Of a stretch of 64,000 nucleotides of DNA, positions 1 through 64,000 are shown in pieces. Each line of letters begins with the position of its first letter. Position 1 is the stretch's first letter. Origin of the DNA: Lentibacillus cibarius (GTDB lineage: Bacteria; Bacillota; Bacilli; Bacillales; Amphibacillaceae); NCBI RefSeq assembly GCF_005887555.1, contig NZ_VCIA01000001.1, positions 744,001 through 808,000 of the forward strand, in the 5' to 3' direction. The notes beneath the pieces are model-generated. The model saw only the letters and a program-made list of their open reading frames with translations. It did no database searches and had not been told where the DNA came from. Both the position numbers and the translations under genes were made by a program.

Positions 1-449
1 ATTTCCAAATGATAGGAGGAAGTTTCCGGATTATTGATGGATCCACCTGCTAAAAAAGCCCCCCGTAAGTAGGATTTTCTGCAGCAGTCACGATCCAGAT
101 ACTTATCAGGTATTTTCCGAGTAAACGTATATGGACCTTGCAAAACACCCAAATCAGTAAGCAATTCTTGAACATCTTCTTTCATGCGGACAATATACAC
201 ATTATTCTTTTTCAGTTTCATTTTCTTTCGAACGAGCAATTCAACAGGAACAGAATATAACGATTTAATTAATGTATAGATACGTCGGGCAATCGCTGCG
301 TTTTCCGTTTGAACATCAAGCGTATAAATGTTTCTAGCCATCGATAGGGCTCCGTTCATTCTGATGAGTGCTGCAAGTTCAGCATATTCGCAACATGTGT
401 CCAATTCGATTCCGGTTAGTTCTTTTTTTATTTCTGAAGCAAAGGACAA
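1..449 (-). CDS. whiA: WhiA DNA-binding regulator, N-terminal part
   Basis: This is the first 149 codons of WhiA; the rest lies beyond the left edge. In Bacillaceae WhiA is a LAGLIDADG-like, helix-turn-helix protein that affects cell division and chromosome segregation. The visible residues match the family start closely, with runs such as [28 protein letters not shown] and [14 protein letters not shown]. The start is a TTG at 449: a GGAGGTG ribosome site lies nine bases upstream and no ATG fits. It follows glmR by 33 bases, the usual last part of the nudix-rapZ-glmR-whiA operon. The HTH domain is outside the window. Confidence 0.93.
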
Positions 450-482
450 TCCCGCACACCTCCCTGTTCATTCTTCACCAGC

Positions 483-1445
483 TTATTCCCGATCAATAAT
501 GGAATATAGCAGTTTTGCTATTTTCTCTTTATCGTGACGTAACGTCGTTTTTGATGGATTAATAATATCACCTTCAATGATCTCAAGTCCCATATCTATT
601 AGACGGTCGGTATCATAAACAACAGGGGTTGCATTCTCTTCTGCATAGACATCACGGATATGTGGACTGATTGGTTCATTGTGAACAACAATCGAATCAA
701 TACACGTCTCTCCGGTATGTTTACGAATGGCCTGAATATGGTCAGCTGCAGTATATGCTGTTGTTTCCCCTGCCTGTGTCATTACATTGCATACATAGAC
801 GACCTTACCCTTTGTTCGTGTGAGGGCTTCGTCCATTTGCGGTATAATCATATTAGGCAAGATACTTGTATACAAGCTACCAGGGGCTATCACGACCAAA
901 TCTGCATTTTCCACGGATTCCACTGCATGCGGAAGCGGCTGAACTGGCTCCGGACTTAAAAAAACACGCTCGATCTTTTTATTAGCCAAAGGAATATTCG
1001 ATTCACCCGAAACGACGGTATCGTCTTCCATTTTGGCATGCAATGACAAGCTCTGGTTCGAAATAGGGTAAATATTCCCCTTCACATTCAAAACACGGGA
1101 AATTTCTTTAATACCAGTGAAAAAGTTGCCCGTAATCGACGTCATTGCTGCAAGAAGCAGGTTCCCCATCGAATGTCCGGAAAGTCCGTTTCTAGCATTA
1201 AACCTATGCTGAAACAGATCCAAAAGCATCGGCTCTGCATCAGATAATGCCGCAATAACATTACGTATGTCACCAGGTGCCGGTATCGCCATTTCATTCC
1301 GCAGACGTCCGGTACTCCCACCATCATCAGCAACCGTTACAAGGGCAGTTAACTCGATCGGCAAGTTTTTCAGACCACGTAGCAGGACGGGCATCCCCGT
1401 ACCACCACCGATCACCGTAACATTTGGTTTATTTCCACGACCCAT
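483..1445 (-). CDS. glmR: GlmR/YvcK, UDP-GlcNAc-binding regulator of carbon flow to the cell wall
   Basis: A 320-residue protein of the YvcK/CofD-like family. In B. subtilis it binds UDP-GlcNAc and stimulates GlmS, which steers carbon into peptidoglycan precursors; it is needed for growth on gluconeogenic sources. Family motifs seen are VIGGGTGMPVLLRGL near the start, VADDGGSTGRLR, PGDIRNV and LVVIAPGSLYTSILPN. I chose the ATG at 1445, not the upstream in-frame codons, because it lies one base after the rapZ stop, has an AAAGGG site, and gives a family-like start. It is co-transcribed with rapZ and whiA. Confidence 0.95.
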   Translation of the reverse strand: MGRGNKPNVTVIGGGTGMPVLLRGLKNLPIELTALVTVADDGGSTGRLRNEMAIPAPGDIRNVIAALSDAEPMLLDLFQHRFNARNGLSGHSMGNLLLAAMTSITGNFFTGIKEISRVLNVKGNIYPISNQSLSLHAKMEDDTVVSGESNIPLANKKIERVFLSPEPVQPLPHAVESVENADLVVIAPGSLYTSILPNMIIPQMDEALTRTKGKVVYVCNVMTQAGETTAYTAADHIQAIRKHTGETCIDSIVVHNEPISPHIRDVYAEENATPVVYDTDRLIDMGLEIIEGDIINPSKTTLRHDKEKIAKLLYSIIDRE

Positions 1446-1446
1446 A

Positions 1447-2331
1447 TTAAAAACCCTTTCTTTTGTCAATATCACGATGACTGACATGGGTAATATAATT
1501 TGTTGCAAGTTGTTTAGCGAAGTGTTGAGCGATAGCTACCGAGCGATGCTGCCCGCCAGTGCATCCAATCCCGACGACAAGCTGGGACTTGCCTTCTTTC
1601 TTATATTGGGGGAGCATAAACTGGAGTAAATCAAGCACCTTTTCATTAAATTTATGCGTGTCAGACCATTTGAATACATAGGAAGACACTTCGGAGTCCA
1701 ATCCTGTCAACGGCTGCATTTGCGGTACATAATGCGGATTTGGCAAAAACCGTACATCGAACACCAAATCAGCATCAATTGGTATACCGTACTTATAACC
1801 AAACGACACCATATTAACTGAAAAAATTTCCTGTTTATCTTCCATGTATGCGTTTAGTATTTTTTCTCTTAATTGTTTTGGCTTTAACGTCGTCGTATCA
1901 ATAATTCGTTGCGCCCTGCCCCGTAATTCATCAAGCATGGCGCGCTCCTTTTGAATACCTTCGAGTGGAAGGCCATCTGCGGCCAGTGGGTGGGAACGCC
2001 TCGTTTCCTTATACCTGGTTACAAGTTCCTCATCTTTTGCATCCAAGAAAAGAATGTGTTCATTTAACCAGTCTTCTTCCCCTAGTACGTCCAGTGCCCC
2101 AAACAAGGAATCAAAAAATTCCCTTCCTCGTAAATCCATGACAAGGGCGACTTTATGAATATTATTCCTCGAATCTTTCATTAGCTCTAAAAACTTGGGT
2201 AGGAGAGCCGGGGGCAAATTATCAACACAGTAATAGCCCAAATCCTCAAAGCTTTGAACAGCTACCGTTTTTCCTGCCCCCGACATCCCTGTAATAATAA
2301 CCAGTTTGGTATCTTGTTCACTATTCCACAT
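1447..2331 (-). CDS. rapZ: RapZ-family nucleotide-binding protein (YvcJ)
   Basis: A 294-residue P-loop protein. The Walker A motif GMSGAGKT is at residues 15-22, and the C-terminal half has the conserved GCTGGQHRS stretch typical of RapZ. In Gram-negatives RapZ controls small-RNA regulation of glmS; in B. subtilis YvcJ has nucleotide-hydrolysing activity and affects competence. The ATG at 2331 has AGGGGAGA upstream; an ATG six codons earlier overlaps that ribosome site and the end of the Nudix gene. The gap to the Nudix gene is 14 bases and to glmR one base, so translation is probably coupled. Confidence 0.94.
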
Positions 2332-2345
2332 GCTAATTCTCCCCT

Positions 2346-2810
2346 TCATGAAGTTGTGGAGTCAAAACGCATTTGCAATAATTCGTAATCCTCCGTATAC
2401 GAAAACGAACCGAATAGCATGTCGTTAGAAGAAAAGACATGAGCAAAAATCTTTCTGTCCCCTTCCGCCATTGGCAATTTGTGGATTGCGTCCAACGCCA
2501 CCCACTCCAATTCTCCTTCTTTACAGTAACTTGCCAACTCTCCTTCAGAAGCCTTGCACATAAATGTGAACATCATCCACTCTTGCACAAGCTCATCACT
2601 ACTGTAGATCATAAAAGTGAATGCACCAGTCAGTGAAGGATCAATTAGTTTCAGACCTGTTTCCTCCCAAAATTCACGAACGACGGATTCTTTAATCGTT
2701 TCCCCTTGCTCCATCTTACCGCCTGGGATTGCGTACCAACCCCGGCGCGGTTTTTTAATCAATAAAACTTTATCATTATCTATTAATATGCAATTTGTCA
2801 CACGTTGCAT
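2346..2810 (-). CDS. Nudix hydrolase (YvcI-like)
   Basis: A 154-residue Nudix protein. The Nudix box is complete: [24 protein letters not shown], given here by its key residues G-x5-E-x7-REFxEE. The substrate is unknown. The start MQRVTNC at 2810 matches the family and has AAGAAGTGA seven bases upstream. Longer readings to 2843 or 2897 run into a good sigma-A promoter (2857-2886) and are rejected. It is the first gene of the rapZ-glmR-whiA operon, as in B. subtilis. Confidence 0.9.
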
Positions 2811-2856
2811 TCCTAATTCACTTCTTTCAACTGAACTGTCCATAAACACTAAGGTT

Positions 2857-2886
2857 ATTATACAATGAACAGCTACTAACCAACAA
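2857..2886 (-). promoter_or_regulatory. Sigma-A promoter of the nudix-rapZ-glmR-whiA operon
   Basis: On the minus strand TTGTTG (2881-2886) and TATAAT (2857-2862) are 18 bases apart. The start point would be near 2850, giving a short leader to the Nudix start at 2810. It helps decide that start codon. Confidence 0.7.
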
Positions 2887-2944
2887 GTATATGCCAAAAT
2901 AGAGCAAAAGCGTAAGGCAGAAGGATAAAGCGTCCATATTTAGA

Positions 2945-2975
2945 CGAAAAAAATGCAGGTGCACAATCACCTGCA
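2945..2975 (-). terminator. Rho-independent terminator after trxB
   Basis: TGCAGGTG (2954-2961) pairs perfectly with CACCTGCA (2968-2975) around a six-base loop. On the minus strand the hairpin is followed by seven Ts. It lies 200 bases past the trxB stop. Confidence 0.85.
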
Positions 2976-3173
2976 GAAAAACTAATTTATTTATAAAAAG
3001 GGGGTCAATTAGTTAATTCCATTGTAACGAATAATTGTTGCGTACGTATTACAGCGGCGTTAAAAAGCAATTACTTTCTAATGAATGGAACGCAACAATT
3101 AATCAAACAATGATTGGCATCGCCTAAGTTGTTCACGACAAAATTTCTTATTTACATCCTATCCGTATAACTT

Positions 3174-4160
<987 letters not shown>

Positions 4161-4181
4161 TCATATTCATCATATAGTAAG

Positions 4182-4210
4182 ACTATATATTCGTCTAATC
4201 TTATGCTCAA
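4182..4210 (-). promoter_or_regulatory. Promoter of trxB
   Basis: TTGAGC (4205-4210) and TATAGT (4182-4187) on the minus strand are separated by 17 bases. They lie in the gap between the TPR gene and trxB. Confidence 0.6.
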
Positions 4211-4226
4211 GCAAACAACTAAGCCG

Positions 4227-5231
4227 TTAGTCCGTAATCCAAGGAAGACCTTCATCAGCTAATTCGGTATGTCGTCTACAGCCTTTCTTCCATATAGAAA
4301 GTGCTTTTGAACACATATGAAGCTTATATGCTGTAATACTGTACCATTTATAATAGGAAAGGTGATTTTTCACCTTCTCCTCATTGATTGCCCGGAACCG
4401 TTTGAACGCCTCGTCGTGAACACCAGTTTGTGCGAATGTCACTGCTATTCGAAGTTTTTGCTGTTCGTGTACTGGATATACATTCAACAAAGCGTTTATA
4501 TGCGTTTTGTGTTCTTCACGGCACAACTCATGATAAAAAACAGCTAAGTTAATGTGACTTGATAATGATTCTGGAGATTCCGCTAGTAGGTTGTATTCCA
4601 TGTCAATTGCATCATCTCTGTAACCTGCAAAAAATAGGGTATACGCATAATCATGCCGTATATTCTCATGGCCCGGAAATAGAGCCATCATCTCTTCAAG
4701 CAATGGAAGTGCCTTGTCCCATGCTTGATGTTCCATATGAAAAAACACCGTCTCCTGATAAATGAGCAGTTCATCTTCTTCCTCAAATTCCCAGTCGTCA
4801 TCTTCTTGTTCTTCATCAACCATCATTAAGTCAATTAAATGTTCCGCGTCTTCCCGCATATCACCATCAGGGTCTTTATCAAGATATGATTCTGCATACT
4901 TTTTTGCATCATTCAAGAGACCTAAATGGGCATAATTATTTGCAAGTAAGTAATAACAATCTGTATACTGATCACCTGATGACTCCAACACTTCATTCAA
5001 CAATTCGTTAGCAGTGTGGTAAGAACCAATTTCGGTGTAGACAATAGACAACTGGCACTTATAAAGCGGATTTGTAGGAATTGCATCAACTGCTTTTTGC
5101 AGCCATTTTATCGCTATTTCGAACTTTCGCTTCTGAAAAGCTTCAACACCTTTTGTAAAATAGAAATCGCCGTCCGGTATAAAGGGGATAATATTCTCCT
5201 CATTTGGTGCTATTTTACTACGCTGTTTCAT
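4227..5231 (-). CDS. Tetratricopeptide-repeat protein of unknown function
   Basis: A 334-residue soluble protein with TPR-like helical repeats: FQKRKFEIAIKWLQKAV near residue 33, then repeats near 67, 101, 170 and 200. An acidic patch (EEQEDDDWEFEEEDEL) sits in the middle. There is no signal peptide or membrane segment. A TPR protein beside trxB is also found in B. subtilis (YvcD region), so the neighbourhood is conserved, but I know no function. The start has a strong AGGGGGG site. An extended -10 promoter (TGGTATACT, -10 at 5271-5276) lies just upstream. Confidence 0.85.
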   Translation of the reverse strand: MKQRSKIAPNEENIIPFIPDGDFYFTKGVEAFQKRKFEIAIKWLQKAVDAIPTNPLYKCQLSIVYTEIGSYHTANELLNEVLESSGDQYTDCYYLLANNYAHLGLLNDAKKYAESYLDKDPDGDMREDAEHLIDLMMVDEEQEDDDWEFEEEDELLIYQETVFFHMEHQAWDKALPLLEEMMALFPGHENIRHDYAYTLFFAGYRDDAIDMEYNLLAESPESLSSHINLAVFYHELCREEHKTHINALLNVYPVHEQQKLRIAVTFAQTGVHDEAFKRFRAINEEKVKNHLSYYKWYSITAYKLHMCSKALSIWKKGCRRHTELADEGLPWITD

Positions 5232-5270
5232 GCTAGCCCCCCTATTTATGTGTCAAATCTCGCCGAACAA

Positions 5271-5276
5271 AGTATA
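5271..5276 (-). promoter_or_regulatory. Extended -10 promoter of the TPR gene
   Basis: TATACT preceded by TGG on the minus strand, about 40 bases before the TPR start codon. No good -35 box is visible. Confidence 0.5.
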
Positions 5277-5310
5277 CCACAATTGGCAGGCGAATAATAT
5301 ATGTATTTAA

Positions 5311-5358
5311 AAAGAAAAAGCAGTCCCAGTCAATTCCATCCAGACTGCAAACTGCTTT
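5311..5358 (-). terminator. Terminator after glpD
   Basis: GCAGTC (5320-5325) pairs with GACTGC (5343-5348), and an outer AAAGCAGT/ACTGCTTT pairing is also possible. On the minus strand TTTTTCTTTTT follows. Confidence 0.75.
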
Positions 5359-5412
5359 CACGCTGTTAGTATACTACAAAAGTGCTAATTCGACTCTCTG
5401 CTACATTGTCAA

Positions 5413-7074
5413 TTATATAATGGGATGGACTGCTTCATCTAATAGTTGGTCAAGCTCTTCAGCATAAGCTTGCTTCTGTTCATCCGTCCATTGAAAAACG
5501 TTCGCCATATATGCAATAACATTATCCTTATGCTTTTTAACAAAGGCAATATCAAAAAACAACGCGCCTGTCCGACGTACAAAAAAGTCCACCGGTTTAT
5601 AAGCCATTTCATACTTTATAGCGTAAATGAGTTCGGCAAAAACGACAGGATCAATTGCGGCGCTATGTGCGTTTGCTTGTTCCTCTTCGTACAATTCAAA
5701 GATTTTATCAATATTGGCACCATATTGCTGGATAAGTTGTGTGGTCACTTGTTCATGGATACCAAGGGCAGTCGCTTCAGCAATCTTCTGCTTTTTAAAG
5801 TCACGAAAGCCTGTTGAACCGCCTACTTCTCCGCCGGCTATCGGTAAATGCTTCGTTTCCGATTCACCGTACAAAATCCCTTCCTCTTCCTTAAGCTGCT
5901 TAACCACTGTATTAACGGCGTGTTCAGCCATTTTCCGATACCCTGTCAGTTTCCCACCTGCCATAGAGATTAGACCGGAATTCGATACAAAAATCTCGTC
6001 TTTCCGAGAAATTTCATCGGGATCATCCTTGCCTTCTTCGGCAATTAATGGCCTTAATCCAGCATAGCTTGATTCAACATCATCTACAGTTATAGCAAGT
6101 GATGGAAACATATAACGAATCGCATCAAGTAAATAATTCCTGTCATCTTCGGTCATTTTAGGATTAGCAATATCACCATTGTAACTTGTATCGGTCGTTC
6201 CCACATACGTTTTATCATTCCGTGGAATGGCAAAAATCATCCGGCCGTCCGGTGCATCAAAATAAATTGCCTGCTTAAGTGGAAAACGTTTTTTCGAGAA
6301 CACCACATGAACCCCTTTTGTTAACTGAAGGGTTTTCCCTTTCTTGGATCCATCCATTTCACGAATGTCATCGACCCATGGACCACCGGCATTCACTATT
6401 TTCTTCGCATAAATATAGTGCTGTTCGCCAGTGATCTGATCTTCTACAATCGCACCGGTTACTTTTCCGGATTGATAGATAAGATCAACGACTTTGGCAT
6501 AATTGACCGCATGCGCTCCTTTTTGAACAGCCTTTTTCATTACTTCAATGGTCAGTCGTGCGTCATCTGTTTTATATTCCACATAGATTCCAGCACCTTT
6601 AAGACCGTCCTTTTTAATAAGCGGTTCCTTATCCGCCGCCTCATCCGGACTTAGCATTTCCCTTCGTTCACTTTTCTTTACACCTGCCAGAAAATCATAC
6701 ACGCGAAGACCGATATTCGTTGTAAACGGTCCAAATGTACCACCTTTATAAAACGGCAGCATCATCCACTCAGGTGTGGTTACATGTGGGCCATTTTCAT
6801 ATACGATAGCCCGTTCTTTCCCGACTTCAGAAACCATTTTCACTTCAAATTGTTTTAAATAGCGCAAACCACCGTGAACAAGCTTGGTTGAACGGCTTGA
6901 TGTACCAGCAGCAAAATCCTGCATTTCAACCACTGCCGTATTTAACCCTCGGGTAACCGCATCAAGCGCTATCCCGGAACCTGTAATACCACCACCGATC
7001 ACGAGAACATCGAGCTGGGTATCTTTCATTTGTTGAAAAACGTTAGTACGCTGATAACTTGAGAAAACTGACAT
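5413..7074 (-). CDS. glpD: Aerobic glycerol-3-phosphate dehydrogenase
   Basis: A 553-residue FAD enzyme at the inner face of the membrane that oxidises glycerol-3-phosphate to dihydroxyacetone phosphate and passes electrons to menaquinone. Family marks are VIGGGITGSGIALDA near residue 25, FAAGTSSRSTKLVHGGLRYLKQFEVKMV, and the C-terminal PVDFFVRRTGALFFDI. The ATG at 7074 has GAGGTGA five bases upstream; a GTG three codons earlier lies inside that site. It has its own promoter and a leader terminator, which points to GlpP antitermination. Confidence 0.97.
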   Translation of the reverse strand: MSVFSSYQRTNVFQQMKDTQLDVLVIGGGITGSGIALDAVTRGLNTAVVEMQDFAAGTSSRSTKLVHGGLRYLKQFEVKMVSEVGKERAIVYENGPHVTTPEWMMLPFYKGGTFGPFTTNIGLRVYDFLAGVKKSERREMLSPDEAADKEPLIKKDGLKGAGIYVEYKTDDARLTIEVMKKAVQKGAHAVNYAKVVDLIYQSGKVTGAIVEDQITGEQHYIYAKKIVNAGGPWVDDIREMDGSKKGKTLQLTKGVHVVFSKKRFPLKQAIYFDAPDGRMIFAIPRNDKTYVGTTDTSYNGDIANPKMTEDDRNYLLDAIRYMFPSLAITVDDVESSYAGLRPLIAEEGKDDPDEISRKDEIFVSNSGLISMAGGKLTGYRKMAEHAVNTVVKQLKEEEGILYGESETKHLPIAGGEVGGSTGFRDFKKQKIAEATALGIHEQVTTQLIQQYGANIDKIFELYEEEQANAHSAAIDPVVFAELIYAIKYEMAYKPVDFFVRRTGALFFDIAFVKKHKDNVIAYMANVFQWTDEQKQAYAEELDQLLDEAVHPII

Positions 7075-7145
7075 GTCCATCACCTCATATATAGTTTATA
7101 TCTATTACACATCGTTAAACCCGAAAAAATTTTCTACCTAAAAAA

Positions 7146-7207
7146 AGAAACCACAAACTAGCTAATGAACACGCTTCATCAGCAATTTGTGGTTTCTCCA
7201 TTTCTCC
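7146..7207 (-). promoter_or_regulatory. glpD leader: terminator hairpin with GlpP-type antiterminator motif
   Basis: On the minus strand AGAAACCACAAA pairs perfectly with TTTGTGGTTTCT, with a second GCTGATGAA/TTCATTAGC helix inside, and a run of Ts follows. The ascending arm overlaps GGAGAAATGGAGA (7195-7207). The same motif stands before the glpF hairpin. In B. subtilis GlpP with glycerol-3-phosphate stops termination at such leaders. Confidence 0.8.
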
Positions 7208-7249
7208 GGCACATATATTAACTTATGGGTATAGTTTATCATAGAATCG

Positions 7250-7278
7250 ATTTTACGTACAGTCTTTAATTTAGCCAA
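7250..7278 (-). promoter_or_regulatory. Promoter of glpD
   Basis: TTGGCT (7273-7278) and TAAAAT (7250-7255) are separated by 17 bases on the minus strand. The start near 7243 would place the leader hairpin within the first hundred bases of the transcript. Confidence 0.5.
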
Positions 7279-7334
7279 ATTCTTTTGTCACGGCTGCGAT
7301 TACTTCCGTCTTCCAGCAATTTTACAGCGGACAA

Positions 7335-9686
<2,352 letters not shown>

Positions 9687-9741
9687 ATATAAACACTTCC
9701 TTGTATAATTTTGTTAGTTCAAACAAGTTCTATGAACACAA

Positions 9742-9808
9742 AAAACCACACTGCAATCATAGTACTTTACCTAGGAAGTACCATTACAGTGTGGGTCTCC
9801 ATGTCTCC
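9742..9808 (-). promoter_or_regulatory. glpFK leader: terminator hairpin with GlpP-type antiterminator motif
   Basis: On the minus strand CCACACTGTAATGGTACTT pairs with AAGTACTATGATTGCAGTGTGG, and TTTTTT follows. The motif GGAGACATGGAGA (9796-9808) overlaps the 5' arm, as in the glpD leader. GlpP is encoded 100 bases upstream of this promoter. Confidence 0.8.
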
Positions 9809-9834
9809 TCCACGTTCTTAACTTGTCAAAAATA

Positions 9835-9863
9835 ATTCTACTTCAAAATGTAAACGTTGTCAA
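9835..9863 (-). promoter_or_regulatory. Sigma-A promoter of glpFK with a cre site in the spacer
   Basis: TTGACA (9858-9863) and TAGAAT (9835-9840) are 17 bases apart on the minus strand. The plus-strand sequence TGTAAACGTTGTCA (9849-9862) fits the CcpA consensus TGWAANCGNTNWCA at every position. It covers the -35 box and part of the spacer, so CcpA bound there should block RNA polymerase. Confidence 0.88.
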
Positions 9864-9909
9864 TCATAATTATAGTGAAATCCTTAGGCAAACTAGTGAA
9901 GAGTTAATC

Positions 9910-10458
9910 TTATGATAAATCCCACAACTCAGCATTGGAAGTCGATACCGCTACTGCTCCTGCTTCTAAAGCTGATGAAACTTCCTGTTCGTTTCTAATC
10001 AGACCACCGGCAATAACCGGAATAGACGCTTCTTCATATATTTGTGTTATAATATCCGGCACAAGCCCTGGCAACAATTCTACACAATCCGGCTGAAATC
10101 GATCAATCAATTGCAGATTGTGGTCAACGGCCATGCTATCCAGCAAAAACATGCGCTGGATAGCTGTCAGTTTATGCTTTTTGGCAAGCTTGATGATATT
10201 GCCTCTAGTCGAAATAACGCCATCCGGTTTAATGGCACGGACTAGAAATTCCATACCGTATTCGTCAGCTTTCAACCCTTGAATCAAGTCAACATGCACG
10301 AATACCTGCTTATTAGCGCGTTTCGCATACGTCACCAAACTTTTCAATTGTGCTAATCGCGTCTCCAGCAGTACAACAGCATTGTGATCCGATTCCAGTG
10401 CCGTTTCAAAATCTTTCATGCTGCGGATTGCGGGGACAATTCCAGCTGGTATGTTCAT
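9910..10458 (-). CDS. glpP: Glycerol regulon antiterminator
   Basis: A 182-residue TIM-barrel-like protein. GlpP binds glycerol-3-phosphate and then the leader RNA of glp transcripts, preventing termination and stabilising glpD mRNA. Family runs seen are IPAIRS-like VPAIRSMKDFE, VFVHVDLIQGL, PDGVISTRGNIIK and VIAGGLIRNEQEV. It overlaps the upstream acetyltransferase gene by four bases (ATGA) and has AAGGATGATG before its start. So it is the last gene of the hprK operon, not the first of a glp operon as in B. subtilis. Confidence 0.95.
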   Translation of the reverse strand: MNIPAGIVPAIRSMKDFETALESDHNAVVLLETRLAQLKSLVTYAKRANKQVFVHVDLIQGLKADEYGMEFLVRAIKPDGVISTRGNIIKLAKKHKLTAIQRMFLLDSMAVDHNLQLIDRFQPDCVELLPGLVPDIITQIYEEASIPVIAGGLIRNEQEVSSALEAGAVAVSTSNAELWDLS

Positions 10459-10985
10459 GCTTCATCATCCTTCCAATGGTCATCCACCTGTTTCTCCATC
10501 TTTTCCTTCGTACGAATCACCTGCATCGGATTCCCACCAACAAAAGCCCCAGGCGGTACATCTTTATGGACCAGTGTTCCCGCCGACACAATGGCACCAT
10601 CACCAATCGTTACACCGGGAAGAATCGTGGAATTGGCACCAATCATAACGTTATCACCAATCACCACTTCCCCCACCCGATATTCATTTATCAAATATTC
10701 ATGAGCCAGGATTGTGGTATTATACCCAATCACACTGTTTGCACCAACCTTTATTTTTTCGGGAAACATGATATCGGGCATGACCATTAAAGCAAATGCC
10801 GTCTTGTCGCCCACCTTCATTTGCAAAAAAACTTGGTAAAGCCAATTTTTCACACGTAAAAAAGGTGTGTATCTGCCCAATTGGATAAAGATAAAATTTT
10901 TCATAACCTTCCAAAAGGGTACTGTTTTATAAATTTGCCACAGCGAATTCGCATGTTTGACAGGATATCGTTCGGTCTTGCGCAT
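10455..10985 (-). CDS. yvoF: Left-handed beta-helix acyltransferase (YvoF-like)
   Basis: A 176-residue protein of the hexapeptide-repeat acetyltransferase family. The repeats IGDNVMIGANSTILPGVTIGDGAIVSAGTLV near residues 110-140 form the beta-helix, and GGNPMQVIR follows as in maltose/galactoside-type acetyltransferases. The acceptor substrate is unknown. It follows ppaX by one base and overlaps glpP by four. The same gene ends the hprK-lgt-yvoD-ppaX operon of B. subtilis. Confidence 0.88.
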   Translation of the reverse strand: MRKTERYPVKHANSLWQIYKTVPFWKVMKNFIFIQLGRYTPFLRVKNWLYQVFLQMKVGDKTAFALMVMPDIMFPEKIKVGANSVIGYNTTILAHEYLINEYRVGEVVIGDNVMIGANSTILPGVTIGDGAIVSAGTLVHKDVPPGAFVGGNPMQVIRTKEKMEKQVDDHWKDDEA

Positions 10986-10986
10986 A

Positions 10987-11622
10987 CTACACCTCTGTTA
11001 TTTTGAGCAGATCCTGCATATCATCCAACATATAAGTAGGCTTGTATGCCAGTAATTTTTCGCGGTCTTTCAAGGACCAAGAAACAGCCGCTGTTTTGAC
11101 TGCGGCATTCCTTCCAGCTTCAATGTCGTGTGAATTATCGCCAACCATTAACGTTGACTCTGGACTGGCTCCAAGTTCATTCATAGCTTTTATAACCGGC
11201 TCCGGGTGTGGCTTAGCACAAGTGACATCGTCAAGCGTGATCACCGTCTTGAAATAAGAATCGAGCTGAGTAACCCTTAACCCCATTCCCACGGTCCCGC
11301 GCAGCTTTGTCGTAACTATGCCAAGCTGAATGTTTTTCTGGTGCAACCGGTCAATTGTTTTCAAGACATTCGGAAATGCAGTCACATAATCATCATGATG
11401 CTTCTTATTATGTTCGCGATATGTTTCCATCATTGACTCAGCCTGAACAGGATTATACTGTAAAAATGTATCTTTCAGTGGTGGTCCAATAAACTCAATT
11501 GCTTCCTCGCGTGCAAGCTTTTTGCCGTAATGCTGAAATGTGTGTATGAACGATTCAATGATCAGTTCATTGGTATCAATCAGTGTTCCATCCAAATCAA
11601 AGAGTATGGTATGAATGTTCAT
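10987..11622 (-). CDS. ppaX: Pyrophosphatase PpaX (HAD family)
   Basis: A 211-residue HAD hydrolase. The nucleophile motif DLDGTLIDT is at residues 9-17, and VGDNSHDIEAGRNA carries the last HAD motif. PpaX hydrolyses the pyrophosphate made when HprK dephosphorylates Ser-P-HPr, pulling that reaction forward. It starts inside the end of yvoD (26-base overlap) with an AAGGAAGGG site, so coupling is likely. The hprK operon supplies the context that separates it from other phosphoglycolate-phosphatase-like HADs. Confidence 0.93.
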   Translation of the reverse strand: MNIHTILFDLDGTLIDTNELIIESFIHTFQHYGKKLAREEAIEFIGPPLKDTFLQYNPVQAESMMETYREHNKKHHDDYVTAFPNVLKTIDRLHQKNIQLGIVTTKLRGTVGMGLRVTQLDSYFKTVITLDDVTCAKPHPEPVIKAMNELGASPESTLMVGDNSHDIEAGRNAAVKTAAVSWSLKDREKLLAYKPTYMLDDMQDLLKITEV

Positions 11623-12562
11623 GTGCTGTTCCCTTCCTTTTTCGATATTCCAACCGTTTCCAAATGAAAGCGACGGTCATCGTTAATACAATTGCTGTTG
11701 ATAAGCGAATGAGTAGCAGTGGCCAGACGGGGATCCCAAGCGGAATGAATATCACTGTATCCTCTACTACCGCATGACAGGATACAAGAAAGACAAGTGC
11801 CAAATACATGTCACGCTTGGACACTCCATCTTCCTCCACGGCTTGAATCATTAATCCCGCCCCATATGCCAAACCAATTGTCAGTCCCGCAACAAGCGTC
11901 ATCGTTGTATTTTTTTCCATACCTAGAAGCTTTGTGAATGGTGCAAGTTTATCTGAAAATAACTGCAGCCACCCCTTTTCCCGTAGAAATTGCATGATAA
12001 CCATTAGCACCATGACAATTGCCGCCAGCTGCACAACAGCGAATAACGCTGTTTGCAGCCCTTGAAGAACAATTTCAATCGGGCCGCCGAACGCTGTATC
12101 TTCTGATGATAGTAACCCATACCGTGCCTGTTCTGCCCCACCCCGCCAAATAAGATTAATTACAGTCGCGGCCACCAATGCCAATGACAGCCGTATCCCT
12201 GAGATGATCCACCAGTTCACGCCCACTTTTGATGCGACCGTCGATTCGATGAATAGATTATGGGAAAACGAAAGCATGACCGCCATGATGAGTACTTCTT
12301 TTACGGTGAAATCAAACGATACGATAGCAGCAATGCCGGCATATAGATTTAAAGCATTACCGAGAACCAATGGAACAGCTGCCTCCCCACTCAGCCCAAT
12401 CAAACCCATTAACGGACTGATTTTGTCAACCACCCAAGGTAAAATGGGTGTATGTTGCAATATCGTCACAATCAATGTGATCGGAAAAATAACTTTCCCC
12501 AAGGTCCATGTTACATGCATACCTTGTTTCAAGCCGCGCTGTACAATACCGGTCACATTCAT
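11597..12562 (-). CDS. yvoD: Nucleoside-recognition/gate-domain membrane protein (YvoD)
   Basis: A 321-residue integral membrane protein with two similar halves, each carrying a Gate/nucleoside-recognition type segment (LPWVVDKISPLMGLIGLSGEAAVPLVLGN near residue 45; a second around 205-235). About eight to ten hydrophobic helices are visible. Transport or signalling has been suggested for the family, but the substrate is not known. It lies between lgt and ppaX as in B. subtilis. Confidence 0.88.
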   Translation of the reverse strand: MNVTGIVQRGLKQGMHVTWTLGKVIFPITLIVTILQHTPILPWVVDKISPLMGLIGLSGEAAVPLVLGNALNLYAGIAAIVSFDFTVKEVLIMAVMLSFSHNLFIESTVASKVGVNWWIISGIRLSLALVAATVINLIWRGGAEQARYGLLSSEDTAFGGPIEIVLQGLQTALFAVVQLAAIVMVLMVIMQFLREKGWLQLFSDKLAPFTKLLGMEKNTTMTLVAGLTIGLAYGAGLMIQAVEEDGVSKRDMYLALVFLVSCHAVVEDTVIFIPLGIPVWPLLLIRLSTAIVLTMTVAFIWKRLEYRKRKGTAHEHSYHTL

Positions 12563-12575
12563 TCCTCACTTTCCG

Positions 12576-13421
12576 TCACTTTTTTGTTTTGTGTTTATTT
12601 TGACCATCGTAATGTTTTCGTGCCATGCCAGAAACACGTCGATAAACCATTACGCCAATAACTGCAATAATCAATGCTACTGATATGAGCTGGGCCATGC
12701 GAATATCAGTCCCCGGAATATAGAGACTATCTGTTCGCATTCCTTCAATAAAGAACCGTCCAGCTGAATAAGCCATCACATAACTTAAAAACACTTCTCC
12801 CCGCAACGGATTTTTACGACGAAGGACCAGCAAGAAGACGAGTACAAGAATATTCCAAACTGATTCATAAAGAAACGTCGGATGATACATGACTCCCTCG
12901 ATGCACATTTGATTCATGATGAAATCCGGCAAATATGTATGAAAACTGTTAAACACGGACTCTGAAATCGGTCCGCCATGTGCCTCCTGGTTCATAAAAT
13001 TTCCCCAGCGGCCAATCGCCTGCCCCAGAATCAAACTCGGTGCGGCAATATCCGCCAGCTGCCAAAACGGAACATTTTTCACACGTGCAAATACAATCGC
13101 TGTCAATACAGCACCAATTAATGCGCCGTGAATAGCGATACCGCCTTCCCAAACTGCAAAAACATCCCACCACGGTCCACCAACATAGCGATCCCATTCA
13201 AAAATCACATAATACAGACGCGCGAAAATAATCGACACTGGGATGGCGAAAACAACTAAGTCAGTCATTAAATCTTTCTGTAATCCAAGTCGATCCGATT
13301 CTTTCGTCGCTATATACAAACCTAAAAAAGCACCAAACGCAATAATTAAACCATACCAATAAATAGTCAGTGGCCCAAGCTCAATAAAAACACGATCCAA
13401 TGCGGGTGCACTGCAGCTCAT
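12576..13421 (-). CDS. lgt: Prolipoprotein diacylglyceryl transferase
   Basis: A 281-residue membrane enzyme that attaches diacylglycerol from phosphatidylglycerol to the lipobox cysteine of prolipoproteins. The Lgt signature is intact at [15 protein letters not shown], and the conserved HGALIG precedes it. About seven membrane helices are visible. The ATG at 13421 ([11 protein letters not shown]) is preferred to a GTG three codons earlier, because GGAGAGTGA lies just upstream and covers that GTG. The window encodes its clients: NirK, cytochrome c551 and the PBP. Confidence 0.96.
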
Positions 13422-13434
13422 ACTGATCACTCTC

Positions 13435-14367
13435 CTACTCTATATCTGTTTCCTGATCAATCATCGCGGTCAGTCGTTCGGAAAATTCCTCAGCGGCATT
13501 AACACCCATACGCTTCAATCGGAAATTCATTGCCGCAACTTCTATGATGACAGCAAGATTTCGTCCAGGTCGAACCGGGATGGTAGCTTTCGGAAGATTA
13601 ACATCCATGATTTTCATTGTTTCCTCGTCAAGCCCAAGTCGGTCATACTGTTTGTTTTCATCCCATAACTCTAGATTGATGATAAGCGATATTTTCTTAT
13701 GGCTGCGAACGGAACCAGCACCGAATAGCGTCATAACATTTATAATCCCCAGCCCGCGTATTTCCAGCAAATGCTCAATCAGCGGCGGGGAATTGCCGAT
13801 AAGTTGGTCGTAATCCTCCTGATAGATCTCCACACTATCATCCGCGACGAGACGGTGTCCTCGCTTAACCAGCTCAAGGGCTGTCTCGCTTTTTCCGACA
13901 CCACTTTGTCCAGTTATAAGCACGCCGACACCATAAATATCAACTAACACTCCATGTATAGCTGTGAACGGCGCAAACTTTGCTTCAAGATAATTGGTAA
14001 GCCTGCTAATTACACGCGTTGTTTTCCGCGGTGAATGTAAAACAGGTACGCCTGCATTGTCTGCCGTTTCAAGAATGACTTCCGGAATATCCATCCCACG
14101 CGAAACAACAATTACGGGGGTGATATCGGTACATAACCGTTCCATACGGTCCTTTTTATTTTCTTCTTTTAAATCAAGGAAATACGCCATTTCTGTTTTA
14201 CCAATCAATTGAACCCGTTCTTTTGGATAATACTCAAAATAACCGGTCATTTCAATCCCCGGCCTGTGTACGTCACTAGAGGTGATCTCCCTATGTATGC
14301 CATCTTCTCCTGCGACCAGTGTCAGATTAAAATTTTTCAGCAAATCTTCTGTGCGGACTTTTTCCAT
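13435..14367 (-). CDS. hprK: HPr kinase/phosphorylase
   Basis: A 310-residue enzyme that phosphorylates HPr on Ser46 when glycolytic intermediates are high and removes the phosphate when they are low; Ser-P-HPr is the co-repressor of CcpA. The P-loop GQSGVGKS is at residues 153-160, His138 lies in HGV, Asp176-Asp177 follow, and the signature [11 protein letters not shown] is at 201-211. It is the first gene of its operon. The perfect cre at glpF is a likely final target of its activity. Confidence 0.97.
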
Positions 14368-14485
14368 TTTATAGAAGCCTCCAATAAAGGTTTAGTCCCA
14401 ATTCTCATTTCTAACTTACCCATGTTTAGAGGTAATATATTACAGCTTGTTAATTCGTGATAAGATTTCTCAATTACTGATGTTT

Positions 14486-14491
14486 ATTGTA
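14486..14491 (-). promoter_or_regulatory. Probable -10 box of the hprK operon
   Basis: TACAAT on the minus strand, about 120 bases before hprK. The -35 region (ATTCCT) is poor, so the call is weak. Confidence 0.35.
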
Positions 14492-14519
14492 GCATATTTT
14501 GATGGATTAGGAATATTTA

Positions 14520-14554
14520 AATGGAAAAGAAAATCGCAGGGATAAAACCTGCGA
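14520..14554 (-). terminator. Terminator after yvlD
   Basis: TCGCAGG (14534-14540) and CCTGCGA (14548-14554) form a seven-pair stem. On the minus strand TTTTCTTTTCC follows it. The structure separates yvlD from hprK. Confidence 0.85.
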
Positions 14555-14572
14555 CATTCCGGGTTCGGGGTT

Positions 14573-14929
14573 TTACGTTATTCTATCTCTTACCAACTTG
14601 TTCAGGAGCAGATTTAAAATTGCAAGAATCACTGCTGCGATAATAGCTGTACCGAATCCTGAAATCATAAACGATTCATCCATAACAGTCTGTGTGATCA
14701 TTAACGTTATGGCATTAATCACAAACAAAAATAAACCAAGTGTCAAAAATGTAATCGGCATCGTCAACACTACGAGTATCGGCTTTACAATTGTGTTCAG
14801 AATACCAAGGATGATACTTGCCAAAAGTGCAGTCCCGAATCCAGCAAGATGAAACCCATCAAACAGCTCAGCCGCCACGATGAGTGCAACAGCATTCAGA
14901 ACAATTGATACGGCCCAACGCAGCAACAT
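14573..14929 (-). CDS. yvlD: YvlD-type four-helix membrane protein (phage holin superfamily IV-like)
   Basis: A 118-residue protein made almost wholly of four hydrophobic helices. The conserved ILGILNTIVKPILVVLTMPITFLTLGLFLFVINA run in the middle marks the YvlD/holin-IV-like family. Its role is unknown; in B. subtilis the yvlABCD genes answer to envelope stress. It has AAGGAGGATG before the start. A 13-codon ORF with its own ribosome site overlaps that start. Confidence 0.88.
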   Translation of the reverse strand: MLLRWAVSIVLNAVALIVAAELFDGFHLAGFGTALLASIILGILNTIVKPILVVLTMPITFLTLGLFLFVINAITLMITQTVMDESFMISGFGTAIIAAVILAILNLLLNKLVRDRIT

Positions 14930-14970
14930 CAGTGAACATCCTCCTTATAACATCCCCATAATATAAACAT
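14929..14970 (-). CDS. Possible 13-residue leader peptide coupled to yvlD
   Basis: The reading frame MFILWGCYKEDVH has GGAGG nine bases before its ATG at 14970. Its TGA stop overlaps the yvlD ATG (TGATG), and the yvlD ribosome site lies inside it. This is the arrangement of a translational coupler, but such a short ORF can arise by chance. Confidence 0.3.
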   Translation of the reverse strand: MFILWGCYKEDVH

Positions 14971-15192
14971 TGAGTGAAACCTCCATTAATGAATCCCGGC
15001 ACACAGGACGTGGCATAACTTTTTCGTGAAAGTATCATCTTATTTATAGTCTTTGTCTTTTTTTATAAGGTCTCCCAAAATTCATACTTTCTGACGTTAC
15101 AAAAAACGCTGTCAAACCACCGAACCCCTGTTAACATACGTTCGAACCAGGATTTGTATAACGGCTTTTTTAAAATCTATCTCCTTGAGAAG

Positions 15193-15870
15193 CTATTTAC
15201 TAAATTTCCAAACATAAAATTGCTCTACTCCTAAACGTTCTTTCGCAGCTTCCATGACATCTGCAGATAAAGAGGCACTCTCCTGGAATTTGCCGAGGAT
15301 TCCACTAGCCTGAGACTTATGTGCTAAAACAGCTTCCATCTTCTGTTCAAAATATGGGCTGACATCATTGTGGATATCGGGTTGGCCAAGTTCCTCTATA
15401 TAGTTATTGGTTATTGCATGTGCCCAAACAACGGGGCGATTTTCTGGTTCCATCAGTCGAATCGCTTCAATGGCCGCAGCCCCCATCGCATTATGATCAG
15501 GGTGTACTGCGTGTTCAGGAAAATGTGTAATGACAAGGCTCGGCTGCAACTCATCCAAATGACGTTTCAAATGATTAGCAACTTCCCGTTTATCCTCAAA
15601 TTCCATCGTCTTATCACGATAACCGAGCATACGTAGATTAATATCTAACTTTTCACATGCGTTGATTAACTCTTCTTTTCGAATAACTGGAAGTGTTTCT
15701 CGATTGGCAAAAGGGGGCGAACCCATATTTCGTCCCATTTCACCTAATGTCCCACATAAATAGGTGACTGGTACACCCTGCTCACGAAATGCTGTAATCG
15801 TTCCTGCTGCACCAAATGATTCATCATCCGGGTGCGGAAAAATAACAACGACATGTTTTTCCATTTTCAT
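15193..15870 (-). CDS. bshB2: Bacillithiol-pathway N-acetylglucosaminyl-malate deacetylase, PIG-L family
   Basis: A 225-residue zinc deacetylase of the PIG-L/LmbE family. The metal motif HPDDESFG is near residue 12 and the second, HPDHNAMG, near 123. BshB enzymes remove acetate from GlcNAc-malate to give GlcN-malate, the second step of bacillithiol synthesis; some also act on bacillithiol S-conjugates. The neighbouring DUF1806 gene (yojF) is the known partner of this paralogue in B. subtilis. The ATG at 15870 has AAAGG upstream; an ATG two codons on is possible. Confidence 0.9.
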   Translation of the reverse strand: MKMEKHVVVIFPHPDDESFGAAGTITAFREQGVPVTYLCGTLGEMGRNMGSPPFANRETLPVIRKEELINACEKLDINLRMLGYRDKTMEFEDKREVANHLKRHLDELQPSLVITHFPEHAVHPDHNAMGAAAIEAIRLMEPENRPVVWAHAITNNYIEELGQPDIHNDVSPYFEQKMEAVLAHKSQASGILGKFQESASLSADVMEAAKERLGVEQFYVWKFSK

Positions 15871-15984
15871 CACCAGACCTTTATTTGCAAAATAACTGTA
15901 TTTATAACTATTTTAACTTTCTCAAACAGTTCACTGTGGCGAACTTGAAACGCTTCTAACTGTTATCCCCGGCACCTTGGATTC

Positions 15985-16075
15985 ACATAAAAGCTGTTTT
16001 CTTCCGAGGTAGCTGAAGCGTTGCCCGCGGTAAACTCTGCGAAAGCGCGAGGCTGTGAAAGTTGAGTAACTGTTT
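15985..16075. repeat. Degenerate copy of a Bacillaceae intergenic repeat (tentative)
   Basis: On the minus strand the run CGCTTTCGCAGAG, then CCGCGGGCAACGCTTCAGC and CCTCGGAAG, resembles a GC-richer repeat family seen between genes in many Bacillaceae. It lies in the 240-base gap between yojF and bshB2. The match is from memory and no second copy is in this window. Confidence 0.35.
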
Positions 16076-16112
16076 CATTAGCCCTGTAATGTTCTTTATA
16101 AAGGGATGCTGT

Positions 16113-16499
16113 TTATTCAGCTGCTACACTGTCACTGGCAGCATATTCATGGCCAAGCGGTGTCTCACTGATGTGTAAAGCCACCATTAAACGCCCTTCC
16201 CGATCATGGCCGGCAAGCAAAAGCTGTGACCCATTATGTAGTGTCCACTCGGTCAAGCCCTCAGCATAAATCCAGCCTAATTCCAGTTTCAGTCCTGCCC
16301 GGTATGTCTTTCCGTCACCAATAATTTTTGCTTGCGAGAATTTCACTTTCGCATTACGGATGTATGCACCAACATTGTATGCTTTATCATCAAAATGGCT
16401 CGCATAAGCACCATTTGTCGTCTCCAAATGGATATAGACATCCTTGTTGCAGTATCCTTGCAGTAATTGCTGTACTTTTTCAATTTCAATTGGTTCCAT
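16113..16499 (-). CDS. yojF: YojF-like DUF1806 protein
   Basis: A 128-residue soluble protein of the DUF1806 family. Recognisable parts are YIHLETTNGAYA, VGAYIRNAKVKFSQAKI and LELGWIYAEGLTEW. The function is unknown, but in B. subtilis yojF adjoins the bacillithiol deacetylase gene yojG (bshB2), as here. The ATG at 16499 has CTGGAGGGAACG upstream; an ATG six codons earlier precedes that site and is not used. A gap of 240 bases separates it from bshB2, longer than usual. Confidence 0.85.
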   Translation of the reverse strand: MEPIEIEKVQQLLQGYCNKDVYIHLETTNGAYASHFDDKAYNVGAYIRNAKVKFSQAKIIGDGKTYRAGLKLELGWIYAEGLTEWTLHNGSQLLLAGHDREGRLMVALHISETPLGHEYAASDSVAAE

Positions 16500-16532
16500 C
16501 TTCGTTCCCTCCAGCATATGCCTTCTCGTTTA

Positions 16533-16561
16533 AGGTTACCCAAACCATCCTATTACGTCAA
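16533..16561 (-). promoter_or_regulatory. Probable promoter of yojF
   Basis: TTGACG (16556-16561) and TAACCT (16533-16538) are 17 bases apart on the minus strand, 34 bases before the yojF start. Confidence 0.45.
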
Positions 16562-16633
16562 AAATTTAAACCGGTTCATATGTTTTCTCAAGCTATTGCC
16601 CACCATAATCTGGGTATTGCCGCACGCATCTAA

Positions 16634-16673
16634 CAAAAAGGCAGCGAAACGCCTCAAAGCCAGGTCCGCCGCC
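16634..16673 (-). terminator. Terminator after uvrA
   Basis: GGCGGCG (complement of 16667-16673) can pair with CGCTGCC (complement of 16640-16646) with one G-U pair. TTTTT follows on the minus strand. Confidence 0.6.
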
Positions 16674-16680
16674 GCTCATT

Positions 16681-19560
16681 TTAGTTTAATCCGACTTTTT
16701 CTCTTTCTGCTAGAGCTGCTTCCATTCGTTTTTGATCACGTTCTAAAATTGGTTTCAAGAATTTACCTGTATACGATGCTTCGTTGACAGCGACTTCTTC
16801 CGGGGTTCCAGTCGCAATAATCTCACCGCCGCCGTCACCACCCTCAGGACCGAGGTCAATGATATGGTCGGCAGTTTTAATCACATCCAGATTGTGTTCG
16901 ATGATGAGTACGGTATCACCATTACCCACAAGACGTTGCAATACATTTAAAAGCCTATTAATATCATCTGTATGCAAACCTGTCGTCGGCTCATCCAGAA
17001 TATAAAACGTTTTGCCATTGGAACGACGATGGAGTTCACTTGCAAGTTTAACACGCTGCGCCTCCCCACCTGATAACGTTGTTGCTTGCTGGCCCAACCT
17101 AATATAGCCAAGCCCAACGTCATAAACAGTTTGCAATTTCCGTTTGATTTTCGGGATGTTTCCAAAAAAGTCCAGCGCTTCTTCTATAGTCATATCAAGC
17201 ACATCGGCAATGCTTTTCCCTTTGTATTCAACTTCCAACGTTTCACGGTTGTATCGCTTCCCATGACATACCTCACACGGAACATACACATCAGGGAGAA
17301 AGTGCATTTCGATTTTGATAATACCATCGCCATGGCAAGCTTCACAGCGCCCACCTTTTACATTAAAACTGAATCGGCCCTTTTTATAGCCGCGTACTTT
17401 CGCTTCATTTGTCTGGGCAAATACATCGCGAATATCATCGAAAACACCCGTGTATGTCGCCGGATTAGACCGTGGCGTCCGGCCAATCGGGGACTGATCA
17501 ATGTCAATTACCTTTTCAATATTTCCGATACCATTCATTCGCTGATGTTTCCCCGGCTTATGCTTCGCGCGATGTAATTGCTTAGAAAGTGATTTATATA
17601 AAATATCGTTGACCAGTGTACTCTTGCCAGAGCCGGACACACCAGTCACAACGGTCATAAGTCCAATCGGAAAGGAAGCATCAACCTTTTTAAGATTGTT
17701 TTCCTCCGCACCAATCACTTTTACCTGCTTGCGTTTATTCTGTTTACGCCGTTTGACCGGAAGCGGAATAAACTTATCGCCTGCCAAATATTGCCCTGTC
17801 AATGATTCTTTATTTTTCATCACGTTTTCCGGTGTACCATTGGCAACAATCTGTCCGCCATGTTCACCAGCACCAGGGCCGATATCAATCAGGTGGTCCG
17901 CTTCAAGCATCGTATCTTCATCGTGCTCGACAACAATCAGTGTATTGTCCAAGTCACGCATCCTTTTTAACGTATTAATCAAACGGTAATTATCGCGCTG
18001 ATGGAGGCCAATGGATGGCTCATCAAGAACATACAGAACACCTGTCAGAGCTGATCCGATTTGCGTTGCTAACCGAATACGCTGTGCCTCCCCGCCTGAA
18101 AGTGTTCCCGCAGACCGTGACAGTGTCAAATAATTAAGTCCAACATTATTCATGAAATCAAGACGGTCAGTTATTTCTTTAAGAATCATCTTACCAATGG
18201 TTTGTTCTTTCTCCGTCAAATTAAGACTCTGGAAAAATTCTTTGGCCTCAGTGATTGCATAGTCGGTAACTTCGCTAATGTGCATCCCATTAACCAATAC
18301 AGCAAGTGCTTCTTCTTTGAGCCGATGTCCACCACAGTCCGGGCAGTTTTTATTAGCCATATATTTCTCCAGCAGCTCTCTCGTAAAATCAGACGACGTT
18401 TCCCGATACCGTCGGGCAATGTTATTCAATACACCTTCAAAATAAATATCATTATCTCGTACATTACCAAACTCATTCGTGTAATGAAAACGAATTTTTT
18501 CATTACCACTTCCATATAAGATTTTATCCATCTTTTTCTTCGGAATATCTTTTACCGGTATCGTCATGTCTATATCATAATGATCACAGACACTCTTTAA
18601 CAATTGCGGGTAATATTGTGAACTAATCGGTTCCCATGCTGCAATCGCATGCTCTTTCAATGTCTTCCCACGATCCGGGATAACCAGCTCTAAGTCAACT
18701 TCGAGATTGGTACCTAGGCCGTCACAAGTCGGACAAGCGCCATATGGACTATTAAATGAGAACAACCTTGGTTCCAACTCCTCAATAGAAAAGCCGCATA
18801 TTGGGCATGCATGATTTTCACTGAACATCAGTTCTTCATCACCGATTACATCAACGATAATCTTGCCATCACCTAAACCGAGCGCAGTTTCAATCGAGTC
18901 ACTAAGACGCCCGGAAATGCCTTCTTTGACAATGATACGGTCTACAACAACCTCGATCGAATGGGGCTTATTTTTTTCAAGTTGGATATCATCTGTCACT
19001 TCCCGCATTTCCTGATCAACCCGAATCCGGACATACCCTTTCTGTTTGAGATATTCTATTGTTTTGGCATGTTCGCCTTTTCTTCCTGAGACGATTGGGG
19101 CAAGAATTTGCATTTTGGTCCGTTCAGGGTACTCCAGGATCCGATCAACCATCTGCTGGACTGTCTGTGAACTGATTTCAATTCCATGTTTCGGACAAGT
19201 TGGCCGACCGATACGGGCATACAGCAGACGCAAATAATCATAAATTTCCGTAACGGTTCCGACAGTTGAGCGTGGATTTTTGCTCGTTGTCTTTTGGTCA
19301 ATGGAAATCGCTGGTGATAACCCTTCAATCGCATCAACATCCGGCTTGTCCATCTGGCCTAAAAATTGTCGCGCATAGGCTGAAAGAGACTCTACATAGC
19401 GACGCTGCCCTTCGGCATAAACCGTATCAAAAGCCAACGAAGATTTACCGGATCCTGATAAACCTGTTAAAACAACAAGTTCATTCTTAGGAATGGATAC
19501 GTTAATATTTTGTAGATTATGTGCACGTGCGCCTTGGATGGTAATTGCTTTACTTGGCAT
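16681..19560 (-). CDS. uvrA: Excinuclease ABC subunit A
   Basis: A 959-residue damage-recognition ATPase of nucleotide excision repair. It has two ABC modules: GLSGSGKSS near residue 34 and GVSGSGKST near 645, each with an LSGGEAQR signature. Zinc motifs are seen in [14 protein letters not shown]...CPTCDG and in CEACHGDGI...CEVCHG. The ATG at 19560 ([17 protein letters not shown]) has GGAAGGATG upstream; codons further up fall in uvrB. It lies seven bases after uvrB, in one operon. Confidence 0.98.
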
Positions 19561-19567
19561 GAACAGG

Positions 19568-21550
19568 TCATCCTTCCGCTTTGAGTTCCAAAATAATATC
19601 ACGAAGCTCAGCAGCTTTCTCGAAATCAAGATCCTTGGCAGCCTGCTTCATTTCCTTTTCCATATTCTCAATCATCTTCGTCTTCTCTGCTTTGCTCATT
19701 TCAGCAGTATCAGCTTTCCTACTTTCATACGATTCATTATCTTCTGATGCCACCGTTGCACGGATAACATCCCTTACTTCTTTTCGGATAGTCGTCGGTG
19801 TAATGTCATGTTTTTCGTTGTAGGCCAGTTGTTTCTCGCGACGGCGGTTCGTTTCATCAATCGCCACCTGCATTGACCGTGTCACACTGTCGGCATACAT
19901 GATTACTTCCCCGTTTTCATTCCGAGCAGCTCGGCCCATTGTCTGGATAAGGGACCGCTCCGAACGCAGGAATCCTTCCTTATCGGCATCCAAAATGGCA
20001 ACCAACGACACTTCCGGTATATCCAGTCCCTCCCGCAGAAGGTTGATTCCGACAAGAACATCGTATTTACCGACACGCAAATCACGAATGATTTCAATGC
20101 GTTCTAATGTCTTAATCTCTGAATGCAAGTAAGCCACCTTAATACCAATCTCTTTCAAGTAGTCAGTCAGATCCTCCGACATTTTCTTCGTCAGGGTCGT
20201 AACAAGCACGCGCTCATTCCGTTGGGACCGCTTGTTGATTTCTTCAATAAGGTCATCAACCTGCCCATCGATTGGACGCACATCTATTTTAGGATCCAAC
20301 AAGCCTGTTGGCCGAATAATTTGCTCTGTCACATCTGGTGCATGTTCCTGCTCATAAGGGCCAGGCGTTGCCGAAACATAGATAAGCTGGTTTGTTTGTT
20401 TTTCAAATTCACCAAATGTTAGTGGACGGTTATCCAGCGCAGAGGGCAGACGGAAACCGTGATCTACCAACACTTGTTTACGTGCCTTGTCCCCATTGTA
20501 CATTCCCCTGATTTGTGGGAGGGTAACATGCGACTCGTCCACTACACAAAGAAAATCTTCCGGAAAGAAGTCCAACAAGGTGTATGGCGTCGATCCGGGT
20601 TCCCTAAACGTTAAATGTCGCGAATAATTTTCGATTCCGGAACAAAAGCCCATTTCATACATCATTTCAATGTCATAATTTGTCCGCTGCTCCAATCGTT
20701 GTGCCTCAAGCAACTTATCTTGCTCCCGAAACTCGGCCAATCGTTCTTCCAGTTCTTTTTCAATATTTTTAATTGCCTTTTTGAGTTTCTCTTCACGAGT
20801 GACGAAGTGGGATGCCGGGAAAATCGCCACATGTTCACGGTCGCCGATAATTTCACCAGTCAAAGCGTCAACTTCCCGAATCCGATCAATTTCATCCCCG
20901 AAAAATTCAATTCGGATACAATGTTCCTCTCTTGAAGCCGGAATAACCTCAACAGAATCACCGCGAACACGAAATGTCCCACGTTGGAAGTCAATGTCGT
21001 TCCGGGCATACTGAATATCAACAAGTTCCCGTAAAAGCTGATCACGATCTTTTTCCATGCCCATCCGGAGTGAGAGAACCTGACTTTTATACTCTTCAGG
21101 TGAACCCAAGCCGTAAATACATGATACACTTGCTACGATCAGCACATCACGTCGCTCAAACAGCGAGGAGGTCGCTGAGTGTCGTAGTTTATCAATTTCA
21201 TCATTGATGCTGGCATCCTTTTCAATGAATGTATCTGTCGATGGTACATATGCCTCTGGCTGATAATAATCATAATAACTAACAAAATATTCGACTGCAT
21301 TATTCGGAAATAATTCCTTAAATTCACTGTATAATTGCCCGGCCAACGTTTTGTTGTGAGCAATCACAAGGGTTGGACGGTTAATTTCTTTTATCACATT
21401 TGATACCGTAAATGTTTTTCCTGTTCCAGTTGCACCGAGTAACGTCTGGTGACGCTGACCGGCTTTCACTTTTTCAACCATGTCTGCTATTGCATCAGGC
21501 TGATCACCACTTGGCTCGTACTGTGCCACGAGGTCAAATTTATTTTCCAA
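19568..21550 (-). CDS. uvrB: Excinuclease ABC subunit B
   Basis: A 660-residue helicase-like protein that verifies damage and recruits UvrC. Walker A GATGTGKT is at residues 39-46, then the beta-hairpin [18 protein letters not shown], and a C-terminal UvrC-binding UVR segment. I chose a TTG start at 21550 ([18 protein letters not shown]): GGAGG lies eight bases upstream and the protein then begins like its homologues. An ATG 11 codons earlier is the alternative but has a weaker site. A LexA-type box lies upstream. Confidence 0.97.
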
Positions 21551-21584
21551 ACCGAAAACCTCCGTTCCTTGCTTCTCCTTCATT

Positions 21585-21632
21585 CTATCATAAATGGTAT
21601 ATTATTTTAACAGACAAACGAACAAATATTCG
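21585..21632 (-). promoter_or_regulatory. uvrBA promoter region with a LexA (DinR)-type box
   Basis: CGAACAAATATTCG at 21619-21632 matches the Gram-positive SOS box CGAACRNRYGTTYC at 12 of 14 positions. On the minus strand a TATGAT/TAGAAT -10 region follows at 21587-21597. uvrBA is a known SOS operon in B. subtilis. Confidence 0.6.
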
Positions 21633-21755
21633 GTGTTTAATTTATCATATTCCCATTTTACCCGATTTACCGGACAGAAATCATGTACAATGCTTCGGAC
21701 AAGGATTTGCAGTGGTAGAAAAAAGCATTCGCAGTAAGTTTTATGTATCATACAA

Positions 21756-21789
21756 TAAACGCCTGCCACATGTATATGACAGGCGTTTA
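21756..21789 (-). terminator. Terminator after nirK
   Basis: TAAACGCCTG (21756-21765) pairs perfectly with CAGGCGTTTA (21780-21789). The T tract after it on the minus strand (TTGT) is short, but the stem is long. Confidence 0.65.
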
Positions 21790-21821
21790 TATTAAACATC
21801 TTTTCACTAATGAATCAGTTT

Positions 21822-22850
21822 CTATTCCGTCACTTCGATTTTACCCAGTGCCCCTTTTGTTACATGGTCAAAGGCGTGTGTCACAAATGAATAGATGCCG
21901 GGTTTCTCCACTGTAAATTCAGCTACAATAGACCCGGATACAGGGACCATAGACGTTTGCAGGCCTTCTACAACATTTCTTGGATCACCATCAACATACA
22001 CTGTTTCAAGTTGCGTACCGATAACATGGAAGCTCGATACTTCATTTGGGCCGGCATCAACAAAATTAATCCGAATTTTATCTCCAACTTTCGCCTGAAT
22101 CATTTCGTCCTTAACCGCTTGTGTGCTTCCATTAAACACGACATATTCAGGTTCACCATTCACCATTTCCTCCATTTTGCCATCTTTATAAAATTCACTT
22201 TGAACGACGGTAATTTCTTTGTCAATTTCATTGTCGGTTGGGTAGCCATCCGCCGGTTCAACTATCATCGTTCCATACATGCCATTTGCAATGTGCTGTA
22301 ACACCGGTTCCGTAGCACAGTGATACATATAAACACCAGGTGATCCAACCTCATAAGAGAACGTTCCGCTTTCATTTGGCTTCACGTCAGCAAAGTCTTT
22401 ATTCGGAGAAGCGTAAACAGAATGAAAGTCTACGGAATGATTTATTTTAGGGTCCATATTTTTAAGATTGAAATTTAGTTTGTCTCCTTCTTTCACACGG
22501 ATGACAGGTCCTGGGACGGTTCCATTAAAAGTCCAAGCCTTATACGTTTCACCTTTATCAAGTTCAATATTCGTAATTTGTGATGTCATATCAATATCTA
22601 CTTCATGTTCACCTATACGCTCTACTTTAATCGGTACTGGTTCCTGATCAATTCCTTTATGGGGGCCAATGTTTTCGATTTTTGGTGTATCTGCTACTAC
22701 ATCTTCAGTCTTGACATTCACTTCATTTGCAGGTTTATCCGTATTCGCACCATCTACTTTGTCATCTATCGAGCCGCCTCCACAAGCTGATAAGAACAAA
22801 CCCATCGCACTAAGACCAACTACTAATCGATACCCATTTTTCGTCAACAT
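21822..22850 (-). CDS. nirK: Copper-containing nitrite reductase, lipoprotein
   Basis: A 342-residue enzyme that reduces nitrite to nitric oxide at the outer face of the membrane. A signal peptide ends in the lipobox LSAC with Cys23. Two cupredoxin domains follow. All metal ligands are in place: type 1 copper His138, Cys178, His186, Met191; type 2 copper His143, His177, His325; catalytic Asp141 and His275. The ATG at 22850 has GAGGTGAATA upstream; an earlier codon would spoil the signal peptide. It has its own FNR-like promoter and stands beside the haem-copper operon. Confidence 0.94.
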   Translation of the reverse strand: MLTKNGYRLVVGLSAMGLFLSACGGGSIDDKVDGANTDKPANEVNVKTEDVVADTPKIENIGPHKGIDQEPVPIKVERIGEHEVDIDMTSQITNIELDKGETYKAWTFNGTVPGPVIRVKEGDKLNFNLKNMDPKINHSVDFHSVYASPNKDFADVKPNESGTFSYEVGSPGVYMYHCATEPVLQHIANGMYGTMIVEPADGYPTDNEIDKEITVVQSEFYKDGKMEEMVNGEPEYVVFNGSTQAVKDEMIQAKVGDKIRINFVDAGPNEVSSFHVIGTQLETVYVDGDPRNVVEGLQTSMVPVSGSIVAEFTVEKPGIYSFVTHAFDHVTKGALGKIEVTE

Positions 22851-22958
22851 ATTATTCACCTCATACCTTTTTGTAGTAGAGAAGCCTTCAAACCAATCAA
22901 TCAACATACCTTCGTCTATTAACTGCCTGACTGAATGATTCAGCTTATCTTTAACTAA

Positions 22959-23001
22959 AGTATAATTCTATCGACCTACTTCACATGTGATACGAGTCAC
23001 T
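22959..23001 (-). promoter_or_regulatory. FNR-type activator site and promoter of nirK
   Basis: TGTGATACGAGTCACT (22986-23001) matches the FNR palindrome TGTGA-N6-TCACA at nine of ten fixed bases. TATACT (22959-22964, minus strand) is the -10 box, with no -35 box. The palindrome centre would be at -41.5 from a start near 22952, the classic activating position. Confidence 0.75.
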
Positions 23002-23156
23002 TTATCATGCTCATTTATGAACAAAGTTTGACATAGATGAAAACGTTTTAAATATTATTATATCAGGTATTAATTAACACTTTTACACTATATATATTGT
23101 GAAAATATCTCATATATAGTTTACAGATTTTTACATTCCTTATAAATGATGAATGA

Positions 23157-23207
23157 GAAAAACACCTCCAAAAGTCCTGTTTAAAAAGGAGCGTTTGAAG
23201 GTGTTTA
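23157..23207 (-). terminator. Terminator after the NO-reductase operon
   Basis: On the minus strand AAACACCTTCAAA and TTTTGGAGGTGTTT form a long imperfect stem, and TTTTTC follows. Between this and the nirK FNR site (23002-23156) I see only AT-rich DNA with no gene. Confidence 0.7.
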
Positions 23208-23214
23208 TTTCAAT

Positions 23215-23775
23215 CTATGGCGTTGTATCGGAATGATCAGTGAACACATACTGGAGCATATATAGAATACAGCTAGCAGTTATTACTAAAAATCCCCAGC
23301 CAAGTACTTTTTGTTCAACTTCCAGGTAGTTATTGCACACTCGGACAGGCGCGTCGATGTACAACCATGCCATCAAGCCGAACATAGGTATGAAATTAAA
23401 TATAATAAAACTTTTAACTAACGATCCGATTTTACCCCAGCTGTCCCGGAGTGGGATTCCGACAAGAAACGGTAGACTGATAAACTTAAACAATTCAATC
23501 AGCCAGCTCTCGAGTGATGCATCAAGTGTCCGTGGTATAAGCCAATAGGTTATAACAAATACGACAAGCAACATACCGGGAATGCCATTACCATTCCATG
23601 TTTCCAAAAAATTTTTGAACCAATCGTGTGCATAACCCGCTAATAGCCAACCAGCAACTATAAGCAGTGGAATCTGTATAAGCATATGAACAATCATAAT
23701 AGATTCCATTAAGTTTCTAATTGGAGGAACGACTAATATTACAAATAGGATGAGACCATACGTATTTTTTCGCAT
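23215..23775 (-). CDS. Five-helix membrane protein of the NO-reductase operon, function unknown
   Basis: A 186-residue hydrophobic protein with about five membrane helices (roughly residues 7-22, 28-46, 68-85, 118-138, 155-175). It has an IVHMLIQIP segment near residue 28 and NNYLEVEQKVLGW near 148, which faintly recall CtaG-like or DUF1404-like copper-insertion proteins. I do not recognise the family with certainty. It follows the catalytic subunit by 33 bases with an AAGGTGG site and ends at the operon terminator. A role in assembly or electron transfer of that enzyme is an inference from position. Confidence 0.75.
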   Translation of the reverse strand: MRKNTYGLILFVILVVPPIRNLMESIMIVHMLIQIPLLIVAGWLLAGYAHDWFKNFLETWNGNGIPGMLLVVFVITYWLIPRTLDASLESWLIELFKFISLPFLVGIPLRDSWGKIGSLVKSFIIFNFIPMFGLMAWLYIDAPVRVCNNYLEVEQKVLGWGFLVITASCILYMLQYVFTDHSDTTP

Positions 23776-23808
23776 ATGTTCACCGAACCCACCTTAAAAA
23801 AATAACAA

Positions 23809-25272
23809 TTATGCGAGCTTTTCATCATTCCGGTCACCAGAAACTTTTTCTTTGCGTCTGAAGATATAACGGATAAAATGAATAACAAATACAGTTACCG
23901 CCAACGCTGCAAATACACCGGCAAATGCCCCAAAAACAGCCGGACCCATCCATTCCGGTATGTGGGAAGCCCAGCGTCTCGGTGTACTTAGTGCTCCGGA
24001 AACGAGAAACGACCCACTCAGCGAAACGATTGCCAGTGCAAAAGCTACAAAGGATAAGCGATCCAGTATATTTTGTTTGATATCACTGTCCTGTTTTGCC
24101 AAATAATACATAAATCCAAAAAACATCGTGCAAGCTCCAAGTGCCATATACATATGGAAGTGACCCGGAACCCATTTCGTATTATGCATGACATGGTTTA
24201 CAACAATCGTCGCATCGACAATTGCCGGCACAACGCCTACTACCCAGCCAAACATAGACAGATACAATAACCCGGAGGCGACATCCCATTTAATACCGGA
24301 TTTATAAACAATCATTAACGCTCCATACGCCGTTACAACGAGAACCGGCAACCCATTTGCATAGGAGAGTGCTTGTGCCATTATGAGTGTCCATGTCGGC
24401 ATAACTGAATCCATTAATAGATGGTGTGTGTAAATGAGTAATGTAAAAACAGTCGACATCGTCCAGGCAATCAGGAATACCCTATTTGCCTTCCAGGGAC
24501 GATTCGCATAACGTGGCAATATTTCATAAACCGCAATCACTGCCATATAAATAATCGAGTTGGCAAAAATGTGTCCAAACGCATATGTCAGGTTTTTAGC
24601 CAGCAATGGATCAACTGTAAATGCCGGATTAATCACATTAATGACATTCATAATCAATACCGCGGAACCAGCTGTCAACGCCGTTACATTAACTATCGTA
24701 ACCATCGTACTTGCAATAACCGCTTTAGGCGGAGCGTTGTCCTCAGACTTTTTTCCGGCAATGACATCCCAGCCAAGCCCTTTTGCCAAACTTCCATATT
24801 TCTTCATGATCGCCCGACCGGAATCAAGGTAAAATAATAAGAAACCAACACCTAAAATAAGCATTCCAAACAGGTACAACAATGCACCAACTGTTCCCCA
24901 CGCCGATGCTGACAATTTCGGCAGCGGATAAAGGAATGTCCAGGAACCCGCATATTTAAATGAAAATACACCAACGATCACCATGACAACGCCAATCAGA
25001 AATAAAGCCAGATTGGCCGTCATAATCTTTTTCGATAACTGAACATATTGACTTAGAAAATACCCCATCACTCCAGCCGCAGCCAATGCTGCAGCACCAA
25101 CCATCCCAGTTCCATGTATGGTTAGGAACTGATAGAATGCAGCCGGGGATAAATCTAACATACCGCCCTGCGTCAAAAGCATCAAAATTCCGAACACCAT
25201 CATCGCAACAATAATAATGCCACCAAGTGTTAAGTAGGATACAACCAGATTATTGCGTGACTTCGCTTCCAT
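23809..25272 (-). CDS. Haem-copper enzyme catalytic subunit, probably CuA-type nitric oxide reductase
   Basis: A 487-residue membrane protein aligned throughout with the B-family (ba3) oxidase subunit I. Metal ligands are present: His53 for the low-spin haem, CuB ligands His234, His283 and His284, and His371/His373 in WVPGHFHMYM. But the residue four after His234, a cross-linked tyrosine in oxidases (GHPIVY), is Asn238 here (GHIFAN). Loss of that tyrosine marks NO reductases derived from oxidases, such as the CuA-NOR/CbaA of Bacillus azotoformans. With nirK alongside, NO reduction to N2O is the best reading; ba3 oxidase is the alternative. The start has TGGAGGTG upstream. Confidence 0.85.
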   Translation of the reverse strand: MEAKSRNNLVVSYLTLGGIIIVAMMVFGILMLLTQGGMLDLSPAAFYQFLTIHGTGMVGAAALAAAGVMGYFLSQYVQLSKKIMTANLALFLIGVVMVIVGVFSFKYAGSWTFLYPLPKLSASAWGTVGALLYLFGMLILGVGFLLFYLDSGRAIMKKYGSLAKGLGWDVIAGKKSEDNAPPKAVIASTMVTIVNVTALTAGSAVLIMNVINVINPAFTVDPLLAKNLTYAFGHIFANSIIYMAVIAVYEILPRYANRPWKANRVFLIAWTMSTVFTLLIYTHHLLMDSVMPTWTLIMAQALSYANGLPVLVVTAYGALMIVYKSGIKWDVASGLLYLSMFGWVVGVVPAIVDATIVVNHVMHNTKWVPGHFHMYMALGACTMFFGFMYYLAKQDSDIKQNILDRLSFVAFALAIVSLSGSFLVSGALSTPRRWASHIPEWMGPAVFGAFAGVFAALAVTVFVIHFIRYIFRRKEKVSGDRNDEKLA

Positions 25273-25292
25273 TCAGCACACCTCCATTATCA

Positions 25293-25817
25293 TTATTCCG
25301 TTACTGTTATTTCCGCTGTCATTAAATCGTGAGCAAGTCCACAATACTCTAGACAAAGAATTTCATATGTTCCAGGTTCATCAAACGTCATGTAAACTTT
25401 ATTTGTATAGTCAGGCATTGCCTGTGTTTGTGCAAGCATGTTCATCTCTTCATCGTAAATTCCAAAGCCGTGATTCACATCCTTACTGGTAACATGAAAT
25501 TCAACAGGCTCACCTACTTTAAATTCGGTTTGACTCATTTCCCAGCCAAACTGCATGCCTTCCACATCTACCACCACTGGTTCCTGATCGGCACCATAAA
25601 CCGGCTGGCTATATGGTAGTTCCCGAAGTGTATAAATTGTTATGCTCGTCATCAATACAATCAACACCGACGCATAAAACGTACGTGCCTTATACCATTT
25701 TTTCTTTATCGGTGCATATTCCTTCCGCTCTGTAGACTTCCATGCAACAACTGCAAATACGACAAGTACAAGAAACATAAAAAACAAACTCGTGACCCAT
25801 GCAACTGTCTGTACCAA
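25293..25817 (-). CDS. CuA subunit II of the haem-copper NO reductase/oxidase
   Basis: A 174-residue membrane-anchored cupredoxin. Two hydrophobic helices (about residues 6-26 and 45-62) precede the outer domain. The CuA centre is intact: His116, Cys155, Glu157, Cys159, His163 and Met166 in CLEYCGLAHDLM. Electrons from a c-type cytochrome or quinol would enter here and pass to subunit I. It is the first gene of the operon, 20 bases before subunit I, and is preceded by an FNR-like promoter. Confidence 0.92.
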   Translation of the reverse strand: MVQTVAWVTSLFFMFLVLVVFAVVAWKSTERKEYAPIKKKWYKARTFYASVLIVLMTSITIYTLRELPYSQPVYGADQEPVVVDVEGMQFGWEMSQTEFKVGEPVEFHVTSKDVNHGFGIYDEEMNMLAQTQAMPDYTNKVYMTFDEPGTYEILCLEYCGLAHDLMTAEITVTE

Positions 25818-25863
25818 TACGATAACCCCCTTAGAAATGGCAGAAAGCTTTATGTTCTGCTAT

Positions 25864-25906
25864 AGCATATAAAAAATTCGTCAAAAAGCTAGTGATTCAC
25901 ATCACT
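25864..25906 (-). promoter_or_regulatory. FNR-type activator site and promoter of the NO-reductase operon
   Basis: AGTGATTCACATCACT (25891-25906) is a near-perfect palindrome of the FNR/CRP class (AGTGA-N6-TCACT). The -10 box TATGCT lies at 25864-25869 on the minus strand. The spacing to the palindrome is the same as at nirK, base for base, placing it at -41.5. Confidence 0.72.
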
Positions 25907-26028
25907 ATTTTCATGTTGTTTTTTGAAAAAACAGTTTTATTAGTTTTTATGGTTGTAACTATACGAATAGTGTTTACCACCTTAGTTTTGGTGAACTAAG
26001 TGCCTGCGGGCAGAGAATGCGACACAAA

Positions 26029-26066
26029 AAAAGCAGCAGACACATCTTCTGTGTCTAGCTGCTTTC
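26029..26066 (-). terminator. Strong terminator after minJ
   Basis: AAAGCAGC with inner AGACACA pairs with TGTGTCT and GCTGCTTT, a stem of about 15 pairs with a bulge. Seven Ts follow on the minus strand. Confidence 0.9.
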
Positions 26067-26079
26067 CCGGTTTTATTTA

Positions 26080-27273
26080 TTATCCATGCTTTTTTAATTG
26101 CTTGTCCAAGAAGCGGTCGTTCGTCGTAATAACACCCAATTCATGATGGTCCTCCTCGTATAACGCGCTTTGAACAAAACGTACCTCCCCATTATTGCCA
26201 GTAATTTCGAGTTTAAAAAATGCTCCACTTTCCTGCAACGCGTAATAGAATGACTCCATATCATTAATCCTTTTTCCATTCGCTTTCGTAATCGTTTCAC
26301 CAACTGTAATACCTAAACGGGCAGCCGGTGTATCTGGAATCACCGCTAACACTTTGACACCACGCTCATTTTTGTTGAAAAAGGGTACTTTAGCCTGATC
26401 CTTCATGCGGTGTCTGTAATTGATATATTCCCTTCCGATAATTCCAATGAAGATAGCCGCCAGTGACAACCATCCGGCATAAACGCTTCCAACAGCCAGG
26501 AATAATACGATCATACCGAGTATTAAAACCCGTCTTGCGATAGCCATTGCGCCTTTTTTCGGGAGTGTGCCCTGCACGATATGATCAAATCCTATCACGA
26601 ACGGCACCAATGCAAGGCTATACATTTCGCCATTTAACGTAAGGGATGGCCAAAATGATGCAAACGAGGTAATTGAGCCTGTCGGTATCAGCACAAAAAA
26701 AGGAATAAAGCCAACTTTTTTAAGATGGTGCACGCCTATCCGTAACCCACGGCGTCCAGGCTTTAATTCTGGAAATGTCCTGCTTCGGCTGTTTTGTATC
26801 AACAATACGGTTTCCGCCATTAACAACAGTGCCAGTAATAAGGCTAAACCGACAAAATTGACAGATGAAGAGAAACTTATATCGGCGAAGGTCTGACCAT
26901 CCAGCACAAACGGAAGCAATAGTAACAGCAAATAACTGATACCAATCGTATACACGGGAGAAAGCAGTGTGAAACGAAACGAAAAGCTCAATACAATCGT
27001 TACAATGGCCAGCATCAAAATAGTTTCCTTGGAAAAGACAATCCCCACACCTAGTGCAAATGCTGATAACAATAAACTAAAACCGATACTCATTAGCCAT
27101 GTATTTCGCCATTCTGCAAATAAATCAAACAACTTAAGCCCAAAGTCTTTCCGTTCCTTTCGAATTCGCCTAACTCCTGCAAACACAATTAAAATAACGG
27201 TCCAATAAACGAGGGGATTAACAAAAAATCTGCCTATTCCTCTCCATAATTCCATAAGCCAGGTCTCTACCAT
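26080..27273 (-). CDS. minJ: MinJ, topological factor of cell division
   Basis: A 397-residue polytopic membrane protein with a C-terminal PDZ domain (GVKVLAVIPDTPAARLGITVGETI near residue 295). MinJ links DivIVA to MinD so that division does not occur near new poles. About eight helices precede the PDZ domain. The ATG at 27273 has GAAGGTGA upstream; a GTG three codons earlier is part of that site. It follows ctpB, as in B. subtilis. Confidence 0.92.
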   Translation of the reverse strand: MVETWLMELWRGIGRFFVNPLVYWTVILIVFAGVRRIRKERKDFGLKLFDLFAEWRNTWLMSIGFSLLLSAFALGVGIVFSKETILMLAIVTIVLSFSFRFTLLSPVYTIGISYLLLLLLPFVLDGQTFADISFSSSVNFVGLALLLALLLMAETVLLIQNSRSRTFPELKPGRRGLRIGVHHLKKVGFIPFFVLIPTGSITSFASFWPSLTLNGEMYSLALVPFVIGFDHIVQGTLPKKGAMAIARRVLILGMIVLFLAVGSVYAGWLSLAAIFIGIIGREYINYRHRMKDQAKVPFFNKNERGVKVLAVIPDTPAARLGITVGETITKANGKRINDMESFYYALQESGAFFKLEITGNNGEVRFVQSALYEEDHHELGVITTNDRFLDKQLKKHG

Positions 27274-27436
27274 GATGATCACCTTCTACTATATGTCTAC
27301 TGTTAATTTAATTATTCCTAAACAATACACAATGATTACCTAATTATATTCAACGTGGAAGGGGTTATTTCCTGCAACAAACGAAAAATATCCACAGGCA
27401 AACACCCGCGGATTATATATCTACTGCCATTTAAAC

Positions 27437-27484
27437 AGAAGGATCCTCCGAACGCTTTGCCGCACAAATAAGGAGGATCCTTCT
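27437..27484 (-). terminator. Terminator after ctpB
   Basis: AGAAGGATCCTCC (27437-27449) pairs perfectly with GGAGGATCCTTCT (27472-27484). Only a short T tract follows on the minus strand. Confidence 0.7.
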
Positions 27485-27517
27485 TACATCATTCTCGTAT
27501 ATCAAATAGCATAGGGC

Positions 27518-28975
27518 TTATTGATATAATATATTCAGTGCTTTTTCTAATTGCCGGTCATCCTCACCGTCACGAACCTTTTCGATAATTTTAGTTTCAA
27601 TAAGACCAGCCGTTTTTTCATCTACCTTTCCAGTTGCTTCCAGGTCATGTTCCGTCTGAAAGGATTTAACCGTTGCTTCTGTAGCTTTATTAAAATAACC
27701 ATCTGTACGCTCAGGGTCATGCCCCAGTCCTTCCAGCATGATCTGTATATTTTTCACTTTATCACCAGTATCGTTATATGTCAGTGGTTTATCCAGTTGA
27801 ATCGGATTGCTAAAATAATACGCTGGTTGGTCTGCCTTAACTGTTGGTTTAACACCTTTTTCATGGATCCATGTTCCTTTTGGTGATAGCCATTTAAAAA
27901 AGGTCAGTTTAAGCCTACTTCCATCACCGAGCGGCAGTGCCTGTTGTACGGTTCCTTTACCAAAACTTTTCGTCCCGACAATATTATATCCGGCTTCCTT
28001 CATCGCCACTGCCAGGATTTCAGATGCAGACGCACTACCCTCATTAATAAGCACACTGATAGGATACGGCTTTTTCTCATCTAGATTGGAGTACGATTTG
28101 GACACCTTGCCATCCGGATTTTCAATTTGTACATAAGGCATGTCCTTAGGAATAAAGTTTTTCAAAATCCCCTCAACAGCTGTAAGCAGGCCACCTGGAT
28201 TTCCACGAACATCGATTACTAACCCCTCGATATTTTTGTTCTCCAGCTCCGTTAGCTGTTTTGAGAAATCATCTGCTGTATTTTCCGCAAACGAGGTTAT
28301 TTCAATAACCCCTGTCTTCCTACCATTAATTGTCTCTACCTCAGAATAAACCGTCTCCACCGGTATATCATCACGAACAATCGATACTTCAAATGGTTCG
28401 GAAACACCTTCACGCTGGATTTCGATTACTACTTCTGTACCCTTTTTACCACGAATCTTTTGGACTGCTTCCTGCAAGTTAAGTCCGGCAACACTTTCAC
28501 CGGCAACACTCAAAATCTGGTCGTTCGGACGCAATCCAGCTTTCTCTGCTGGTGAATCCTTAATCGGTGATACAATCGTAATCTTCCCATTGACTTTACT
28601 TACTTCCGCACCGATCCCTTCAAACGACGATTCAATCGTTTGATTAAATTGTTTCATTGTTTCTTTATCCATGTATGAACTGTATGGATCCTCCAATGAA
28701 CCAACCATACCCTGGATTGCGCCTTCGATTAATTGTTTATCCTTTACATCTTCTAAATAGTTTTCTTTTATTAAATTGTATGCCTGGGCAACTTTTTGAA
28801 TTTTGGCCGGTGGTCTCGCGTTCCCCTGGTTTTGTAAACCTGCTCCATTCCCAGCCAGTTCCTGATCGCTGGCAGGCCCGGGCTGCGCCAGTTTCACACC
28901 GGCATATGCACCTGCAAATCCCAAAACCAGTGCAGCGAACAATAACATAATGATATGCTGTTTCTGCAGTTTCAT
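27518..28975 (-). CDS. ctpB: Carboxy-terminal processing protease CtpB
   Basis: A 485-residue S41 protease. It has an N-terminal membrane anchor (about residues 8-28), a PDZ domain near 125-200, the protease core, and a C-terminal peptidoglycan-binding domain. The catalytic Ser316 is in GSASASE and Lys340 in FGKGTVQQ, with Gln344. In B. subtilis CtpB cleaves SpoIVFA during sporulation to allow sigma-K activation. Its place between the M23 hydrolase and minJ matches the B. subtilis order. Confidence 0.93.
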   Translation of the reverse strand: MKLQKQHIIMLLFAALVLGFAGAYAGVKLAQPGPASDQELAGNGAGLQNQGNARPPAKIQKVAQAYNLIKENYLEDVKDKQLIEGAIQGMVGSLEDPYSSYMDKETMKQFNQTIESSFEGIGAEVSKVNGKITIVSPIKDSPAEKAGLRPNDQILSVAGESVAGLNLQEAVQKIRGKKGTEVVIEIQREGVSEPFEVSIVRDDIPVETVYSEVETINGRKTGVIEITSFAENTADDFSKQLTELENKNIEGLVIDVRGNPGGLLTAVEGILKNFIPKDMPYVQIENPDGKVSKSYSNLDEKKPYPISVLINEGSASASEILAVAMKEAGYNIVGTKSFGKGTVQQALPLGDGSRLKLTFFKWLSPKGTWIHEKGVKPTVKADQPAYYFSNPIQLDKPLTYNDTGDKVKNIQIMLEGLGHDPERTDGYFNKATEATVKSFQTEHDLEATGKVDEKTAGLIETKIIEKVRDGEDDRQLEKALNILYQ

Positions 28976-29030
28976 TGTTTCACCCCAATTGATATATTCC
29001 CCGAAAGGTTTGTCCTGTTTAAAAGTGCTA

Positions 29031-29063
29031 AAAAGGCATCACACCATAATGGGCGATGCCTTT
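29031..29063 (-). terminator. Terminator after the M23 hydrolase gene
   Basis: AAAGGCATC (29032-29040) pairs with GATGCCTTT (29055-29063). TTTTTAGC follows on the minus strand. Confidence 0.85.
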
Positions 29064-29108
29064 AATGATATAGTTTATGCAGTCATATTGCAATGACATT
29101 CATGTTAA

Positions 29109-30437
29109 TTACGGCAGATAACTCAAAGGGTTTGTAGAATACTGCTTCGAATAGGTCCACTTAGGCTGATGAACTTCAAAGTGCAAATGTGGACCAGTTG
29201 AATCACCTGTTGACCCCATCACACCAATTTGTTGACCTTTCTTAACTACCTGCATATCTCTAACCATAGGCGGGTATTTCATATGGGCATAAACCGTTTC
29301 GTATTTATCGCCGTCAATAACATGTGTTATAAATACGACATTCCCATATGAACTTGAAGTATACGCCCTGGTTACGACACCGTCTGCTGCCGCTTTAATA
29401 GGTACGTTTCCGCCCCCCTTAGCCGTTGCATTACCTAAGTCTATTCCAGGATGTGTTCCACCGCGTGACCCATAATAATCAGTTATATAGCCTGATGCAG
29501 GCCAAGCAAAGGAACCACTGCCGTTTGCTTCATTTCCTAGTTGATTAAGTTCTTCTTTTCTTTGTTTTGCCATACGAATTGCTTTATTAACAGCAGCTTC
29601 TTGATTTTTGACTACTTGCTGTTGTTCAGCTAAGCTCATCTTGTAATTTTCAAGCTGATTTTGTTCTTTTTTAAGTTCCCCGAGCTTTTCTTCTTTTTTA
29701 TTCATTTGCTTATCCAGTTGTTCTTGCAATGACTCAAGCTCCTGTTTTTTGCTTTCTAGGGATGCTTTTTTATTCTCAATTTTTGTTTTCTTATCTTCTA
29801 TCTCTTTTTTCTTTTCCTCTACTTCAGCTTGTTTGTCTTCCAACTGTTTCTTTTCCTTTGCATGGGTTTCCATGATGTTCTTATCCTGCTCCATAATGGT
29901 GCTGACAGCGGAGGAACGGCTGATAAAATCACTGAAACTGTTTGACCCCATGATGACTTCTATGTATTTCATGCTCCCACCATTCGATTGAATCGCACGG
30001 AGTCGATCTTTTAAAAGTTCTTCCCGTTTTTCGATGCGTTCTTTTAGTTTTTTGATATCTTTTTTTAGTTTATCAATTTTGTTGTTAATGTTATCAATCT
30101 GCTTTTTTAATGTGTTGAGCTGACGATTCGTTTCAGCTATTTCATTCTCCTTTGATTTGATAGCATTTCTCGTTTCCGTCAAGTCCTGATCAATTTTATT
30201 GATAGCACTGTTGACCGTTACTTGTTTATCCTTGTTTTCTGCAATTTTCGCTTCCGTGTTTTCTTTTTTGTTCTTTAAATTGGATTTTTTATCGTGTAAA
30301 TTATCTTGCTTCTTTTTGAGTTCATTGATTTCCTGGTTTACATTACTGGCTGACGCGGCTGATACATTCTCCCAACCGGTCAGACCAAATCCAAGTACGA
30401 TAAAAGCTGCAAACAAATAGGCAATCCATTTCCTCAT
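29109..30437 (-). CDS. Secreted coiled-coil murein hydrolase, M23 family (EnvC/CwlO-like)
   Basis: A 442-residue exported protein. A signal peptide covers the first 30 residues (cleavage near NVSAAS). A long charged coiled coil runs from about 32 to 270. A LytM/M23 domain ends the protein, with metal ligands in HPGIDLG and HLHFEVH. Its place right after ftsEX fits a hydrolase switched on by FtsEX, as CwlO or EnvC/PcsB are elsewhere. The second of two adjacent ATGs has the better spacing from GGGGAG. Confidence 0.9.
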   Translation of the reverse strand: MRKWIAYLFAAFIVLGFGLTGWENVSAASASNVNQEINELKKKQDNLHDKKSNLKNKKENTEAKIAENKDKQVTVNSAINKIDQDLTETRNAIKSKENEIAETNRQLNTLKKQIDNINNKIDKLKKDIKKLKERIEKREELLKDRLRAIQSNGGSMKYIEVIMGSNSFSDFISRSSAVSTIMEQDKNIMETHAKEKKQLEDKQAEVEEKKKEIEDKKTKIENKKASLESKKQELESLQEQLDKQMNKKEEKLGELKKEQNQLENYKMSLAEQQQVVKNQEAAVNKAIRMAKQRKEELNQLGNEANGSGSFAWPASGYITDYYGSRGGTHPGIDLGNATAKGGGNVPIKAAADGVVTRAYTSSSYGNVVFITHVIDGDKYETVYAHMKYPPMVRDMQVVKKGQQIGVMGSTGDSTGPHLHFEVHQPKWTYSKQYSTNPLSYLP

Positions 30438-30480
30438 CATAAACTCCCCTCTCTCTTCATCTGTGGTATCTATTTTTTTG

Positions 30481-31374
30481 TTATATTTTCAAGAATTTAC
30501 GAACACTCATGACACTTCCCCATACGCCAATAAATACTCCGATAACCAAGATGATTAAAGCAAGCTGCAATGCGAATGGACTAAATGGCAGTATATCGAC
30601 AAAATCGTACGTGATTTTGTCGCTGATGTTATTATCCAAATAATAGTATCCACTCAAAACAGCCATTATAGGTATGATGGCCCCAAGAACCCCGAGCAGC
30701 ATCCCCTCGACAAAGAATGGCCAGCGAATAAATCCATTCGTCGCACCTACCAGTTTCATAATACCGATTTCTCTGCTTCGGGCCATGATTGTAAGTTTAA
30801 TCGTATTCGAAATCAGGAATATCGCGGTGAAAACCAGACCCACGATCAGGACAAGACCAATATTACGGGAATAATCGTTGAAGGTGAACAGCCGTTGGAC
30901 AGTGTCCTTTCCGTAATTGACCTCTTGAATGTTGTCCAATCTATTAATCTCTTTCGCAAGTGCTTCCGTTTCAGAAGGATCCTTCGCTTTTACGACATAG
31001 GCGTGACTAAGCGGGTTGTCCTGTTCAAACATTTTCCATGTATCACCCTCTTCCCCCATATCTTCTATTAGCTTCTCTAGCTGCTCATCTTTGGAGGAAA
31101 AAGTTACTGATCCTACTTCATCTATTTTCTGAATTTCAGTTCGAAGCTCTTTTATGTCGGTTTCTGTAGCGGCACGATCAATAAGCGCATCAATCTGGAC
31201 TTCTTCTTCAAGCCCGCTTGCCATATGATTCAGATTCAGCATTAATGCCAGGAATGCACTGACAAGCATAAGCGTTATTGTTACTGCACCAACGGAAGCT
31301 ACCGTCATCCAACCGTTACGAAAAATGTTCTTCATGCCTTCTCGGAAATGACGTTTTATGGTCCTAAATTTCAT
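30481..31374 (-). CDS. ftsX: Cell-division ABC transporter-like permease FtsX
   Basis: A 297-residue membrane protein with the FtsX layout: one helix near residues 25-48, a large outer domain, then three helices near 170-190, 215-245 and 270-290. FtsEX uses ATP to activate cell-wall hydrolases outside the cell. The ATG at 31374 ([13 protein letters not shown]) has GAGGTGA nine bases upstream. It overlaps the ftsE end by 11 bases. Confidence 0.95.
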   Translation of the reverse strand: MKFRTIKRHFREGMKNIFRNGWMTVASVGAVTITLMLVSAFLALMLNLNHMASGLEEEVQIDALIDRAATETDIKELRTEIQKIDEVGSVTFSSKDEQLEKLIEDMGEEGDTWKMFEQDNPLSHAYVVKAKDPSETEALAKEINRLDNIQEVNYGKDTVQRLFTFNDYSRNIGLVLIVGLVFTAIFLISNTIKLTIMARSREIGIMKLVGATNGFIRWPFFVEGMLLGVLGAIIPIMAVLSGYYYLDNNISDKITYDFVDILPFSPFALQLALIILVIGVFIGVWGSVMSVRKFLKI

Positions 31375-32050
31375 AGCCATATTCACCTCGATGTTCGTCA
31401 CGCACGATTAATCCGTCTTCAATTGCGATTACACGTTTTTTAATCGTGTTGACAATTTCTTTGCTGTGAGTAGCCATAATGATTGTTGTTCCCCTCGCAT
31501 TAATCTCCTCGAATATGCGCATAATTCCCCATGATGTTTCCGGATCCAAGTTACCAGTCGGTTCGTCTGCAATAACAATCCTTGGATGGTTGACTATTGC
31601 CCGGGCAATAGTCACACGTTGCTGTTCACCACCGGAAAGCTCGTCCGGAATAAAGCGTGCCTTATTTTTTAGACCTACCAATTCGAGCACATCCATGACC
31701 CGTTTACGGATATTACGGGGAGATTCTTCAATCACCTCTAGTGCAAACGCAATATTTTCATAGACTGTCAATTTAGGCAAAAGCTTAAAATCTTGAAAGA
31801 TAACACCAATATCCCTTCGTAAAAATGGAACGTTTTTCTCCTTCAGGTTATCCATATCAATGTCATTAATTATTATGCTACCTGATGATGGCTTTGCTTC
31901 CCGATACATGAGTCTGATGAATGTTGATTTACCAGCACCACTCGGGCCAACAATATATACAAATTCCCCCTGGTTAATTTCTATTGAAATGCCATTAAGT
32001 GCTGTAACACCATTGGCATAGGTTTTATGTACGTCTTTCATTTTTATCAT
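31364..32050 (-). CDS. ftsE: Cell-division ATP-binding protein FtsE
   Basis: A 228-residue ABC ATPase. Walker [10 protein letters not shown] is near residue 36, the signature LSGGEQQR near 138, and Walker [13 protein letters not shown] follows. It drives FtsX. The start has AAAGGTGAT upstream, and the promoter is at 32170. The ftsE-ftsX-hydrolase-ctpB-minJ order links division, wall cleavage and sporulation proteolysis. Confidence 0.97.
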
Positions 32051-32169
32051 TTAAAAATCACCTTTTGTTCCATTTTTGGAGTTCACCTGCGCTGTCGATT
32101 CTTCGCAAACAATATACACGCGCGTCGGTTACATTTTTCTTGTTCCGACAAACACACTAATACTTTTCT

Positions 32170-32175
32170 ATTATA
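32170..32175 (-). promoter_or_regulatory. Extended -10 promoter of ftsEX
   Basis: TGTTATAAT on the minus strand has both a perfect -10 box and the TGn extension. It lies about 120 bases before ftsE. No clear -35 box is seen. Confidence 0.6.
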
Positions 32176-32239
32176 ACATTTTTCAGCACAAATTTTAGAC
32201 AAAATTATATTACATTTTGATTTCAATTTTTATACTATC

Positions 32240-32520
32240 TGCTGAATTTACGAATTTTTCAGTTTTTGTTGAGTGCAACGGAAAATAGTGTGAAGTATGA
32301 AGGATGAATAAGACTATTCACTGAATCATACTGTGGAATCACTTAGCTACTGGGATACTGCTTCGCTCGGGCGCTTAAACAGCGATGAATGACTCTTTAT
32401 CCGAGGCACTGTCTCGTTTAGACGCTCATTACAGGACATACACCGGTGCGTTGACATGAATTCCGGGGATACGGTAATGGAAGGCTTGATGCGGCTGGCG
32501 TTTCAGGTTGTAAAAATGAC
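32240..32520. other. Gene-free intergenic stretch with a folded segment
   Basis: Between the ftsE promoter and the cytochrome terminator there is no credible gene. It holds an AGTATGA/TCATACT inverted repeat (about 32296-32332) and a folded block at 32388-32430, where AATGA pairs with TCATT, TCT with AGA, and CGAG with CTCG. GC content looks higher than in neighbouring gaps. It may be a decayed element. Confidence 0.4.
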
Positions 32521-32527
32521 ATAAAAA

Positions 32528-32565
32528 AAGTTTGGCCCATTCCGGTTAAGAAATAGACCAAACTT
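32528..32565 (-). terminator. Terminator after the cytochrome c551 gene
   Basis: AAGTTTGG (32528-32535) pairs with CCAAACTT (32558-32565), with CTATT/AATGG-type pairs inside. Seven Ts follow on the minus strand. Confidence 0.88.
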
Positions 32566-32577
32566 CTGTTTATCGAT

Positions 32578-32937
32578 TTACTTTTTCTCTGCCAACCAAG
32601 ATGCAAGTGCCTGTGCATCTTCATCAGATACATCCTGAGGAGGCATACCATCTTTACCATTTTGAATGATATCAACAATTTCATCCGACGAATAATCCGA
32701 ACCAACTTCTCTTAAATCAGGGCCAGCTCCACCGGAAAGATCTCCACCGTGGCACGAAGCACAGTTGTTTTGGAAAATTTCTTCCGCAGCAGCGGTGGAT
32801 TCACCATTTTCTCCTGCAGGTTCTTCCGTACCGGTGTCACCGTTATCACCATTATCGGTTCCACCGTCATCTCCTCCGCCACAAGCGCCGAGCACAAGCG
32901 CCGTGCCGAACAATATTGATAATAAACCTTTTTTCAT
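32578..32937 (-). CDS. cccB: Cytochrome c551, membrane-anchored lipoprotein
   Basis: A 119-residue lipoprotein with one haem. The lipobox LGAC is near residue 18, followed by an acidic Gly/Asp-rich linker, then haem attachment CASCH and the axial Met in GMPPQD. Small c-type cytochromes of this kind carry electrons to terminal oxidases in Bacillus. In B. azotoformans a cytochrome c551 can feed the CuA NO reductase, so it is a candidate donor for the enzyme at 23.8-25.8 kb. The ATG at 32937 has GGGGG eight bases upstream; a TTG two codons earlier lies between them. Confidence 0.92.
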
Positions 32938-32982
32938 ATTCAAATCCCCCTAACATAATTTAGTGAAAAGGCTATCAAGGTT

Positions 32983-32988
32983 ATTATA
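32983..32988 (-). promoter_or_regulatory. Probable -10 box of the cytochrome c551 gene
   Basis: TATAAT on the minus strand, 46 bases before the start. A -35 box is not clear. Confidence 0.45.
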
Positions 32989-33114
32989 ACCTATTTCCAA
33001 AATTTTAAAACCAGTAGAAAAGGAATAATTTCCCGTTGAACATCTTTTAAACCGCATGACGTTCGGGATTTTGGCATATTGTGTCAATTTCATGACTTTC
33101 ATGTGAACGTGCAC

Positions 33115-34216
33115 TTAATCAATTCGCGAGCGTAAATAGGAATCAATAAGGGGATCGATATTACCGTCAACAACCCCTTGTGCATTCCCAATTTCCATAT
33201 TTGTCCGATGATCTTTCACCATTGTATATGGATGGAATACGTAAGAGCGAATTTGACTACCCCAGCCGATTTCCTTTTGCTCACCGCGAATTTCATTTAG
33301 CTCCCGCTGCTGACGGTCTAGTTCGCGCTGGTAAAGTTTGGACCGCAGCATTTTCATAGCTCGCTCGCGGTTTTGTATTTGTGAACGTTCTGATTGACAA
33401 GTGACGACAATCTTTGTTGGCAAGTGAGTAATCCGAACAGCCGAATCAGTTGTATTTACATGCTGTCCACCGGCACCACTCGCCCGATACGTGTCAATAT
33501 TAATGTCTTCATTGTTTATTTCAATATCCACATCATCATCCATTTCCGGTGTCACTTCACATGAAGCAAACGATGTATGACGTCGCCCCGATGAATCAAA
33601 TGGCGAAATCCGAACAAGACGATGAACACCTTTCTCGGCTTTCAAATACCCATAAGCATTATGACCTTTAATCCACAGCGTAACACTTTTAACTCCGGCC
33701 TCATCACCTGGTAGGTAATCAAGTGTTTCAACTGTGAATCCTTTTCGTTCGGCCCAGCGCTGATACATTCGAAGCAAAATGCTCGCCCAGTCCTGTGATT
33801 CCGTACCACCGGCACCAGGGTGTAACTCTAGAATCGCATTATTTTGATCATATGGTTCACTCAACAGCATTTGTAATTCGAATTGATTAATTTCACTGCG
33901 TAACTCGGAAACTTCTTTATCAAGATCGGCAAATAATTCCCGGTCATTTTCCTCTTTCACCAGTTCATAAGATACTTCAAGGTTCTCCAGTTTTCCTTCT
34001 ATTTCCTCGAAGCCTTCTACATAGCTTTTCAGCTGGTTCGATTCATCGATAACTTTTTGCGCTTCATCCTGATTTTCCCAAAATTCAGGAGATGTCATTT
34101 GCATTTCCAGTTCTTTTATCCGTTCCCGTTTGACATCTAAGTCAAAGAGACCCCCTGAAATCATTAATTCGCTTGGCCATTTGTTCCAATTCATTTCCAA
34201 TTTCAACAAGTTCCAT
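33115..34216 (-). CDS. prfB: Peptide chain release factor 2, with programmed +1 frameshift
   Basis: Release factor 2 ends translation at UGA and UAA. The gene starts with ATG at 34216 and reads 24 codons to an in-frame TGA (34142-34144). The slip site is complete: AGGGGG as internal Shine-Dalgarno, then TCT CTT TGA C. A +1 shift at CTT continues with GAC at 34143 for 342 more residues, 366 in all. The tripeptide SPF is in RISPFDSS and the GGQ in GAGGQHVN. It follows secA by 26 bases. Confidence 0.97.
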
Positions 34217-34242
34217 CTGTCTCACCTCATAAAATTAATTGG

Positions 34243-36756
34243 TTATTTCCCATGACAGTGCTTATACTTTTTACCACTGCCACATGGACACGGCTCATTT
34301 CGGCCGGTGCTCTCCGTTTTCACGTAAGGTTTCCGTGTTTTTTTCTTTTCTTCCTGCTCGCCTGAGACAGCTTGTGTATTCTTCACAACTTCCTCACGCT
34401 GCAAGTTATCCCGTATTTGGGCCTTCATTACGTATTTAGCAACTTCTTCCTCAATGTCAATGACCATCTGTTCAAACATCTGAAAGCCTTCAGCCTGATA
34501 TTCCTGAAGCGGATCGTTCTGACCGTATGCACGCAGGTGAATTCCCTGACGAAGCTGGTCCATTTGATCGATGTGATCCATCCATTTGGTATCGACGGTC
34601 CGTAACACAATCACTTTTTCGAACTCACGCATTTGTTCAGGTGATAGTTCCTGTTCTTTTTCGTCATAGCGCTGTTTAACGATAGCCATGATAAAATCGA
34701 TTATTTCTTCAGGTTCTTTACCCTTAATGTCGTCAACAGAAATATCATCGGCGTCTAATAGGTTACCATGCACATACTCGATGATGGTTTCCAGTTCCCA
34801 GTTTTCAGCAAGTTCATCCTGGGTATTCGCTTCCACGACACGCTCAAGTGTTGACTTAATCATGCCTTCCACTATTTCACGGAGATTCTCATTAGCTTCA
34901 ATGACATCAAACCGCTGTTTATAAATGATTTCACGCTGCTGGCGGAGGACATCATCGTAGGAAAGCACCGTTTTACGCGCATCGAAATTATTTCCTTCTA
35001 CTCGTTTTTGGGCAGATTCAACTGCTCGGGAAACCATTTTACTCTCAATTGGCTGGGAGTCGTCCATACCTAGTTTTTCCATCATTGATCGCATGTTTTC
35101 AGACCCGAACCGACGCATCAGCTCGTCTTCCATCGACAGATAGAATTGGGATGAACCAGGATCGCCCTGACGTCCCGAACGTCCACGGAGCTGATTATCA
35201 ATCCGGCGTGATTCGTGACGTTCGGTTCCGATAACAGCCAATCCGCCCAACTCCGTTACACCCTCGCCGAGTTTGATGTCGGTACCGCGGCCGGCCATGT
35301 TCGTTGCAATCGTGACAGCACCTTTTTGTCCGGCATTTTCAATAATTTCCGCTTCACGGTAATGATTTTTAGCGTTCAGGACGTCATGTGGAACGCCTGC
35401 TTTTTTAAGCATCTTGGAAATCAATTCAGACGTCTCAACAGCGACTGTTCCGACTAGGACAGGCTGACCCGCTTCATGCCGTCTTTTAATATCATCAACA
35501 ACAGCACGAAATTTCCCTTCTGCAGTTTTATAGATCATATCCGCCTTGTCATCCCTGATAATCGGTTCATTCGTTGGGATAGCTATAACGTCCATGTTGT
35601 ATATATTGCGGAATTCCTCTTCTTCAGTTTTAGCGGTACCCGTCATACCAGAAAGTTTCTGATACATACGGAAAAAATTCTGGAATGTAATCGAGGCCAG
35701 AGTCATGCTTTCATTCTGGATCTGCAGCCCTTCTTTAGCCTCAATAGCCTGGTGAAGTCCATCGCTATAGCGGCGACCTTTCATCAACCGGCCGGTGAAT
35801 TGGTCCACGATAACGACCTCGCCATCTTGGACAACATAATCAGTATCACGTTGCATCGATGCATGGGCTTTCATGGCCTGGTTAATATGGTGTGTTAGCG
35901 TAACATGATTTAAATCAAACAAATTTTCAATGCCGAAGTAACGTTCTGCCTTATTAATTCCTTCTTCCGTTAATTGCACACCTTTCGTTTTTTCGTCATA
36001 CGTATAGTCTGTCTCATGCTTTAATGTTCGAACAAACGCATTTGCTTGCTGGTACATCGTTGCTGATTTTTGCGCAGTACCTGAAATAATCAATGGTGTT
36101 CGTGCCTCATCAATCAGAATCGAGTCCACTTCGTCAATAATAGCAAAGTTCAATGGGCGCTGTACCATCTGCTCTTTATACAGAACCATGTTGTCACGCA
36201 GATAATCAAATCCAAACTCATTATTCGTTCCATACGTGATATCACTGTAATACGCTTCTCGCTTCTCTTCTTTGGTCATTCCATTGCCGTTCAAGCCAAC
36301 AGTCAGTCCCAAAAAGTTATACAGTTCCCCCATATCGTTTGCGTCACGTCCGGCTAAGTAGTCGTTAACCGTGATGATATGAACACCTTTGCCTGATAGG
36401 GCATTCAAATAAGCAGGCATCGTTGAGGCTAGCGTCTTTCCCTCCCCTGTCTTCATTTCGGCAATATTACCTTCATGCAATGCCACCGCACCCATTAGCT
36501 GAACTGGGAATGGACGCATGCCAAGTACCCGCTTCGACCCTTCTCTTACCACGGCATAGGCCTCTACAAGCATATCGTCTAGTGATTCACCATTCGCATA
36601 CCGTTGTTTAAACTCATCTGTTTTTTGCTTAAGTTCCTCATCAGACAGCTTTTCAATATCAGGTTCTAAAACTTCTATTTGATCTACTTTTTTCTGCAGG
36701 CGATTGAGTTGCTTTTTATTTCCGTCACCAAAAATCTTGGTTAATAATCCAGCCAT
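34243..36756 (-). CDS. secA: Preprotein translocase ATPase SecA
   Basis: An 837-residue motor that pushes unfolded proteins through SecYEG. Visible motifs are KTGEGKT (Walker A), [32 protein letters not shown] and the C-terminal zinc tail [12 protein letters not shown]. It is followed by prfB, as in B. subtilis, but the spacing to hpf is enlarged here by an insertion element. A TATAAT lies at 36800-36805, before a leader of about 40 bases. Confidence 0.98.
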
Positions 36757-36799
36757 TTACAACGCTCCTCATATGGTTTCAACAAAAATACAGCCTTCT

Positions 36800-36805
36800 A
36801 TTATA
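36800..36805 (-). promoter_or_regulatory. Probable -10 box of secA
   Basis: TATAAT on the minus strand, 44 bases before the start. No good -35 box. Confidence 0.45.
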
Positions 36806-36911
36806 GTCCATTACTAATGATAACTCATCTCAAACCGCGTGACAACTGATTGACGCACTGCTCGTGTCACCTTCGCGGCTTCCCGCACTTATTCTACTGT
36901 TAGCCAAAAAG

Positions 36912-36941
36912 AAAGAACAGTCCGGGGATGAACTGTTCTTT
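36912..36941 (-). terminator. Terminator after the 51-residue small gene
   Basis: AAAGAACAGT (36912-36921) and ACTGTTCTTT (36932-36941) pair perfectly around a ten-base loop. CTTTTTGG follows on the minus strand. Confidence 0.88.
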
Positions 36942-36996
36942 CGTCGAGGAATACAGAGGCATAATGAGGATACTTAACAGGAGGGTTATAGAAGTT

Positions 36997-37152
36997 TTAT
37001 GTAAGTGAATAGGTATGCGAACTCCTGTTATTCTTCTCATCTAATTCGTCAAGACGACGATTCGTTGCAGCTATAATTGTTACTAATTGGGCAATGGTTT
37101 GCTCATGTTGCTGCACCTTCCTGACCAATTCATCATACTTACGTTCACTCAC
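36997..37152 (-). CDS. Small charged, probably coiled-coil protein, 51 residues
   Basis: A GTG start at 37152 has AGGGGGG five bases upstream, and a perfect terminator follows 55 bases after the stop. The peptide begins MSERKYDELVRKVQQ and continues with IAATNRRLDELDE, a pattern of heptads. It looks like small Bacillus proteins that share an AATNRRL motif, but I know no function. The insertion element ends only about 60 bases upstream of its start, so its original promoter may be cut off. Confidence 0.7.
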   Translation of the reverse strand: MSERKYDELVRKVQQHEQTIAQLVTIIAATNRRLDELDEKNNRSSHTYSLT

Positions 37153-37229
37153 ATCGTCCCCCCTCGTATATTATGTTTAGGCCCTATCATTTGAGCCCAT
37201 ATTTTCTTACTTTTCCTGCTGGATATAGT

Positions 37230-37531
37230 CAAAAGTCTTGGACGTCCCGTGATGTTCCTAGATAATGGTCTTAGGATCATTTGGGACAATTCTTTTCCCC
37301 CTTGTGGCTAGACCACACGTAAAGACTGTTTCCCAGTGTGCGTTCGGACCTTCCTACTCGCAGGCTGTGCACCCTGAATCTCGAACCTGGGTGTTAGTAG
37401 CCCCAGGGCGGCTTTCGAATCAGGGTTAGTACTTATACACGAGGTTGCTGATCGGCGTTCACACTAGGGATATCTCAGGGCGTCCAAGAAATAGTACCAA
37501 TGATTCTAAATCGAAAGGAGGAGAACCCCCC
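37230..37531 (+). ncRNA. Candidate bridge RNA of the IS110 element
   Basis: This non-coding left end is strongly folded. One hairpin (37244-37287) pairs GTCCC with GGGAC, TGA with TCA and TCCTA with TAGGA. A second (37372-37425) pairs CCCTGA...TCGAA with TTCGAATCAGGG and, inside it, CCTGGG with CCCAGG. IS110 elements encode such a bridge RNA, with loops that pair to target and donor DNA. I could not assign the guide loops. Confidence 0.55.
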
Positions 37532-38761
37532 ATGAAATTATTTGCTGGATTAGATGTTAGTTCTTTTGATATCAAGATTTGTTTGCTGGATGGTGAAGGA
37601 GAAAAGGTTAAATCCTTCACGGTTTCCAATGACCTTCCTGGTGCTAGTGAGCTTCGGGATACTGTTTTGGAATATTTGCGTGATCAGGCTGTTGATACGC
37701 TCAAATTCGGGCTTGAATCCACGTCCGTTTATAGTTTTCATCCATCCATGTTTCTTCATCATGATGAGGCACTCAAAGCACTTGGCGCAGAGGTATTTGT
37801 CATGAATCCAAAACAGATTGCGAACTTTAAAAAGAGTTATAGCGACATGGACAAAACCGATGAAATTGATGCGTTCGTCATCGCCGATTATCTGCGTTTT
37901 GGCCGATTGCCAATGTCTGTTGTCAAAGAGAGCCAATATGTTGCGCTCCAACAGCTTACACGCTCCAGGTATCAGCTAGTTCATCAGGTTACCAAGGAAA
38001 AGCAGCACTTCCTTCAACACTTGAGTTTTAAATGCAATACCTTCAAAGAGGAAGTCGATTCTTCCGTTTTTGGGAATGCCATGATGGAACTGTTTTTCGA
38101 GAAGTTCAGTCTGGATGAACTTGCGCAAATGCCGGTTGAAGATCTAGCTGATTTTCTACAAGAAAAGGGCAGAAATCGCTTTGGTGACCCGGAATGTGTT
38201 GCGAAATCCATTCAGAAAGCCGTTCGTTCTTCTTACCGTCTGGACAAGGTTGTGGAAGACTCTATCGATGTTATTCTTGGTACAACTATCGAAGTCATTC
38301 GCACACTCCAAAAACAGATAAAGGAAATTGATAAAGCAATCGAGCGTATCATGGCTGGACTGCCACAAACGCTTGTCACTATCCCAGGCATCGGGCCCGT
38401 GTTTACTGCGGGAATCATCGCCGAAATCGGCCAAATTGAGCGATTTGATGATGAAACTAAGATAGCCAAATATGCAGGCCTTTATTGGCGAAAGCACCAA
38501 TCAGGCCGCTTCACAGCTGACGACACTTCACTTACGCGTAACGGGAATCAGTACCTCAGATATTACCTGGTTGAAGCCGCCAACTCGGTAAGACGGCACG
38601 TTCCTGAGTATCAAGCATATTACGCGAAAAAATACAGTGAAGTACCTAAGCATCAACACAAAAGAGCACTCGTCTTAACCGCAAGAAAATTAGTGCGTTT
38701 GGTGGATGTGCTACTACGCAATCACCAAATCTACACGCCAAAAAGGAGCGTGAATGCATGA
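37532..38761 (+). CDS. IS110-family transposase (DEDD recombinase)
   Basis: A 409-residue recombinase. The RuvC-like DEDD residues fit Asp8, Glu62, Asp110 and Asp113, in GLDVS, FGLEST and DKTDEIDA. The C-terminal Transposase_20 domain begins near IPGIGPVFTAGIIAEIG (residue 284) and the likely catalytic Ser333 precedes LTRNGNQYLR. It seems intact. The ATG at 37532 has AAAGGAGGAG upstream; earlier in-frame codons fall in the folded left end. It is one of few plus-strand genes here. Confidence 0.93.
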   Translation: MKLFAGLDVSSFDIKICLLDGEGEKVKSFTVSNDLPGASELRDTVLEYLRDQAVDTLKFGLESTSVYSFHPSMFLHHDEALKALGAEVFVMNPKQIANFKKSYSDMDKTDEIDAFVIADYLRFGRLPMSVVKESQYVALQQLTRSRYQLVHQVTKEKQHFLQHLSFKCNTFKEEVDSSVFGNAMMELFFEKFSLDELAQMPVEDLADFLQEKGRNRFGDPECVAKSIQKAVRSSYRLDKVVEDSIDVILGTTIEVIRTLQKQIKEIDKAIERIMAGLPQTLVTIPGIGPVFTAGIIAEIGQIERFDDETKIAKYAGLYWRKHQSGRFTADDTSLTRNGNQYLRYYLVEAANSVRRHVPEYQAYYAKKYSEVPKHQHKRALVLTARKLVRLVDVLLRNHQIYTPKRSVNA

Positions 38762-38795
38762 AGCACAAATAGCTTCTAAATCCTTTTACTGATTA

Positions 38796-38820
38796 CCAGT
38801 AATTTCCATTTATTTACTGG
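38796..38820 (+). repeat. Small hairpin at the right end of the IS110 element
   Basis: CCAGTAA (38796-38802) pairs with TTACTGG (38814-38820), just inside the proposed right end. Confidence 0.4.
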
Positions 38821-38951
38821 TCTAGTTTCCTGATGCCTTTTTTCGCAAAATTGAACCTTGACAATCGAATATTTAGTTATTTTCCTCTTGACATATCACC
38901 GCAGGTCTTTATGGTATGGTTCATTTATACCACGAAACAATCACATAACAC

Positions 38952-39106
38952 CAATTGCCATTTTTGAAATTTGGCTTTTGAATCGACATGTTTCGACATG
39001 GAAATGGCAATTTTCAAGCGTGTTTTTGCATCAATTATCAAAAATAACAGAATAACAGTTGCCAAATTTAAAATTTGGCATTCTGTGTGACAAATTTCGA
39101 CATATT
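38952..39106. repeat. Two diverged 51-bp direct repeats, each with a 19-bp palindrome
   Basis: Copies at 38952-39002 and 39056-39106 are 104 bp apart. Each has GCCA...TGGC as a 19-bp palindrome (38957-38975, imperfect; 39061-39079, GCCAAATTTAAAATTTGGC, nearly perfect). On the minus strand each then has two TGTC boxes ten bases apart, such as TATGTCGAA-A-TTTGTCACA, that resemble Spo0A boxes. The rest of the gap 38833-39170 has no gene I can support. Confidence 0.55.
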
Positions 39107-39167
39107 GGTTGCAAAACTGAAATATAACCCATGATGCCAAGGCTTATGCAGATTTTATATAAATAAG

Positions 39168-39194
39168 AAAAGCGACCCCTTTTGTAGAGGTCGC
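39168..39194 (-). terminator. Terminator after hpf
   Basis: GCGACC (39172-39177) pairs with GGTCGC (39189-39194). TTTTCTTATTT follows on the minus strand. Confidence 0.8.
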
Positions 39195-39267
39195 CGGTAA
39201 ATACGGATCTTTGATGTTTTTACATATCAAGTTAGCTTTCATTTCGCACGTATATGTTCTATTTTGT

Positions 39268-39819
39268 TCAGCTGTTAGGTTCAATCAATCCATATCGGCC
39301 GTCTTTTCTACGGTAGACGACATTCGTGTCACCGGAAATCGCATTGGTAAATACATAAAAAGCATGTCCAAGCATATCCATTTGCAGGACAGCTTCTTCT
39401 GAGTCCATTGGTTTCAGGTCAAATTGTTTTTTACGGACAATGTCTATTTCATCAGACTCGCCTGTTTCATTATCTGCTTCTTTTTCCATTTCAGCAAATA
39501 TATGTTTTGGTGAACCTTCTTGTCTGAATTTACGATTCACTTTCGTTTTGTACTTACGGATTTGACGTTCCAGTTTATCAACAGCGAGATCAATAGCTGC
39601 ATATAAGTCAATATGCTGCACTTCCGCACGGAGCAGCAAATTTGTCATTGGAATCGTTACCTCAATGCGTTGTTCGTCATTATAGACACTTAGATTTACA
39701 TGTACATCGGATGTAGGTGGTGTATCAAAGTATCTCTCCAATTTACCGATTTTCTTTTCTACGTATTCTTGTATTGCTTTTGTCACCTCAATATTTTCAC
39801 CACGGATGTTGTACTTCAT
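39268..39819 (-). CDS. hpf: Long-form ribosome hibernation promoting factor
   Basis: A 183-residue protein. The N-terminal ribosome-binding domain (residues 1-100, NIRGENIEVTKAIQEYVEKKIGKLERYF) is followed by a linker and the C-terminal dimerisation domain (VRKKQFDLKPMDSEEAVLQMDMLGHAFYVF). The long form pairs 70S ribosomes into inactive 100S dimers in stationary phase or stress. The start has AAAGGAGGACAC upstream. It sits next to fliT as in B. subtilis; the neighbour on the other side, secA, is now separated by the IS element. Confidence 0.96.
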   Translation of the reverse strand: MKYNIRGENIEVTKAIQEYVEKKIGKLERYFDTPPTSDVHVNLSVYNDEQRIEVTIPMTNLLLRAEVQHIDLYAAIDLAVDKLERQIRKYKTKVNRKFRQEGSPKHIFAEMEKEADNETGESDEIDIVRKKQFDLKPMDSEEAVLQMDMLGHAFYVFTNAISGDTNVVYRRKDGRYGLIEPNS

Positions 39820-39971
39820 AATAAGTGTCCTCCTTTCATCTTATACCTATAGTATACTACATTTCCACGGTTTTTTCCTCCCAAAACTTGCGATTAATGA
39901 AAAGGATTAGTGAGGTCCGTCTACATGTGTATGTGAAATAGAAAGCCCCGGGAATAACACGAAAGCTATTG

Positions 39972-40325
39972 TTACTTTTTACTGTCCAGAAACATGCCGT
40001 CGATTGTTTTGACATGTTCGTATGGGTCTATATATGTACGGTTGGATTTCTTCTGCTTTTTCATTTGTTTCATTTCCTGTTTTAATGTGGTAAACAAGGT
40101 ATCCATTTTCTCCTGAACTTGCTCATTAAGGAGGATTAGTTGCTTACCTAGCCGTTTTTCATCATCGGTAAAAGGGGGAACAACCTGCTGCAGCAATTCA
40201 CCCCTATATTCAACCAACTCGTTAATCCGCTCAATGTTCTTCTCACGATTCTTGGTCTCCATTGCTTCAGTTAGAACGTCGTGAAGCAGATTAGTTGTAT
40301 CCCATAAGTTTTGAAGCCGGTTCAT
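39972..40325 (-). CDS. fliT: FliT-like flagellar chaperone
   Basis: A 117-residue helical protein (MNRLQNLWDTTNLLHDV) in the position of fliT, the export chaperone of the filament cap protein FliD. Sequence conservation in this family is low, so the call rests on place, length and helical character. The ATG at 40325 overlaps the fliS stop by one base (TAATG); a longer reading to 40385 lies within fliS and is rejected. Confidence 0.8.
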   Translation of the reverse strand: MNRLQNLWDTTNLLHDVLTEAMETKNREKNIERINELVEYRGELLQQVVPPFTDDEKRLGKQLILLNEQVQEKMDTLFTTLKQEMKQMKKQKKSNRTYIDPYEHVKTIDGMFLDSKK

Positions 40326-40726
40326 TACACCCGACCATCCTTGACATACTGTTGCTGACGGGTTATCTTTAAAACTTCTTTCCATGTATCACGGAATTCA
40401 ACAACATAATTCAGTGCTTCCTCCAATGCTTGGCTATCATTCTTTATATTGGCTTCTTTCAGCTGATATTGAATGTATTCATATAATGGCATAATTTGCC
40501 GCGAAATGTCTACATTCATATCCAGTGTCACCATTAATTCATGAATGATGTTTTGCGATTTCTTAATATTTGTGTTTTTGGCTTCATAATTTTTATTTTC
40601 TAGATCCTGCATTGCCTGTCTGATAAATTTAATGCAGCCATTATACAATTTCAATGTCAACTCTCCGCTTGTCGCCGTGTTCACTGAGTTGTTCTGATAT
40701 GTCTGATATGCCTTACTCATTGCCAT
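40325..40726 (-). CDS. fliS: Flagellin export chaperone FliS
   Basis: A 133-residue helical protein with the family core YQNNSVNTATSGELTLKLYNGCIKFIRQA. FliS binds flagellin in the cytoplasm and stops early polymerisation. The ATG at 40726 has GGAGTG eight bases upstream. A sigma-D-type promoter lies 75 bases before it. In B. subtilis hag and fliD would lie just upstream; here only 125 bases separate it from csrA. Confidence 0.94.
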   Translation of the reverse strand: MAMSKAYQTYQNNSVNTATSGELTLKLYNGCIKFIRQAMQDLENKNYEAKNTNIKKSQNIIHELMVTLDMNVDISRQIMPLYEYIQYQLKEANIKNDSQALEEALNYVVEFRDTWKEVLKITRQQQYVKDGRV

Positions 40727-40800
40727 TTTTAAAGCACTCCTTCCAGCCAATATCTGAAGCATCTTCTAACTTGCCTAAGCATACCCTCGTATATTTCATT

Positions 40801-40828
40801 ATATCGGCAAAAACAGGCGTAATGTTTA
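40801..40828 (-). promoter_or_regulatory. Sigma-D-type promoter before fliST
   Basis: On the minus strand TAAA (40825-40828) and GCCGATAT (40801-40808) are 16 bases apart. The sigma-D consensus is TAAA-N15-GCCGATAA. It may be the promoter of fliST or what is left of the hag promoter. Confidence 0.7.
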
Positions 40829-40851
40829 GTAGATTGCTTGGCTGTTCCCAT

Positions 40852-41076
40852 TTACTTTTCACTTTTTTGCAACAGTTCCAGGACATCTGTCGACAGACTG
40901 GCAGCCTCATTGTTCTGCTCTTGGATATCAAGATAGATTTCTTTACGATGGATATCCACCGTTTTTGGGGCATCTATCCCCAACTTTATCTGATCACCGT
41001 CAATCGCCAGTATTTTTATTTCAATGTCATCCCCTATTTGAATCGACTCATTCCGTTTACGAGTTAGTACAAGCAT
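40852..41076 (-). CDS. csrA: Carbon storage regulator CsrA
   Basis: A 74-residue RNA-binding protein ([23 protein letters not shown]). In B. subtilis it represses translation of flagellin mRNA and is held inactive by FliW. The C-terminal RNA-contact region is intact and a longer tail follows, as in Firmicutes. It starts two bases after fliW. Its classic target, hag, is not in the window. Confidence 0.97.
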
Positions 41077-41078
41077 AG

Positions 41079-41528
41079 CTACTCTCCTTTCACGGACGAG
41101 GAAGCCCGGGGATCAATAGCAGCTTTGATTGAATAGTCATCCGTATCTATTATGTACTGCTTTCCTTGTCTATTTTTATAATTAATAATGAGAGGTGCTT
41201 TCAAATTAAGCGTGCTATATTCAAATGGGGATTTCAACGTTACAATACTCATAACAACCACATTCTCTTCGTCCGTAATTTGCAGCGCTTCAATCAGGCT
41301 ATCGTCCAGATCAAAGACGTAATCCTGATAAATATCATACGGGTTAACAACGATAAAAGCAGTTACTTTATTATTTATTGATTGCAACACTTGATAAATG
41401 GAGGTATCGGATAGATTGATTAATACAAATTCTCTTTCATCCGGAAACCCCGGCAGTCCTGTGGAAAAGTGGATAATAGAGTTCTCATCTACATCCATTT
41501 CTCCAAAATATTTTGTCTGTATATACAT
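41079..41528 (-). CDS. fliW: Flagellar assembly factor FliW, CsrA antagonist
   Basis: A 149-residue protein with the FliW core [31 protein letters not shown]. FliW binds either CsrA or flagellin, so flagellin build-up frees CsrA to stop more synthesis. The ATG at 41528 (MYIQTKYFG) has AAAGG nine bases upstream; an ATG three codons earlier overlaps that site. Confidence 0.95.
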
Positions 41529-41608
41529 TCCATCCATCCTTTCCTAGCCTAACCTGTGCAAAAATCCCAAAGCGACACGTCTTGTGGCAGAATGCCTGCT
41601 GTCGTTCA

Positions 41609-42163
41609 CTACCGGACAAAGTCAATTTGTAAATCTTGATGCTGTTGCATGGTAATTGCCACATCGCCTGGAGTGTATTGGTGTATTACCTTTTGCGGTT
41701 CAGCATTGATCATTGGTTCATTTGCTCGAGCATCAATCTGTACTTTAGAAGGCCTATAATTCAACTTGACAGCAAAAGGGGAAGGAACAAATGTAATGCC
41801 AATCCGCTTCATTTCGTCAAAAGCATTACCGGAAGCCTGTCTTGCAATTGGATTTCCGTCATGTTCAATTGTCATCAGTTCGGCACCTTGCCTGACTCGC
41901 CGTGCAGTACCTTCCATCGCACCTTTACGCCCTTCATCAGCAAATTTTTCCATCCATTTAGAAAGGGACATAAGGTTCATATCTTCCCACGCTTTTGTCT
42001 GATCAATCGTGAGCTTTGAAGGTGTTGTCGTTATGGATAAGTCTGCTTTAGGCTGCCGGATAGACATTTCCGCTTGTGACTGGTGAATCTTCTGAATAGG
42101 CGGTGACGTTTGAATATGAATCTTTGCCGGTTGTGATTCCATCCGGATTTGCAACATCTGCAT
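41609..42163 (-). CDS. yviE: YviE-like protein (DUF6470) of the flagellar operon
   Basis: A 184-residue soluble protein, rich in Gln, Ile and Lys, with repeated short beta-strand-like phrases (IRMESQPAKIHIQTSPP; IRQPKADLSITTTPSK). YviE lies between flgL and fliW in B. subtilis, as here. The function is unknown. The ATG at 42163 has AAGGACTGA upstream. Confidence 0.85.
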   Translation of the reverse strand: MQMLQIRMESQPAKIHIQTSPPIQKIHQSQAEMSIRQPKADLSITTTPSKLTIDQTKAWEDMNLMSLSKWMEKFADEGRKGAMEGTARRVRQGAELMTIEHDGNPIARQASGNAFDEMKRIGITFVPSPFAVKLNYRPSKVQIDARANEPMINAEPQKVIHQYTPGDVAITMQQHQDLQIDFVR

Positions 42164-42221
42164 CCCAATCAGTCCTTCGCATTTAGTTATCCTTGTCGTC
42201 AACTACATGTACTACAACAGA

Positions 42222-43106
42222 TTAACGCAAGAAGTCAATTAGCGTCGGCTGAATGATTCGTGAACCCGCTGACAAAGCCGCACGGTGGACACTCTCCTGT
42301 GTGGTCAGTTCAGTAATAACCTTTTCATAATCAACATCTTCATTTTCAGACATCATCTTTTTCGCAGCAATTTCCTGGTCATCCAAACGGTTCTCCACCA
42401 ATTCGAGGCGGTTCATACGTGCGCCAAGGTCAGCTCGAACATTAATGACGTTATCGATGTTGTCGTCAATCGTGTCGATACTTTCCTTTATCGCTTTCTG
42501 GTCATTCCCCTCCAGTGCTTGTAAAAACGATTTGATATCTTCATCAAACAAGTCTTCACTGAAAACTTGTGTTGGATCAACATTCGCCTGGAGCTTTGTT
42601 CCATTTGCTACTTCAATCTTGATTGGAGCAGCATTTTCCGCGTAGGTGATTTCACCTTCACCATTGGTTGTGACGGGTTCCGTGTCCGTATCCGTCCCAT
42701 TGAAAATATACTTTCCGTTAACATTAGTGTTGGCAATGTCAACCAGATGTTCTTTTAGCTGTTCAACCTCTTCTTTGACATTTTGCCGTTCTCCTTCGTC
42801 ATACGTGTCATTGCTAGCCTGCACTGCTAGTTCTCGCATTCTTTGCAGCGCTTTTGTCGCCTTGTCCAGCGCCGCATCCGAATTGTCCATCCAACTGTGC
42901 ACTTCATTCGTGTTGCGCTTAAATTGATCGACTTCCGTTACTTGAGTACGGTATCCCATCCCTTTCATGGCGATCACCGGATCATCAGAAGGACGGTTAA
43001 TCTTTTTGCCTGTGGATAACTGATCCATAGAGCTATTTAATTTAGAATAGCTGTTCGATAAGTTTTTCAGCATGTTACTTGAAAGCATGCTTTGTGTAAT
43101 CCGCAT
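42222..43106 (-). CDS. flgL: Flagellar hook-filament junction protein FlgL
   Basis: A 294-residue protein with a flagellin-like N-terminus (MRITQSMLSSNMLKNLSNSYSKL) and C-terminus, and STGKKINRPSDDP. It joins the hook to the filament together with FlgK. It follows flgK by ten bases. Its presence, with FlgK, shows that the filament junction is still made although hag is not in the usual place. Confidence 0.96.
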   Translation of the reverse strand: MRITQSMLSSNMLKNLSNSYSKLNSSMDQLSTGKKINRPSDDPVIAMKGMGYRTQVTEVDQFKRNTNEVHSWMDNSDAALDKATKALQRMRELAVQASNDTYDEGERQNVKEEVEQLKEHLVDIANTNVNGKYIFNGTDTDTEPVTTNGEGEITYAENAAPIKIEVANGTKLQANVDPTQVFSEDLFDEDIKSFLQALEGNDQKAIKESIDTIDDNIDNVINVRADLGARMNRLELVENRLDDQEIAAKKMMSENEDVDYEKVITELTTQESVHRAALSAGSRIIQPTLIDFLR

Positions 43107-43116
43107 GATTAGTCAC

Positions 43117-44643
43117 CTACCTTCCCACTAATCCCATATTGTTAATAACACGGTCGAGAAGCTCATCAACAGTCGTCATGCTTCTAGCTGCGGCATTGTA
43201 CGCTTGCTGGAACTTAATCATATTGGACATTTCCTCATCCAATGATACCGAACTAACGGATTCCCGCTGCGTTTCCACCTGTGACTTAAGAATGCCAGTG
43301 TTTTCTACCATGGTGTTGGCTTTCTCAGCGTTGACACCCATGTCCCCGATAATAGATTCATAGAAACTCTTAACGGATGTGTTTTCACCTAAGCCAACAT
43401 CCGTGTCAGTGAAAACATCCGCTAAATCAGATGCGTTGCCACCATCTCCGGAACCTTTGCCGTTACTCGCCGCGATCAGGTCAGGTTCGTTCATGATATT
43501 TTCATTAACCGTAATATTAGCTGCAGCTCCCTGATCGGATGCATTTTTGAAAAAGTTGGGTATCCCCTGTTCTCCTTTCAAATCAGCACCATCATTGTGA
43601 ACATCGTTAAACGCCTTTGCAAACTTGGATGCCATGGTGTCCAGGTCATTCAGCATATCAGGGAACGTCCCCGCTGTCTCGCCATTTTCACTGTATCCGT
43701 ACGACTCGATAAGACCTGTCAGTGAGCCTTCTGAAGTAAATTGTGTCGGGCTATAGGATTCACCATTGACATTAATACTGCTAATTTCCTTGTAGCCGTC
43801 TTCAGCGCTATCTATATCAATTTTGTTAAAATCCAGTTCACCTTTAGAAAGATCGCCATTCACCAGCACCGCTGTGCTATCGAGTGTTTCGCCGTTTTTA
43901 CCAGCAAGTTTTATCGTTGCCAGCCCATCAGCAATATCCGGGGCACTGTCACTGCTTTTGGTATAGCCAACGTCAATTTTAACAATACCGGACAGTTCAT
44001 CAATCAGCCTATCGCGCTCATCGTATAAGTCGTTAGCTAGTTGACCATTTGTCTCAATATTTTTTACCTGCTTATTGATGGAATTGACTTTTTCAAGAAT
44101 CGTATTCGCCCGATTCTTTGTTAAATCAATTCGACCACTGACATCAGCTCGCATAGAACTTAATGAATCAGACAGATAGTTGAACGTATCGGCAACAGCC
44201 TGTCCTCTTTGAGCAACAACCGACCGGGCTCCGGAACTTTCCGGGTTTGCGGCTAAATCCTGAAGCGACTGCCAAAATTGATCCATTGTTTTGTTCAATC
44301 CCTGTTCAGACGGTTCATTCATCAGGGTTTCCATACGGCTTAGTGCATCAGCCTTCGTTTCCCAGTAACCAGCTTTACTATTTTCTGAGCGGAACTGGTA
44401 ATCAAGAAACTGATTGCGAATCCGCTGCACAGAGCCTGAATTGACTCCGGTTCCGAGTTGGCCAGCTATTTCCGGACGATTCCGCGCTGCAGGCGAATAA
44501 GCTGATGTTGTTTCAAAGTCTACCCGTTGCCGTGTATAGCCTTTTGTATTCGCATTTGAGATGTTGTGACCTGTAGTATATAATGCCGATTGTTGGGCAA
44601 ACAGGGCTTGTTTCGCCATTTCCAATCCATGGAATGTACTCAT
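43117..44643 (-). CDS. flgK: Flagellar hook-associated protein 1, FlgK
   Basis: A 508-residue secreted structural protein. The start FHGLEMAKQALFAQQSALYTTGHNISNANTKGYTRQRV and the end SMTTVDELLDRVINNMGLVG are typical of axial proteins. It sits on top of the hook, before FlgL. FlgN, encoded just upstream, is its chaperone. Confidence 0.97.
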   Translation of the reverse strand: MSTFHGLEMAKQALFAQQSALYTTGHNISNANTKGYTRQRVDFETTSAYSPAARNRPEIAGQLGTGVNSGSVQRIRNQFLDYQFRSENSKAGYWETKADALSRMETLMNEPSEQGLNKTMDQFWQSLQDLAANPESSGARSVVAQRGQAVADTFNYLSDSLSSMRADVSGRIDLTKNRANTILEKVNSINKQVKNIETNGQLANDLYDERDRLIDELSGIVKIDVGYTKSSDSAPDIADGLATIKLAGKNGETLDSTAVLVNGDLSKGELDFNKIDIDSAEDGYKEISSINVNGESYSPTQFTSEGSLTGLIESYGYSENGETAGTFPDMLNDLDTMASKFAKAFNDVHNDGADLKGEQGIPNFFKNASDQGAAANITVNENIMNEPDLIAASNGKGSGDGGNASDLADVFTDTDVGLGENTSVKSFYESIIGDMGVNAEKANTMVENTGILKSQVETQRESVSSVSLDEEMSNMIKFQQAYNAAARSMTTVDELLDRVINNMGLVGR

Positions 44644-44661
44644 CGGCTTGCTCCTTTCTTT

Positions 44662-45150
44662 TTACGCCTTTGAATCAAAGACAGACCTTACTGGTACAGC
44701 TGATGATCGCTTGTCACCATAGTTCATCCCCTGAATTGTTGGATTTAACATATCCAGCGATAATTCAACAAACTGCAGTGACTGTTTAACTAATTCCCGA
44801 TTAAGATGTTCCTGTTGTTTCAACTGTGCCAGTGTGCTGGTGAGCCTGGTGCTCCATTGTTCCAGTTCTTTACCACTAGTTTTATCTGTTTCGTTTTTTA
44901 AGATATATGTGATTGTCACCGTATCAGGATCGGTGTGATGCTGTATGGCCCATGCGTGGACTGCTTGCTGCCGTTTCCATTCCGCCTGCTCTATTGCTTG
45001 TACAAACTTTTGTTCCTTGATAAGCAGTGACTGTAATTTAGCAACGGAACCTTCTTTTACTATTTCCGTTTTCTCCTTAGAAAGGGTGAGCAGGCTTTCA
45101 TGTAAACTGGTCAATTTGTTAAGTGCGTGGTTGATTGACTGAATGGACAA
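44662..45150 (-). CDS. flgN: FlgN-type flagellar chaperone (YvyG)
   Basis: A 162-residue helical protein with heptad-like runs (MSIQSINHALNKLTSLHESLL; QAIEQAEWKRQQAVHAWAIQ). FlgN-type chaperones deliver FlgK and FlgL to the export gate. It lies between flgM and flgK as yvyG does in B. subtilis. Family identity is weak, so position counts. Confidence 0.88.
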   Translation of the reverse strand: MSIQSINHALNKLTSLHESLLTLSKEKTEIVKEGSVAKLQSLLIKEQKFVQAIEQAEWKRQQAVHAWAIQHHTDPDTVTITYILKNETDKTSGKELEQWSTRLTSTLAQLKQQEHLNRELVKQSLQFVELSLDMLNPTIQGMNYGDKRSSAVPVRSVFDSKA

Positions 45151-45151
45151 A

Positions 45152-45433
45152 TCAGTCTCCTCCCTTCGTATTTGTTGACCAGAAATCCATCATGCGCCGG
45201 GCGGTTTTTTCATAATCGATCTGGTAGGTCCCTTTATCTACGGCATCTTTCATCTTCTGTACATAAGACGCACGTTTAGCGTCCGTTTTTTCACTGTTAT
45301 GCAACTTTTTTGCTTCATCGGAAATTTCCAACTGGTCCTTCTTACCGGTACCTTTGGAATCATTCATTTGCTTTTGCAGCCTGTTTTTATATGGATTGAA
45401 ATTAGTCTGACCGGATCCGTGTATCTTCACCAT
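45152..45433 (-). CDS. flgM: Anti-sigma-D factor FlgM
   Basis: A 93-residue protein that holds sigma-D inactive until the hook is complete. The N-terminal NFNPYKNRLQKQ is flexible; the C-terminal DQLEISDEAKKL... and VDKGTYQIDYEKTARRMMDFW match the sigma-binding part. The ATG at 45433 has GGGGGGAG just upstream; longer readings to 45568 enter the yvyF tail. Confidence 0.92.
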   Translation of the reverse strand: MVKIHGSGQTNFNPYKNRLQKQMNDSKGTGKKDQLEISDEAKKLHNSEKTDAKRASYVQKMKDAVDKGTYQIDYEKTARRMMDFWSTNTKGGD

Positions 45434-45479
45434 TCTCCCCCCCATTTTAATCTGTTCTGCAACATATATATCGTTTTTG

Positions 45480-45887
45480 TTATTCGTTATCAAATGAATA
45501 ATAAACGGCTTCCGGCTTGTTAGCTGCAGATTCACTTTGCTTGTGAGATTCATGGTGCTTAAGATCATTTTTTAATTGTTCTATGCAGCTGGCACAAAAT
45601 CGCCCCCTGACAATAGCAACACCACAACGTTCACAAGGGTAAGCAAGCTTTGGAAATTCTGATGTGCGCAGCCGCCCTGTTTTTACAAACTCAATGATCA
45701 ACGCTTCTTCAACACCAGTTGCTTTTATAATTTCGTTCATCGTTGCTTCTCTGTTCTCCCGTTTCCGCAAAAAACGGTAAACAACCTGAAAAGCTTGTTC
45801 TTCTTCTTTGTAGCACGATGGACATATATCACGGGCAGTTTTCACAAACACCGTACCACAGCGGGAGCAATTTGCCAATTCACCCAT
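45480..45887 (-). CDS. yvyF: YvyF, flagellar operon zinc-binding regulator
   Basis: A 135-residue protein with two cysteine clusters: CSRCGTVF...CPSC at the start and CERCGVAIVRGRFCASC near residue 85. Between them lies a winged-helix-like part. The family (TIGR03826) is always found between comFC and flgM. In B. subtilis it modulates flagellar gene expression. Confidence 0.93.
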   Translation of the reverse strand: MGELANCSRCGTVFVKTARDICPSCYKEEEQAFQVVYRFLRKRENREATMNEIIKATGVEEALIIEFVKTGRLRTSEFPKLAYPCERCGVAIVRGRFCASCIEQLKNDLKHHESHKQSESAANKPEAVYYSFDNE

Positions 45888-45926
45888 GTATCTCGCCTCT
45901 TTCTCTCTATGATACCATTATACAGG

Positions 45927-46613
45927 TTATCCACGAATCAATGTCAGCGCATATACGGCAGGACATCCACTCTGCTTTAATAATGAAGCAGCATGCCGCA
46001 ATGTTGCACCGGTTGTATAAATATCATCGGCAAGAATGACTGGATTGTTAATAGCTTTCGTCAACTTAAATGGATTCCGCCCGGTGATTCGCTGTACTTT
46101 CGTTTTTTGGGACTGTTTTTCACTATGCGTGCGCGTTAGCACTTGACAGAGGTTACCCGGCAGACATTCCGCAAGCATCTCCGCTTGATTAAACCCGCGT
46201 TCCCTCAGCCGCTCATCACTCAACGGAATCGGGACAACAATCGTGCGCCTCGGTAAAAATGAGAAATGCTCCTTGAACGTCCTGTGATAATACACTTGGA
46301 ACGCCTTTCCCAGACAATAATCTCCACGGTACTTCCATCTGGTAACCATTCCTTTTATCCATTCATTATATTGAAAAACAGAAATATTACAGGCTAGCGG
46401 ATCTTCCCAAGGATGCCAACGCATCTCCCAATGTTCACAGTCAGGACAAACATCCCTTTCGCTCATCCGACTGCATTTTACACACCGATTCCCTTCCATA
46501 ATGGCTAGCTCATTTTCACAGGTAGAACAAAGCTGTTTTGGCTCAGCTAATTTGATAAGCGTTTGCCAGTTGATTGAAGGAACCATTGCCTCATCGCACC
46601 ACAAGCAATGCAT
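45927..46613 (-). CDS. comFC: ComFC, phosphoribosyltransferase-like competence protein
   Basis: A 228-residue protein. Cysteine pairs near residues 4-7 and 30-60 form a zinc ribbon, and the C-terminal half has the PRPP-binding motif VILADDIYTTGATL. ComFC is needed for full DNA uptake and works with ComFA. Its ATG overlaps the comFA stop by one base (TGATG), with GAGGTGA upstream. Confidence 0.94.
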   Translation of the reverse strand: MHCLWCDEAMVPSINWQTLIKLAEPKQLCSTCENELAIMEGNRCVKCSRMSERDVCPDCEHWEMRWHPWEDPLACNISVFQYNEWIKGMVTRWKYRGDYCLGKAFQVYYHRTFKEHFSFLPRRTIVVPIPLSDERLRERGFNQAEMLAECLPGNLCQVLTRTHSEKQSQKTKVQRITGRNPFKLTKAINNPVILADDIYTTGATLRHAASLLKQSGCPAVYALTLIRG

Positions 46614-47992
46614 CACTTAAAATCACCTCGTCTGTTCATTCGTTTAATCAACTTTATCGCCTTAATCATTGCTTCCGTTTTGCCATCGTGGAAAAATATT
46701 ACCTCCCCTGTTGGGTCGTCCGGGCTTCGGCCTGCCCTTCCGGCTATCTGAACTAACGCCGCTTCGTCGAATACTTGATGATTTGCAGCAAGGACGCAAA
46801 CATCAACGGCTGGGAATGTGACACCACGTTCTAGTATCGTCGTTGTAATTAAGATATCAAAATCACGATGACGAAATTGACTGACCTTTTGTTCGCGATC
46901 CGTATCAGCTGCATGTACACTCCGCACCACATGATCTTGCAGCATATCGGACAAACTTTCTGAAAGTGCTTCAGCCAGCCGGACGGAAGGAACAAATAAT
47001 AAGAGTTGCCTACTCGTATTTTTACGGCGACTGTACCATTTCAAAAATGCATTAGGAGGGTGTCCCTGCTCGAAGTCTTTCTTTAATGAAGGGCACATAC
47101 GATATTCCGGCACAGGCAGCGGATGCCCGTGAAATCGGACTGGCACAAAAACATGTGGGAGTTTTTTTCTGGCTATTTTTGCCTGGTGTTCTTGCCTTGG
47201 TGTAGCTGTTAGGTAAATGGTGGTACCAGCCGGTTTGACCGCCCGCTTAGCAGCAAATGGCAGCGACGGATCATGTGTATATGGGAAAGCATCGACTTCA
47301 TCAATAATAATGGTATCGAAGGCATGTTTGAACCGCATTAATTGATGGGTAGTCGCCAGAATAAACTGGGCGGTTGCATCTTTATCCTCGCTTCCGCCAT
47401 ATAGTCCTTGGATAGAAACAGCAGCAAACGCCTCTCGCATACGTGGCAGTAATTCAAGCACCACATCCGATCGAGGCGTTGCCAAACAAATACGCTGCCC
47501 TTGTTTGAGCGCTTCCGATATTCCCGAAAAAAGCATCTCTGTTTTCCCCGCCCCGCAAACGGCCCAAACGAGTAGTTCCTTTTCACTAGCTTGAATGACC
47601 TGTGTAACACGGTCAGCCACCTTTTGCTGTGTCGCTGTCAGTTCACCATTCCATGTGCACGCATCCGGATAACGCGGCCAATTCGGTTCCGGGCCCGTCC
47701 ATTCGTAGAGCAGTTTGCATGTCATGACCCGTCCCATATCAATACATTTACGGCAATAGACATGCGTTTTTCCACACATATAGCATGGAAGATGTCCAAA
47801 TAATGAGCGTTTCTGGTTACCACACCGTTGACATTGATCATGGAAATAGTTTTTCTTAATTGCGGATTGAGGAGAAAAATAGGAAGTGTTTAGGAGTGTT
47901 TGAAAAAGGGGATGGTTAAGATGAATTTCGTTTCTAAGCAAAAGCTTTCCCGCATAACGGTGACTCAGTTCTTGGCACTCTTGTTCATCCAT
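46613..47992 (-). CDS. comFA: ComFA, ATP-driven DNA translocase for transformation
   Basis: A 459-residue DEAD-box-like motor at the inner membrane that pulls single-stranded DNA into the cell. A four-cysteine zinc motif (Cys54, Cys57, Cys70, Cys73, then Cys80 and Cys83) precedes Walker A GAGKT at 147-151; IIIDEVDAF and TATPRQ follow. The ATG at 47992 has AAGGAGCG upstream. No comFB lies between comFA and comFC. Confidence 0.95.
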   Translation of the reverse strand: MDEQECQELSHRYAGKLLLRNEIHLNHPLFQTLLNTSYFSPQSAIKKNYFHDQCQRCGNQKRSLFGHLPCYMCGKTHVYCRKCIDMGRVMTCKLLYEWTGPEPNWPRYPDACTWNGELTATQQKVADRVTQVIQASEKELLVWAVCGAGKTEMLFSGISEALKQGQRICLATPRSDVVLELLPRMREAFAAVSIQGLYGGSEDKDATAQFILATTHQLMRFKHAFDTIIIDEVDAFPYTHDPSLPFAAKRAVKPAGTTIYLTATPRQEHQAKIARKKLPHVFVPVRFHGHPLPVPEYRMCPSLKKDFEQGHPPNAFLKWYSRRKNTSRQLLLFVPSVRLAEALSESLSDMLQDHVVRSVHAADTDREQKVSQFRHRDFDILITTTILERGVTFPAVDVCVLAANHQVFDEAALVQIAGRAGRSPDDPTGEVIFFHDGKTEAMIKAIKLIKRMNRRGDFK

Positions 47993-48016
47993 CACGTCAC
48001 GCTCCTTATCAATAAA

Positions 48017-48052
48017 TAGCAGAGACCAGCACATATTGGTCCGGTCCCTGCG
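48017..48052 (-). terminator. Probable terminator after degV
   Basis: GCAGGGACC and GGTCTCTGC pair with one G-U pair around 15 bases. Only TATTTATT follows on the minus strand, so it may be weak. Confidence 0.5.
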
Positions 48053-48087
48053 CAGTAATTATTACTTACTAGGTGGATCAGATACGT

Positions 48088-48930
48088 TTATTCTTTATAC
48101 CAACAAACACCGACCGCACCTTCCCCTAAATGTGTTCCGATTACAGGGCCGAAATAACTAATCATCGTATCCATATTAGGGTAGGCAGCATCAAACTGTT
48201 CCTTCAGACTTATCGCAGCCGCCTCGTTATTAGCATGGATAAAAGCCACTTTCAGCTTACCACCCTGTACCGCGTCCGACTCAAGCATGCCCATGATACG
48301 GTTTAATGCTTTCTTACGGGTACGGATCTTCTCAAACGGAACAATCTGTTTATCCACAAAATGAAGTACCGGTTTAACCTGCAACAGACTACCGACCATA
48401 GCCTGGGCACCATTGAGTCGCCCGCCACGTTGTAAATGACTTAAATCATCCACCATAAAGTAGGCACGCATGCTTTGCTTCATCTTATCCAGCCGCTGAA
48501 TGATCGCTTCCGGATTTTTACCACTTTCGGCAAGTTTTGCAGCCTCAATCGCATAGAAACCTTGTGCCATACAGCTTAATCCGGAATCGTATGCGTAGAC
48601 ATCAATCCCATCGACCATTTCTCCTGCACTGATGACAGACTGATGTGTACCGCTTATTCCACCTGATAAATGAACGGAAATAACTGCATCATAGTTCACG
48701 GCAAGTTTTTCTAGCTTTTCGGTTATCATGCCGATGGACGGCTGGGATGTTTTCGGTAAATCCTTTGTTTCTTTCACTTTTTGGTAAAACGTTTCCGTTG
48801 TAATATCTAATCCTTCGCGGTAGGACGCATCGCCAAACACAACGCTTAACGGAACGATATGTATGTTGTATCGATCAACCAATTCATCAGGCATGTATGA
48901 CGTGCTATCCGACATTACAGCGATTTGCAT
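48088..48930 (-). CDS. degV: DegV-family fatty-acid-binding protein
   Basis: A 280-residue EDD-fold protein. The family marks are VMSDSTSYMP at the start, SQPSIG, HLSGGISGTHQS and RGGRLNGAQAMVGSLLQVKPVL. DegV/FakB proteins bind a fatty acid and present it to a kinase for phospholipid synthesis. It lies between comFA and degU as in B. subtilis. Confidence 0.93.
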   Translation of the reverse strand: MQIAVMSDSTSYMPDELVDRYNIHIVPLSVVFGDASYREGLDITTETFYQKVKETKDLPKTSQPSIGMITEKLEKLAVNYDAVISVHLSGGISGTHQSVISAGEMVDGIDVYAYDSGLSCMAQGFYAIEAAKLAESGKNPEAIIQRLDKMKQSMRAYFMVDDLSHLQRGGRLNGAQAMVGSLLQVKPVLHFVDKQIVPFEKIRTRKKALNRIMGMLESDAVQGGKLKVAFIHANNEAAAISLKEQFDAAYPNMDTMISYFGPVIGTHLGEGAVGVCWYKE

Positions 48931-49047
48931 CGTTACCCTTCTCCTTAGTGCACTTGTCGATTTTCTCTCATTTTACATGAACGGATGAAAAATTGCACTC
49001 TCGATCCAGGAGCAGTTTTCCATGTCTATTCAGGAAGGTAAGAAGAC

Positions 49048-49740
49048 TTACAATTTCACTTCCACCCAACCTTTGCGAATGGCGGAGACAACTGCTTGTG
49101 TGCGGTCATTGACATTCATTTTTTGTAAAATATTACTGACATGGTTTTTCACCGTTTTCTCACTAATATACAAGGTCTCCGCTACAGCACGATTGCTTTT
49201 CCCATCCGCCAAGAGCTGTAACACTTCACACTCTCTACTCGTTAGCAAGTGCAGCGGTTTATAATAGCTAACAGGATTCTCTGCCACACCTGATACCTTA
49301 TCCTGTGCAAGACGGCGATATTCCTTGACTAGATTATGCGTTACTTTGGGATGAAGGTATGAACCCCCTTCCCGGACGACTTTAATCGCTTCTATCAATG
49401 CCTCAGAATCCATTTCTTTCAACAGGTAACCCTGTGCGCCGGTTTTCAAGGCGTGGGTGACGTAGCTTTCATCATCGTGAATGGAAAGGATAATGATTTT
49501 TACATCCGGGAATTTCTTCACAAGGTCAGCAGTTGCTTGTACACCGTTCAATTGCGGCATATTAATATCCATTAAAACAACATCGGGGTTATGTTCTTTT
49601 ACTAAATCAGCGCATCCGTATCCATCTTCCCCTTCCGCAACGACATTAAAGGATGATTCAAATTCCAAGATTCGCTTGACCCCTTCACGAAATAATTTAT
49701 GATCGTCTATCAATACAATTTTTGTCTGTTTCGTTGTCAT
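49048..49740 (-). CDS. degU: Response regulator DegU
   Basis: A 230-residue NarL-family regulator. The receiver domain has Asp12-Asp13, phosphoacceptor Asp58 (VLMDINMP) and Lys near 107; the C-terminal HTH is ...[35 protein letters not shown]. It controls exoenzymes, motility and competence, all represented in this window. The ATG at 49740 has GGGAGGAACG upstream. Confidence 0.97.
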
Positions 49741-49892
49741 TAGCTGCGTTCCTCCCAAATGTCAATCTATTAAGTACCTAATCTATTTCCAATTCGCTGA
49801 TCATAAAGTAAACCTTCAATCAGTGGGGGAAATGATAGTTTTTATTCCACTCTATCATAAGTATACCTTATCCATTTAGCAAGTGCGCCATG

Positions 49893-51032
49893 TTACGAAA
49901 GATTATACGGAACATTTATGACAATTGCTGTCCCTTCACCAATTGTGGAGTTAATTGACATAGTGCCATTGAGCATATCAACTCGCTCGCGCATTCCTAT
50001 TAGGCCAAATGACTTTTCCCGTTTTATCGCAGGATCAAACCCTTTTCCATTATCTTTTATTACCATTGCGATTGTTTTTACGCCTATTTCTAGTTTCACG
50101 ATAACCTGAGATGCTTCTGCGTGTTTAACAGCATTCTGTAACGCTTCCTGCATCAGTCGAAAAAAAGCAATTTCATATTTCTGATTCACCCGTCGCTCTT
50201 CACCAATAAGGTTGAAATCAATTTTCAAATTATTATAATCGGAAAGTGTTGCAATATATTTTTTAATTGTCGGTACAAGACCAAGATCATCCAAGGCCAT
50301 TGGCCGAAGATCATAAATGATGCGGCGGACCTCATACAACGATGACCGAATCATTTTCCGGACACTTTTAATTTCATAAAGTACCTCATCTGTTGTACCA
50401 TTTCGGAAGGTCTTGTCAACCAACTCGGAACGTAGCAAAATATTGGCGAGCATCTGTGCCGGACCATCATGAATTTCTCTGGATAACTTTCTCCGTTCAT
50501 CCTCTTGGGCTTCGATAATTTTTAATCCGAATTCCTGTTTTTCCTTAGCTTCTTCAAGCATTTCATTTACTTGTTTGAAATCCTCATTCAAATATGTAAG
50601 GATGACAGACACTTTACTAGTGAGCCCTTCAGATCTTTCAATCGTTTGATCCAATGATTGCAAGCGCCTTTCCAATTCATCACGCTTATCCCGCAAGATC
50701 TTTTCTTCCTGCCGCAGCATAGCGAGCCGTGTTTGCATAGTATGGGTATATTCATATACTTCACGAACTTCACTTTCAGAATAACGATCAAAGTTTTTGC
50801 TCACCTCGGATAGGTGCTGTCTGGACATACGTACTTTTTTTTCCAGTTCATCCCCATCATTGATATGCGCAATCACTTTATCTTTTGTTTCCTGTAACTC
50901 CTTTTCCAGCAGTTCATGTTCTTTGCGTGCTTCCTCACTGATATGAAATATTTCATCTTTGCTTTTGTGCACCACATCAATCATTTCCTCAACAATAGCA
51001 TCCAGTGCCTTTTCTCCTGGTTTTTTTGTCAT
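49893..51032 (-). CDS. degS: Sensor histidine kinase DegS
   Basis: A 379-residue cytoplasmic kinase without membrane helices. The N-terminal sensor part (1-175) is a long coiled coil; the phospho-accepting His188 lies in SREIHDGPAQ, and the ATPase part has DNGKGFD and GLIGMRERV. It phosphorylates DegU, encoded 150 bases downstream. Confidence 0.97.
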   Translation of the reverse strand: MTKKPGEKALDAIVEEMIDVVHKSKDEIFHISEEARKEHELLEKELQETKDKVIAHINDGDELEKKVRMSRQHLSEVSKNFDRYSESEVREVYEYTHTMQTRLAMLRQEEKILRDKRDELERRLQSLDQTIERSEGLTSKVSVILTYLNEDFKQVNEMLEEAKEKQEFGLKIIEAQEDERRKLSREIHDGPAQMLANILLRSELVDKTFRNGTTDEVLYEIKSVRKMIRSSLYEVRRIIYDLRPMALDDLGLVPTIKKYIATLSDYNNLKIDFNLIGEERRVNQKYEIAFFRLMQEALQNAVKHAEASQVIVKLEIGVKTIAMVIKDNGKGFDPAIKREKSFGLIGMRERVDMLNGTMSINSTIGEGTAIVINVPYNLS

Positions 51033-51179
51033 CTATTCCCACCAGCCTATGTTATAATAATTCGGTATCTGTTCATTTTTTCAGGGGCTTACAATGGATA
51101 TACAGGAACATTATCCTGAAACCACATCCATCAAAGCATTATTTTCTAGTATACTAATAGTCAGGAGGTAAAAATCAAC

Positions 51180-51812
51180 ATGCTATCGTCCTATTATACC
51201 GTAAAAAAAGAGGATTTTGACCAGCAAATCATACAAAAGTCACGATTTATCGGATATGTTAAACGAGTAGAAACCGAAGAAGAAGCACAAGCTTTTGTCC
51301 AAGCGATTAAGAAAAAGCATCACGACGCTACCCATAATTGTTCAGCTTATATGGTCGGGGAACATAATCAAATCCAGAAAGCCAACGATGACGGGGAGCC
51401 AAGTGGGACCGCGGGTGTACCTATTCTGGATGTATTAAAGAAAAAGGATTTGAAAGATACAGCCGTCGTTGTGACACGGTATTTCGGTGGTATTAAACTT
51501 GGTGCCGGAGGGTTAATCCGTGCTTATAGCAGCACAACATCACTAGCCATCGAAACTACTGGTGTTGTAGAGCGTCGGCTCATGCGGGGCATTTCTATTA
51601 CAGCGGACTATGCGCTGCATGGGAAACTAGAAAACGCACTGCGCAATTCAACGTATATCGTGGATGCGGTCAACTATACGGAGAAAGTGGAATTTGTCGT
51701 GTATGTTCCTGACGGCGAAGAACAGACATTTCGTGACTGGATGGTCGACCTCACCAGTGACCAGGTGTCATTTGCTGATAAGGGGACAACTTATGTGGAA
51801 ATAGACGTGTAA
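51180..51812 (+). CDS. yvyE: IMPACT/YigZ-family protein YvyE
   Basis: A 210-residue protein with the YigZ core HDATHNCSAYMVGEHNQIQKANDDGEPSGTAGVPILDVL and VVTRYFGGIKLGAGGLIRAY. The family may act in translation control; the substrate is unknown. It is divergent from degS, as in B. subtilis, and uses AGGAGGTAAAAATCAAC before its ATG. A TATACT lies at 51152-51157. Confidence 0.93.
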   Translation: MLSSYYTVKKEDFDQQIIQKSRFIGYVKRVETEEEAQAFVQAIKKKHHDATHNCSAYMVGEHNQIQKANDDGEPSGTAGVPILDVLKKKDLKDTAVVVTRYFGGIKLGAGGLIRAYSSTTSLAIETTGVVERRLMRGISITADYALHGKLENALRNSTYIVDAVNYTEKVEFVVYVPDGEEQTFRDWMVDLTSDQVSFADKGTTYVEIDV

Positions 51813-51888
51813 TGAAAGCTCTACTGTTCTTTGGATTACAGATCATTACAGAACAGTATCCACATAGACAAAGTAGAGCTTCATTTTT
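51812..51888. terminator. Two-sided terminator between yvyE and nagB
   Basis: ATGAAAGCTCTACT (51812-51825) pairs with AGTAGAGCTTCAT (51872-51884), and CTGTTCT/AGAACAG pairs inside. TTTTT follows on the plus strand. It can serve both convergent genes. Confidence 0.8.
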
Positions 51889-51915
51889 CAATGGATTTCT
51901 AGAAGGCGTACTGTC

Positions 51916-52641
51916 TTAAAGTTTCGACAATGCGCCTTCATCTGCAATTAGAACTGCGTTGGGATGCTTTTGCAAAATGGACGCTGGAAATTCCTCTGTA
52001 ACCTCTCCATTCACAAGCTGGTTAACAGCATCCGCTTTTTTCTCACCTGAAACAAGCAGTACAATTTTCTTACTTTCCATAATCGTGTCGATGCCCATTG
52101 TTATCGCTTTTTTCGGAACGTCATCTAGCGTCGGGAAAAACCGTGCATTCGCCTGACGTGTTGATTCATCCAATGTCACCATATGCGTCCGGCTGCCAAA
52201 AGACGTTCCAGGTTCATTAAATCCGATGTGCCCGTTAAGTCCCAGACCTAAGACCTGTAAATCGACATGCCCGGCATCTTTAATGAGTGCTTCATAGTCC
52301 TGACATTCCTTCTCTGGATCATCTACATCTCCACGTGGCAAGAAAGCTTTATTATCAGGCAAATCAATATGCCTAAATAATTTTTCATTCATGTAGTATC
52401 GGTAACTGTTTGGGTCATCGGCAGCCAGTCCGACATACTCATCTAAATTAAACGTCGTTACATGCTGAAACGAAACATTACCTTCTTTGTATTGATCAAT
52501 TAGCTGCTGGTACAAACCCTCCGGAGTGGAACCAGTTGCTAGCCCTAGCACGGACCTATCCGATTGCCTTAATTGATTAACTATTTGCTTACAAGCCGTC
52601 TTACTCATTTCTTCGTAACTGTTAACACGAATGATTTCCAT
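51916..52641 (-). CDS. nagB: Glucosamine-6-phosphate deaminase
   Basis: A 241-residue enzyme that turns glucosamine-6-phosphate into fructose-6-phosphate and ammonia. Motifs are LGLATGSTPEGLYQ, TFNLDEYVGL with the catalytic Asp, and LGLGLNGHIGFNEPG. Its ATG overlaps the nagA stop by one base. NagBA counteract GlmR/GlmS-driven flow to amino sugars. Confidence 0.97.
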   Translation of the reverse strand: MEIIRVNSYEEMSKTACKQIVNQLRQSDRSVLGLATGSTPEGLYQQLIDQYKEGNVSFQHVTTFNLDEYVGLAADDPNSYRYYMNEKLFRHIDLPDNKAFLPRGDVDDPEKECQDYEALIKDAGHVDLQVLGLGLNGHIGFNEPGTSFGSRTHMVTLDESTRQANARFFPTLDDVPKKAITMGIDTIMESKKIVLLVSGEKKADAVNQLVNGEVTEEFPASILQKHPNAVLIADEGALSKL

Positions 52642-53819
52642 TATTCACCCTCCTGATAAGCAAGCACACCACGACAGATCGTATATTTAATATTCAAATC
52701 ATCGTCAACCAACAACAAATCAGCATCCTTGCCTGCTTTTATACTTCCTTTTCGATCAAAAATGTTCAGCTGTTTTGCCGGGTTTTCCGATGCCATTTGT
52801 ACCACGTTTTGAATCGTGGTATCCTTCAGGCGCAGCATCTGCTGAGCACCCGCGCGCATTTTTAAAATACTACCTGCCAATGATCCGTTCTCAAGCGTGG
52901 CACGATCGTCCGTCACCGTCACTGGCTGACCGCCAAGTTCATAATTTCCTGCGTGCAGACATTTAGCCCGCATCGCATCAGTGATAAGAATTAACCGTTC
53001 ACTTCCGATATTGGAATAGATCATCTCGAGCATTTCCGGTACCACATGAATACCGTCTGCAATCAGTTCTGCACGTAAATCCTCCAGCTGAAAGGCCGCA
53101 CCGACTGCACCAATTTCACGATGATGAATCCCGTTCATCGCATTGCAGAGATGGGTTACTTGCCGCAATCCATAAGGAATCGCTTTTTTAATATCTTCAA
53201 AACTTGCGTCCGTATGCCCCGCAGAAACATTCACACCAGACTCATATAAATACTGCATAAACTCACCGGTCTCATCATGCTCAGGTGCCATGGTGATCGT
53301 TTTAATTGCATTCCCTGACGACTGCTGCCACTTCTGAAATTGCGCTATATCCGGTTCCATAATATACTCCAGCGGCTGGGCACCTTTTTTGCTTTTCTCA
53401 ATGAATGGTCCTTCTAAGTGGGCTCCAATCACTTCCGCTTTTCCCGGCTTCGATTCATACGCCGCCATATTTTCAAGCGCTTTTGTAATATTCTCAGGCG
53501 CCTGCGTAATGGTCGTCGCCAAAAAGCTTGTCGTACCTTCTTCCGGCAATGCACCAGCCATCGTATCTAGTGCTTCTTCCGTTGCATCCATTACATCGGC
53601 ACCGGCTGCTCCGTGGATATGTCCATCGATAAATCCAGGGATAAGATTTAGACGACCCTGTCCATCAATCACCGTCGCCTCTTGTGGTGGCATCTGTTCT
53701 TCAGTATGTATCGCCTTTATTTTCGTCCCATCTATGGATAGTGAACCATTCACAGTACCATCTTCCTCAGTCAAAATGGTAACGTTTTTAATGTATATGG
53801 TATTTCCCAATTGAATCAT
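52641..53819 (-). CDS. nagA: N-acetylglucosamine-6-phosphate deacetylase
   Basis: A 392-residue metal-dependent deacetylase. Metal and substrate motifs are PGFIDGHIHG, GAHLEGPF, SAGHTDA and THLCNAM, with the catalytic Asp in LITDAM. The start is not sure: the ATG at 53819 lies right against AAAGGA, while a TTG at 53810 has the ideal distance. Either gives a family-length protein. A longer reading to 53894 has no ribosome site. Confidence 0.95.
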   Translation of the reverse strand: MIQLGNTIYIKNVTILTEEDGTVNGSLSIDGTKIKAIHTEEQMPPQEATVIDGQGRLNLIPGFIDGHIHGAAGADVMDATEEALDTMAGALPEEGTTSFLATTITQAPENITKALENMAAYESKPGKAEVIGAHLEGPFIEKSKKGAQPLEYIMEPDIAQFQKWQQSSGNAIKTITMAPEHDETGEFMQYLYESGVNVSAGHTDASFEDIKKAIPYGLRQVTHLCNAMNGIHHREIGAVGAAFQLEDLRAELIADGIHVVPEMLEMIYSNIGSERLILITDAMRAKCLHAGNYELGGQPVTVTDDRATLENGSLAGSILKMRAGAQQMLRLKDTTIQNVVQMASENPAKQLNIFDRKGSIKAGKDADLLLVDDDLNIKYTICRGVLAYQEGE

Positions 53820-53906
53820 TCCTTTGGTCTTTTCTAGTGCTAACGTAGCATACCGGGTGTGCGTTTGTCTATTTGAATAGTGATGGAGAGACAATATACA
53901 TCTGTC

Positions 53907-53942
53907 AAAACAAAAACTGCACCCTCAACAGGAAATGCAGTT
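53907..53942 (-). terminator. Terminator between the 47-residue gene and nagA
   Basis: AACTGCA (53915-53921) pairs with TGCAGTT (53936-53942). On the minus strand TTTTTGTTTT follows. Confidence 0.8.
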
Positions 53943-53951
53943 CCCAAATTA

Positions 53952-54095
53952 TTAATTGTCAGGACTGAATGAATTCCCTGGTTTTAACTCTTGAATTATT
54001 TTTTGAACCAATTCTTCAGTTGAATTAATTTTTGAATCCTCTGTCTCTTGTATTAATTTTTTCATCAAACGTTTATAGCGTTCCTGCTCTGCCAT
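53952..54095 (-). CDS. Small charged protein of 47 residues, unknown function
   Basis: The ATG at 54095 has AAAGGCGG eight bases upstream, and a good terminator begins ten bases after the stop. The peptide starts MAEQERYKRLMKKLIQE and ends ELKPGNSFSPDN. It is helical and charged in the first 38 residues and polar at the end, with no signal peptide. A perfect extended -10 box lies 150 bases upstream, so it is a complete single-gene unit. I do not recognise the family. Confidence 0.65.
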   Translation of the reverse strand: MAEQERYKRLMKKLIQETEDSKINSTEELVQKIIQELKPGNSFSPDN

Positions 54096-54163
54096 AATAT
54101 TACCGCCTTTTACTAATCTAACTCAACATTCGCACCTAAATTAAACTCTTGCAGTTAACTGTG

Positions 54164-54234
54164 GTCAACTTGAAGCACTTTAACTTTTGTACACAAATGA
54201 TATGAATTGTTAAACCACCACTGCAGAAGTTGAC
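54164..54234 (-). promoter_or_regulatory. Folded leader of the 47-residue gene
   Basis: In the transcript GTCAACTT pairs with AAGTTGAC 55 bases later, while CTGCAGT near the 5' arm could instead pair with ACTGCA further down. Two exclusive folds are possible. Whether it is a regulatory RNA is unproven. Confidence 0.35.
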
Positions 54235-54246
54235 TAGTCTAAGAAA

Positions 54247-54252
54247 ATTATA
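54247..54252 (-). promoter_or_regulatory. Extended -10 promoter of the 47-residue gene
   Basis: TGATATAAT on the minus strand is an extended -10 box. Transcription would begin near 54240 and read a leader of about 145 bases. Confidence 0.55.
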
Positions 54253-54303
54253 TCACAATTGCTAAAAAAGTGTTGATTCACTTTATACAATTCGTGACAT
54301 TTT

Positions 54304-54789
54304 TTATTTTCCAGTCCGTTTTCGCATAAAAAGTAGTATGCACGCCCCCGCCAATAGCGCTCCGACCATATCAATCATCACATCACCGACATACGGGGTG
54401 CGGTTTGCCGTAAAGCTTTGGTGAAATTCATCTATTCCAGCATATGCAGCAGTCAGAAAAAATGATACAACCAACACAGCACGAAATGATAGATGGCTTG
54501 TCCGGTGCAGTGCAACAAAAAAGAAGCACATCAGAATAAAGAAGACACCTAGATGGGCACCCTTCCGGAGAAAGAATTCGATAAAACCCTCAACACCTAA
54601 TGCCGCCACACTCACCTCAGAATGATGATAGGTAAACGTCACCCAGTCAACGAACGGCGTAAGAAAAGACCAATCAAACGTCTGTTCCATAAGTGGCTTG
54701 ACATCCTGTTGTTCATACGGTGTTGCCGATGAGTAATAGATGACACCCATCCACACCACCGGCAGCATCCAGTAAGCATATTTTTGCAT
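54304..54789 (-). CDS. VanZ-like membrane protein
   Basis: A 161-residue protein with four membrane helices. VanZ-family features are YYSSATPYEQQ after the first helix, FLRKGAHLGVF and AGIDEFHQSF...GDVMIDMVGA. VanZ proteins can lower sensitivity to glycopeptides or antifolates, but most have no known role. The ATG at 54789 has AGGGGAG upstream. It follows the anti-sigma gene by 19 bases and is the last gene of the ECF operon. Confidence 0.88.
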   Translation of the reverse strand: MQKYAYWMLPVVWMGVIYYSSATPYEQQDVKPLMEQTFDWSFLTPFVDWVTFTYHHSEVSVAALGVEGFIEFFLRKGAHLGVFFILMCFFFVALHRTSHLSFRAVLVVSFFLTAAYAGIDEFHQSFTANRTPYVGDVMIDMVGALLAGACILLFMRKRTGK

Positions 54790-54808
54790 TCGTACTCCCC
54801 TAACCTTC

Positions 54809-55840
54809 CTACCAGTTCCATACTTCAATTCCACCTAGCCTGAATTGATAGAATGCATCCTCTTCCATTAGTTTTTCAATCTCACGGACAGGACCTGTTA
54901 CAACTGCCCCATATACTTGCACGCCTTTCTCACGAATATAGTCGAGCCGTTTTTGATCAATATCCCGACCATTGTAATTGCCGTTTTCAATCAACCACTC
55001 GATATCCTTGTAAAATTGGTCTACCGATTCATCCAGTGTAACCTTACTAAGCGCATCCCCCCACGATGATAACTGATTTTTTTCGCCATAAGTCGTTTCC
55101 GGCCTTAGCAGCAATGACTGGGCAAACGTTATTTGTCCGCTTCGGTGATAGTTCATATCAAATGCTGTCAATTCACCGCCGTAAACCGGCATCCGGGACG
55201 TGCGTACATCATAGGTTTGTAGTTTTTCCAATAAAGCTTTTGGTTTCATCGCCTCTTTCACTGAAAACTGTACTTGGGCGACATGTCCGTCATCAATTTT
55301 TTTGATTTGATTCTTTATCATGTTTTTATTGTCAGCTTCGACAGTCGTATCATCTTTCCCCAGCAGTTTTGGCGGAATAGCAAAATCATTGAAATCATTG
55401 CCATTCAAATACTTGCTGTCGATATCCATTGTAACATTGACGTCACCAAACATTCGCTTCTTAGCCTCCGCTTCACCAACTACTACATCCCATTCACCGA
55501 CATTCCGGTATAATTTTAGCGCAATTGACTGTGTCAGAAGCGGGTTAATCTCTGCGCCCATTCCGTGCGTTTGCTTCACCTCGACCCCAGGATACCGTGT
55601 TTCCACAAGCGTTGTCACCAATCGCTCAAACCCCGCCTGCTTGCCGGACATATCGTAATAGATATTGACCGGGATCATATACAAAATATAAAGCAGAAAA
55701 AGAAACAACAATGTCCGGATAACCGTAAAACCAATCGACAGTCGCGTACGCCAAACCATTTTACGCGCACGCTTTTGATCAAACGTTTGCAGATCTTTTT
55801 CCGTGTATTCATCAAGCACGCTATCATCATCTTTTTTCAT
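54809..55840 (-). CDS. Membrane anti-sigma factor of an ECF sigma (YhdL-like)
   Basis: A 343-residue protein: a cytoplasmic N-terminal part (1-33), one membrane helix (about 34-60), and a large outer domain of the sigma-regulator N/C type. It should bind the sigma factor encoded just upstream (four-base ATGA overlap). Which envelope signal it senses cannot be told. The outer domain ends with GGIEVWNW. Confidence 0.83.
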   Translation of the reverse strand: MKKDDDSVLDEYTEKDLQTFDQKRARKMVWRTRLSIGFTVIRTLLFLFLLYILYMIPVNIYYDMSGKQAGFERLVTTLVETRYPGVEVKQTHGMGAEINPLLTQSIALKLYRNVGEWDVVVGEAEAKKRMFGDVNVTMDIDSKYLNGNDFNDFAIPPKLLGKDDTTVEADNKNMIKNQIKKIDDGHVAQVQFSVKEAMKPKALLEKLQTYDVRTSRMPVYGGELTAFDMNYHRSGQITFAQSLLLRPETTYGEKNQLSSWGDALSKVTLDESVDQFYKDIEWLIENGNYNGRDIDQKRLDYIREKGVQVYGAVVTGPVREIEKLMEEDAFYQFRLGGIEVWNW

Positions 55841-56355
55841 TCCGTATCCCTACCTTTCAGCAACTGATCATAATATCGAAATTTTTTCCGTGCACGGTGC
55901 AACGTCGTTTTCACTTGGCTTTCCGTCAGATTCATCGCAGTAGCCACTTCTTTATATGTGAATTCCTGTATTTCGCGCAAATATAAAATTGTCCGCATCC
56001 GTTCAGGCAGGTGATGAAACACCTTTTCAATACGATCGCGTTTCGTCATTCGTTCCAAGTGCTCATCCGGGTTGCCCCATTCACTGGTGTGCAGCTGTTC
56101 CGCTTGGATTCGTTCCACCATTTGCTTCTCTGATTTTGACTTCCGCGTTCGATCAATGTATAGATTTCGGGCTACTTTGAAAAGCCATGCCTTTGCCTGG
56201 ATCATGTTCTTCACTTTTAGAGAGATCATCGCCCGGTAAAACGTTTCCTGCAAAAGCTCTTCAGCTACATCCTCGTCGCGACTCATCTGCAGTAAATAGC
56301 GATAGAGTGGGAGCTGATACTGTGCAAACAGCTCAGTGAATATTTGTTTTTTCAA
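55837..56355 (-). CDS. ECF-type RNA polymerase sigma factor
   Basis: A 172-residue sigma-70 family factor with only regions 2 and 4. Region 2 has DEDVAEELLQETFYRAM and AKAWLFKVARNLYIDRTRK; region 4 has LPERMRTILYLREIQEFTYKEVATAMNLTESQVKTTLHRARK. It is nearest to SigM-type envelope-stress factors. I chose the TTG at 56355, nine bases after GGAGGTG; the GTG at 56376 would swallow that site. A TGTAAC-N16-CGTT promoter suggests it activates itself. Confidence 0.9.
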   Translation of the reverse strand: MKKQIFTELFAQYQLPLYRYLLQMSRDEDVAEELLQETFYRAMISLKVKNMIQAKAWLFKVARNLYIDRTRKSKSEKQMVERIQAEQLHTSEWGNPDEHLERMTKRDRIEKVFHHLPERMRTILYLREIQEFTYKEVATAMNLTESQVKTTLHRARKKFRYYDQLLKGRDTE

Positions 56356-56382
56356 CTTCGCTCCCACCTCCTTCACATATAT

Positions 56383-56408
56383 AACGATAGAAACATGGAT
56401 TTGTTACA
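56383..56408 (-). promoter_or_regulatory. ECF-type autoregulatory promoter
   Basis: TGTAAC (56403-56408) and CGTT (56383-56386) are 16 bases apart on the minus strand. ECF promoters of Bacillus have TGAAAC or TGTAAC, then N16-17, then CGTC or a close form. Confidence 0.6.
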
Positions 56409-56427
56409 TATGATACACTTAAAATTT

Positions 56428-56453
56428 TTCTTAAACATAATTCTTAAACATAA
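56428..56453. repeat. Tandem pair of a 13-bp direct repeat
   Basis: TTCTTAAACATAA occurs twice with no gap, between the divergent sigma and PBP promoters. It lies just upstream of the ECF -35 box. Confidence 0.7.
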
Positions 56454-56545
56454 ATAAAACTACATACACTCGCAAGAAAAAGTTATGTTCACAAGTTTGT
56501 AAAAGCGCCAGCCCTTACTGCATGTTTTCACCACAAGTCACATGC

Positions 56546-56551
56546 TATAAT
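56546..56551 (+). promoter_or_regulatory. Extended -10 promoter of the PBP gene
   Basis: TGCTATAAT on the plus strand, 33 bases before the start codon; the -35 region is weak. Confidence 0.55.
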
Positions 56552-56583
56552 GAAGAAAATAATTGTTGATGGTGGGGGTTTGT

Positions 56584-58605
56584 ATGAAGAAACTTGTCGC
56601 TTTATTTTCACTTCTGCTGTTTGTTTTCATTGCCGCATGCTCAGATGATGAAATCACACCACAAGAACGCTTTGACAAATACGTCAACCTTTGGAATGAC
56701 CAAGCGTTTTCTAAAATGCATGATATGATTACATCTAATGCGTCAGAAAAGTACCCTGCAGAAGCGTTTACTGACCGCTACAAAAAAATATATAACGATC
56801 TGGGGATTTCCGACTTAAAGGTGACATATGAAAAACTGTCCGATGAAACAATTGAAAAGGCGATGGAAAAAGGGACCGCACAATTCCCATTCACCGTCAA
56901 AATGAATTCCGTCGCCGGACCGATTAACTTTGATAATAAGGCTACACTGATTAAAGAAGGCGAGGAAGATAAGGAAAACTGGTTTGTCAAATGGGATCCG
57001 GGGTTTATTTTCCCGCAGATTAAAGATGGCGGTGATATCGGACTAACAGTAACCGAACCAGAACGTGGAGAAATTCTTGACCGAAACCGGATGCCTCTGG
57101 CCTTGAACACGATTGTAAAGGAAATTGGCATCCAACCAGGTAAGCTCGGAGACAATCCGGAAAAGACCAAACAAAAAATTGCCGATTTACTGGACATAAC
57201 CGTTGAAACAATCGACAAACAACTCAACAAGGACTGGGTTGGACCGAATATGCACGTACCGCTCAAAAAAGTACGGAAGCAGAAAAAAGATCTATTGGCT
57301 CAACTGCGTGGAATGGAAGCTATAACTGAACGGGATAAAACCGCACGTGACTACCCATTAGGAGAAGCTGCGGCCCATTTAACCGGCTATATCGGAAAAA
57401 TAACCGCTGAAGAAATGGAAGAATTGGATTCCGATGCCTATGATGCCAATGACATGATTGGCAAACGTGGACTTGAATTATTATACGAAGACCGTCTCAA
57501 AGGCTCCCAAGGCGTAACAATCACTGCGGTAGGTGAAAACGGGGATGAGACAGTCATCGCTGAAAAGCCTGTTAAAGACGGAGAGAACGTTGTTACAACC
57601 ATTGACGCGGGTGTGCAGGAAACAATCTACAACGCGTATGAGGATGATGCCGGTACAGCCGCCGCTATTCACCCGAAAACCGGGGAAACCCTTGCCCTTG
57701 TCAGTGCCCCGTCGTTCGATCCGAATGAGTGGGTGTTTGGCATTTCGCAATCCAAGTACGACCAAATTCAGAACAATCCGAAGCGGCCATTATTGAACCG
57801 ATTTACCGCAACCTTTTCTCCCGGATCAGCAATGAAACCGGTAAGTGCAGCAATCGGACTTCATAATGGCAGTATCGTACCTGGTGAAGGTATAGAAATC
57901 AACGGACTAACATGGAGCAATAGTGAAGACTGGGGCAATTATCAAGTGCGGCGCGTCTCGGAATCGGATGGCCCTGTAGATGTCACGGATGCTCTAATCC
58001 GTTCCGACAATATCTACTTTGCCAAGAAAGCTGTTGAGATGGGCAGTGAAAAATTTGTGAAGGGACTGAAGCAATTTGGATTTGGCGAAGAGCTGCCATT
58101 TGCCTATGGTGTAGAAAACTCGTCGGTATCATCAAGTGGAACGATTAATAGAGAAGTGCTCCTTGCCGATACAGCTTATGGTCAAGGTGAAATCCAAGTA
58201 AGCGCACTCCATCTAGCGTTGAGCTATACACCGTTTTTAAACGATGGCAATATGTTGAAGCCTGTCTTACTTGCCGACACGGAAACATCCCAAGTCTGGA
58301 AAAAGGACCTCCTGAGTGAAAAACAAGCAACCGTGATTAGAGGCGCACTTCGGGATGTCGTTGCATCACCAAAGGGAACGGCACGAGGGGCGCAAAAAGC
58401 TAATTTGCCGATTGCTGGCAAAACAGGTACAGCTGAACTCAAACAGTCCGGTGATGACAATGGTGCCGAGAATGGCTGGTTTGTCGGCTATCCGGCTGAT
58501 AAACAGGACATTTTAATCGCCATGATGATTGAAAATACAGGGGATAAAGGCGGAAGTGGCTATACCGTCAACAAAGTCACTGACATTTTACAAGCTGACA
58601 ATTGA
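56584..58605 (+). CDS. Class B penicillin-binding protein, lipoprotein (PBP3/MecA-like layout)
   Basis: A 673-residue transpeptidase that cross-links peptidoglycan outside the membrane. A signal peptide ends with lipobox Cys19 (FIAAC). Then come an NTF2-like MecA-N domain (about 22-150), a dimerisation domain and the transpeptidase. Active-site motifs are Ser415-x-x-Lys418 (SAMK), Ser474-Asp-Asn476 and Lys613-Thr-Gly615. This layout often gives low affinity for beta-lactams, which is not shown here. It is close to pbpC of B. subtilis. The ATG at 56584 has GGTGGGGG upstream. Confidence 0.93.
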   Translation: MKKLVALFSLLLFVFIAACSDDEITPQERFDKYVNLWNDQAFSKMHDMITSNASEKYPAEAFTDRYKKIYNDLGISDLKVTYEKLSDETIEKAMEKGTAQFPFTVKMNSVAGPINFDNKATLIKEGEEDKENWFVKWDPGFIFPQIKDGGDIGLTVTEPERGEILDRNRMPLALNTIVKEIGIQPGKLGDNPEKTKQKIADLLDITVETIDKQLNKDWVGPNMHVPLKKVRKQKKDLLAQLRGMEAITERDKTARDYPLGEAAAHLTGYIGKITAEEMEELDSDAYDANDMIGKRGLELLYEDRLKGSQGVTITAVGENGDETVIAEKPVKDGENVVTTIDAGVQETIYNAYEDDAGTAAAIHPKTGETLALVSAPSFDPNEWVFGISQSKYDQIQNNPKRPLLNRFTATFSPGSAMKPVSAAIGLHNGSIVPGEGIEINGLTWSNSEDWGNYQVRRVSESDGPVDVTDALIRSDNIYFAKKAVEMGSEKFVKGLKQFGFGEELPFAYGVENSSVSSSGTINREVLLADTAYGQGEIQVSALHLALSYTPFLNDGNMLKPVLLADTETSQVWKKDLLSEKQATVIRGALRDVVASPKGTARGAQKANLPIAGKTGTAELKQSGDDNGAENGWFVGYPADKQDILIAMMIENTGDKGGSGYTVNKVTDILQADN

Positions 58606-58633
58606 TATAACCGCTTTTCGCAACGCCGATTGC

Positions 58634-58680
58634 ATGGCAAAAGCCGCTACTGATTAACCATTAGGGCGGCTTTTTGCCAT
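58634..58680. terminator. Two-sided terminator between the PBP gene and the zinc-ribbon gene
   Basis: ATGGCAAAAGCCGC (58634-58647) pairs with GCGGCTTTTTGCCAT (58666-58680). It serves the PBP gene with its T run. The stop codon of the minus-strand zinc-ribbon gene (58654) lies inside the loop. Confidence 0.85.
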
Positions 58681-59058
58681 TTTCATACCACAGACAGGGC
58701 AAAAATCAGCATCAGCCGGTACTTCTTTTGCACAGCTTTGACAAACAACCATTTCCGCCGTATTATCCACCCACTTCACTTTCTTCCCGCATTCCGGGCA
58801 GAACAAATCATCCTTTGTTAACAGTGCACCACATGAACACGTCGGGCCCTCGCTTTTTGTTTTCCCCTTCTCTTTCAGTAAATCATACAATTTCACATCC
58901 AGTTCCCGTATCGCTTCTCCTTTTTCCTCAACAATCGGGGTTATTTTATCATCAAGGCGATAAGCCATATAAACTTCCTGCCCTAATTCAATCAGCAGTT
59001 TAGACTTGGCAGTGGTTAATTCATCGATTTGCTGTTTTTGATCTGTGTTTTTCTTCAT
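58654..59058 (-). CDS. Double zinc-ribbon protein
   Basis: A 134-residue soluble protein. The first 70 residues are helical (coiled-coil-like IDELTTAKSKLLIELGQEVYMAY). Two zinc ribbons follow: CSCGALLTKDDLFCPECG and CQSCAKEVPADADFCPVCG. The function is unknown. It begins one base after the membrane zinc-ribbon gene, so the two proteins probably work together. Confidence 0.85.
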   Translation of the reverse strand: MKKNTDQKQQIDELTTAKSKLLIELGQEVYMAYRLDDKITPIVEEKGEAIRELDVKLYDLLKEKGKTKSEGPTCSCGALLTKDDLFCPECGKKVKWVDNTAEMVVCQSCAKEVPADADFCPVCGMKMAKSRPNG

Positions 59059-59059
59059 C

Positions 59060-60499
59060 CTACCCCACCTTCATGTACTTTATTTTTCTTACCAGCACAC
59101 CGATAGCGGCTGTAACACTGGAATAAAGTAGACTAATGATAAATGTCCGTAACAGTCTAAATCCAATGAATACCGGTTCATCCCCCAGAACACGACGCAT
59201 TCCTTCGCTAGATTGAAACACCTGATTCATTGACGTATAAAAGGCGAAAAATGACATAATCACCGCAACTGTAAGACTATAGATGACAATCAATCGCAGT
59301 AAATGGGTTTGTCCCTTCGCCATCCTGTTTCCAGCAATAATAAAAAAGATTGCCATGATTGCCATTACGACTATTTGCGAGGAAGCAAAAAAGTCAGGCG
59401 GTATCAGAAATCCAATAGATGACTTGTCTTCCGGAGAGATTTCGGATAAAAAAGAATAGGTATCCGGCGCCGGGCCCGGTCTTTTCAGGATAAACGTATT
59501 TCCAGTAGCCAAATGGATTACATACGTGGCCATTTTCCCAACAAATGACATACTGTTATAAATAGACTGATCACTCGTAGTACCTGACCAAGAGTCAGTT
59601 TCCACTCCCGGATCGTATTGTGCATTCAGAAAAATAGTCACAAACAGCATCAACACATAGGCTGCTGCAACTGTAAAAATACCGTAACGGATACCTCGTT
59701 CACCTTCTGATAAACGCACTCTTGTATGCCGTTTTTCCCACAGTCCCATACCAGCATAGCTAAATACAAAGCCTAAAAACAAACCATTGATAATTGCACT
59801 TAATAGATGGAAACTCAACGACGTCTGGTAATGAATCGTACTGCTGACATCATGAACTCCGCTAAATTGCGTGATGACAGCCAACAATGCTGCATAACCA
59901 AAACAGAAGATAATCGCTGCTTTCCATGCCTTTACCTTAGGGTGCAGATATTTGATCAGATATCCCCCTGGTACGAGAGCAATCACAGCAATCACTGCCA
60001 TAAAGGCTAGGCCTGTGGAGAAATAGGATATACGTTGTGCGAAATCCTCATTTTCCAATAGGAGTGACACACCTGTCAGATTGGCAAACAAGGAGAAATC
60101 TAAAAAATTCAGCGATTCCCGAACCACTTGATCGATCGGAAGCTGAAGTTGTAAATAACCGCCAATCTGTTTTAATTTATATACATAGAAAAAAACAAAC
60201 TGACTAACAAGGAACAACAACCCCACCGACAACAGCCATCCAGGCAGTACTTTTTTAACCAGTTGCCAATTAAAAGTTGTTTCTTGCGGTGTTACCGTTT
60301 CGTATATATCAAACGATTGGCCGCAAATAGAACAATACCTAGCAGCATGATATGTTTTTTCATTCCCACAAACACTACAAAAAATCGATAAGTCAGGCTG
60401 CAGCCGCCCAGATGATATCACCTTCTGCAGCGGATAACCATCTTGACTGCAATATAAAGCATCCGAGTCATTTTTCGCTCCACACGCACTGCAATACAA
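59060..60499 (-). CDS. Zinc-ribbon multi-helix membrane protein, unknown function
   Basis: A 479-residue protein. Two zinc ribbons open it: CSACGAKNDSDALYCSQDG (residues 3-21) and CSVCGNEKTYHAARYCSICG (41-60). Eight or nine membrane helices follow, from about residue 88 to 475, with a larger loop near 295-350. I know no function for this layout. It is the first gene of a two-gene unit with the soluble double zinc-ribbon protein. Confidence 0.82.
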   Translation of the reverse strand: MYCSACGAKNDSDALYCSQDGYPLQKVISSGRLQPDLSIFCSVCGNEKTYHAARYCSICGQSFDIYETVTPQETTFNWQLVKKVLPGWLLSVGLLFLVSQFVFFYVYKLKQIGGYLQLQLPIDQVVRESLNFLDFSLFANLTGVSLLLENEDFAQRISYFSTGLAFMAVIAVIALVPGGYLIKYLHPKVKAWKAAIIFCFGYAALLAVITQFSGVHDVSSTIHYQTSLSFHLLSAIINGLFLGFVFSYAGMGLWEKRHTRVRLSEGERGIRYGIFTVAAAYVLMLFVTIFLNAQYDPGVETDSWSGTTSDQSIYNSMSFVGKMATYVIHLATGNTFILKRPGPAPDTYSFLSEISPEDKSSIGFLIPPDFFASSQIVVMAIMAIFFIIAGNRMAKGQTHLLRLIVIYSLTVAVIMSFFAFYTSMNQVFQSSEGMRRVLGDEPVFIGFRLLRTFIISLLYSSVTAAIGVLVRKIKYMKVG

Positions 60500-60559
60500 T
60501 TATCGGCCACCACCTTTCCTCATCACCCTTCATCATACCAAAAATTACCGTTAAATAGT

Positions 60560-60583
60560 GGGATGTTTTTTAGAAAAACACCC
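60560..60583 (-). terminator. Hairpin after the chromate-transporter genes
   Basis: GGGATGTTTTT (60560-60570) pairs with AAAAACACCC (60574-60583) apart from one mismatch. No T run follows on the minus strand, so termination is not certain. Confidence 0.5.
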
Positions 60584-60603
60584 CTACTTTTGGTGATATT
60601 TTT

Positions 60604-61131
60604 TCACAAAACGAACGCCCCATAGACAAGTGTCACACCAATCACGATCGCCGGATGCACTCGCATACGCTCAATCAGAAGAAAACTGGAAATGGTGATC
60701 AACAGCATCTGCCATACACCAATTCCCTCAATTGATGTATGAAAAAACCGCCATGCCATTACACCGAGTAAAATAGCAATTACCGGACGCACATATAATG
60801 TCAGCCGCTGAACTTTAGGTGAATCTTTATACTTATATAAAACACCCAAAAGAACAATCATTAAGATAAGTGAAGGTGCAACAGCTGCAAACACACCGAT
60901 GACAGATCCAAGAATCCCGCCTTGCTCATAGCCAATATATCCGGCAAGCTTTGTGGCAATGGGACCCGGAAGCGAATTAGCAAGTGCAAGCATTTCACTA
61001 AATTCCTGTACCGACATCCATCCATAGCGCCGGACAACCTCATTTTCCACCAATGGAATTGATGCAGGACCACCGCCATAGCCGAGTATCCCCGGTATGA
61101 AAAACGCGAGGAAAATGTGCCAGTATTTCAT
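60604..61131 (-). CDS. Chromate transporter, second half protein
   Basis: A 175-residue membrane protein with one CHR domain (FIPGILGYGGGPASIPLVENEVV; LPGPIATKLAGYIGYEQGG). Short CHR proteins work as pairs with opposite membrane orientation and export chromate, or in many Bacillus have another, unknown substrate. It overlaps its partner by four bases (ATGA). Confidence 0.9.
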   Translation of the reverse strand: MKYWHIFLAFFIPGILGYGGGPASIPLVENEVVRRYGWMSVQEFSEMLALANSLPGPIATKLAGYIGYEQGGILGSVIGVFAAVAPSLILMIVLLGVLYKYKDSPKVQRLTLYVRPVIAILLGVMAWRFFHTSIEGIGVWQMLLITISSFLLIERMRVHPAIVIGVTLVYGAFVL

Positions 61132-61709
61132 TGCTTCTCACCTTCCTCTGTCGCAGAAGATTTATCTTTTCTACCAATGGCCATGACAATCAACGCTCCG
61201 ATAATTATACCGGGATGTACACCCAGAAACTGGTATGCTATAAAAATAAGTGCTGACATAACTACCGTTTGTATCCAACCCATGCCTTGGCGTGCCCTAT
61301 TAAAAAACTGCCATGTTAAAACGGCCAGCATCATCGCAACAACCGGTATCACCGCTGCTGTCATGCCCTCTACCCACGCAACATCCCTAACACTTGATAA
61401 AGATGCTAACAAAACAATCATCAGTAGGATTGTCGGGATAATGGAGGCAAGAACGGCATTGATCATGCCAATGACTCCGGAGACATAATACCCGATGTAG
61501 CCTGCGAGTTTTGTCGCAAGTGGTCCCGGCAGCGTATTCGCCAGCGCCAGCAAATCACCAAACTCCTCTTCATCCATCCACTCATACTTATCAACGACTT
61601 CTTTATGTATCAATGGGATTGATCCCGGACCGCCGCCATAGCCGAGCATCCCTACTCGAAAAAACGCAATCATTAGCCGCCACTGCTGCAAAGGAATACC
61701 TCCTGTCAT
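61128..61709 (-). CDS. Chromate transporter, first half protein
   Basis: A 193-residue membrane protein with one CHR domain (GMLGYGGGPGSIPLIHKEVVDKY; LPGPLATKLAGYIGYYVSG). It is the first of the pair. The two share about the same layout, so a gene duplication is likely. About five or six helices are visible. The start has AGGAGGTATTCC upstream. Confidence 0.9.
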   Translation of the reverse strand: MTGGIPLQQWRLMIAFFRVGMLGYGGGPGSIPLIHKEVVDKYEWMDEEEFGDLLALANTLPGPLATKLAGYIGYYVSGVIGMINAVLASIIPTILLMIVLLASLSSVRDVAWVEGMTAAVIPVVAMMLAVLTWQFFNRARQGMGWIQTVVMSALIFIAYQFLGVHPGIIIGALIVMAIGRKDKSSATEEGEKQ

Positions 61710-61750
61710 GAAACTTCTTTTAACATGTCATCATAATAGCAGAACATATA

Positions 61751-61790
61751 CAAAAATATAAGAGCCACCCCATAGGACAGGATAGCTCTT
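61751..61790 (-). terminator. Terminator after the OPT transporter gene
   Basis: AAGAGCC (61760-61766) and GCTCTT (61785-61790) pair, with CC/GG inside. ATATTTTTG follows on the minus strand. Confidence 0.7.
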
Positions 61791-61803
61791 AGGAAAACAT
61801 GTT

Positions 61804-63594
61804 TTATTTTGCCGGTTTCTTATTGGCTGTACGGAATAGGATCCATGCCACAATAGCAATCGCAATCAGTGACACGATTGGTCCAAAGATTGTCTGTTCA
61901 GGGAAGGTGACACCAGCCGTAACAGCCAATGCTACGATGACACCAAGCAGTGCTTCCCCGGCAATGTAGCCGGAAGCAAGCAGAATACCGCGTTCATTTT
62001 TCGCTTCCAGTTCTTCTTTATCTTTCGTCCGGCGATTAATGATACCACGAATGAGTCCGCCAAACATAATTGGTGCCGTCGTATGAATCGGCAAGTACAG
62101 GCCGACAGCAAATGGTAGGGAACCAATGCCAAACAGTTCAACTGTTGCCGAAGCTGCTGCACCAATAAAAATCAAACTCCACGGCAAGTCGCCATGCATA
62201 ATTCCATCTACAATCATTGACATAAGTACAGCCTGTGGTGCAGGCAGTTCCTCTGATCCAAATCCGTACGCATGATCAAGTAAAATCAGAATAAGTCCGA
62301 TAACAATACTTGTAATCAAAACGCCATATAACTGGGCGATTTGCTGCCATTTCGGAGTTGAGCCAACGATATAACCCGTTTTCAAATCCTGGGAAGTATC
62401 CCCGGCAATTGCCGCCGCAATACAAACAACCGAACCGATGATGATGGCAGTCGCTGCCCCTGCTTGTCCGGTCTGACCGATTGCAGAAAGTACAAGAGAA
62501 ATAAAAATTAACGCCCCGATAGTCATACCGGAAACAGGGTTGGACGAACTACCGACAATACCAACAATCCGTGATGATACGGTCACAAAGAAAAAGCCAA
62601 AGATAAATAATAGGATTGCACCAACAATACCGACATTAATCGTTGGATAAAACAATAGAATACCCATGAAAATCACCGTTAGAACGACAATCAATGACAT
62701 TGGGATATCTCTGTCTGTACGCAGGTCCTCCATCTCACCGGCAGACGAAAATCCTTTAATTGCCCCAGCGAATGACGAGGCGATGGTCGGCAATGTTTTA
62801 ATTAGACCCATAATACCACCGAACGCAACTGCACCAGCACCAATATAGCGTAAATAATTATCCCATATATCGTGAAAGCCCATTTCGGATATAGGTACTT
62901 CACCAGGGTAGATTGGTGTAGTCGCAACATCACCAATAAAACTAATTAGTGGAATAATGCCAAGCCAGCCAAGAACACCACCGGCGAACATAATACCAGC
63001 AATGCGCGGGCCAATAATATAGCCGACACCAAGCATGGCCGGCAGTGTATCCATACCGATTGCAGCATTTTTAAATTTGTAAATTTCCCATTCCACAGAT
63101 GATGGAAAAGCTTTCACTGCATCTGTTAATAACTTAAACACTGCACCAATTCCAAGTCCGCCCATAACCAATTTCGCACCCTTGCCGCCTTCTTCACCGG
63201 CATGAAGTACCTCCGCACAAGCGGTACCTTCTGGATACGGCAATGTATCATGTTCCTTAACAATTAGCGCACGACGGAGCGGAATCATTAAAACCACACC
63301 TAAAATACCGCCGGCAAGCGCAATAATAGCTATGGTTGTCAAACTTGGCTGAAGCTGCCAGATAAACAACGCTGGCAATGTAAAAATAACACCAGCAGCC
63401 AGCGATTCCCCTGTGGAAGTAATCGTCTGGACAATATTATTTTCCAAGATGGACGTCCGCTTCATAATGATACGAAGAACGGCCATCGAAATAACCGCAG
63501 CCGGAATCGATGCAGACACTGTCATCCCTACAATCAGACCTAAATAAGCGTTCGCTGCACCAAACACGATGGCAAGCAACGCACCAATAAGCAT
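61804..63594 (-). CDS. OPT-family oligopeptide transporter, 5' end irregular
   Basis: A 596-residue protein with about 15 membrane helices. Family runs are VFGAANAYLGLIVGMTVSASIPAAVISM, LPYPEGTACAEVL and NPVSGMTIGAL. The reading frame continues upstream of the ATG at 63594 with conserved-looking residues (GAASKNPPEFTWVAM), but no ATG, GTG or TTG occurs before a TAG at about 63650. The ATG at 63594 has no ribosome site. So the normal start is lost, uses a rare codon, or the sequence has an error. Substrates are probably peptides. Confidence 0.85.
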   Translation of the reverse strand: MLIGALLAIVFGAANAYLGLIVGMTVSASIPAAVISMAVLRIIMKRTSILENNIVQTITSTGESLAAGVIFTLPALFIWQLQPSLTTIAIIALAGGILGVVLMIPLRRALIVKEHDTLPYPEGTACAEVLHAGEEGGKGAKLVMGGLGIGAVFKLLTDAVKAFPSSVEWEIYKFKNAAIGMDTLPAMLGVGYIIGPRIAGIMFAGGVLGWLGIIPLISFIGDVATTPIYPGEVPISEMGFHDIWDNYLRYIGAGAVAFGGIMGLIKTLPTIASSFAGAIKGFSSAGEMEDLRTDRDIPMSLIVVLTVIFMGILLFYPTINVGIVGAILLFIFGFFFVTVSSRIVGIVGSSSNPVSGMTIGALIFISLVLSAIGQTGQAGAATAIIIGSVVCIAAAIAGDTSQDLKTGYIVGSTPKWQQIAQLYGVLITSIVIGLILILLDHAYGFGSEELPAPQAVLMSMIVDGIMHGDLPWSLIFIGAAASATVELFGIGSLPFAVGLYLPIHTTAPIMFGGLIRGIINRRTKDKEELEAKNERGILLASGYIAGEALLGVIVALAVTAGVTFPEQTIFGPIVSLIAIAIVAWILFRTANKKPAK

Positions 63595-63941
63595 CGCAAC
63601 CCATGTAAATTCAGGCGGATTCTTTGATGCAGCACCAATTACCTTCTAAAGGTTACGAGAATTGATAATAAACTGTAAAATTCCACAAAATATAAATTCC
63701 CTACTATTCTAACAATAGTAAGGAATTGGCGCTTCAATTTAATCATACTTGTCACAGGAGATCCAAGTATTTTTTTAAATTTTAACATGAAACATTTATT
63801 TACGAAAGATAGAATTTCACTTTCTTTCCGAAAATACTAAGCAATTTTAGTTTGTTCACTTTTAACCGCATTATACAATCAGCTTGCTATAATAAAAGAG
63901 CACCCCTATTTGTTAAAGGATGCTTCGTTGACTAATTTTCT
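63595..63941. other. Gap upstream of the OPT gene: leader, hairpins and promoter
   Basis: On the minus strand TATAAT lies at 63870-63875. The presumed leader of about 265 bases then has an ATACTTG/CAAGTAT hairpin and a 14-pair hairpin at 63695-63727 (AATTCCTTACTATT with AATAGTAGGGAATT, loop GTTAG). I see no gene here apart from the irregular OPT start. Confidence 0.5.
63899..63924 (-). terminator. Terminator of the gene at the right edge
   Basis: AGCATCC and GGGTGCT (63918-63924 and 63899-63905 on the minus strand) pair with one G-U pair. TCTTTTATT follows. Confidence 0.7.
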
Positions 63942-64000
63942 TCATAGGGATTGAACCAGCTTGGTAATGGCATCATTCGTAATATTTTTCATGTAGTCAT
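63942..64000 (-). CDS. C-terminal end of an unidentified protein
   Basis: The last 18 or so codons of a minus-strand gene, ending DYMKNITNDAITKLVQSL and a TGA at 63942-63944. It is followed by a terminator, which supports a real gene end. Too little is visible to name it. Confidence 0.5.
   Translation of the reverse strand, partial: DYMKNITNDAITKLVQSL

Follow-up and report, generated by a model that had tools for sequence, protein, structure and literature searches.

Gene cluster and catalytic subunit

The window, a 64-kb stretch of the Lentibacillus cibarius genome, carries on its minus strand a gene cluster that encodes a CuA-bearing subunit II, a B-family haem-copper catalytic subunit, a 186-residue membrane protein, and a copper nitrite reductase. 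The features discussed below are as follows.

25891..25906, minus strand: Crp/Fnr-type palindrome AGTGATGTGAATCACT, 74–89 bp 5' of the subunit II gene and conserved at relatives
25293..25817, minus strand: sNOR subunit II (NorS-like, 174 aa, TTG start), bearing the full CuA motif and, at its N terminus, two hydrophobic segments
23809..25272, minus strand: sNOR subunit I (NorY-like, 487 aa), the B-family haem-copper catalytic subunit
24559..24561, minus strand: codon of Asn238, opposite Tyr237 of Thermus thermophilus ba3 in the alignment; Asn in 240/240 listed family sequences
24547..24549, minus strand: codon of Tyr242, four residues past Asn238; Tyr in 240/240 listed sNOR sequences
24430..24432, minus strand: codon of Tyr281, two residues before the CuB His283–His284 pair; Tyr in 239/240 listed sNOR sequences, Phe in one
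23215..23775, minus strand: orf1 homologue, a membrane protein with 36% identity over 161 aa to Ruegeria pomeroyi P0125
22986..23001, minus strand: Crp/Fnr-type palindrome AGTGACTCGTATCACA, 5' of nirK
21822..22907, minus strand: nirK, copper nitrite reductase and NO producer by sequence matches, with a lipobox-like LSAC near the N terminus
32578..32943, minus strand: cytochrome c551 (cccB-like; NF045774 above cut-off), a plausible electron donor encoded outside the cluster

The subunit I reading frame (25272 to 23809) opens with an ATG and contains no internal stops. The protein aligns directly with T. thermophilus ba3 in a phmmer search (E about 2e-11). The earlier note has it follow ba3 along its length; the identity is low, at 22% to the ba3 of the host itself over 503 columns. 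In the alignment, His53, His234, His283, His284, His371, and His373 correspond to the ba3 ligands His72, His233, His282, His283, His384, and His386. Asn238 lies in the context YAFGHIFAN, four residues past the first CuB ligand, His234, and faces ba3 Tyr237, which we take to be the cross-linked Tyr of that oxidase. The description of this Tyr in PMC3475470, given there in another numbering, is in agreement. Asn occupies the position in all 120 of the best 120 of 2175 matches to the window subunit I (P0001) and in all 120 of the best 120 of 1909 matches to its R. pomeroyi counterpart, the query itself being counted in each list; because Asn is found in 240/240 of these sequences, it is neither a chance substitution nor a sequencing slip. 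The six metal-binding histidines are likewise kept in every listed family sequence with letters at those positions. The replacement of Tyr by Asn and the retention of the six histidines, both read from the DNA beforehand, are thus borne out. Named sources among the best 120 of 2175 matches carry oxidase labels throughout, and the KEGG label for bNOR and sNOR is given as coxA in PMC11388526, which justifies the earlier caution that a cytochrome oxidase label would mislead. Loss of the cross-linking Tyr as a mark of NO reductases also has a published counterpart, since Table A4 of PMC8756737 uses it as a mark of proposed NORs and enters N for sNOR and CuANor.

Subunit I has matches in 2 of 398 genomes of a phylum-wide sample (E 1e-40) and in 11 of 60 relatives (E 1e-60), the host genome being counted in both and one of the 11 having internal stops. 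Lentibacillus persicus (L011/L056, G399) has a broken sNOR subunit I gene, which falls into two overlapping pieces and shows two TAA codons in the match.

The CuA motif of subunit II, CLEYCGLAHDLM, can be aligned, ligands included, with the CuA domain of T. thermophilus. The orf1 product has no Pfam or NCBIfam match; its R. pomeroyi homologue, P0125, is encoded past SCO in the cluster of that organism, and a third subunit or an assembly factor is possible. We assign nirK because its best PDB match, with an E value of 5.5e-112 and aligned copper-ligand motifs, is the nitrite reductase 3x1e; the match to TIGR02376 (E 6.5e-62) falls under the curated cut-off. The gap between norY and orf1 is 33 bp and that between orf1 and nirK is 307 bp, so that nirK, described previously as adjoining subunit I, does belong to the same cluster but is separated from it by orf1 and the latter gap.

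Placement in the sNOR family

We placed subunit I in a 51-row tree (IQ-TREE, LG+C20+F+G4, Tyr/Asn column excluded) composed without nitrosomonad sNOR, gNOR, nNOR, and Bacillus azotoformans sequences. Twenty-four rows, among them the window protein and the R. pomeroyi protein, form an sNOR clade on one side of a branch (100/100). Eight bNOR rows cluster with two Bacillus-type ba3 oxidases (100/99), and three Gln (eNOR-type) rows form a clade of their own; the window protein harbors Asn at this position, not Gln. The earlier note had proposed a tree with ba3 and bNOR-like references and had likened the protein to NO reductases derived from oxidases. The window protein indeed stands apart from the oxidases, but it does not group with bNOR, and it is bNOR that nests with Bacillus ba3, so a recent derivation from ba3 is not upheld.

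A constraint that unites sNOR with bNOR lowers the log-likelihood by 43.8 units (AU test, p-AU 0.0014), and the Asn at the Tyr position therefore most likely arose separately in the two families, as judged from these alignments; a single common origin was considered and rejected at this p value, on a tree to which a long-branch warning applies. Since the Tyr-to-Asn change would be independent in each, the residue alone does not identify the family. The warnings issued by the tree program concern Thermomicrobium roseum with G369, the three Gln rows with a 30-row set that includes sNOR, and Halocatena with Halorubrum; these rows were kept in, and as a result the deeper branching order is less certain than the clades. 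The T. roseum protein (L022:4965-6449) has GHTLVN as in bNOR, yet lies in the sNOR clade.

By sequence, the window protein is a new member of the known sNOR family. It shares 45% identity over 461 columns with R. pomeroyi DSS-3 WP_011241963, and the R. pomeroyi system (NorSY) also has the Asn, Tyr242, Tyr281, a CuA subunit II, and the orf1 homologue. Silicibacter is, we presume, the former name of R. pomeroyi. Table A4 of PMC8756737 enters Silicibacter as sNOR-bearing. The qCuANOR type II of B. azotoformans (BAZO_04695-04710), compared here by its description in PMC3475470, likewise has Asn and CuA, and the sizes given there (1482 bp for subunit I, 519 bp for subunit II with its two TMHs, and 582 bp for the third protein) fit those in the window. 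The two differ in that B. azotoformans has senC in the type II cluster and nirK alone elsewhere in the genome, the opposite of the window on both counts. We infer that qCuANOR type II is the present-day sNOR; the name sNOR is given to type I in PMC3475470, and bNOR and sNOR are separate in PMC11388526.

Gene order, control sites, and other host enzymes

To describe the gene neighborhood, we used 21 distinct sNOR loci (the window, L001–L013, L048–L052, L055, and L057), dropping L053, L054, and L056 as duplicates of the genomes behind L013, L012, and L011. All are from Bacillota, bar the L006 record titled Arthrobacter beigongshangensis, whose sNOR cluster is nested among Bacillota sequences and which is possibly a mislabelled or mixed assembly. 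The order norS–norY–orf1, with subunit II just upstream of norY, is found at 21/21 loci, and nirK lies directly downstream of the cluster at 12. At the 11 nirK-linked loci other than the window, ctpB and PDZ genes lie upstream in 10 and uvrB downstream in at least 8, a count limited to the stretch covered at each locus; the window is arranged alike. In Ornithinibacillus halophilus (L012), the sNOR cluster is followed downstream by two nirK homologues, some 4 kb from each other.

The sNOR cluster layout is given as norSY-senC-orf1 in PMC4940428. The clusters of R. pomeroyi, compared directly, and of nitrosomonads, compared by literature description for Nitrosomonas, have senC/SCO inside, whereas the window lacks it and has nirK joined instead: no PF02630 match was obtained across the 64-kb window. 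We treat senC as a variable companion gene that does not define sNOR; because it is missing from 14/21 distinct loci, its absence is compatible with sNOR membership. An SCO gene is present in the cluster at 0/12 nirK-linked loci versus 7/9 of the others; the longer gaps at L001 and L052 hold no ORF of more than 77 aa and no recognisable SCO. A causal tie between senC loss and nirK gain was entertained and is unsupported, as the tree yields only one to two independent contrasts.

The palindromes were searched for with the pattern WGTGA-N6-TCACW in 32 regions of ≤500 bp at gene starts (20 of subunit II, 12 of nirK), with L010 excluded as its locus is cut off. The pattern is present in 27/32 regions (16/20 subunit II, 11/12 nirK), compared with 0.085 expected per set from first-order random sequences, a count that includes the near-identical L048 and L049 and in which related regions are non-independent; with the outer letters free, it is present in 30/32. 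A scan of the whole window with one mismatch allowed gave one match versus 2.6 expected, which is no excess, and the case for these sites therefore rests on their position and conservation. Genome-wide, 22 sites are found versus 12 for a reversed control pattern, and single sites among the 22 precede nirK, sNOR, bNOR, qNOR, and one nar gene group. At nar, the palindrome is flanked by a divergent gene on one side and the genes preceding narG on the other, either of which may be its target. The pattern is absent from the examined stretches of the ba3, A-family oxidase, nosZ, and second narG genes, and its absence at nosZ and the second nar counts against the NO reductase reading. The arrangement suggests a Crp/Fnr-type regulator, which would turn on sNOR, nirK, and the other NORs together; Fnr-type control also suits high-affinity oxidases. 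The qNOR palindrome (L017, G000:C1:2180291-2180306) ends 14 bp before the first Met, which is odd for an activator site.

PF00115 gives six matches in the host genome (G000; 3.66 Mb, 99% complete), which by sequence are an A-family oxidase, a B-family oxidase with Tyr (GHPLVY), P0122, qNOR, the window gene, and a 155-aa ORF. The weak match of this last (L019, G000:C1:1099074-1099250) covers just the end of COX1 (27 bits), and the ORF encodes a small membrane protein. P0122 (G000:C1:2847875-2849233) is a bNOR-like B-family protein with Asn (GHTLVN). It is 52% identical to the host ba3, and Asn is found at the Tyr position in 121/121 of P0122 and its 120 listed relatives. Set beside B. azotoformans by the description in PMC3475470, its locus fits bNOR (the qCuANOR type I of that work) in having a 58-aa ORF directly 5' of the subunit II gene and an SCO gene downstream. 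According to profile and sequence searches, the host encodes two NarG, NirK, qNOR, bNOR, sNOR, and a Sec-dependent NosZ, and its genotype is that of a complete denitrifier, of which PMC11388526 gives examples among the Bacillota.

Substrate and active-site tyrosines

The window protein quite probably reduces NO as its main substrate, a reading judged most likely because of the nirK neighborhood and the shared control sites; in this respect the earlier proposal of an NO reductase stands, with the family changed from bNOR to sNOR. NirK of the same cluster would make NO from nitrite, and electrons would pass from a c-type cytochrome, with c551 as a candidate, to CuA in subunit II, then to the low-spin haem and on to the high-spin haem/CuB site, which without a redox Tyr would turn 2 NO into N2O. 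The c551 is put forward as donor on the strength of B. azotoformans work cited in PMC3475470. In PMC11388526, cNOR, qNOR, bNOR, and eNOR are biochemically characterized and sNOR is proposed. Counting against an NO reductase are the kept CuB-type ligands, together with two family-specific Tyr residues that flank the active-site residues in the sequence, the lack of senC, and the two further NORs of the host, bNOR and qNOR, with which it need not depend on sNOR.

These residues, Tyr242 and Tyr281, are absent from the 8 bNOR, 10 Tyr-type B-family, 3 Gln-type, and 6 A-family rows compared; position 281 is Gly in the ba3/bNOR rows and Trp in the A-family rows. T. roseum retains both, and the outlying G369 retains Tyr242 with Trp at 281. 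The window protein shares with the ba3/bo3 B-family oxidases the fold, the six histidines, CuA, and two Tyr/Thr residues of the K-path region (Tyr249 and Thr314, aligned with ba3 Tyr248 and Thr312), whereas it lacks their Tyr at the 238 position as well as Tyr244 and Ser309, which we take to be the K-path residues of ba3 and which are replaced by Val245 and Val310 in the alignment. Proton uptake might proceed via a modified K-path comprising Tyr242, Tyr249, and Thr314. Table A4 of PMC8756737 enters the conserved proton channel of sNOR as 0. Tyr242 and Tyr281 may carry protons to the active site or replace the redox Tyr, and if they do so, O2 reduction by sNOR is possible.

The strongest alternative has sNOR acting chiefly as a high-affinity O2 reductase, or on both gases, the radical or proton-donor role of the Tyr having moved to Tyr242, on the same helix one turn on, or to Tyr281, on the helix with the CuB His pair. 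C-family cbb3 oxidases have such a moved Tyr, six residues before the His pair. We regard this alternative as unlikely, in either of its forms, although it draws on the near-invariance of the two residues in sNOR and their absence from the other families compared, and on the transcription of the Nitrosomonas europaea sNOR genes, which are up 2.7- to 10.8-fold under O2 limitation and for which PMC6967387 argues a high-affinity oxidase role. Against it, position 281 differs from the cbb3 Tyr position, the outlying G369 row has Trp there, a bond from either Tyr to a CuB histidine is hypothetical, and the gene context is nirK and not O2 respiration. For Nitrococcus mobilis, PMC6967387 also mentions indirect evidence that NO is reduced. 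NO versus O2 as the sNOR substrate is thus disputed in print, between that work and the NOR proposals, and the answer affects the prediction of N2O from genomes; had the Tyr role moved, the rule that lack of Tyr at the usual place denotes a NOR would be unsafe. Tyr242 and Tyr281 can serve as an easy sequence signature of sNOR and as a target for mutagenesis. The open-licence titles and abstracts surveyed contained nothing on sNOR tyrosines or on nirK–norSY linkage; Murali et al. 2024 (PNAS), outside that scope, may describe the residues.

The predicted structure of subunit I (mean pLDDT 79.3, pTM 0.83) supports the haem-copper fold over residues 5 to 478, with low confidence at 358 to 365, near the HxH ligands. 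Structure modeling, suggested earlier as a check, goes no further than this, as the fold matches of the model span oxidases of the A, B, and C families and leave NOR and oxidase functions undistinguished.

That the protein is an oxidase that has decayed or been repurposed and plays no catalytic part is highly improbable: the Tyr is lost and the L. persicus copy is interrupted, but the window frame is intact, the six histidines persist throughout the listed family, and the partner genes and promoter sites are conserved across several genera. Least probable of all is membership in bNOR (CuA-NOR, qCuANOR type I), as the earlier note had it, since the shared Asn is also common to sNOR and so is not decisive alongside the CuA subunit II and the Bacillaceae-type host, whereas bNOR forms a separate clade, P0122, encoded at a separate locus of the host genome, is only 22% identical over 234 aa, is longer by 72 residues, and comes with a 58-aa ORF ahead of its subunit II gene of a kind that the window lacks (no coding-strand ORF of more than 32 aa in 25818-26079), and forcing the window protein with bNOR costs 493.2 log-likelihood units (p-AU 0.0001). 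The cluster offers a tractable Gram-positive case in which sNOR and nirK are neighbors with matching control sites, and qNOR, bNOR, and nosZ are present in the genome as well.

A further B-family protein, encoded on T. thermophilus plasmid pTthSNM6-6b (L066:3821-5506), has Gln at the Tyr position and is followed by an Rrf2 gene and a DUF542 gene; because HFK replaces its HxH haem motif, the low-spin haem ligand may be Lys.
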